A stretch of DNA of 37,224 bases from Nitrososphaerales archaeon (GCA_023269855.1 JAGDWP010000047.1:1-37224); one strand, 5' to 3'; positions 1-37,224 are shown, counted from the stretch's first letter. Numbers and translations are program-made. The notes: a model not told the origin generated them from the sequence alone.

Positions 1-188
1 AATCAAAATCTAAATCGACTAGTCAAAGACTAAAATCTGATGGGAACTAGGGTTATTATAGAATCTTTAAATTAGAAGTGGGATAAATGTGTGTTGAAGA
101 GTTTAGAAAGTTTGGAAAATGTTTAGAATAAAGTTTAAGGATAGTTCTCAATAAATTTCAAATAAGTTCAAATACTCTTCATTGATGA

Positions 189-1130
189 TTGTTTGTGATG
201 GAGCAATGTAGTAGATGTAAGACTACTGAGAAACCGTTATTTAGATTGAAGATTACAGGAAGGTTGATCTGTCCATCATGTTTCATTAAGTATTATGAGA
301 AGAAGGTTAAGAATACTGTCTTAAAGTATGGAATGTTGAAAGATGTTAGGAAGCTTGCATTAGCTGTTTCTGGAGGTAAAGACAGTTTAGCTTTAGCGAG
401 AGTGTTTCTAGAAGCATTTCCAAAAATAAAGTTCACCATTATACATTTGAATCTAGGAATACCCAATTATTCAGATGAATGTCAAGGAGTAGTTGAAAGA
501 TTCTGCCGTGAAAACTCTATAGAGCTAATACTATACGATCTAAAGAATCGAAATGGTTATTCTATCTACGATTTTGTAGATGGACCTTTCAGTAAGAGGC
601 TCTGTGGAGTATGTGGTATTGTGAAGAGGTATCTTATGAATAAGATTGCATTCGAGAATGGCTTCGATACCTTGGCTACGGGCCATAACCTCGATGACAC
701 AGTAGAAGTATTGTTTAACTTATACATTAATGGTAGGATAGATGAGGTTGCAAGAATAAGACCGGTCTTATCTAGTGTGAATCCGAGAATCGTTAAGAAG
801 ATTAAACCATTAATAGAAATGACTGATGAAGAAGACTTATATTATGTAATCTCAAGGAAAATAGATTATGCTTCTTCAGAATGTCCACTAGTTAAAGGTT
901 CGAGAATGATTAAGCGGAAGAAGCTAATTTTGAAGATTGAAGAAGAAATCCCTCACTTCAAGTATCTGTTACTGAAGACGCATATAAAGCGTTTCTTACC
1001 AATACTTGAAGAATATGTGCCACCGCCTTCTCTCAGAGAATGTGAAAAATGCGGTATGCCTTCAGTTGATTTAATATGTAGTTTTTGTAAATTATCTTCG
1101 AGGATTGAAAGGCTGGTTGAGAGTAATTGA
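189..1130 (+). CDS. tRNA 2-thiolation ATP-binding protein, TtuA/Ncs6-like (TIGR00269-type)
   Basis: N-terminal CxxC...CxxC zinc ribbon, PP-loop 'AVSGGKDSLA', 'CGVCG', 'ATGHNLDD', C-terminal CxxC pairs. The ORF starts at TTG 189; ATG at 198 is the likelier start. Confidence 0.9.
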   Translation: MFVMEQCSRCKTTEKPLFRLKITGRLICPSCFIKYYEKKVKNTVLKYGMLKDVRKLALAVSGGKDSLALARVFLEAFPKIKFTIIHLNLGIPNYSDECQGVVERFCRENSIELILYDLKNRNGYSIYDFVDGPFSKRLCGVCGIVKRYLMNKIAFENGFDTLATGHNLDDTVEVLFNLYINGRIDEVARIRPVLSSVNPRIVKKIKPLIEMTDEEDLYYVISRKIDYASSECPLVKGSRMIKRKKLILKIEEEIPHFKYLLLKTHIKRFLPILEEYVPPPSLRECEKCGMPSVDLICSFCKLSSRIERLVESN

Positions 1131-1738
1131 GCTGGAAGAGAGAAATCGAAAACAGAATCTTAATAAAAATATCTAATAGTCTAGTAAACTTCATTTCGAC
1201 TACAAGTGTTACACCCATACATCTAACTTTTGCATCACTATTTCTAGCATTGATATCGTCTCTCTTTTATTACTTCTCCAAAGACTGTCTGTATTTCTCT
1301 CCTATAGCAGGTGCATTACTTCTCTTATCAGGTTTCCTAGACGCATTAGATGGAGCGGTAGCTAGAAGAATGAAGATGGAGAGTAAGAGTGGAGCATTCT
1401 TTGATTCAACCTTTGACAAAATAGGCGAATCAGCTGTATTTATTGGATTAATAACTTCAGGCTTGGTTACACCTTTTTGGGGTTCACTATCTCTCGCTTC
1501 ATCTATACTCATAAGTTATACGAGGTCTAGAGCAGAATCACTCGGGGTTGATTTAAAAGGGGTTGGGTTGATGGAGAGAGCTGAAAGAATAATTATTACA
1601 TCGTTAGCATCATTTCTAGAACCGTTCCTGCAAGGATCAATAAATCTCGCAATAATATTGCTGGCTATCTTGTCTCTCATCACACTGACCCATAGAATAA
1701 TATATGTTAACAGGATTCTCAGTCGAAAGCTTTCTTGA
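1127..1738 (+). CDS. CDP-alcohol phosphatidyltransferase family (archaetidylinositol phosphate synthase-like)
   Basis: Motif 'LDALDGAVARRMKMESKSGAFFDSTFDKIGE' matches the D-G-A-R-G-D-D CDP-alcohol transferase signature; multiple TM segments. Confidence 0.88.
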   Translation: MSWKREIENRILIKISNSLVNFISTTSVTPIHLTFASLFLALISSLFYYFSKDCLYFSPIAGALLLLSGFLDALDGAVARRMKMESKSGAFFDSTFDKIGESAVFIGLITSGLVTPFWGSLSLASSILISYTRSRAESLGVDLKGVGLMERAERIIITSLASFLEPFLQGSINLAIILLAILSLITLTHRIIYVNRILSRKLS

Positions 1739-2063
1739 ATATTATCGACCCCTCTTTAAATTCTAGTTCATATACGTCGTTTACTTCTAATCTTATTCCT
1801 AGAAGTTCGTATTCTTCCTCACTTAGATAGAGAGTCATCTTAGGTTTTACTGGTTCTCTAATGTATGGCATTAATCCTAGCTCTTGGAGATGGCTTAGCA
1901 TGTCTTGGAGCATTTGGTGGACCATGAAAGAATCTTCAGTTAGACCACGTACACTAACATCTCTCACGGGCTTCTTCTCTTCAACTAGTTCAATTATTTT
2001 TCCTCTTCTACCTGTTTCAGGGTCACGCATGCTTGAGATTCTATACACTCTCACTAGAACCAT
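1719..2063 (-). CDS. Small conserved archaeal protein resembling arcadin-1
   Basis: 114 aa; 'RISSMRDPETGRRGKIIELVEE' and C-terminal 'KMTLYLSEEEYELLGIRLEVNDVYELEFKEGSIIFKKA' recall the arcadin-1 family. From memory, not searched. Confidence 0.5.
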   Translation of the reverse strand: MVLVRVYRISSMRDPETGRRGKIIELVEEKKPVRDVSVRGLTEDSFMVHQMLQDMLSHLQELGLMPYIREPVKPKMTLYLSEEEYELLGIRLEVNDVYELEFKEGSIIFKKAFD

Positions 2064-2072
2064 TCTTTTCTC

Positions 2073-2489
2073 TCACTCTTCAGCCTTAGCCTCCTCAAGG
2101 TCTTCCAGATACTTTGCATATTCGTCAGCATCCATGAAATCTTCATAGTTAACCTCTTCAGTTAGCTCGATAACCGTTATCCATCCTTCACCATAAGGAT
2201 CCTCATTTACTAACTCAGGGTTGTCTATTAGCTTGCTATTAACTTCGACTACTTTGCCCGTCACAGGTGAGTAAACGTCTGCTGAAGCTTTTACTGATTC
2301 AATAGTTGCAAGAGTCTCATTCTGTTTAATCTTCTGGCCTACATTAGGGAGTTCTACGAAGATTATCTCTCTAAGCTTCTTTTGAGCATAATCTGTTATG
2401 CCGACTCTGGCTCTATTCTTCTCAACTTTAATCCATTCATGTTCTCTAGTATAATAATATCCTTCAGGTACGTCATATTCTAAAGACAT
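2073..2489 (-). CDS. gcvH: Glycine cleavage system H-like lipoyl carrier protein
   Basis: 'YYYTREHEWIKVE...VGITDYAQKKLREIIFVELP', lipoylation site 'TIESVKASADVYSPVTGKVVEVN', 'GEGWI'. Confidence 0.93.
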   Translation of the reverse strand: MSLEYDVPEGYYYTREHEWIKVEKNRARVGITDYAQKKLREIIFVELPNVGQKIKQNETLATIESVKASADVYSPVTGKVVEVNSKLIDNPELVNEDPYGEGWITVIELTEEVNYEDFMDADEYAKYLEDLEEAKAEE

Positions 2490-2582
2490 TCACTCAACCT
2501 CCACGGTCAAGGGATAAAATCGCTTCCCTATAAATCTATGCTTACTAGCATCTACACAATGTAGAGCGTCATTGTTTTAGAT

Positions 2583-2960
2583 TTATTCTCTGAGTAAGTC
2601 TGAAAGCGACTTATACTCACCATGTTTATAGAATCTAATCCTAGTCTCAAGATGTATATGGAGGCCCAGGTTTTCAAATAATCTTAAAAGATCAGCTCCG
2701 GAAATCTTCTCCGTTAGCTTCCCCTCAATTATCTTCTGAGCAATTAATACAACGATTTTCTTTGTAATGTCTGGGTATTCTCTCATAGCCGCTTCAAGAA
2801 CTTCTTCTCCTCTATCAATTAGGTTCTCTTTAAAGATTCTAAGATACTTTTCAAATTCAACTTCTTCTTTAGGATGCTTAGTATCCTGAGTAATCGTGGA
2901 GGAAAGCATCTGCTTCATCTTCTTTAATCTTAGAAGCTTTAACTCAATGTTCTCGTCCAT
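2583..2960 (-). CDS. PDCD5/TFAR19-related DNA-binding protein (divergent)
   Basis: N-terminal 'ELKLLRLKKMKQMLSS', central helical 'VLEAAMREYPDITKKIVVLIAQKIIEGKLTEKISGADLLRLFENLG' pattern resembles the PDCD5 core; weak match by eye. Confidence 0.45.
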   Translation of the reverse strand: MDENIELKLLRLKKMKQMLSSTITQDTKHPKEEVEFEKYLRIFKENLIDRGEEVLEAAMREYPDITKKIVVLIAQKIIEGKLTEKISGADLLRLFENLGLHIHLETRIRFYKHGEYKSLSDLLRE

Positions 2961-3090
2961 TCTAACAGATACTCAGGAAACCGTTGAATTTAAGTTAATT
3001 CTCATGGAACTTTAAATTGTTAAGACATCAAAAATATAGGGGGAGAAAACTGAAAATAAAAAGTGAGGAGTAGATATCTCAAGTTATTAT

Positions 3091-4578
3091 TCATTTTTTC
3101 GTTAAATTATCGAGGTCGTACTCCTTATCTTTTTCCAAGTCTTTTTTGATCTGTTTTGTTTCAGATTCTCCGACCGCCTCAGACATAGTTTTATCTATTT
3201 TCTTCTCTAATGTTTTCCCTTTCTCATGAATTCTAGTTAACCACTCATCGTAGCCTCCCCACTTAAACGAACCATATAGTCCTTGAGCAATATCCATTAG
3301 GTCTCTTTGAGCTCCTCCAAGCCACATCTGTATAATCTTGTAATCACGATAGTATTTTTCAACATTCATCTCAAAAGAGTATCCATATGATCCCATCAGC
3401 TCCATGGCCTTATTTGTACAGAACATAGCTACTTCTCCAGCAAAAGATCTAGCTGAAGAAAACTTCGCAATCATATGTGGAGACCATGGTTCACCGTAGA
3501 CGTCTGGGCGGGACGCTTGCCAAGTCACTGATAGATAATACTGTCTAGCTAAATCGACCATTCTATACATTTGAGCAAGTATAGAAGCAAATAGTGATCT
3601 CTCCCTCACTGGTTTACCAGCAATCATTCTATCCTTCGTCCAATCAAGAGCTATCTCAAGAACTGCAGTAGCTATCCCTGTAAGTCGTGCTGCTCCAGCT
3701 AATCTACCTAAACCTATAACGTATCCATGTATAATCTTAGCACCATCCCCTGGCTTAGTATCTATCCTATACTTTGCTGGGACCTCAACGTTCTCATACC
3801 ATATGTCAACATTCTCATCTGTCATGCAGAAACCACATTTCATGTAGGGTTCTCCAAAGCTCATTCCTTTAGCATTATAGGGGACATAAACCATTCCAGC
3901 AGCTTCTTCACCTCTTGACGGATCCTCCGTAACCACGACCCAGTATCCTAGATGCCCAGCGAATATGTCTGGCCACTTCTCCCTCCATCTATCCCAGTAC
4001 TCTGGTTTAGCTGCGGGACCAGGCCATATCTTATGACCATTCAATACATAGGTGTCACTTCTCTTTTTCGCAATAACAACATTTAGAGTTCTGAACTCTA
4101 GTGATGGATCTTCGATATTAGCTCCCCCCTCAGGTTCAGTGATACATACACATGCAATATATGGAATCTTACCCGTCAATTTAGGAGCAAATTCTTCTAA
4201 GAGATCTTTCCTAACGTTTACACGATTATACATAAATGATACTATCCAGTGAATCTTACCTACTAGAGTGCTTAGTCCAGGATCTCCCCTAGATAATTCT
4301 TCATTAATCATCTGTCGAACTATCGGTGATAGACCAAGCCCCCCATACTCTGTTGGAAGATTAGCGATTGTTAAACCAAGCTTGTGGCACTTATAGTATA
4401 ATTCATACAATGTTTTGTGAGCGAGATCTTCATCTCTATGCCAGCCCCCTTCAAGATCCTGTCTCCTAGGAAAAACCTCTTTCTCAGTAAACTCTCTGAT
4501 ACTCTTAGCCATCAATAATTCTTCCTCACTACAGAAACATCTAGGATATTTATGCTCTGGTTCGAGAAGCAGATACAT
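3091..4578 (-). CDS. Acyl-CoA dehydrogenase superfamily flavoprotein
   Basis: 'ANLPTEYGGLGL', 'CVCITEPEGGANIEDPS', 'YVLNGHKIWPGP', 'AMELMGSYGYSFEMNVEKYYRDYKIIQMWLGGAQ'. Confidence 0.88.
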   Translation of the reverse strand: MYLLLEPEHKYPRCFCSEEELLMAKSIREFTEKEVFPRRQDLEGGWHRDEDLAHKTLYELYYKCHKLGLTIANLPTEYGGLGLSPIVRQMINEELSRGDPGLSTLVGKIHWIVSFMYNRVNVRKDLLEEFAPKLTGKIPYIACVCITEPEGGANIEDPSLEFRTLNVVIAKKRSDTYVLNGHKIWPGPAAKPEYWDRWREKWPDIFAGHLGYWVVVTEDPSRGEEAAGMVYVPYNAKGMSFGEPYMKCGFCMTDENVDIWYENVEVPAKYRIDTKPGDGAKIIHGYVIGLGRLAGAARLTGIATAVLEIALDWTKDRMIAGKPVRERSLFASILAQMYRMVDLARQYYLSVTWQASRPDVYGEPWSPHMIAKFSSARSFAGEVAMFCTNKAMELMGSYGYSFEMNVEKYYRDYKIIQMWLGGAQRDLMDIAQGLYGSFKWGGYDEWLTRIHEKGKTLEKKIDKTMSEAVGESETKQIKKDLEKDKEYDLDNLTKK

Positions 4579-4689
4579 ATTCCATCCTCACAAAGGGTTC
4601 GCAAAAGTGGGTTTTTAACTCTTCTTCCACTTAAGCATATCGTAAAAGTATTTAAGTTCCTCTAATTTCAATATGGTGAGGTTGCATAT

Positions 4690-5505
4690 ATGGGTGTAAA
4701 GAATATCTATCTACTGGATTTTGGTATTCTCTCTGGAGAACTTGGATGGTTTCTACCAGATCCAGCTGGATGGACTGAGACAGCAGTAGAGAAGAAACCT
4801 AAGATGCCAGTCTGGACTGACATACCTGTTACAGGCGCTGTGATAGAACATTCAGATGGTATAATATTAATGGATACGGGCAGTCACCCTGAAGCAAAGA
4901 AAGTTTGGGGACCTGTCTGGGAAGTATTTCCAATGACGAAGTTCACTGATGAGAATAGATTAGAGAATCAGTTAAAGTTGATTGGGCTTAAACCTGAAGA
5001 TATACACTACGTAGTATTCACGCATCTACATCTAGACCATGCAGGTCAAGCATACCACTTCAAAGATCTCAATACACCGTTGATTGCACATAAGAAGGAA
5101 TTAATGTGGGCTACATACCTGATGTATCTAGGGAAGACGGGTGCATATCAGCCCGTGGACTTGGAAGCGCTGAAAGGAGGCTCATGGTTTACATTCGATG
5201 GAGAAACATTTGAACTTCTCCCAGGAGTAGACTTAATGTTTGTTGGGGGTCACACACCTGGAAGCATAATAATTAAAGTTACAACAGAAGCTGGAAACAA
5301 CTACTTATTTACAGGAGACTTCATCCACCTACCTGAAGAATTGGAAAGGGAGTCTAAAGGTTGGCTACTTGGAGACGTAGATGAATATATTACTGGTTTA
5401 AGAAAGATAAAGCTGCTAGCGAGGAGACCGAGAACGAATTTAGTGATAAGCCACGATCCAAAACTTTGGGAGAAATATCCTAAAGCTCCTAAAGCATTAA
5501 AGTAA
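4690..5505 (+). CDS. Metallo-beta-lactamase-fold lactonase-like hydrolase (AttM/AiiA-like)
   Basis: HxHxDH motif 'FTHLHLDHAGQ', 'ILMDTGSHPE', 'VGGHTPGSIIIKV', 'LFTGDF', 'ISHDP'. Confidence 0.85.
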   Translation: MGVKNIYLLDFGILSGELGWFLPDPAGWTETAVEKKPKMPVWTDIPVTGAVIEHSDGIILMDTGSHPEAKKVWGPVWEVFPMTKFTDENRLENQLKLIGLKPEDIHYVVFTHLHLDHAGQAYHFKDLNTPLIAHKKELMWATYLMYLGKTGAYQPVDLEALKGGSWFTFDGETFELLPGVDLMFVGGHTPGSIIIKVTTEAGNNYLFTGDFIHLPEELERESKGWLLGDVDEYITGLRKIKLLARRPRTNLVISHDPKLWEKYPKAPKALK

Positions 5506-5536
5506 AACTTCCTCAAAGACGCTGAGGGAGCCCAAT

Positions 5537-6802
5537 ATGTCGCAGTTCGAATACATTTCTCCAAATGATACTGTATTTACTGTTAGGAATGTCCAAGTAA
5601 AGTTCGGGGAAGGGGTCAGCTCAGAAGTAGGATATGAAGCGGTAAGGCTAGGAATCAAGAAGGCCCTAATAGTTACGGATAAGAACATAAATGAGAATAC
5701 AAGATTCCCTTCAAGGATAAGAGAATACCTTGAAGGTGCAGGTGTCAGAGCCGATATATTTGATGGAACCCACATTGAACCAATAGATGTAGAAGTAGTT
5801 AAAGCGATCGAATTTGCTAAAGGAAAAGATTACGATGGATTCATCGCAGTCGGCGGTGGATCATCGATCGACACAGCTAAAATGATAAACCTTTACACTT
5901 CTTACCCTACTCCAGATTTTAAGGATTACATAGCTCCACCAACTGGGGGAGGCAAACCAGTCCCCGGCCCTCTTAAACCATTGATATGTATTCCAACTAC
6001 TGCGGGGACAGGAAGTGAGAATACTCCAGTAGCTATAGTCGACTTAACTAGAGAGAAATTGAAAGTTGGGATCTCTAATCCTTATCTTCTACCATCATTT
6101 GCTTTACTAGACCCTGTCCTCACTGTTACTCTTTCCCCATACTATACTGCTTCAACAGGCATAGATGCATTAATGCATTGCATTGAATGCTACACAGCTA
6201 TCCCCTACAATTCTAGACCTAGACCACCTTCTCCAGATAAGAGACCTGTCTACATTGGTTCAAACCCTGTTTCAGACATATTCGTTGAGAAAGCAATGGA
6301 GCTAATCGGTAAATACCTGCGTAAGGCATACTTTAACCCATACGATTTGGAAGCTAGGAGAAACATGCTTTTAGCAGCGCATCTAGGTGGAGCATTCGGA
6401 AATGCGGGAGTACATATCTCTCATGCCTTAGCTTATCCTATTGCAGGTAGAAGACATGAGCTCCCACACGGTATAACTGTGGCCGTAACTGGACCAGCAA
6501 TGCTGGAATTTCTTGAACCAATAGTCCCAGAAAAACTTGCTAAGATAGCTGAACTATTAGGAGAGAAAATAGAAGGATTAAAAGTGAGAGAAGCTGCAGC
6601 ACTCGCTAAAGAAGCATTGATAAAATTAATGAGAGATGTTAATCTACCTTCAGGTATAAGCGAATTCGGCTTCGATGAGAAAGATCTAAAAGAACTCTCA
6701 GAAGGAGCTATACTGCAGCAGAGACTTCTCGCAGTCAGTCCAAGACCAGTAAATATTCAAGAAATAATGGAAATTTATAGAAAGAGCCTACATAATTGGT
6801 AG
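5537..6802 (+). CDS. Iron-containing alcohol dehydrogenase, hydroxyacid-oxoacid transhydrogenase (HOT/ADHFE1)-like
   Basis: 'AVGGGSSIDTAKMINLY', 'PTTAGTGSENT', 'GIDALMHCIECYTAIPYNSRPRPPSPDKRPVYIGSNPVSDIF', 'GNAGVHISHALAYPIAG'. The RPxYxGSNPxSD segment is characteristic of HOT-type members. Confidence 0.88.
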   Translation: MSQFEYISPNDTVFTVRNVQVKFGEGVSSEVGYEAVRLGIKKALIVTDKNINENTRFPSRIREYLEGAGVRADIFDGTHIEPIDVEVVKAIEFAKGKDYDGFIAVGGGSSIDTAKMINLYTSYPTPDFKDYIAPPTGGGKPVPGPLKPLICIPTTAGTGSENTPVAIVDLTREKLKVGISNPYLLPSFALLDPVLTVTLSPYYTASTGIDALMHCIECYTAIPYNSRPRPPSPDKRPVYIGSNPVSDIFVEKAMELIGKYLRKAYFNPYDLEARRNMLLAAHLGGAFGNAGVHISHALAYPIAGRRHELPHGITVAVTGPAMLEFLEPIVPEKLAKIAELLGEKIEGLKVREAAALAKEALIKLMRDVNLPSGISEFGFDEKDLKELSEGAILQQRLLAVSPRPVNIQEIMEIYRKSLHNW

Positions 6803-6890
6803 AGTTCTCACCAATCATTAAACTTCCCAAATTTTTTAGTTTACTTAGAAATAAATAATAGTTCTCGTATTAGTCTGTACGAGGGGATAG

Positions 6891-8294
6891 ATGACGAGTT
6901 ACTTTAGCAGGATAACTGGTAGAGATGTGGAATTCTTTGAGAAGCTTCTTGGTGGAAAAAATGTATCTATCGAGGAAGAGGAATTAGTTGCTAATGCTGT
7001 TGATGCTTATCCGGGAGGTTTCTATAAGCCTGAAATAGTTTTGTGGCCGACTTCATCTGAAGAAGTCTCTGAGATACTTAAGTACTCTTATGAGAAGAGG
7101 ATACCTGTTTATCCGAAGGGTGGTAGTACAGGTTTAACAGGCACTGTTCCAATCTATGGCGGAGTACTATTAAGCTTAACAAAGATGAATAAGATAGTCA
7201 ATATATACGAAGAAGATATGCAGGTCACTGTTCAACCGGGAATAATCTATGATAGATTAAATAAAGAACTTGAAAAGTATGGGCTCTTCTTTCCTCCAGA
7301 CCCCTCAAGTGGTTCATGGTGTACAATCGGAGGCATGGTAGCGTCAAACTCCTCTGGCTTAAAAGCAGTAAAGTATGGAACGACTAGAGAATACGTTCTG
7401 GGCTTAGAAGTAGTATTGCCAGAAGGTAGAATTATAAGGCTTGGAACAAGAACATTCAAGTATTCGACTGGATTCGATCTCTTAAAAATGATGATAGGCT
7501 CGCAGGGAACTCTAGGAGTATTCACTGAAATAACTCTCCGGCTTAGAAATCTACCTGAATATTATCAGACGGCTTTAGCTTTCTTCCCATCTGTCGAGTC
7601 TGCAGTGAAGACGGTCTATCAGATCGTTAGGAGAGGTTTAGATGTAGCAGCAGTGGAATTCATGGATGAGAAGATGATGAAAGCAGTTGCAGAATATAGG
7701 AAAATAGATCTTCCAGAATCTAAAGCAATGCTATTGATTGAGACTCATGGAACAAGGTTAGCGGCTTCTGAGACAATGGAGAAATGCATCCGAATATTTG
7801 AAGAGAATAATGCAGTTGATATAAGAGTCGCTAGAGATGCAGAGGAAAGAGAGAGATTCTGGGCTGCTAGGAAAGGTGCATATCCTGCAACTCTTAGACT
7901 CGGTAAATACATGCTCATAAGCGATATTGTAGTGCCTCTCTCTAAACTATATGATGCTGTTCAGAAATCATATGAGCTAGGAGAAGAGTATGGTATTCAT
8001 TCATCTACTATCGGTCATTTCGGTGATGGAAACCTTCACGTACATTGGTCAGCTGGAAATAATAAAGACAAGATAGAAGACCTCCATAAAGCAAATGATA
8101 AGCTAACTAAGTGGACTATAGAGATAGGTGGCTCAATATCTGGAGAACATGGAATAGGTACTGAGAAGAAGAAATTTGTCAAGGAACAGTTTAGAGAAGC
8201 ATTTGACTTAATGCTCAAGATAAAGAAATCAATCGATCCTAGGTGTGTATTATCGCCAGGGGTAATCTTTGATTTAGAAGAAGTATTATCGTGA
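6891..8294 (+). CDS. FAD-binding oxidase, GlcD / D-2-hydroxyglutarate or D-lactate dehydrogenase-like
   Basis: FAD_binding_4 motif 'YPKGGSTGLTGTVPIYGGVLLSL', 'GGMVASNSSGLKAVKYGTTREYVLGLEVVLP', 'HFGDGNLHVHW', 'SGEHGIGTEKKKF'. Confidence 0.93.
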   Translation: MTSYFSRITGRDVEFFEKLLGGKNVSIEEEELVANAVDAYPGGFYKPEIVLWPTSSEEVSEILKYSYEKRIPVYPKGGSTGLTGTVPIYGGVLLSLTKMNKIVNIYEEDMQVTVQPGIIYDRLNKELEKYGLFFPPDPSSGSWCTIGGMVASNSSGLKAVKYGTTREYVLGLEVVLPEGRIIRLGTRTFKYSTGFDLLKMMIGSQGTLGVFTEITLRLRNLPEYYQTALAFFPSVESAVKTVYQIVRRGLDVAAVEFMDEKMMKAVAEYRKIDLPESKAMLLIETHGTRLAASETMEKCIRIFEENNAVDIRVARDAEERERFWAARKGAYPATLRLGKYMLISDIVVPLSKLYDAVQKSYELGEEYGIHSSTIGHFGDGNLHVHWSAGNNKDKIEDLHKANDKLTKWTIEIGGSISGEHGIGTEKKKFVKEQFREAFDLMLKIKKSIDPRCVLSPGVIFDLEEVLS

Positions 8295-8306
8295 ACGTGA
8301 CAAACA

Positions 8307-9569
8307 ATGACTGTAACGAAGCTTTTCGAAAGAGAACTAGGAGAATACTTTGAAGATATTTGGAAATGTATCCGATGCGGGTTCTGTAATAGCGTATGCC
8401 CGACATCCAATACTTCACAATCCTACTTGGCCTCCCTGACTTCGAGGGGCAGGATCATACTTCTTCAAGCATACTTTCAAGATCTTTTAAGCAAATCCTT
8501 AGATCATGAAAAAATACAGGAATTGATGGAATACTGTTTTGGATGTAGGAGATGCTTGGAAGTCTGTCCACCTGGAGTGAGAATTCCAAACTTAATCTGG
8601 AGAGTTAAGAAGCTTAATCGAAGACAGGGATTCTTGAAAAAGATAATCTTTACGAATTTTGGAAGAATGGAGAAGCTTTTCTCAAACTTTCCAAGCTTAT
8701 CCAATTTATTTCTACACTCATACATAGGCAAGACATTACTTGAAGCAACAATAGGGGTAAGTAAAAATATAGATTTTCCAAGTTTTAATCGGAGTCTAGA
8801 AAAATGGATTAATAACAAGAGAAAACCCGCCAACTATAGGGGGAGGCTTGCTTACTTCATAGATGTATTCACTAATTATCATGAGGTAGCTCTAGGCAGA
8901 GAAGTAGTTGAATTAGTTGAGAAATTAGGATACCTTGTTACTGCTCCTCCTCAGAAAGAAGCTGGAACACTTCTACTAGAAGAAGGCTTAATAGATGAAG
9001 CATACAAAGTAGCGAAAGAAAATGTGGAAAGCCTTTATGAATCTGTTAGGAATGGGGCGAAAATAATTACAAGCTCTCCGGCAGCATATCTAGCATTAAA
9101 GAAGGATTATCCTGAATTGTTAGGTGATACCAAGTCTAGAATCGTCTCAGAAAATACTCTAGACATAATTGAACTCTTATTAAAAGAATACGAGAACGGA
9201 GTCATAGACTTCGATAATGTTCTCGAAAATCAACTTGTATATCATCACAGTTGTTTTACCAAGGCTTCAGGGTTAACTAAGAATATTAAGCATATCCTAG
9301 AATCTTCAGGTTATAGATTGAAAGAGATAGATAAATGCTGTGGGATCGGGGGAATATGGGGCTTGAATAAGAAACACTATAATTTGTCTATTGAGATAGG
9401 TTCAAACTTGTTTAATGAATTGAATAGAATTAGTCTTCCAGTAGCTTCACAGAGTGAGACCTGTAGAATCCAGATAAAGAATAATACTCTGGTTGAGGTT
9501 AAGCACCCACTCTTATTTGTTAAGAACAGGTTAAAGATCGATAAGAGCAGACTATCTTCTTTTACGTAA
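8307..9569 (+). CDS. GlcF-like Fe-S / CCG-domain protein (partner of the GlcD-like flavoprotein)
   Basis: Two ferredoxin motifs 'CIRCGFCNSVCPTS' and 'CFGCRRCLEVCPPGV'; 'KCCGIGGIWG' CCG motif; 13 bp after the upstream gene. Confidence 0.93.
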   Translation: MTVTKLFERELGEYFEDIWKCIRCGFCNSVCPTSNTSQSYLASLTSRGRIILLQAYFQDLLSKSLDHEKIQELMEYCFGCRRCLEVCPPGVRIPNLIWRVKKLNRRQGFLKKIIFTNFGRMEKLFSNFPSLSNLFLHSYIGKTLLEATIGVSKNIDFPSFNRSLEKWINNKRKPANYRGRLAYFIDVFTNYHEVALGREVVELVEKLGYLVTAPPQKEAGTLLLEEGLIDEAYKVAKENVESLYESVRNGAKIITSSPAAYLALKKDYPELLGDTKSRIVSENTLDIIELLLKEYENGVIDFDNVLENQLVYHHSCFTKASGLTKNIKHILESSGYRLKEIDKCCGIGGIWGLNKKHYNLSIEIGSNLFNELNRISLPVASQSETCRIQIKNNTLVEVKHPLLFVKNRLKIDKSRLSSFT

Positions 9570-10256
9570 GACAAGTACTACAAGGATGATGCATACAACT
9601 ATTATTAAGCTGAATAGGGCCAAGACGAATGTTCTTTGAGTATCTTCGAGTATAGAAGACTTGCTAAGAGTCGAAGTTACAGTATGAGTGCGAGTGCTTA
9701 TATTATGGATGGTTACTTCTTTCACGTAGGTTTCAGTAATAGTGGCTGTAACCGTGGATGTTAGAAGTTTCGTTGTTGATATAAGAATCGTCGAAACAGA
9801 TTCTCCCCCAGCCTGTTCAGGATAATATTCGTATAGACTCCATGTTGAAGGATTAAATTCATTATCAAAATCTGCCAAGGTTACGTAATTGTTTTCAAGC
9901 ATCCATTTATTCACATTCATTAATCTATCCTTGTTAACTCTTATATAGACTACGCAGATTAACCTATTGTATCTATCCATAACGTATTTATCATCAACGT
10001 CAAGGTATACCTTGACGTTGTGCAAGAGATTACTCAACGCTTCTTTAGCCTCGTTGCCACCTGCTTCATCGAGCTCAGGGGCGTTAACATCTGCTAATCT
10101 TACTCTACCAACTGGAAAAGCATCAAAAGTATCTCCATCAATTATCTTGTAAACTGTTGCAGTAACATCGATCTCAAAAGACTTAGAACCATATACGTTT
10201 AAAGTACCAAGAAGCAATATTGATAGGACAACCAGCAGTATGTATAGGGATCTCAT
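9552..10256 (-). CDS. Secreted/surface-anchored thermonuclease (SNase)-fold protein with Ser/Thr-rich stalk and C-terminal TM
   Basis: Signal peptide 'MRSLYILLVVLSILLLGTLNVYG', SNase core 'VYKIIDGDTFDAF..VRLADVNAPEL', Ser/Thr-rich region, C-terminal TM plus 'RKRR'. Confidence 0.85.
   Translation of the reverse strand: MRSLYILLVVLSILLLGTLNVYGSKSFEIDVTATVYKIIDGDTFDAFPVGRVRLADVNAPELDEAGGNEAKEALSNLLHNVKVYLDVDDKYVMDRYNRLICVVYIRVNKDRLMNVNKWMLENNYVTLADFDNEFNPSTWSLYEYYPEQAGGESVSTILISTTKLLTSTVTATITETYVKEVTIHNISTRTHTVTSTLSKSSILEDTQRTFVLALFSLIIVVCIILVVLVLRKRR
9995..10020. repeat. Perfect 26-bp palindrome inside the SNase-like CDS
   Basis: CAACGTCAAGGTA|TACCTTGACGTTG, 13 bp arms, no spacer. Confidence 0.97.
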
Positions 10257-10342
10257 CAGAAATACAATAGAAGTCTTCTATGTAAGCTTTTTTCATAATT
10301 ATTGGATTATTAGATTAGATGCTGAGTGTTCCTGGAGTTGTT

Positions 10343-11791
10343 TCAATGGACGGGTCTAACACTTATCTTAATATTTCTTAATCTTACGTCTGGTCCTCCG
10401 AACCAGACAGGTATAGCTTGCATGGGCTCACTTTTACCACAGTATCCTGCTTTGAAGAATATTTTCTTACCGACAGCATCTATTGAGGAGTAAAAGTTCC
10501 GAGTTGTGATCTCTAAGACTGGGTTTCTTACAGGTTCACGAATATGTCCATCGACTATCTTGTATGCTTCCACACCAACGTATCGTTGATTCCATCTTTT
10601 ATCATCAATATTCCATTCTTGATTTGACTTGATGTATACTCCGAGATGAATATCTTCTATTAACTCTTCAAGAGTATAATCACCTGGCTTCATGAAAGTG
10701 TTAGCCATACGTACTATTGGTTCACGATCATACTGGCTTGCTCTAGCAGACCCGTTGCTTTCGACTCCGAAGACTTTAGCAGTTTCACGATTGTGTAGAA
10801 ACTCATTTATTAAGCCATTCTTGATTAGTATTCTCTCTCTTGCTTTCACTCCTTCATCATCGTATAGATAGTATCCAAAGGATCCTGGGATAGTTGGGTC
10901 ATCAGCAATAGTTACTGTTTCAGATCCTATTCTGTCTCCGAGCATCTCAGGTTTAATGTATGTCTCACCTGCTTGTGCAGCTTCTCTACCTAGGATTCTA
11001 TCAGCTTCACTTGGATGACCTGCAGATTCATGACATATTAATCCAACAACTTCAGAGCCCACTATAACGTCAACTTGATCTTTTGGTGGTTCAACACCTT
11101 TCAACAAGACTTGACATAGGTTCTCTACTTCATCTCTTAATGTATCTGTTAGATTCCATTTCTCTACAGCTTCCCAACCCCTAGATTCTCCAAGTTCTTG
11201 AAATCTTTGTAAAACACCCCGTTGCGGGTCATACAATGTTAGAACGTAGCTAGCCATAGTCCTGGGAACAATATGCACTACATCTGCACCATCACTATTC
11301 ATAATATGTTTTTCCAGATCCCACTTCTCTATAGTCAGCATTCTAGATGGAAGCTTGACACCAGTTTTTTCAGCTACTTCGACTATACTCTTATCCACAT
11401 CTTTTAGATACTCTGTTTTATCTTCAATGCTGATCGTGTCCCAGCTTATTCTGGGTTTAACTTGTACAACTGCAGAAGATATTTCTCCTTGTCCAAATGC
11501 TACTCCTTTACTGATAATCTTTGAAGCAGCCCTAGCCATTGTAATTGAGTCTTCTACAATCTTTCTAACAGTAGCCTTATTCAGTTTGCTTGTTGAAGCA
11601 AACCCTAGGGAATTACCTACTAATACTCTTACAGCTAAACCTTCGTTGGTAGATGATGCTGAAACCTCTGGGACACCATTCTTCAATATAACTGATTCAA
11701 GAGAATCTTTCTGATATCTAGCTTCAGCATATTGAGCGCCAAGACTTAAAGCATAATCTACTGCCTGTCTAAGCAGATCCTCAAACATCAA
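10343..11791 (-). CDS. tldD: TldD/PmbA family metalloprotease
   Basis: 'ICHESAGHPSEADRILGREAAQAG' (HExxxH), 'DDPTIPGSFGYYLYDDEG', C-terminal 'GYCGKSEPMQAIPVWFGGPDVRLRNIKI'. Confidence 0.93.
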   Translation of the reverse strand: MMFEDLLRQAVDYALSLGAQYAEARYQKDSLESVILKNGVPEVSASSTNEGLAVRVLVGNSLGFASTSKLNKATVRKIVEDSITMARAASKIISKGVAFGQGEISSAVVQVKPRISWDTISIEDKTEYLKDVDKSIVEVAEKTGVKLPSRMLTIEKWDLEKHIMNSDGADVVHIVPRTMASYVLTLYDPQRGVLQRFQELGESRGWEAVEKWNLTDTLRDEVENLCQVLLKGVEPPKDQVDVIVGSEVVGLICHESAGHPSEADRILGREAAQAGETYIKPEMLGDRIGSETVTIADDPTIPGSFGYYLYDDEGVKARERILIKNGLINEFLHNRETAKVFGVESNGSARASQYDREPIVRMANTFMKPGDYTLEELIEDIHLGVYIKSNQEWNIDDKRWNQRYVGVEAYKIVDGHIREPVRNPVLEITTRNFYSSIDAVGKKIFFKAGYCGKSEPMQAIPVWFGGPDVRLRNIKISVRPVH

Positions 11792-12014
11792 ATATTATTA
11801 TCAAAAACCTAGAATTAATCTATTTCTCCTAAGCAGAATCTCCATGTATAGGAGAGTTATCTTCAATAACTTTTGATAATAAAATAATTTCACTCTAAGC
11901 TAATTTCCTATGACAAGAAAACAAGTACATATATGACTAATTACGTATGCTGTCTTTCTAGACACATATCTAATGAAAACTGCTGAATGGAAAATCTTGA
12001 TCAGAATCTTACTT

Positions 12015-12074
12015 CATCAGCGCTCAAGATCCAGATCATCCCGTTAGCGGTCAGCCTGGTCAGACACATCATCT
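12015..12074 (-). ncRNA. Candidate C/D box sRNA
   Basis: Reverse strand reads ATGATGT (C-like) - GTCTGACCAGG - CTGA (D') - CCGCTAACGG - GATGATC (C'-like) - TGGATCTTGAGCG - CTGA (D), about 56 nt, in a 400-bp intergenic gap. The C boxes are imperfect. Confidence 0.3.
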
Positions 12075-12195
12075 ATATTATTGTCTTCCTTCTTAGTTAT
12101 TAAGATTTGCTGAAGAGATCCGTCCTCATTTGATGGCTCTAAGCTCTCTATAAAACATTCATATACCGTCATGTCGAGATTTTTTCGAGTACCTC

Positions 12196-12579
12196 ATGAG
12201 GATTCGGGTTGAAGCTGAAGTCTATCCTACTGAGAGTGAGGAAAAAGTTATTCAAGCTGTGAAGAATCTTTTTCCAACTATCGATTTTAAGGTTCTGATT
12301 CAAGGTGCTATGGAGATTGTAGTTGGTGAGTGTTCAGGTTTAGAATGCTTGGAAAACTTGAAGAATATGTTGAAAAATAGGAGAATAAGATCTGCTGCGA
12401 GAAATATTCTCAAACAGTCTAAAGTTGATTCTAAGCTTGTCTTCTACATGAATAAGCAGGCAGCATATGTTGGTCAAGCATCCTTTACTGAGCCTTTCAC
12501 GGAGTCGCCGTTACCACCTATAAGAGTAGAGATAGAAGCAGAAGACGTAGACAAGATAATAGAATGGCTAACAGAATAA
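12196..12579 (+). CDS. UPF0201 family archaeal protein
   Basis: 127 aa, 'RIRVEAEVYPTESEEKVIQAVKNLFP...' start and 'RSAARNILKQSKVDSKLVFYMNKQAAYVGQASF' typical of UPF0201. Confidence 0.85.
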   Translation: MRIRVEAEVYPTESEEKVIQAVKNLFPTIDFKVLIQGAMEIVVGECSGLECLENLKNMLKNRRIRSAARNILKQSKVDSKLVFYMNKQAAYVGQASFTEPFTESPLPPIRVEIEAEDVDKIIEWLTE

Positions 12580-12600
12580 ACGATGTATAGACTCTACGAA

Positions 12601-13521
12601 TTAATCTCGGCATGGGACTTCATAAGTCAAGAAGTCTTCTGCGAGATATGTTTCAGGAAATATCTTCACTGCTTCTCTAAGAAGTTTCTCAGAATTGTTC
12701 TCGTATCTTGGACTTATATGGAAGAGGTACAGTCTCTTAACCCTTGATGTTCTAGCAATCTCAGCAGCTTGAATTGAAGTTGAATGACCCTGCTCAGCTG
12801 CTTCTTTCTCATAAGTAGAGTCAAATGTTGAATCATGAATTAATACGTCAGCATCTTTTGCAAATTCAGCAATCCTAAAGTCTGGAGCAGTATCACCTGT
12901 ATAGACGATTCTTCTTCCAGCCCGTGGAGGTCCAACAGCCTCCTCCGGTTTAATTATTTTACCCTGCCACTCTACAGATTCTCCTCTCTGGAGCTTTCCC
13001 CATAATGGTCCTCTAGGTAAGCCGATACTCTCAAGAAACTCAACCCTCATTTTTCCAACTCTATTCTTCTCTCTAAACATATAACAATAGGATTCAATAG
13101 TGTGATTGGACCTAATGGCCATTATCTCGTATCCTCTTGATTGATGTATTAATCCTTCTCTAACTTTCTCGACTTCTACTTCGAAACTAATCTTCCCATA
13201 TCTTGTTTTCTGAAACATCTCAATGAATTCTTCTACGCCTCTAGGTCCATATACTTTGACTGGTTCTCTTCTATCTAGCATGGAGAGAGTATAAAGTAGT
13301 CCTGGAAGACCCATTACATGGTCTCCGTGGAGATGGGTTAAGAATATTGTAAACTTACTCTTGAACCCCACACCCGCTTTCATCATCTGTCTCTGGGTAG
13401 ATTCTCCGCAATCGAATAAAATGAGTTCACCACTATATTTGATAGCGATTGAGGGTAAACCTCTACTAATACTCGGAGTTCCTCCACCTGTACCTAGAAA
13501 TGTTAGCCTCAAAGTACTCAT
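12601..13521 (-). CDS. rnz: Ribonuclease Z
   Basis: 'FLGTGGGTPSISRGLPS', 'FLTHLHGDHVMGLPGLLYTLSM', 'RIVYTGDTAPD', 'HDSTFD', 'GHSTSIQAAEIA'. Confidence 0.95.
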   Translation of the reverse strand: MSTLRLTFLGTGGGTPSISRGLPSIAIKYSGELILFDCGESTQRQMMKAGVGFKSKFTIFLTHLHGDHVMGLPGLLYTLSMLDRREPVKVYGPRGVEEFIEMFQKTRYGKISFEVEVEKVREGLIHQSRGYEIMAIRSNHTIESYCYMFREKNRVGKMRVEFLESIGLPRGPLWGKLQRGESVEWQGKIIKPEEAVGPPRAGRRIVYTGDTAPDFRIAEFAKDADVLIHDSTFDSTYEKEAAEQGHSTSIQAAEIARTSRVKRLYLFHISPRYENNSEKLLREAVKIFPETYLAEDFLTYEVPCRD

Positions 13522-14549
13522 TTAAACACCATGATCTTTCTTATCAGACTTCTATGTATCTTTATTCTATAGCTTTCTTGGAGGACATATCCTGCTTCAG
13601 AAGCAGTATCTTCAATCCATATATTCTCAGGAGTAACTAGGGTTATTGTACCCCCATCCTTTAAACAATTTCTAGACTCATACAAGAATTTCTCTAATAG
13701 ATTGGTTAGTGAATGGTCTGGCACGGTGGTGGATCGTCCATACGGTGGATCTGTAACAATACTATCAAAATATTTCCTGAACATTAGTTTTCTAGCATCT
13801 CCAATGACCATGTTCTCTAGCGATGGAGTATAATACTTGAGATTACGCAACGCTCCTTGAGCGATCCATTTCTTTAATTCTACACCATAGACTTGGTATC
13901 CTAATAGTATCGCCTCAATCATTATTCCCCCTGTTCCAGCAAATGGATCAAGTATTCTCCCACCGATCATAGTTCTACTTAAGTTGACGAGACATCGTGA
14001 TAAGTCAGGCTGCATAGCTGATGGTAGAGTGAAAGGTCTCCTACCAGCAACTCTATAATAAAAGACTCTCTTAGGTTTAATCTTTTGTAGAATCCCAATA
14101 TACGTCTTCTCAGGAGAAGATATGAAAACAACTGTGGATTCAGGATTTCTTAAATCAACTTTCAAACTAGGGATTTCATCAATTATTAATGAACCAATCT
14201 TTTTTTCAAGTTCTGTCTTATTGAGGGAGGCTCCATTAATCGTTAACCCTCTTACCAGTATTGTCGAGTTAGAGGGTATTATATCTTTGAGGAGAGAGGT
14301 ATTGATTGAAGATAGTATGTCTTTCTCGTTTGTATCTATTTCAAATATTAATCGAGCTGACAGCTTAGTGTATGCTGACCTGTCTACTATTTCTTCTGCA
14401 ACATCTTTTAAAGTCTTCACAACAACTATTCTACTATCTTTTTTAATTATTTCATGTTCGGGGTGAAGAATAGATATTAATGCTCTTAATTCACCGTAAG
14501 GTAGTTCTTTATCAAATCCAGACAATAGGAAGAAGTATTTTTCACCCAT
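13518..14549 (-). CDS. tRNA (guanine-N2)-methyltransferase, Trm11/TrmG10-like with THUMP domain
   Basis: N-terminal THUMP-like region; 'DPFAGTGGIMIEAILLGYQVYGVE' and 'IVTDPPYGRSTT' MTase motifs; overlaps rnz by 4 bp. Confidence 0.9.
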   Translation of the reverse strand: MGEKYFFLLSGFDKELPYGELRALISILHPEHEIIKKDSRIVVVKTLKDVAEEIVDRSAYTKLSARLIFEIDTNEKDILSSINTSLLKDIIPSNSTILVRGLTINGASLNKTELEKKIGSLIIDEIPSLKVDLRNPESTVVFISSPEKTYIGILQKIKPKRVFYYRVAGRRPFTLPSAMQPDLSRCLVNLSRTMIGGRILDPFAGTGGIMIEAILLGYQVYGVELKKWIAQGALRNLKYYTPSLENMVIGDARKLMFRKYFDSIVTDPPYGRSTTVPDHSLTNLLEKFLYESRNCLKDGGTITLVTPENIWIEDTASEAGYVLQESYRIKIHRSLIRKIMVFK

Positions 14550-15417
14550 GATTCTTCTTTAATTCTTCAGAGATTAATTGGGCCACACTATATTCTGCAA
14601 ACTTGTTTGGGATAGTGTCTGAAGCTATTATCCTATCTGCTCCTGCATTGAATATTTTCTCAACAGCATTTCCAACGAGTAGAGCATGGATGCATGTAGC
14701 ATAGATTTTCTTGAAACCACGCTTCTTTAAGAGTTTGATTAATTCAACCATTGTTCCACCTGTACTTATTATGTCATCAACAACTATTGCTTCTACGCCA
14801 GGAATACCGTCTAGTTCTACTCTAACCTGACCTGTGACTCTATCTCTTTCTGATTGAGCCGCTGTATATTGTGCATTAAGGTATTCTGCAACCATCTTGG
14901 CCATGTCAAGCCCCTTCTTTCCAACTGAAACGACTATTGGATTATTGAAATGATGTTGTTGAATGTATTGGGCTAATGGTTTTTCTCCTCTGAGGTCAAC
15001 TATAGGTAGTGGAGATTCAGGTATAAGCCATGGACAATGAATGTTTACAGTGTATATCTTCTTTAAGCTTAGTTTGTCAAGAATATTTAATAGTGCCTTA
15101 AAGCTTACAGCTTCACCATCTAGAAACCTCTTATCCTGCCTCGTATAGGCGAGATAAGGCGAGACTAGTTCAACAGAGTTTGCTCCTAGATCCAATAGCA
15201 CGTCAATAAGTAAGAATGTTTGAAAAATATGTGTGTCCTGGGGTGGATGCATACCCTGGATTATGACGACGTCTTCTCCTTTCACGGGCTGCTTTATCCT
15301 AATATAGTTTTCAGAGTCTGGGAAGAACTTATGTTCCACTTCTACAATATCCACATTCATATGGCTGGATATCTTGTAAGCAATATCCCTAGATGCTGGA
15401 CCTGCAACTAATTTCAT
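14542..15417 (-). CDS. prs: Ribose-phosphate pyrophosphokinase
   Basis: 'YLAYTRQDKRFLDGEAVSFK', 'RDRVTGQVRVELDGIPGVEAIVVDDIISTGGTMVE' PRPP loop. Confidence 0.95.
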   Translation of the reverse strand: MKLVAGPASRDIAYKISSHMNVDIVEVEHKFFPDSENYIRIKQPVKGEDVVIIQGMHPPQDTHIFQTFLLIDVLLDLGANSVELVSPYLAYTRQDKRFLDGEAVSFKALLNILDKLSLKKIYTVNIHCPWLIPESPLPIVDLRGEKPLAQYIQQHHFNNPIVVSVGKKGLDMAKMVAEYLNAQYTAAQSERDRVTGQVRVELDGIPGVEAIVVDDIISTGGTMVELIKLLKKRGFKKIYATCIHALLVGNAVEKIFNAGADRIIASDTIPNKFAEYSVAQLISEELKKNHG

Positions 15418-15436
15418 ATATTACATCTCCATAAAT

Positions 15437-16159
15437 TCACAATAGAATTATCTCCAATCTCTTATTGAACTTTCCTTTATTGACTGTCTTCAAGACTTTT
15501 ATTCTCCCAACTTCTCTAGTGTTAGCTACATGTGTTCCACCATCTAGTTGAGCGTCGAAACCTTCTATCTCAATTATTCTTAAGACTGGTATATTCGGTA
15601 TGAGTTCAGGCTTTATACGTATTAATTGTGGATTACTTACTAATTCTTCTCTCGATATGAATTTGATATTAACGTTTCTACCTTCTTCAACAACTCTATT
15701 AGCTTCAGACTCTATCTTCTCAACCTTCTCTTTACTCAAATCTTCTAATGTAAAATCTATCCTTGCTTTATCTTCACTAATCTGACTTCCCGTGATCGTG
15801 GAATTGTATAAATGGTACACGACTCCTGCCAAGATATGTAAAGCTGTATGATACCGCATATGCCTATATCTTCTATCCCAATCTATTATTCCTCTTATCT
15901 TTGCCCCTCTAGCAGGTAGCTCCCCACCAACTACATGATATACTTCTCCATTCTTCTTCATAACATGGGTTACTTGACTTCTGTTTTGACCCCACTCCAT
16001 CCAGCCTGTATCGCTCGGTTGACCACCGCCTTCAGGATAAAAAGATGTCCTATCAAGTATGACCCAATCCTCTGCTACGTCTATCACCGTTGCCTCAAAT
16101 TCCCTAAGATAACAATCTTTCAAGTATAGAAGTTCAGTCATTCCACAATCAGATATCAA
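15437..16159 (-). CDS. AlaX-type alanyl-tRNA editing protein
   Basis: 'LDRTSFYPEGGGQPSDTGWM', 'RYHTALHILAGVVYH' (HxxxH), 'LDGGTHVANTREVGRIK'. Confidence 0.92.
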   Translation of the reverse strand: MISDCGMTELLYLKDCYLREFEATVIDVAEDWVILDRTSFYPEGGGQPSDTGWMEWGQNRSQVTHVMKKNGEVYHVVGGELPARGAKIRGIIDWDRRYRHMRYHTALHILAGVVYHLYNSTITGSQISEDKARIDFTLEDLSKEKVEKIESEANRVVEEGRNVNIKFISREELVSNPQLIRIKPELIPNIPVLRIIEIEGFDAQLDGGTHVANTREVGRIKVLKTVNKGKFNKRLEIILL

Positions 16160-16249
16160 AACTAAATGAAAAAGATTTCCTAATTATATTCAACGATAAT
16201 CAATAAATATTGAGATTGTGTTTTAATAGAGGCCACAGAGATAATCTTC

Positions 16250-16747
16250 ATGAACTTGGCTGGGGAAGTATATAGAAGGATTAGGTCGATCTTCGAGGAT
16301 ACACCATACAGGTTCAGCTGGATAGATGAATACGTAGCTGGATCAGGTAGACCTATGAGTTATGAACAAGTTAGATGGGTGAAAGAGAAAGGGATATCTC
16401 TGATAATCTCCTTAACTGAATCTCCATTACCAGATGAATGGATGAGAGACTTGGAAATAAAATATCTCCATTTTCCGATTAAAGACCACTCTGCGCCAAA
16501 CGTGGAAATAGTTGAGGAGATAGTTAACGAGATATTGAAGGAAGTTAGCTTGGGAGGCAGAGTACTTGTACATTGTGCCGCTGGATTGGGAAGGACAGGA
16601 GTTATCTTAGCTTCTTATCTCATTGCTAGGAAAAGTATACCACCTGAAGAAGCAATAAGAATAGTCAGAGAGATGAGACCTGGATCTATTGAGCAGAATC
16701 AAGAAAAATCTGTCTATGAATTTTACAGAAGAATAAATAGGTCGTGA
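16250..16747 (+). CDS. Dual-specificity protein phosphatase
   Basis: 'VLVHCAAGLGRTGVI' (HCxxGxxR) with WPD-like upstream loop 'FPIKDHSAPN'. Confidence 0.93.
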   Translation: MNLAGEVYRRIRSIFEDTPYRFSWIDEYVAGSGRPMSYEQVRWVKEKGISLIISLTESPLPDEWMRDLEIKYLHFPIKDHSAPNVEIVEEIVNEILKEVSLGGRVLVHCAAGLGRTGVILASYLIARKSIPPEEAIRIVREMRPGSIEQNQEKSVYEFYRRINRS

Positions 16748-16756
16748 TTTATCGTT

Positions 16757-18892
16757 TTAGATTTGCTCGAAGATCTTTTCCGCTGTTTTTCTCCCTATAC
16801 CTAAGATTCTTGTTAATTCATCGATTGTCGCCGTTCTAAGTTTCTCGATCGATGTGTATCCTGCTCTATAGAGAGACCTCGCTCTAACTCTACCTATACC
16901 TTTCAGTCTAGTAAGAGGTAAGAGTTCCTCCCTAACACCATACCTTATCCTCTCAGCTAATCTCTCGAAAGGTAAGACAAACTTAGTATGACCTGAGACT
17001 TTAGCTATCTGCGATGCAGAATATGAAATCCATTCAGCAGTTTCTCTTAGAGCAGCCATATCTCCCGGTTGTACACCGAATCTCTCATATAGTTCAGCTT
17101 CAGGCAATTCTTCAATCCATCCTTCAAGCACCATAGCTAATCTCACAGCATCCAGGTATTCATCATAGTCTGGACTATCTGGCTCTGGTACTGGGACGAC
17201 CATTCCATCTCTATTCTTTTCAAGATGTTCTTCCAGCAGTGAAGTACTCAGTCTCTTCATGGGTATTCTCGGAATTTCGGGAGTAAGAACAATTAGATGG
17301 AGCAGTCCGAACACATTCGGGTTGGGGGATGATTTTTCAAAGTTTTCTAACAGTATCTTGGCAGTCAAAGGATCAATGTATAATTGAGAGACTCTTATTC
17401 CCAGCTTAGTAGCTTTCAAAGATTGTTTGCTTACTTCTATGAATCCACAGTTCTTCAAGAACTCCAATGTTAATTCTATTTTTCCTTTTACAATTCTCGA
17501 CCCATACAGATATCCTAAATATGTTTCCTCAAAGAATTTGATCAAGCTATGAACACTATACACTTCTCCAGAAGATATTATTGCTAGAACATGAGTCCGT
17601 AAGTGTTTCTCTGAAGATAGTTTAGAAACGATCTTCTCCAATTGTCCATTAATGTATTCTTTAATGATGTATTCTTTTTCGTCTTCTGTTCGACATACGG
17701 TTACCGCATAACCGATTTCATCATATAATGGTCTGCCAGCTCTTCCACAATATTGTTTATACTCGATTACGGGGATACTCTGATATCCATATCCTGGAAT
17801 ATATCTCTTTACTTCAGATATCAACACTAACCTAGCTGGTAGATTAACTCCTGCAGCTAGAGTTGGAGTAGCTACAACAGACTTCAAGACTCTGGAACGG
17901 AAAGCATCTTCAACTATTTTTCTATGAAGGGAAGAAAGTCCAGCATGGTGAAATGCTGCTCCCGCCTCAATAAGCCTAGCTAGATTTTCCGTGAAAGCGC
18001 TCCTCTCCTCCGTCAAGATTTCAGATGCATATTCTCTAAGCTTATCTCTCTCCTCCCATGAAAGCAGGTCAAGTCTCTCAATCAATGCTTGTGCTATCTT
18101 CAATGCGTAATCTTCAGCTTTCTTCCTTGTAGAAGTAAAGACGAGGGCTTGACCCCCTTCCTCAATTATATTCAGTACAGCGTTAACTATCGTGTTCTTA
18201 TGAAGAATCTTTAATTCCTTAATTTCACCATCATTAAATTCTATAGTAGAATCTATTAGCACACCTTCTTTAAGTGGAACAGGTCTCCAATCTGATTGGA
18301 TCACTTTTGCATTAAGCCATCCTCCGAGATCGCGAGCATTGCTTATAGTTGCACTTAACCCTATGTATTGAGCTCTAGGTAGAGTTCTTTTAAGTCTTGT
18401 GATAACCATTTCAAGCGTTGGTCCACGTTCACTATCGCTTACCAAGTGTAGTTCATCGAGAACCACTAAAGATACGTCTTTAATCCATTCTGCACCATGT
18501 CTCAATAGACTATCCGCTTTCTCGTTAGTGGCCACAACGATATCATATGCTCGGAGCCATGGATCTGAAGAGTCATAGTCACCTGTAGATATAGCTGATC
18601 TAAATTTTGTCCCTGTACATAGAATCTCATTAATTTCTATGATCTTTTCTGATGCTAGAGCTCTCAATGGTACAAGATATAAGACCTTGCCTCCTTCTTG
18701 TAGATGGATTGAGGCTGCTAGTAGAGCTGCTAGAGTCTTCCCTGATGCAGTAGGAGTGGATAGTATAATGTTTTCTCCTTCGAGGATGCCTGCCTTGACA
18801 GCTTCAGTCTGAGGAGGATATAGATGGTTGATATTCTTTCTCAGTAAATTATCTATGATGTATTGAGGGACCGGTAAATCTTTGATATTCAA
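16757..18892 (-). CDS. hel308: ATP-dependent DNA helicase Hel308
   Basis: 'LSTPTASGKTLAALLA', 'VVLDELHLVSD', 'GLSATISNARDLGGWLNA', 'QYCGRAGRP', C-terminal HhH 'LKGIGRVRARSLYRAGY'. Confidence 0.95.
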   Translation of the reverse strand: MNIKDLPVPQYIIDNLLRKNINHLYPPQTEAVKAGILEGENIILSTPTASGKTLAALLAASIHLQEGGKVLYLVPLRALASEKIIEINEILCTGTKFRSAISTGDYDSSDPWLRAYDIVVATNEKADSLLRHGAEWIKDVSLVVLDELHLVSDSERGPTLEMVITRLKRTLPRAQYIGLSATISNARDLGGWLNAKVIQSDWRPVPLKEGVLIDSTIEFNDGEIKELKILHKNTIVNAVLNIIEEGGQALVFTSTRKKAEDYALKIAQALIERLDLLSWEERDKLREYASEILTEERSAFTENLARLIEAGAAFHHAGLSSLHRKIVEDAFRSRVLKSVVATPTLAAGVNLPARLVLISEVKRYIPGYGYQSIPVIEYKQYCGRAGRPLYDEIGYAVTVCRTEDEKEYIIKEYINGQLEKIVSKLSSEKHLRTHVLAIISSGEVYSVHSLIKFFEETYLGYLYGSRIVKGKIELTLEFLKNCGFIEVSKQSLKATKLGIRVSQLYIDPLTAKILLENFEKSSPNPNVFGLLHLIVLTPEIPRIPMKRLSTSLLEEHLEKNRDGMVVPVPEPDSPDYDEYLDAVRLAMVLEGWIEELPEAELYERFGVQPGDMAALRETAEWISYSASQIAKVSGHTKFVLPFERLAERIRYGVREELLPLTRLKGIGRVRARSLYRAGYTSIEKLRTATIDELTRILGIGRKTAEKIFEQI

Positions 18893-18893
18893 G

Positions 18894-20954
18894 TCATGTC
18901 AGCCTGTATATTCCAGGTTTAGGAGTAAACAGTTTTCCATCACTTAATAATCTGTTTAATATCATTTTGATTTCTTGTTCTTCTACACCGTATTCCTTCA
19001 ATGCTTCTTTAAGCTCGGCATCTTCAACATATCCTTTCTTCTCCTGGATTTCTCCAATAATCTTTAACACTAGGCTGAACTTATCTCTAATACTCTTAGG
19101 TTTACCGGTCAATATTACGTCTATGTCTGGTTTACCTGTCTCTACATCTATCCCGACTTCTGACAAACTCTTCTTCATTAAGTCGATTACATCTATCACA
19201 TCTTCTTCTGTTACATATTCTCTCAAAGCTGCTCTAGCTCTAGCCTCAGCCAGTCTTACCAAAGACTCCAATTGCCTAGCAGTAATAGCTATAGTAGAAG
19301 TCTGCTGATATATGCTTCTCATCTGTAGATAGAAATTCTCTATCAGTTTTGCAGCTCTCGGAGTTAGCTCAGGCTGAATTCTTTTAGCGTAAGCAATGTA
19401 TTTTCTTAAGATTTCAGGTTTTATAGGCGGCTCAGAAGGTGGTGTAGACCTGCTCTGGAGCGTGAGAATGTGAGATGCTATCTTCTGATCCTGTTCAGGG
19501 ATAGGCTCATCTCTCAGAACGAATATTAAATCAAACCTGGACAAGATCGTGATGGGTAGATTTACATTGACTGTGAACGATTCATACGGGTTATATCTTC
19601 CCAGCTCTGGATTTGCTGCAGCAAGTATAGATGTTCTAGCGTTAAGCGTCGCGACAATCCCTCCTTTAGCAATGCTCACAGTCTGCTGAGCCATCGACTC
19701 GTGAATAGCAACTCTATCCTCAGGTCTCATCTTATCAATCTCATCTATGCAACAGACCCCCATATCAGCTAGAACGAGAGCTCCAGCTTCCAATATCATG
19801 TTTCCACCCTTGTCTCTAACTACTGCCGCGGTAAGGCCTGCTGCTGTTGATCCTCTCCCTGAAGTATATAGTCCCCTAGGTGCAATCTGTGCAGCATATT
19901 TTAGTAGTTGGGACTTCCCAGTTCCTGGATCTCCTACTAGTAGAACGTGGATATCCCCTCTTACTTTTACACCGTCTGGAAACTGTTTCGTTCTCCCTCC
20001 AAACAGTAAGAGCATTATCGCTTTCTTAATATGGTCTAATCCATAGATTGATGGCGCGATGCTTTCTATTAGTTTTTGATGTATGTCTGGGCTACGGGCC
20101 ATTTCTTTAAACATTTTTTCTTCTTCAGGGGTTATTTGGAGAGCTTCAGGCTCTTTGCTCGCTGTCTCTATGCTTACAGCTTCTAGATACATTCTAGAAG
20201 TCTTCAATGGTGCTTCAGCCCATCTTTCCTGTACAGCGTAGAGTATTCCTGTGACTATTACTCTATCACCTGGTCTAGCTTTATCTACCAAGTCACCTCT
20301 TAGTCCAACATCTATGCTTCTAGGTAATTGTCCAGGTGGTAGGTCCTCAGGCTTCTCTTGAACCCCGATCATTTGGTAATCATAGTATTCGCTCTTTTCT
20401 TCAATCAAATCAAATTTCTGTCTTCTACCTCTACATTTAATACTATTACAGGATTCAGGAAGGATTATTCTCTGACCATCCTGTGGAATAGTTTGTTCTG
20501 CTCCGCATGCCTTGCATCTGAAGACCGCGGTCTTTATGATCGGTTTAACTGCACTAGCTCTAACAACTAATCCGTCAATCGCTATAAGCTTCCTAAGGTG
20601 AGATGCTCTAATATCCCTAATCAGAATTACTTCAGGTAGATTGTAAATTCTAACTTTGAATTCTCTAATCTGTCCAGCATACTCTGGATCTTCTATTCTC
20701 AACTGGTTCCATGCTGCTTTCTCTAGTAGTGGTAGATATTTCAGAGGTTCATTCACAATTAAGTGACTTATTTCTTCATTGAAGATTATTAGGTCATTGA
20801 AGTCGAGAGCTATACTCGTAGATCTTTGTGCAGCGGCTCTCGCAATTATTGATCGATATTTCTCTTGCTTGAAAAATTCCATTATCTTTTCTTCAATCTC
20901 TGTAATTCCACTCATATCTATCTCCCACCCGCTGGTGAAACATATCTTATCCAT
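18894..20954 (-). CDS. mcm: Minichromosome maintenance helicase MCM (likely true start at the Met codon ending at 20915)
   Basis: Zinc-binding CxxC...C..C, 'LVGDPGTGKSQLLKYAAQIAPRGLYTSGRGSTAAGLTAAV', 'CIDEIDKM', 'SRFDLIFVL'. ATG at 20913-20915 (MSGITEIEEK) avoids most overlap with the GINS gene. Confidence 0.97.
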   Translation of the reverse strand: MDKICFTSGWEIDMSGITEIEEKIMEFFKQEKYRSIIARAAAQRSTSIALDFNDLIIFNEEISHLIVNEPLKYLPLLEKAAWNQLRIEDPEYAGQIREFKVRIYNLPEVILIRDIRASHLRKLIAIDGLVVRASAVKPIIKTAVFRCKACGAEQTIPQDGQRIILPESCNSIKCRGRRQKFDLIEEKSEYYDYQMIGVQEKPEDLPPGQLPRSIDVGLRGDLVDKARPGDRVIVTGILYAVQERWAEAPLKTSRMYLEAVSIETASKEPEALQITPEEEKMFKEMARSPDIHQKLIESIAPSIYGLDHIKKAIMLLLFGGRTKQFPDGVKVRGDIHVLLVGDPGTGKSQLLKYAAQIAPRGLYTSGRGSTAAGLTAAVVRDKGGNMILEAGALVLADMGVCCIDEIDKMRPEDRVAIHESMAQQTVSIAKGGIVATLNARTSILAAANPELGRYNPYESFTVNVNLPITILSRFDLIFVLRDEPIPEQDQKIASHILTLQSRSTPPSEPPIKPEILRKYIAYAKRIQPELTPRAAKLIENFYLQMRSIYQQTSTIAITARQLESLVRLAEARARAALREYVTEEDVIDVIDLMKKSLSEVGIDVETGKPDIDVILTGKPKSIRDKFSLVLKIIGEIQEKKGYVEDAELKEALKEYGVEEQEIKMILNRLLSDGKLFTPKPGIYRLT

Positions 20955-21472
20955 TCCTCAATTATTCTTCTGATAGTGTCGTAGAGTAGTTCTTCTTCTC
21001 TTGTAAGGTTTTCAACTAAATCTATGCTTACTCTCTTAGAAGCAAAACCGAGTATCTTGTTGAGTCTTAGCGAGATTATATCCATAATAATGTTTTTAGT
21101 ATTTTGGTCAAGTTTTTCAACATCATCTTTCACCATTAAATAGAAATACTTTGGTAACTCTTGTAGTTCACCTGGGTTATTCTTCTCTTTCCATTCTAGT
21201 TGGACTAAATTTTTCAAGTCTATGATTTTTTCTCCATACTCGATGATCCCGGCTTCCTGCAGTTTAGCTGCTGCCCACTTATTAATCATCAGCGTTGTTC
21301 CCCTCCTTAGATTCTCGAAGACTTGGCCAGGAAGCACCAGCCTCTGTACATCTCTCAATAACACAGTCTTCTTCTCAATGTTTTCATACTCTAAATCAAT
21401 AATCTTAAGCTGCTTCCTAAACTCTTCTATGACTGTTTCGACCCCCATCTTTTTCATAATATTACTCTTCAC
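20918..21472 (-). CDS. GINS complex subunit (Gins15/51-like)
   Basis: 184 aa helical protein upstream of mcm; 'LRRGTTLMINKWAAAKLQEAGIIEY', 'LPKYFYLMVKDDVEKL', 'LTREEELLYDTIRRIIEEW'; conserved mcm-gins synteny. Confidence 0.8.
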   Translation of the reverse strand: MKSNIMKKMGVETVIEEFRKQLKIIDLEYENIEKKTVLLRDVQRLVLPGQVFENLRRGTTLMINKWAAAKLQEAGIIEYGEKIIDLKNLVQLEWKEKNNPGELQELPKYFYLMVKDDVEKLDQNTKNIIMDIISLRLNKILGFASKRVSIDLVENLTREEELLYDTIRRIIEEWIRYVSPAGGR

Positions 21473-21610
21473 GGTTGAATATATCTAAGAGAGAGATTCC
21501 TGAAAATGGAGTAGACAGGGATAATGTCCTGTGAAATACTTTGAAAAGACTTAAAAAGCTATGAAAATCAAAGTTAAGCAAAAATATCACCATGACAAGG
21601 ATATGGAATA

Positions 21611-21706
<96 letters not shown>

Positions 21707-21741
21707 AATTTTATTTATCTTCTATGTAATTTTAGTAGGGA

Positions 21742-21965
21742 AAAAGAATGGTGGGGGGAGGTTAGAGGGCTTTCATCAATCTCTCCATCTTCCTCTTAAT
21801 AGTGAAACCAACGAGTTCAGCAAACCTTCGTCTAGAACTTGCTCGAATATAGAGATAGTAAACATCTTTCTTTACATAATACGTCTTTCCCATCTTTCTA
21901 TCATAGGAAATGAGAGATGAAATACTCTTACGTCTTCTCACTAATGAATTAAGTCGACTATTCAA
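21742..21965 (-). pseudogene. C-terminal fragment of a LAGLIDADG homing endonuclease, 36 bp after the tRNA-Gly
   Basis: 'YDRKMGKTYYVKKDVYYLYIRASSRRRFAELVGFTIKRKMERLMKAL' is homologous to the tail encoded at 36098-36250; shared 3' flank 'aagaatggtgggggg'. Confidence 0.8.
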
Positions 21966-22417
21966 CTTCGTCTAGAACTCTTGCCTTGGAAAGAGCATGG
22001 GATAATGCTTTCAAGTCGTGGGGGATTATGTAAAGCTGGTTCTCAACGAATTTGACTAATACCTCCTTACTGGGCTTCTGTATAGATGGATTGTGAACAA
22101 TTTTAACATTTAAGTCTTCCAATTCTTCTCTCAATTTCTTAATTATAATTTCTTAATTATTATGGATTTCGATATATTGAATCTGTCCAGAACCTCGACG
22201 ATCTCACGTATCATGTATATAACTTTGCCGAGATCAGCATCTAGTGAATCTATATCCCATGTAGGAGTTGAGCGAACAATATTACCTCTATCAAAGACAT
22301 CTTCTATTCTACTGATGTTTCCATAGACTCAGCTAATGAATCGAGGATCGATGGATCTTCATTCTCAACCTCAATCTCTACGAAATCCTCTCTTAAGGTT
22401 ACTATCCTTAATTGCAA
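21958..22417 (-). pseudogene. Broken ~150-aa gene of unknown family (frameshift plus 14-bp tandem duplication)
   Basis: TTG start with RBS-like GAGGTG; 'MQLRIVTLREDFVEIEVENEDPSILDSLAES[fs]YGNISRIEDVFDRGNIVRSTPTWDIDSLDADLGKVIYMIREIVEVLDRFNISKSIIIKK[dup]LREELEDLNVKIVHNPSIQKPSKEVLVKFVENQLYIIPHDLKALSHALSKARVLDEVE'. Reading is restored by deleting one 14-bp copy and fixing one indel. Confidence 0.65.
22133..22160. repeat. Perfect 14-bp tandem duplication (aatttcttaattat x2)
   Basis: 22133-22146 and 22147-22160 are identical; the duplication breaks the reading frame of the overlying gene. Confidence 0.95.
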
Positions 22418-22471
22418 TCACCTCAACCGTAATCACTTATACATTCGTTATATTTTGTGAAACTAGGTGGC

Positions 22472-23557
22472 TCAATTCTTGAAGTATTTCTTTTTTATAT
22501 CTCCAAGGTGGATGTAATCTAGGACTGAACCTTTAGCTTCAGTTATCTTCATGTGTTTTATCAATTTAGCGTATTTTCCTCCAGCTAATCCATCAGCTAT
22601 CAATGCAGCTCCTTAAGCAGCAGCCTTAGATCTTGCTTGAAATCCTTCAAGTTTTTCAACCGCAGCTATTTCTGATAATCTCTCTTCTAATTCTTTGTAT
22701 ATTTCAGGGATACTGCTTAGTCTCCCAGAGATTATTATTGCTTCAGGCTTCTTTACCGAGGCTTGGATGGCTCTAACGTTTTTCTCAACTCCTTCTATGA
22801 ATGCTTCCCAAGCTATCTTGCCTGACACTGTTCTTTCAGCTATTTTTGGAAAGTCTTCAGGTTTAAGCATGCCATCTCCAACTATTGTTCTTACACCTCC
22901 TGTGAACAGTAAATTCTTACTAAATGAACCTAGCAGATATGCTACTTCCCCGTCTAGAGCACCACAGGTAAGGAAACCGAGGCTTGCTTTAGTTCCACCT
23001 ATCCCATCAACTATCCTTCCCCTTTCAATAGCTATAACTGCATTAAATGCGAAACCAACTTCTACAAGGATTGCTGAAACTTCGTCATACGGAATTCCAT
23101 GACGCTTCGAGTAATCATGTACAGCTAAAACTGCGCAACATAGTTTATCGGCTGTACCCATATCGATCATGTTCAGCTTTCTATGCTCAGGAACAGTTGG
23201 GAGATGAATAACATCTGGTATAAAATATACATTCAGATTTGTTTTTCTCAGTCCTTCTACAAGTCTGGAGAAACCTGTTAGAATCGACAATTCAACATCA
23301 TCTGGTCTCACAAGAAATATTTGGAATAGGTCTTCACTTGATAATTGAGATATGTGTTTTAATGGTAAACCATATCCTGATGGACCAGCTACAGCATCTA
23401 ATGGTTCTGAATTCAGGAGTAACTGAATAAGCTTGTCAGGATCCCTATCAACTTCTTCGGTCGGTATAGATTCATCTAAGAATACTTCTTCATTTTCCAG
23501 CCCGAAGACATCAAAACTTTTAGTTCCAGGATCTATACCAATGACTCTAGGCGCCAT
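22472..23557 (-). CDS. DUF1464 family protein (ASKHA-fold, predicted butyrate kinase-like), interrupted by in-frame TAA at 22613-22615
   Basis: 'VIGIDPGTKSFDVFGLENEEVFLDESIPTEEV', 'MGTADKLCCAVLAV', 'LVEVGFAFNAVIAIERGRIVDGIGGT'. After the stop the same frame continues 'GAALIADGLAGGKYAKLIKHMKITEAKGSVLDYIHLGDIKKKYFKN*'. Confidence 0.85.
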
Positions 23558-23624
23558 TAGAGATACATACTATATTTCGCTTATAATGTTTTAACAATAA
23601 ATGAAGAAGTAGAGGTTCTAGCGA

Positions 23625-23645
23625 CCAAAAAATTTTTATAAAATC
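23625..23645 (+). promoter_or_regulatory. TATA-box promoter region for the 23672 gene
   Basis: 'gaccaaaaaatttttataaaatcttac': purine-rich BRE-like run plus TTTATAAAA about 30 bp upstream of the ATG. Confidence 0.55.
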
Positions 23646-23671
23646 TTACTGGAGAGAAAGCGGAGACTGTT

Positions 23672-24067
23672 ATGTCCTCTCAATCATACCTTAGAGATTT
23701 CTCAAAGATTGGAGTGTTCTTAATAGGCATTGCATTGATTATCTTAGCCTCAATTGTTCTACACTTCTATGTTACGTACCTGGTCAGGACTTTACCTTTA
23801 CAAACTGTTAGTAGACCTTTCAATGCATATTGTACAGTGGATAGAGCGATCATAGTAAATGCTCTACAAGACATTGAAGATGTTGTAGTGTTGGACAATA
23901 GATCCAACACGGTCTGTGCTTTCACCAAGGTAAAGAGTGGCTCAGAAGAATTATGCATGGCGAGAGAATATGGTGTCTACATAGTTCAATACAATGACTT
24001 TAAAGACGTCGTAGAGTGTCCACGACCTTTTACAATGGAACGTGAAACGCTGCCATCGAAAGATTGA
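23672..24067 (+). CDS. Membrane-anchored protein with Cys-containing extracytoplasmic domain, unknown function
   Basis: N-terminal TM 'GVFLIGIALIILASIVLHFYVTYLV', then about 85 aa with four Cys (AYCTV, TVCAF, ELCMA, VECPR); good promoter upstream. Confidence 0.7.
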   Translation: MSSQSYLRDFSKIGVFLIGIALIILASIVLHFYVTYLVRTLPLQTVSRPFNAYCTVDRAIIVNALQDIEDVVVLDNRSNTVCAFTKVKSGSEELCMAREYGVYIVQYNDFKDVVECPRPFTMERETLPSKD

Positions 24068-24133
24068 CGTACACTTGTTAAACATATAGTCTACATAGAC
24101 CTAAAAATTTGTTAACAGATGAATAGTTAAATA

Positions 24134-24159
24134 TATCGATGATGATATCGAAATCGATA
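24134..24159. promoter_or_regulatory. Imperfect palindrome at the padR promoter (candidate operator)
   Basis: TATCGAT-gat-GATATC-gaa-ATCGATA: 20 of 26 positions symmetric, immediately downstream of TATA-like gttaaatata. Confidence 0.5.
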
Positions 24160-24732
24160 ATTTTGTGTGTAAGAGCAGGAGGAACTAGAGCGAAGCACTG
24201 GATGAAGCACATAGCTGTGGCACCTAAAGGTCTATTGAGATACTATGTATTAGAGTTACTATCAGAGGAATCTAGATCGGGTTCCGAATTAATGGATTTG
24301 ATAGAAGAGAGGAGTGGGGGTCTTTGGAGACCGAGCCCAGGCTCAATCTATCCTCTACTTGAATGGCTAAGGGATAGAGGGTATGTTAAGGAAGCTCAGA
24401 CTGGGGATATCAATGTGAGGAGATATTCTTTAACGGAAAAAGGTAGGAAGTTCCTTGAAGAGCAGAGAGAAATTAAAGCTTTCATGATGAGGACTTGGAG
24501 ACTATTTGCGCCCTACGTTCTTGACACATTTTTCTACAAAACTCTTAACGATAAACAGCATGAATTAATCCAGTCAGTAAGAATGTTTATGCAAACATTG
24601 TTCTCTCTCCAATCTAAGATATGGGAGGAGGATAATAAAATGTACATTGAAGAGGTGATAACAATAGTAAAGGATGCGTCTTCAAAACTTGAAGAATTAA
24701 AGATGAAAATGGAGAGTGGTTTAGATGGTTGA
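24139..24732 (+). CDS. PadR family transcriptional regulator (probable true start ATG 24202)
   Basis: 'GSELMDLIEERSGGLWRPSPGSIYPLLEWLRDRGYVKEAQTGDINVRRYSLTEKGRKFLEEQ' PadR winged helix. Overlaps the downstream ABC gene. Confidence 0.92.
   Translation: MMISKSIILCVRAGGTRAKHWMKHIAVAPKGLLRYYVLELLSEESRSGSELMDLIEERSGGLWRPSPGSIYPLLEWLRDRGYVKEAQTGDINVRRYSLTEKGRKFLEEQREIKAFMMRTWRLFAPYVLDTFFYKTLNDKQHELIQSVRMFMQTLFSLQSKIWEEDNKMYIEEVITIVKDASSKLEELKMKMESGLDG
24254..24643 (+). repeat. 390-bp perfect direct repeat, copy A (interior of the padR gene)
   Basis: Base-for-base identical to 35358-35747 (offset 11104), compared line by line. Confidence 0.97.
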
Positions 24733-25729
24733 GTATGCGATAGTAGCTGAAAACTTAACTAAAATGTTTAACGGAAACATAGTTGCGGTTGATAACGTTA
24801 GCTTTAAAGTTAATGAGGGTGAGATATTCGGTTTACTAGGTCCTAATGGAGCAGGCAAGACCACGACAATCAATATGCTGACTACAGTTCTGAAACCTAC
24901 AAAGGGCAGAGCATCTATACTAGGATACGATGTTGTAAAGAATGCTAGCATGGTGAGGAGGCTAATCGGAGTAGTCCCCCAAGAATATACAGCAGATGAA
25001 GACCTTACAGGCTTTGAAAACCTGATATTGTGTGGAGACTTGTACGGGATACCTCGAGATGTTTCTAAGAAACTAGCTATCGAGTTACTGGAATTAATGG
25101 AGTTGACGAAATTCAAAGATAAAAAAGTTGAAACATACTCTGGAGGTATGAGGAGGAGGTTAGAGCTTGCATGTGGACTTATCAATAGACCTAGAGTATT
25201 GTTCCTTGATGAACCGACTCTAGGTTTGGATGTTCAGACTAGGTCTGCGATATGGAATTATATTAAGAAGTTGAAAGAAGAATACAATATCACTATACTT
25301 ATGACAACACATTACATGGAGGAGGCAGATAGCTTATGTGATAGAATAGCAATAATCGACCATGGTAAGATCGTTGTTTCTGGGACGCCGGAAGAATTAA
25401 AGAACTCTGTAGGAAGCGATGTAATGGAGATTATGATTAGGGAGAAAGAAGACGTGACTGAAATAATCGAGAATATAACATATGTTAAAGAAGTTCATCG
25501 AAGAGACGACGGTTCATACATAGTAAAATTAGAGGATGGTGAGACTGTGGCCCCAATGATTATTGAAAATCTGAGAAGGAATGGATACCATGTCATAAAA
25601 TTATCAATCAGTAAACCAACCCTAGATGAAGTCTTCTTAACCTATACTGGGAGAGCTCTAAGAGATTCAGAAGAAGGCAGAGAAGCAATTCTTAGCCAGA
25701 GAATAACTTTGAAGAAGGCGAGAAGATGA
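24725..25729 (+). CDS. ABC transporter ATP-binding protein (drug-resistance/DrrA type)
   Basis: 'GLLGPNGAGKTTTINML', 'YSGGMRRRLELACGLINRPRVLFLDEPTLGLD', 'MTTHYMEEAD'. Confidence 0.96.
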   Translation: MVEYAIVAENLTKMFNGNIVAVDNVSFKVNEGEIFGLLGPNGAGKTTTINMLTTVLKPTKGRASILGYDVVKNASMVRRLIGVVPQEYTADEDLTGFENLILCGDLYGIPRDVSKKLAIELLELMELTKFKDKKVETYSGGMRRRLELACGLINRPRVLFLDEPTLGLDVQTRSAIWNYIKKLKEEYNITILMTTHYMEEADSLCDRIAIIDHGKIVVSGTPEELKNSVGSDVMEIMIREKEDVTEIIENITYVKEVHRRDDGSYIVKLEDGETVAPMIIENLRRNGYHVIKLSISKPTLDEVFLTYTGRALRDSEEGREAILSQRITLKKARR

Positions 25730-26691
25730 ACATAGAAATCTATGATAGATCTGTTTTCAAAGCAATGTTGCAGGGATTCTGGGGACTGACTAGTAGAGAG
25801 CTTAAAAAGTGGATGAAAGAACCAATAATACTTTTCATGGCTATAATTCAACCAATAATGTGGATGGTCTTATTCGGGAAGTCAATGAATATTGGAGCAA
25901 TCTTCTCATCCTCCACAATCACTAACATGATTATTCCAGACATCAAGATACCAGGATACCTACTTAACCCTCCAGTAGATGGAGTCGTAACTATACCTGG
26001 CAGTGTAGCCTCGGAGATTGTTAGAAATATGCTTTCGGGCATCAGTTCGAAAGCAGTTGAATCGGTCTTCGGCGTATCAGATTATTTCAGCTACTTAGCA
26101 GTGGGAATGATCTCTATGATAACAATATTTACTTCAACTTTCTCAGGTATGTCTATTGTTTGGGATAGGCGGCTAGGGTTCTTATACAAGGTGTTAAGCA
26201 CACCTGTTCCGAGAACAGCGATAATACTTTCTAAAATGTTTAATGCAGCCATACGTTCCATCTTTCAATCAACCATCATCCTCCTCCTAGCCATCTTTCT
26301 AGGAATAAAGTTTAGCCCAACATTTAGTTTAATGAGTCTCGTAGCAATTTACATCGCTATCTTTCTATTCTCAGCTGGCTTATCTTCCCTCTTCCTAGCT
26401 TTCGCTCTCAGATCTACGAGGCATGAAACCCAGATGGCTATTGTAAACTTGTTTACTATGCCTCTGATGTTCACGAGTAATGCTTTCTTCCCCACAACAC
26501 TAATGCCTGAATGGCTCCAAGGGATCGCGAGAGTAAACCCTGTAAGCTATATAACTGATGCTCTCCGCCAACTCACAATCTACCAAATAAACTATGAGAT
26601 ACTTTTAACCGACTTTATATACCTTACAGCCTTCGCTACAATTCTCTCAACTATAGGAATAGTCTTGTCATGGAAGTACCTTACGAAGTAA
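25726..26691 (+). CDS. ABC-2 type transporter permease
   Basis: 'WDRRLGFLYKVLSTPVPRTAIILSKMFNAAIRS', 'FTMPLMFTSNAFFPTTLMPEWLQGIARVNPVSYITDALRQL'; 4-bp overlap with the ATPase gene. Confidence 0.95.
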   Translation: MNIEIYDRSVFKAMLQGFWGLTSRELKKWMKEPIILFMAIIQPIMWMVLFGKSMNIGAIFSSSTITNMIIPDIKIPGYLLNPPVDGVVTIPGSVASEIVRNMLSGISSKAVESVFGVSDYFSYLAVGMISMITIFTSTFSGMSIVWDRRLGFLYKVLSTPVPRTAIILSKMFNAAIRSIFQSTIILLLAIFLGIKFSPTFSLMSLVAIYIAIFLFSAGLSSLFLAFALRSTRHETQMAIVNLFTMPLMFTSNAFFPTTLMPEWLQGIARVNPVSYITDALRQLTIYQINYEILLTDFIYLTAFATILSTIGIVLSWKYLTK

Positions 26692-26750
26692 CGATGGAGA
26701 GGTATTCAAGTTAACTTATATGTATCCGTTTTAATCTATCTTATATAGCG

Positions 26751-27920
26751 ATGAGAATATTCAAAGATGAGGAGAAGCTTTCACCAGAGTTTGTTCCTCA
26801 ATATCTACCGCATCGTGAGAATGAATTGAATATGTTGAAGACTTTTTTCAGTAGCATAATTGATGGTAGACCATCTATATCTACAAGAGTGATCATCTCA
26901 GGAGCAGTAGGTACTGGTAAGAGTGTATTAGTGAAACTTTTCGGGCAGACAGCTGTGTCAGAAGCCTTGAAGAAGGGGGTAGACTTGAAGTTTCTATATG
27001 TAAATTGTAGGATCAGTAGGACTACCTTCTCGATACTGAGGAAGCTTATAGAACAGTTGAAAGCTAGACTTCCTGAAAGAGGGTTATCTAATGAAGAACT
27101 CTTCCACAAGTTTCTAGATTACCTCGACTATAAGGGATTATACGCTATTATAGCCTTAGACGAAGTTGAGGTACTTTTAAGAGAAGAAGGACCTGAACCT
27201 TTCTATTTATTCAGTAGAGTTGGAGAAGAAAGATTAAAGATTCCGAGAATATCTACTATATTCGTTTTTAGGAATCCTGAAGTACTAGACGCACTCGATG
27301 CAAGCACGAGAAGCAGCATTCTTGGAAACATTATCCATTTAAAAGAATACGACTATAATCAACTATATGATATATTGAAGTATAGAGCGTCTCTAGCCTT
27401 TATGCACGATGTCTTGATGGATGATTCAATACACTTAATCGCAGATATTGCAAGTGAGAGAGGGGACGCTAGATATGCGTTGGATATACTCTGGAGAGCT
27501 GGAAAATATGCTGAAGCTGAAAATGCTTCTAAAGTTACACCAGAACATGTTAGGAAAGCCACTGCAAGTGTATATCCTACTATTAGGAGAGAACACTTAG
27601 AATATCTTGAACAACATTCTAAACTGATACTATTATCTCTAGCTAAAGCTCTAGATGCTGAACGTTCAGCTTACGTAACGTCAAGCATGTTAAACGATTA
27701 CTATAAGATGGTCTGTGAAGAATACGATGTTGAACCTAAATCCTACACAAGTTTTTGGGAGGCTCTCCAAAGACTTGACGACCTTGGAATAATCAAGATA
27801 AGAGTCGTAAGCGAAGGATCTAAAGGAAGAAAATCATACATCTCTCTCCCAGGCATTCCTACATCTATACTAAAGAAGGAGCTTGAACCACTGATATCAA
27901 GTAAACAATTAAGAAAATAG
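26751..27920 (+). CDS. cdc6: Orc1/Cdc6 replication initiator
   Basis: 'PQYLPHRENELNML', Walker A 'GAVGTGKSVLV', 'IIALDEVEVLL', sensor/lid region, C-terminal winged helix 'SYTSFWEALQRLDDLGIIKIRVVSEGSKGRKSYISL'. Confidence 0.93.
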   Translation: MRIFKDEEKLSPEFVPQYLPHRENELNMLKTFFSSIIDGRPSISTRVIISGAVGTGKSVLVKLFGQTAVSEALKKGVDLKFLYVNCRISRTTFSILRKLIEQLKARLPERGLSNEELFHKFLDYLDYKGLYAIIALDEVEVLLREEGPEPFYLFSRVGEERLKIPRISTIFVFRNPEVLDALDASTRSSILGNIIHLKEYDYNQLYDILKYRASLAFMHDVLMDDSIHLIADIASERGDARYALDILWRAGKYAEAENASKVTPEHVRKATASVYPTIRREHLEYLEQHSKLILLSLAKALDAERSAYVTSSMLNDYYKMVCEEYDVEPKSYTSFWEALQRLDDLGIIKIRVVSEGSKGRKSYISLPGIPTSILKKELEPLISSKQLRK

Positions 27921-27963
27921 GATTGCCTAGAAAAAATGTTTCAGCTGAAAGCAGCTAACCAAG

Positions 27964-29322
27964 TTAGGCTCTTCTACTCTTACGAGTTCTTTTTCCAGGC
28001 TGCTGAGATTCAGATTCTAATGTTATCTTTAAGACTTCTTCTTTCTCACCTTTTCCGTAAGCCTTCTTTAGATACTCGATTTCTTCATTCGTAAATTCAA
28101 AATACTTGGCAATTTTTGCTCTTGAATTATCTGCCTGAGATATAATGAAACCGATGTATGGAAGCATCTCTTTATTTGCTTTATATGCTGATAGGTGGAG
28201 TTTAGAAGAAATCTTCATCGATATGCTTTGTCTAATCTCTCGTTCATTTTTATATTTTTGCAGAATTCTAATCTTCTCGGGGAAGGTAAATTTCTGGAAA
28301 CCTTTTGGAGGAGTCTTCCTAGGTACTGAAACTCCACCCGTCATTAATGGTATAGCATACTTCATTAATCTCCACATTTGAAGTTTATTCATTCTAGCAA
28401 AATAGATATCAGCTCTGGCCAGAACATCCAAGGCTTCGGCTAATTCATCTATTTCAGGTATTTGATTGGGAGCATTATCAAGTATCCATGTATACAGTGT
28501 TTCAGGGTCAAGTTCAACACCTTCTAGAGCAGCTCTTGCACCCCTAAGGGATTTCGCATAGAAGACGTATCTTAAAGCTTCGAATATCTCTCTAACTCTA
28601 TTCCTCTCACCTAGGACTTCTATATCTTTCTCAGTGAGAACAGTCTTTCCTGCAGCGATCGTTTGTAAATCCATTATCGCAGACCTTAAGTCTCCCTCCG
28701 ACCTTTCAGCAAGCTTACTCAAGAGGGGTTCTGAAACATTAATGCCTTCTTTTTCACATATTTCTTTCAGTCTCTTAACTATAGCTGTCTTGTTTAATCT
28801 CTTGAATTCAATCATTAGAGCTTGTTCTCTGATAGGTGCAAGCTTCTGATCCCATGGGTTGTTTGCAACCATTACGATCGGTACTCTAGTTTCATTAATT
28901 ATCTTCCTGAGAGCTGAGATGCCTCCAGCATCTTCTCTTCCCGCTATCCCATCCACTTCATCTACCAATATTATTTTCTTCGAATAACCGTCGAGTGTAG
29001 CATACTGAGATGATTCACCTACTATCGCTTTCATTTTCTCTTCGTTTCTCCAATCACTAGCATTGACTTCAACGACGTCATACCCATACTCTCTACCATA
29101 TGCTAATACTAAGCTTGTTTTACCTACTCCTGCAGGACCATAGAGTAATGCAGCCTTCTTACTCGGTTTCCCCATCTCCCATTGCTTCATCCATTCAACG
29201 AAAGCCTTTACTGATTCTTGGTTACCTACTACTTCTGCAACTTTCTTCGGCCTATATTTTTCTGTCCAGAGCTGAACCATATTCTCTTCACTGTCTCGTC
29301 TTCTTCCTTGATTTAGCTGCAA
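27964..29322 (-). CDS. rfcL: Replication factor C large subunit (likely starts at internal Met of MVQLWTEKYRPKK)
   Basis: 'WTEKYRPKKVAEVVGNQESVKAFVEWM', 'LLYGPAGVGKTSLV', 'ILVDEVDGIAGREDAGG'. Confidence 0.96.
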   Translation of the reverse strand: MQLNQGRRRDSEENMVQLWTEKYRPKKVAEVVGNQESVKAFVEWMKQWEMGKPSKKAALLYGPAGVGKTSLVLAYGREYGYDVVEVNASDWRNEEKMKAIVGESSQYATLDGYSKKIILVDEVDGIAGREDAGGISALRKIINETRVPIVMVANNPWDQKLAPIREQALMIEFKRLNKTAIVKRLKEICEKEGINVSEPLLSKLAERSEGDLRSAIMDLQTIAAGKTVLTEKDIEVLGERNRVREIFEALRYVFYAKSLRGARAALEGVELDPETLYTWILDNAPNQIPEIDELAEALDVLARADIYFARMNKLQMWRLMKYAIPLMTGGVSVPRKTPPKGFQKFTFPEKIRILQKYKNEREIRQSISMKISSKLHLSAYKANKEMLPYIGFIISQADNSRAKIAKYFEFTNEEIEYLKKAYGKGEKEEVLKITLESESQQPGKRTRKSRRA

Positions 29323-30289
29323 GTCTAGCCAGGAATGCCATAAGCTGGACTTCTTCTGTGCCTCCTTCAGCCATCCTATAATCTACTTCTCCAAGCAAGT
29401 CTAATAGCTCTAATTTATCTTCTTCGCTTAGATCCAGATAAAACAATTCACGATATATTGCGGAGACGATGTCTGAGCCTGCTAACCCCTGCACATAGAT
29501 TAGTTTCCTTAATTCATCTCTCGCTTGCGTGAAGTTTCCACCCATTGCTAGTTCTAGAATCTTTCTAATCTCTCCTCTACTAACATATCCTAAGATATAG
29601 TAGACTGTTTTCTCATCTATCTTACGGGATATTGAAGCCGCTGCCTGAAGCGTGTTTATTGCTCTCCTCATGTCTCCTTCAGAGAATTCATATATTGTTT
29701 CAAGAGCTGCTTCATCGACTTCAAGCTTTTCTTGCTCAGCAATCCATTTAATTCTGTCGATAATATCTTTCTTGAGTAGCGGTCTGAACCGAAATACTGC
29801 ACATCTACTCTGTATAGGTTCAATAATTCTATTACTATAGTTAGCGGCTAAGATGAATCTGCATGTAGTTGAATACTGTTCCATGACTCTTCTAAACGCA
29901 TGCTGTGCATCATCTGTTAGCTGGTCGCTCTCATCGAGGAGAAGTATCTTAAAACCTATCTCTCCGCCCATAGGTATCTGGCGAGCAAACATCTTAACCT
30001 TCTCCCTGATTGTTTGAATACCTCTCTCATCACTTGCGTTTATCTCTACGAACCATCCATCCTCGATGTAACTTGGTCCATAAAGGTCTCTAGCAAAAGC
30101 ATGGGCGGTGGCAGTCTTTCCTACACCTGGTGGCCCCGCAAAAAGCATGTGTGGAACAGCTTTAGTTTTCAGTATATTCTTCAGGCTTGTAATGACTTCT
30201 TCCTGGTTAACTACGTCGTCCAAAGTCTTCGGTCTATATTTCTCAACCCATGGAAGAGTCGCTACCGCTTCTAGACTCATTTCCTTCAC
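29288..30289 (-). CDS. rfcS: Replication factor C small subunit
   Basis: 'PWVEKYRPKTLDDVVNQEEV', 'LFAGPPGVGKTATAHAFARDLYG', 'LLDESDQLTDDAQHAFRRVMEQYS', 'SRCAVFRF'. Confidence 0.97.
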   Translation of the reverse strand: MKEMSLEAVATLPWVEKYRPKTLDDVVNQEEVITSLKNILKTKAVPHMLFAGPPGVGKTATAHAFARDLYGPSYIEDGWFVEINASDERGIQTIREKVKMFARQIPMGGEIGFKILLLDESDQLTDDAQHAFRRVMEQYSTTCRFILAANYSNRIIEPIQSRCAVFRFRPLLKKDIIDRIKWIAEQEKLEVDEAALETIYEFSEGDMRRAINTLQAAASISRKIDEKTVYYILGYVSRGEIRKILELAMGGNFTQARDELRKLIYVQGLAGSDIVSAIYRELFYLDLSEEDKLELLDLLGEVDYRMAEGGTEEVQLMAFLARLAAKSRKKTRQ

Positions 30290-30489
30290 CTAACACTTTG
30301 ATCTTAACCCAACCTATTAGTCTTTCCTCCTAGTTGGACCTCCCAATTATCATGAAAATCTACTGTTAATACCTTAGTAAAACTTCTATGATAAAAATTA
30401 ATCAAATCTAGATATGGGGAATCTATCTTAATCAACAAACGAATTTGAATGGCTCCTTTATATCATATCAAGCTGTTTAAGGTTAAAGT

Positions 30490-31236
30490 CTAAATTATTT
30501 TTATGTTGAATATCGTACTTGCATTTTCAGTTGTTTTCTCCTCAACTTTACTAACTGGGATGGATTTCAACTTACTTATCCATTCAGCTGAAATCCTAAT
30601 ATTAGATGGTTTATTTACTTCGTTGGGATTAGGTGCTAGAGCCGGAGCATCAGATTCCAGTAAAAGATTATCCAATGGTAACCTTTTTACAACTTTCTGC
30701 TTCTGTTGACTTCTATTTATTGAGGGTGGGATACTAAAGAAATATCCTTTTTCCGCTCCTTTCTCAGCATGTGAGACAGACCCGTCGAAAGCATGCATTA
30801 CGACTTTTTCCACTCTGTTCTCAATCAATATTTGTAATGCGTATTTCCCAGCTGACCTAGAATGGACTACTAACGGTAAGTCAAGTCTTCTAGCGAGTTC
30901 GATAAATTCCACGAAAGCTTTTTCCTGTATCTTTCTATCGGTGTCCCCAGATGCATAGTAGTCTAATCCGACTTCACCGATAGCAACTATCTTATCAGAG
31001 TTCTTCTCGATTAAATCTATTACTAACTCGAGGTCTCTTAAATCGTATGGCATTATGCCTATTGCTGGATAGACGGTATGGTAGTCACTTATCTCGAGAA
31101 CTTTGAGTGAATCTTTGAAACCGAGACCTGAGGTAATGAAAGCTCTAACTCCAACCTCTTTTGCTTCAGCAATGACCTGATGGAGTGTGTTTTGGAAAAC
31201 TGCATCAGTGAGATGACAGTGGACATCAATCATCAT
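30490..31236 (-). CDS. TatD family hydrolase
   Basis: 'MIDVHCHLTD', 'IGEVGLDYYA', 'LPLVVHSRSAGKYA', 'LLLESDAPALAP'. Confidence 0.93.
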   Translation of the reverse strand: MMIDVHCHLTDAVFQNTLHQVIAEAKEVGVRAFITSGLGFKDSLKVLEISDYHTVYPAIGIMPYDLRDLELVIDLIEKNSDKIVAIGEVGLDYYASGDTDRKIQEKAFVEFIELARRLDLPLVVHSRSAGKYALQILIENRVEKVVMHAFDGSVSHAEKGAEKGYFFSIPPSINRSQQKQKVVKRLPLDNLLLESDAPALAPNPNEVNKPSNIRISAEWISKLKSIPVSKVEEKTTENASTIFNIKII

Positions 31237-31377
31237 TTCTACATACTAGAGATATCTACGCATCTCAAATATTTTTGGATAATGGATATCGCTTACCTAG
31301 ATAAATCAAAATACCTTCTCTACTAGAAAGCTGGATATCTAGCAAATTTTTTAAGAGACTGTGTAGATTCATATTGT

Positions 31378-32034
31378 ATGCCATATGTGTACGGAGAAGT
31401 AGAGATTAGCTGGCTGGGGCATGACTCTTTCTATGTCAAATACTCTGACAAGAGGATATATTTCGACCCCTTTAAGATAAAACCTAAAGACAAAGCAACA
31501 CATATATTTATTTCACATGAGCATTTTGACCATCTCTCCATAGATGATTTGAGGAAGATCACCGCTTCCGACACTAACATTATAGCAGCTGAACCATGTA
31601 GGAAACAGCTTAGCTCTCTCCAAACAGGCTTATTAAAATATGTAAAACCTGGAGACAAGCTAGAGATTTCAGGAGTAAATGTTGAAGTTGTACCCGCATA
31701 TAATATTAACAAGTTTAGGGAGCCTGGAGTTGTATATCATCCGAAGACAGCTGGTGGAGTAGGATATTTGGTTGAAGTAGGTGGAGTGAGAATATATCAT
31801 ACAGGAGACACTGACTTCATTCCAGAGATGAAGAATCTTGTTGTAGATATAGCGTTGATTCCGGTTAGTGGAACATTTGTAATGACTGCGGAGGAAGCAG
31901 CTCAAGCAGTAAACGAATTCAAGCCGAAGATCGCTATACCTATGCATTATGGAGCAATAGTTGGAAGCATGAAGGATGTAGAAGAATTTAAGAAGAAAGC
32001 AAAAGTAGAAGTAGTAGTTCTTCAGAAGGAGTGA
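31378..32034 (+). CDS. Metal-dependent hydrolase, MBL fold (UPF0173/UlaG-like)
   Basis: 'EISWLGHDSFYVKY', 'FISHEHFDHLSIDDLRKI', 'YHTGDTDFIPEMK', 'AIPMHYGAIVG'. Confidence 0.92.
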   Translation: MPYVYGEVEISWLGHDSFYVKYSDKRIYFDPFKIKPKDKATHIFISHEHFDHLSIDDLRKITASDTNIIAAEPCRKQLSSLQTGLLKYVKPGDKLEISGVNVEVVPAYNINKFREPGVVYHPKTAGGVGYLVEVGGVRIYHTGDTDFIPEMKNLVVDIALIPVSGTFVMTAEEAAQAVNEFKPKIAIPMHYGAIVGSMKDVEEFKKKAKVEVVVLQKE

Positions 32035-32468
32035 ACGAAGATATGAGTGAGTGTAGTCACCAGTATATCTATGGTGGATTAGTGAACATCTATGATGGCG
32101 AGAAGCTATTAAAAGTTTATGAATACTGGAAGTGTAGAAGATGCGGAAAGATAAGAGCTGGATATAGATCATTTGGCGATACTTCTTCCACCCATGGACT
32201 ACTCGAAGAACCAGAAAATGATGGGAAATGGATTCTTCTAGTCTGTCATCAAACAAAAGATGTAGATGCATACTTTGTAAAACCTGGAGATAGAATAGTC
32301 CATGCATGTAGTGATGGCAAGAAGGAATTTTACGTAACTGAGGAATACAAGATCTTAAGTAAAGAAGAGGGGAGTGTGTCTGGGCACTATAGTTTCCTGC
32401 TTGAAGAAGTCTCTACAGGTGTAATAGATATCTCAAAAGAACCAATAACAGTTATCAAGTCTTCTTAG
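32031..32468 (+). CDS. Hypothetical protein with possible zinc site
   Basis: 'CSHQ...YWKCRRCGKIRAGYRS' CxxC; 4-bp overlap with upstream MBL gene. Confidence 0.7.
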   Translation: MNEDMSECSHQYIYGGLVNIYDGEKLLKVYEYWKCRRCGKIRAGYRSFGDTSSTHGLLEEPENDGKWILLVCHQTKDVDAYFVKPGDRIVHACSDGKKEFYVTEEYKILSKEEGSVSGHYSFLLEEVSTGVIDISKEPITVIKSS

Positions 32469-33657
32469 GAGATTTTTCCTTGACATCGATTAGTGTCTGA
32501 CTGATCTTGTCGACGTCTTCTTCATTGTTATAGAAATCTATAGAGATTCTGAGTATATTTGGTCTAGCTGATACAATGATCTTTTCTCTCGATAGTTTCT
32601 CTGCAACATCGTAAGGATCATTTATAAATAAGCTCACTATGCCACTTCTCTTATTTCTATCAATTGGAGAAAAGATTTTGAAATCCCTCTCAGTTAATTC
32701 TTTAATGAGTTGATCTGTTAAACTCAATATTCTTCTCCAGCTTGAATCTAGATCGATTTTCTGGAAAAATCTTAGAGACTCTGTTAAACCTATAACTGTG
32801 GGTCCAGCCCAGCTACCCCATTCATATCTAGAAGCAGTGTTAGCGGGTTCAGAATCAAGTAGAGGTAGAGGTCTGTCAAAGAGTCGACTCTCCCCCCTAA
32901 TCATTCTCTCAACTACAGAGTCTGTAACGCCTATCCACCCTGTCCAACAATTCGTTAGAACAGTATCCAGTAATTCTCTTTTAACATATAGGAATGCTGC
33001 TCCACTAGGTGCTAGAAGCCACTTGTATGAACCACATACAGCGATATCAACATCTAAACTCCTTAGATCGATTGGAAAAACTCCAGCAGCATGGAATATG
33101 TCGCTTAATACTAGAGCTCCCTTCTCATGCGCTATTTTAGCAATCGTCTGTAAGTCTTCTCTATATCCTGTAAGCCATCCAACGTAATCTACAGATACTA
33201 GTTGCGTTTCTTCATCAATTAACTTCTCATATTCTTCTAGAGGAATCCTCCCATTTCTGTATTTCGCAATTCTGATTTCTTTAATGAGACCATTTCTTAA
33301 GAGAGAAGAGAATACATTGAAGTTCGTTGGAAAATTATGTTCAGCAACTACTATATTTGATTCCTTTCTCCAATCTATTGATGAAGCTACTGCAATGAGT
33401 CCAGTTGAAGTATTAGGTATGAGTGCTACTTCATCTTCCCTCACTTTAATCATTGAAGAAAACAATTTACGTGCTTGAATCACACTCTTTATAACTGTGT
33501 CCCAATCTTCACCATCATACAGCCATTTTTCAATAAAATCTACGACTGCTTTGTAGACATCTTTAGACATGGCCCCACTCGAAGCAGTATCCAGATAAGT
33601 ATATCGAGATAATAGAGGGAAACTAGATCTTATTTTATCGTAATTATTCATGGACAA
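32455..33657 (-). CDS. Class V aminotransferase / cysteine desulfurase-like PLP enzyme
   Basis: 'YLDTASSGAMSKDV', 'IVVAEHNFPTNFNVF', 'DVDIAVCGSYKWLLAPSGAAFLYVKREL' with PLP lysine. Confidence 0.92.
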   Translation of the reverse strand: MSMNNYDKIRSSFPLLSRYTYLDTASSGAMSKDVYKAVVDFIEKWLYDGEDWDTVIKSVIQARKLFSSMIKVREDEVALIPNTSTGLIAVASSIDWRKESNIVVAEHNFPTNFNVFSSLLRNGLIKEIRIAKYRNGRIPLEEYEKLIDEETQLVSVDYVGWLTGYREDLQTIAKIAHEKGALVLSDIFHAAGVFPIDLRSLDVDIAVCGSYKWLLAPSGAAFLYVKRELLDTVLTNCWTGWIGVTDSVVERMIRGESRLFDRPLPLLDSEPANTASRYEWGSWAGPTVIGLTESLRFFQKIDLDSSWRRILSLTDQLIKELTERDFKIFSPIDRNKRSGIVSLFINDPYDVAEKLSREKIIVSARPNILRISIDFYNNEEDVDKISQTLIDVKEKSPKKT

Positions 33658-33701
33658 TTAGATTATGCTCTAGATAATAAATTATTCTATCCTCACTGTA
33701 T

Positions 33702-34853
33702 TCATGATACTGGTTCGTACACGATCCCCAGCTGTTTAGCATAGTTATATGCTTCCATCAATTCTTCTCTATAAGGTCTCCTAGCAATATCTTTGTATAA
33801 TTCTGGCTTTGTAAGGACTTGATGCTCAGGTCTATACTGTTCCATAATATTTACTAAGACTTTTTCTCCAATGTTTTCAGCTATCCATTTCAGTATAGGT
33901 TTTGTATCACATTCAATATGATTTGGTAGAACGAGATGTCTAATAATCATGTCTCCATGCATTGAAGCATTAAGATGATTTCTAGTCACCACTTCTCTGT
34001 AACCCATTTTTGCACCAATTTTTGAAAGCCTTTTCGCACATTCATTGTTCCAATATTTGAAATCTGGAAGCCATATATCGACAACATCGATCAATATCTT
34101 CATTGCTTCTTCACTCATATACATATTACTATTCCATAGTATGGGCACATTCACATCCAAGTATTTTAGAGATTCAAGAATAATGTGAAGGTTGGGTGTC
34201 GGCTCACCTCCAACATAGTTTATATTTGCAGCACCGTCTAGTCTAAGCCTCTTAGCTATTGTTGCAAGTTTTAATGGGTCTGTTTCCACTCCTGCATTCT
34301 CTATACCCCCACTAGGTTGTGAAATATCCCAGTTTTGGCAGAATACACAGTGGAAAGTACATGATGCAAAGAATATCGTTCCAGAGCCTCCTCTCCCTTC
34401 AACACCTATCAGTGGGGCTTCTTCACCATAATGATGGAAGAAGCTTGAAACATACGCTCTATAATCTAATTTACACACTCCTCTTTGCCCTTCCAATCTG
34501 TTTACTCCACACCGCCATTCACAGAAATGACACTTCTTCAACATGCGGTAAGCTAGTTTAATCTTCAAGTCTAGAAATGATGGTGAAACCATTCTTAACT
34601 CATCTAACTTAAACTCTTTTTCAAAGTATTGATTAAATAATTCTTCTGCTTCTTTATGCATCTCATCGTTAAGCCTCCATAATTCATCATCAGATGCTTC
34701 GTCAAGCTTCACATCTATTGGGATTGTCTTGAGTATCATGAATTTCGCAGGAGTCTTATTCAACATAACTGACCTATACCATCTTAGTCTTTTCCTTACT
34801 TCTTCATTACGCCAAACCGCTACAGCATCTGGTCTGTATAACACTATGCTCAA
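33702..34853 (-). CDS. Radical SAM protein, PflA-like archaeal family
   Basis: 'FFASCTFHCVFCQNWDISQ' CxxxCxxC, an additional Cys cluster 'CHFCEWRCGVNRLEGQRGVC', 'VGGEPTPNLHIILESL'. Confidence 0.93.
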   Translation of the reverse strand: MSIVLYRPDAVAVWRNEEVRKRLRWYRSVMLNKTPAKFMILKTIPIDVKLDEASDDELWRLNDEMHKEAEELFNQYFEKEFKLDELRMVSPSFLDLKIKLAYRMLKKCHFCEWRCGVNRLEGQRGVCKLDYRAYVSSFFHHYGEEAPLIGVEGRGGSGTIFFASCTFHCVFCQNWDISQPSGGIENAGVETDPLKLATIAKRLRLDGAANINYVGGEPTPNLHIILESLKYLDVNVPILWNSNMYMSEEAMKILIDVVDIWLPDFKYWNNECAKRLSKIGAKMGYREVVTRNHLNASMHGDMIIRHLVLPNHIECDTKPILKWIAENIGEKVLVNIMEQYRPEHQVLTKPELYKDIARRPYREELMEAYNYAKQLGIVYEPVS

Positions 34854-34968
34854 ATTCTAGCAGCCCCTCATAAACAAAAAGTAGAAGGAAGATTAAATAT
34901 TTTGTTCCAACTTAGACTTGCTCAACTTATACTAAAGATTAGAAAAATTTTTTAGTAGTTACTCGTTT

Positions 34969-35379
34969 ATGGAGTACATGCATTCCAGAAGACATATTAA
35001 AGAAGCTTTAAAATATTTTGAAAAATTAACGGATAGAGAGCATGCGATATTTGAGGCTGGGATATCTCTTGGAGCAATCTTTCATCAACTTGTCGGTATG
35101 CCTGTGAAGTTGGAAAAGATACGGGAACTTGAATCAGCATTGAGTAATGCGTTTTCTTCTCAACCTTTCAGAGTAAGAACTGAAATAAGAATTAATGCTG
35201 AAAGAATTAGAAGAGGTTTAACGGAGCCATATGATTATGGTGTGATTAATCCTGAGTCTCTCGATGTAGAAGTTGTTGTAGAGTATGGATATGCGAGAGT
35301 TAAAGCGAGATTGAAATGGATTGATGAATTGGGGTATCCTTTAATGTATGTTGAGGAAGTTACTATCAGAGGAATCTAG
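34969..35379 (+). CDS. mptD: Archaeal dihydroneopterin aldolase MptD-like (DUF372); 3' end lies inside the 390-bp repeat
   Basis: 'DREHAIFEAGISLGAIFHQLVGMPV' and 'YPLMYVEEVT'; the final codons and stop come from repeat sequence beginning at 35358. Confidence 0.72.
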   Translation: MEYMHSRRHIKEALKYFEKLTDREHAIFEAGISLGAIFHQLVGMPVKLEKIRELESALSNAFSSQPFRVRTEIRINAERIRRGLTEPYDYGVINPESLDVEVVVEYGYARVKARLKWIDELGYPLMYVEEVTIRGI

Positions 35380-36004
35380 ATCGGGTTCCGAATTAATGGA
35401 TTTGATAGAAGAGAGGAGTGGGGGTCTTTGGAGACCGAGCCCAGGCTCAATCTATCCTCTACTTGAATGGCTAAGGGATAGAGGGTATGTTAAGGAAGCT
35501 CAGACTGGGGATATCAATGTGAGGAGATATTCTTTAACGGAAAAAGGTAGGAAGTTCCTTGAAGAGCAGAGAGAAATTAAAGCTTTCATGATGAGGACTT
35601 GGAGACTATTTGCGCCCTACGTTCTTGACACATTTTTCTACAAAACTCTTAACGATAAACAGCATGAATTAATCCAGTCAGTAAGAATGTTTATGCAAAC
35701 ATTGTTCTCTCTCCAATCTAAGATATGGGAGGAGGATAATAAAATGTGTATCCTTATAATGACTATTGGTGGAGCTATTGCAGGTCTTAAAGCAATAGGC
35801 GATCTTACATATCGGGGTATAATATTGGGGTTGGTCTGCCTCCTAAATCCGATAGCCGCTATCCCAACCTCAATCTTCATAGGCTCAATAATAGTAGGTG
35901 CAACAGTTCTGGTTAGAAGGCTTCGCTTACCCTTCGGACTCGACGTACTCTTTCTAGGGATTGTATCTATAACATTCGCCACTTTCCAATTCTTCTACCT
36001 GTAG
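35348..36004 (+). pseudogene. Chimeric ORF: N-truncated PadR fused to the C-terminal tail of an ABC sugar/nucleoside permease
   Basis: The PadR part is identical to the 24139 gene. After 35747 the frame reads 'GGAIAGLKAIGDLTYRGIILGLVCLLNPIAAIPTSIFIGSIIVGATVLVRRLRLPFGLDVLFLGIVSITFATFQFFYL', typical of BMP-family permease tails. Confidence 0.75.
35358..35747 (+). repeat. 390-bp perfect direct repeat, copy B
   Basis: Identical to 24254-24643; both flanks diverge abruptly. Confidence 0.97.
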
Positions 36005-36056
36005 AAGATTAGGAGGATGAAATGATGTAGCCTTTCATAGCTAGAAATCTCTTCTA
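36002..36056. other. Two-step intergenic inverted repeat / hairpin
   Basis: TAGAAG(ATT)...(AAT)CTCTTCTA enclosing ATGAAA...TTTCAT just after the chimeric ORF stop. Confidence 0.35.
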
Positions 36057-36097
36057 CTAAGTCTCTGTAAGTTTGATGGAGAAAGAATGGTGGGGGG

Positions 36098-36911
36098 TTA
36101 GAGGGCTTTCATTAGTCTCTCCTTCTTCCTTCTAATAGTGAAACCAACGAGTTCAGCGAACCTCCGCCTAGAATTTGCTCGAATATAGAGATAATATTCA
36201 TCTTTCTTTGTATAGTATAATTTTTCCTATCTTTTTTCTATCGTAGATCGGTGTCCCCTCCTTTGTTCCTAGATGTGGTCCTGTTACATCTATATTTAAC
36301 TTCAATAATAGTTCCCTAACATAGTTGAGAAGTCTTAGATCTGTATTGTAAACATATATCGCCCCATTCTTTTCTACGCATCCTTCGCTATCGAAGAATG
36401 CTCTGAGAAACGCTGTCATAGTCTCTACACTATATTCAATATATGGTCTTAGTTTCTCAATGTCTAACGGCTTCTTCAATAATTCACATAATGTTTTCGA
36501 GCATCCTTCAACAACATAGAGTCCACCTCGCAGTTTTCCAATATATGGTTTAGACCCTGTAACGACTTCAAGGCATCTAGCAAACTCTAAAGCATAGTCA
36601 GCATCTTTGGATTTTAAACCAATTATATATCTATGCTCATGTTTTCTAACACATGTATATCCATCTCCTGCTCTTCCACCAATGATTGTTGCTAACTCTC
36701 TCGACGGCTTAATATCATCCAATGTTATCAATACACTTCGATAGGGATTATGGATATCTCTTAACCAGTAACTTATATGTGATATCGATAACCTCTCATT
36801 ATACTTCTCTTCAATTATCTTTATTATCTGGCTGTATGATAGTCCAAGGTTTCTAAGTCTATATACCTCATCGTATAATTTCATTCTTAGTTCTAGCGGT
36901 CTAAGCTTCAT
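36098..36911 (-). pseudogene. LAGLIDADG homing endonuclease with N-terminal HTH, frameshifted near its 3' end
   Basis: 'SYSQIIKIIEEKYNERLSISHISYWLRDIHNPY', 'ATIIGGRAGDGY', 'AFLRAFFDSEGCVEKNGAIYVYNTDLRLLNYVRELLLKLNIDVTGPHLGTKEGTPIYDRKKIGK', then +1 shift and 'YYTKKDEYYLYIRANSRRRFAELVGFTIRRKKERLMKAL*'. Confidence 0.85.
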
Positions 36912-36915
36912 ACCT

Positions 36916-37071
36916 TCACACTCCTAGAAGCTTTAATAGTGTCGGTATAAGTAGTAGCATTGTTATCAATCCTATTAATGGTCCAAGCGGGTCTGTTACT
37001 GGTGGTAGCCCAGCGAATAGGTTAGCTAATAAGTTGTAGGTTTTTTCGAGATATTCTCTTATCCTCTTCAT
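36916..37071 (-). CDS. 51-aa small membrane protein
   Basis: ATG 37071, TGA 36916-36918: 'MKRIREYLEKTYNLLANLFAGLPPVTDPLGPLIGLITMLLLIPTLLKLLGV'; GGTGAT RBS-like upstream; 4 bp before the endonuclease start. Confidence 0.6.
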   Translation of the reverse strand: MKRIREYLEKTYNLLANLFAGLPPVTDPLGPLIGLITMLLLIPTLLKLLGV

Positions 37072-37081
37072 ACTATCACCT

Positions 37082-37224
37082 CTATAGTTGAACCGACGCT
37101 AAAACGTTGTATGCCAACAGGTATGCTAGGATGAAGCTTATAGGCAACGATATTATAGTAGATACCGCTGTAGACCATAGAATACCCATGAAATAGTAGG
37201 AGACATTATATACTATCTTCGAGA
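37082..37224 (-). CDS. Partial membrane protein (runs off window edge)
   Basis: Open frame '...SKIVYNVSYYFMGILWSTAVSTIISLPISFILAYLLAYNVLASVQL*' ending 10 bp upstream of the 51-aa ORF. Confidence 0.5.
   Translation of the reverse strand, partial: SKIVYNVSYYFMGILWSTAVSTIISLPISFILAYLLAYNVLASVQL

Follow-up and report, generated by a model that had tools for sequence, protein, structure and literature searches.

Do four tandem genes at one archaeal locus make up a single pathway, or do two separate units stand side by side there? The window, by which we mean the whole 37,224-nucleotide stretch analysed here, corresponds to contig C22 in a 96% complete Nitrososphaerales genome of 1.64 Mb. At 4690-9569 of this window, a sequence-only reading had seen a cycle in which a lactonase supplies 4-hydroxybutyrate (4HB), an iron ADH of the HOT type oxidises it with 2-oxoglutarate as acceptor, and a flavoprotein with an Fe-S partner recycles the D-2-hydroxyglutarate (D-2HG) so formed. 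All four ORFs are indeed found on the plus strand at these positions, and their Pfam families agree with that assignment. The locus and its left flank are organised as follows:

2583-2960, minus strand: 125-aa protein without a Pfam match, which neighbours GlcD in several other family and order genomes
3091-4578, minus strand: divergent ACAD-like protein P0005 (495 aa), divergent from the MBL gene and within the Acd-MBL-HOT block
4690-5505, plus strand: MBL-fold lactonase-like protein P0001 (271 aa; Pfam Lactamase_B)
5537-6802, plus strand: HOT-like iron ADH P0002 (421 aa; Pfam Fe-ADH)
6891-8294, plus strand: GlcD-like FAD 2-hydroxyacid dehydrogenase P0003 (467 aa; Pfam FAD_binding_4 and FAD-oxidase_C)
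8307-9569, plus strand: GlcF/GlpC-like Fe-S partner P0004 (420 aa; Pfam Fer4 and CCG)

The start of P0002 lies 31 bases past the MBL stop, and the four genes are in fact two juxtaposed units, MBL with ADH (4690-6802) and GlcD with GlcF (6891-9569). The families first assigned were roughly right, but none of the four proteins (P0001-P0004) reaches a named NCBIfam cut-off; therefore names such as AttM, GlcD and GlcF are only approximate. The fifth gene, the ACAD-like one on the minus strand, had been passed over.

The first unit is held together well beyond this genome. Among 398 genomes of the phylum (HOT-like ADH at E <= 1e-75, MBL at E <= 1e-30), the MBL occurs in 15, the HOT-like ADH in 24 and both in 13, a co-occurrence with Fisher p-values of 3e-16 when genomes are counted and 1e-9 when genera are, which serve as guides given that the genomes are related. 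The two genes adjoin in 11 genomes (G000-G003, G144, G228, G265, G273, G281, G328 and G388) and, further afield, in haloarchaea (Natrinema, Halorubrum, Natribaculum) and actinobacteria (Actinomycetospora, a Rubrobacter bin), so that the proposed lactonase-ADH linkage is real and spans phyla. Gene order differs between genomes, being co-directional or divergent, and thus the pairing is more than a single frozen copy. We found no description of an MBL-HOT pair in archaea in the open-licence literature. MBL homologues (about 34%) in the f4 genomes G031 and G033 were ruled out as further pairs, no HOT adjoining them. Conversely, the HOT-like ADH has no adjoining MBL in six g4 genomes, G108, G126, G161 and G285; because of these unaccompanied genes, the HOT-like ADH must have additional roles.

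What kind of ADH is this? A tree of 94 iron ADHs puts P0002, its congeners and the ADHs of family and order genomes into a single clade (100/99) with 12 bacterial HOT homologues and human ADHFE1, and haloarchaeal relatives join this clade at 99/98; the human row, kept in the one tree built, is provisional and its placement only a lead. The ADH thus falls with HOT/ADHFE1, as the tree proposed for checking its identity was meant to decide, and far from the Fe-ADHs that adjoin MBL genes in Pseudomonas and Pelagibacter, no authentic BlcB being among the rows. The HOT subfamily (cd08190) is diagnosed by two insertions (PMC5125639), both of which are present in the 12 bacterial homologues. In our alignment, P0002 has the first (19 residues, human 256-274), one residue shorter, and the supposed HOT signature RPVYIGSNPVSD sits within it; the second (13 residues, human 342-354) is absent from P0002, its congeners, G026 and the haloarchaea, and the g4 ADHs have only a shorter stretch at that site. 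With one insertion and not the other, P0002 is therefore, by sequence, a sister to HOT on a branch shared with other archaea, and not a full member by the two-insertion definition. It shares the metal-binding pattern of HOT/ADHFE1, with D210, H214, H296 and H311 as ligands by that family pattern, and its mode of action may be the same. A 2016 review (PMC5125639) describes HOT proteins from non-animal organisms as having unknown activity.

Its partner has the fold of a lactonase. The predicted structure of P0001 (pLDDT 90.6) finds GcL, AiiA, AiiB and 4-pyridoxolactonase as its nearest PDB folds, and all metal ligands of the AHL lactonase family (HxHxDH, His, Asp, His) are present and invariant in the alignment, as H112, H114, D116, H117, H188, D210 and H255. 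However, structural-alignment identity to AiiA/AttM/GcL-type structures is only 24-27%, and P0001 lies below every curated cut-off, with 86-88 bits against 4-pyridoxolactonase, AhlS and AttM and 79-88 for the four best models, whose cut-offs are 325-475. The position of AiiA Tyr194, described as a key catalytic residue in a cited study, is His213 in P0001. A His is found here in the window MBL, in two congeners and in seven further archaeal partners of the same type, whereas haloarchaeal and bacterial partners have Tyr; the archaeal MBLs with an invariant His thus constitute, by sequence, a separate type. The MBL copy of congener G002 (L152, G002:C14, near 1601-2417) is broken near its start by a stop and a frameshift at an A run, reflecting either true decay or a sequencing error.

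A lactonase next to an iron ADH recalls blcABC/attKLM of Agrobacterium, in which BlcC is a gamma-butyrolactonase, BlcB an Fe-ADH and BlcA an SSADH (PMC6402643). The archaeal MBL-HOT pair is a variant of this known pairing, with the same proposed chemistry, and the analogy first drawn from the window is strengthened by the aldehyde-oxidising neighbours of the pair in other genomes. Genes for AOR (aldehyde:ferredoxin oxidoreductase) adjoin the pair in G265, G281 and G273, all of one genus, and a divergent ALDH with its best match to SSADH models (439 bits, below cut-off) does so in G328; AOR adjoins HOT alone in G026, and HOT overlaps an ALDH gene in G299. Unlike Blc, the archaeal system uses an ADH of the HOT branch and an MBL of separate archaeal type, AOR or other ALDH families take the place of BlcA, and the window operon has no SSADH. 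Its absence from the window had been remarked upon and holds, with no aldehyde dehydrogenase in the window ORF lists on inspection and none of the genome's three PF00171 (ALDH) matches on C22. By sequence family, these three ALDHs and the nine AOR matches of the genome could act as semialdehyde oxidisers. For one of the three ALDHs the best match is MMSDH (425 of 448.5 bits); a 78% relative of this ALDH is the sole one found in congener G001.

To explain these results we propose a Blc-like lactone route run by the MBL-HOT pair, standing next to an older and separate GlcD/GlcF, an explanation towards which we lean, if only slightly. A small lactone, with gamma-butyrolactone the likeliest, would be opened by the MBL to give an omega-hydroxyacid (4HB). 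The HOT-like ADH would oxidise this acid to succinic semialdehyde, with NAD(P) as cofactor or with an oxoacid as acceptor in a transhydrogenation. An AOR or aldehyde dehydrogenase, whose gene adjoins the pair in some archaea and lies at other loci in the window genome, would then take the semialdehyde to the acid. GlcD/GlcF would be a 2-hydroxyacid dehydrogenase of older residence, with glycolate or D-lactate as its probable substrate and no dedication to HOT, and its electrons would pass through two [4Fe-4S] clusters. For both units, the substrates, the way the reaction runs and the electron acceptors are all inferred; a path from gamma-butyrolactone through 4HB to succinic semialdehyde seems the best candidate because of the Blc precedent and the known substrates of HOT. 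The lactonase and 4HB half of the original scheme would thus stand, in a generalised form. Against a Blc-like route are the scores of P0001, below the curated lactonase cut-offs, its want of a Tyr194 equivalent and the absence of a semialdehyde-oxidising gene in the window. A conserved partner for HOT genes in several archaeal and bacterial lineages yields a direct and testable substrate prediction and, if it is true, we envision that use of lactones or 4HB would be a wider archaeal trait.

The proposed route has a bolder form and several competitors. The bolder form is a distinct archaeal lactone module, in which a new, His-type MBL lactonase would work with a HOT-branch enzyme performing a cofactor-neutral transhydrogenation of 4HB (with pyruvate, glyoxylate or 2-oxoglutarate as acceptor) and with a ferredoxin-dependent aldehyde oxidoreductase; we consider it possible, though unlikely. 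Among the competitors, we think it improbable that the ADH acts reductively, on succinic semialdehyde or on aldehydes in general, with the MBL as a side partner. Several genomes do carry the HOT-like gene without MBL, and in G126 it comes after a gene pair with succinyl-CoA-ligase domains. However, oxidation agrees better with the close pairing to MBL and with the AOR/ALDH genes nearby, and the window genome has no match to an HpaB-type 4HB-CoA dehydratase (PF11794), on which ground that route was rejected here; therefore 4HB made in this genome would be without evident use by it. We also think it decidedly improbable that a different ester or lactone (a sugar lactone, pyridoxolactone or acyl-homoserine lactone) is the substrate of the MBL and the corresponding alcohol that of the ADH. 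Such a pairing would agree with the best MBL profiles, pyridoxolactonase, AhlS and AttM, all of them weak, and with the invariant His that sets this MBL apart, but the HOT relatives that have been studied use small omega-hydroxyacids.

Would the second unit close a D-2HG cycle? P0003, the sole PF02913 protein found in the window genome, has its best match in NCBIfam glcD (TIGR00387), at 413.7 against a cut-off of 567.9, and P0004 is closest to GlpC, at 241 against 278. P0004 has two CxxCxxCxxxCP motifs and a C-terminal CCG site with its cysteines, those of the N-terminal CCG site being lost. Compared with human D2HGDH, of the same family, P0003 keeps the equivalents of Arg386, His434, His441, Glu475 and His476 (C1-carboxylate, metal and base), but these catalytic and metal residues are common to GlcD and D-LDH too. 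The residues for the second, C5 carboxylate, Thr390, Lys401, Tyr432 and Asn443, are all replaced, by Tyr, Ile, Ile and His, and this state is found in all five congeners. Mutation of Lys401 abolished activity of the human enzyme, and such replacements are reported for GlcD and D-LDH, neither of which uses D-2HG (PMC7801405). P0003 and P0004 therefore resemble the GlcD/GlcF glycolate oxidase and the D-lactate dehydrogenases, in the kept catalytic residues, the replaced D-2HG carboxylate residues and the pairing of GlcD with an Fe-S gene; they differ in the sub-threshold glcD score, the missing N-terminal CCG cysteines and the His at Asn443, which is unusual for both the D2HGDH and GlcD/D-LDH classes. 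In G026 (L177, G026:C9, 3858-7043), two ETF-domain genes lie directly upstream of a GlcD-like gene, a set that resembles that of electron-bifurcating lactate dehydrogenase.

The distribution of GlcD points the same way. Orthologues (E <= 1e-110) are found in 20 of the 398 genomes, spread through the order, and 16 of the 20 are without HOT; by genus, GlcD and HOT are not associated. Synteny in relatives thus preserves the MBL-ADH pair and places GlcD/GlcF independently of HOT. A loop in which the ADH turns 4HB and 2-oxoglutarate into succinic semialdehyde and D-2HG, with GlcD/GlcF reoxidising the latter, is accordingly very unlikely in our estimation, although several observations speak for it. 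P0002 lies in the HOT clade, P0003 is alone in its family in this genome, and GlcD/GlcF is directly downstream (3') of HOT in three congeners, including the window genome. In the g4 genomes a different GlcD/GlcF pair (GlcD 38-40% identical) sits within a few genes of HOT, and a Thermoleophilia bin has HOT in divergent orientation to a GlcD-FeS fusion (best model YdiJ, 455 of 1350 bits). The g4 genes, and divergent GlcD-like genes directly next to HOT in G228 and G299, also count against strictly separate units and mean that some association of FAD oxidases with HOT exists. The divergent genes of G228 and G299 were rejected as D2HGDH, the Lys being absent and the Arg386 position not aligned as Arg. 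D-2HG recycling, which adjacency by itself had suggested, is thus unsupported because the four second-carboxylate residues are missing, GlcD is distributed independently of HOT and the locus has a history of its own, and the reading of the cluster is corrected in this respect.

That history can be followed at the left edge. In G006, G025, G036 and G041, the neighbour of GlcD is a relative of the 2583-2960 gene, and the latter therefore shows where the GlcD locus originally ended on the left. In the window, the Acd-MBL-HOT block lies between this gene and GlcD. Congener G002 has the GlcD site without the block and carries its MBL-HOT pair on a different contig, and in congener G004 GlcD/GlcF is present with MBL and HOT not found. 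The simplest reading is that the block was inserted into an older GlcD locus; alternatively, the block may have been lost from G002 and G004 and, in G002, relocated. In GC content the block is not set apart as foreign. In G007 (L041, G007:C4, 743-8065) and its g4 counterparts, a HOT-like ADH lies near an MtaA-type methyltransferase, a Zn-ADH, an alanine-dehydrogenase-like gene and the different GlcD/GlcF pair, with no MBL.

The ACAD-like gene of the block is divergent from MBL in three congeners, and its product P0005 has no Glu at the catalytic position, with MWLGG for IYEGT. A propionate-shunt-like module, with the ACAD-like protein and HOT acting on propionyl-CoA and 3-hydroxypropionate together with a methylmalonate/malonate semialdehyde dehydrogenase, is the least probable of these readings and highly improbable, since its pathway has no step for a lactonase, P0005 is without the usual catalytic Glu and the g4 ACAD-like gene is away from HOT and adjoins a transporter, even though the divergent gene pair and the MMSDH-like ALDH would suit it and the ADHFE1 orthologue HPHD-1 of C. 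elegans oxidises 3-hydroxypropionate, forming D-2HG (PMC10096224). The same MWLGG-type loss of Glu is seen in congener G001 and in three g4 orthologues, and the G007 orthologue is broken by several stops.

Elsewhere in the window, the ORF list shows by eye MCM, RFC and further replication genes, a set that points to an archaeon. A 390-base part of a PadR-type regulator gene is found at both 24254-24643 and 35358-35747 at 100% identity, either a true duplication or an assembly artefact. The tRNA gene at 21611-21706, with an anticodon ambiguous in ARAGORN (ccga), possibly contains an intron. Near the contig end, a LAGLIDADG-domain protein (36198-36911) has a similar protein, by eye, on contig C106 (L171:539-1432), and copies on two contigs suggest a mobile family.
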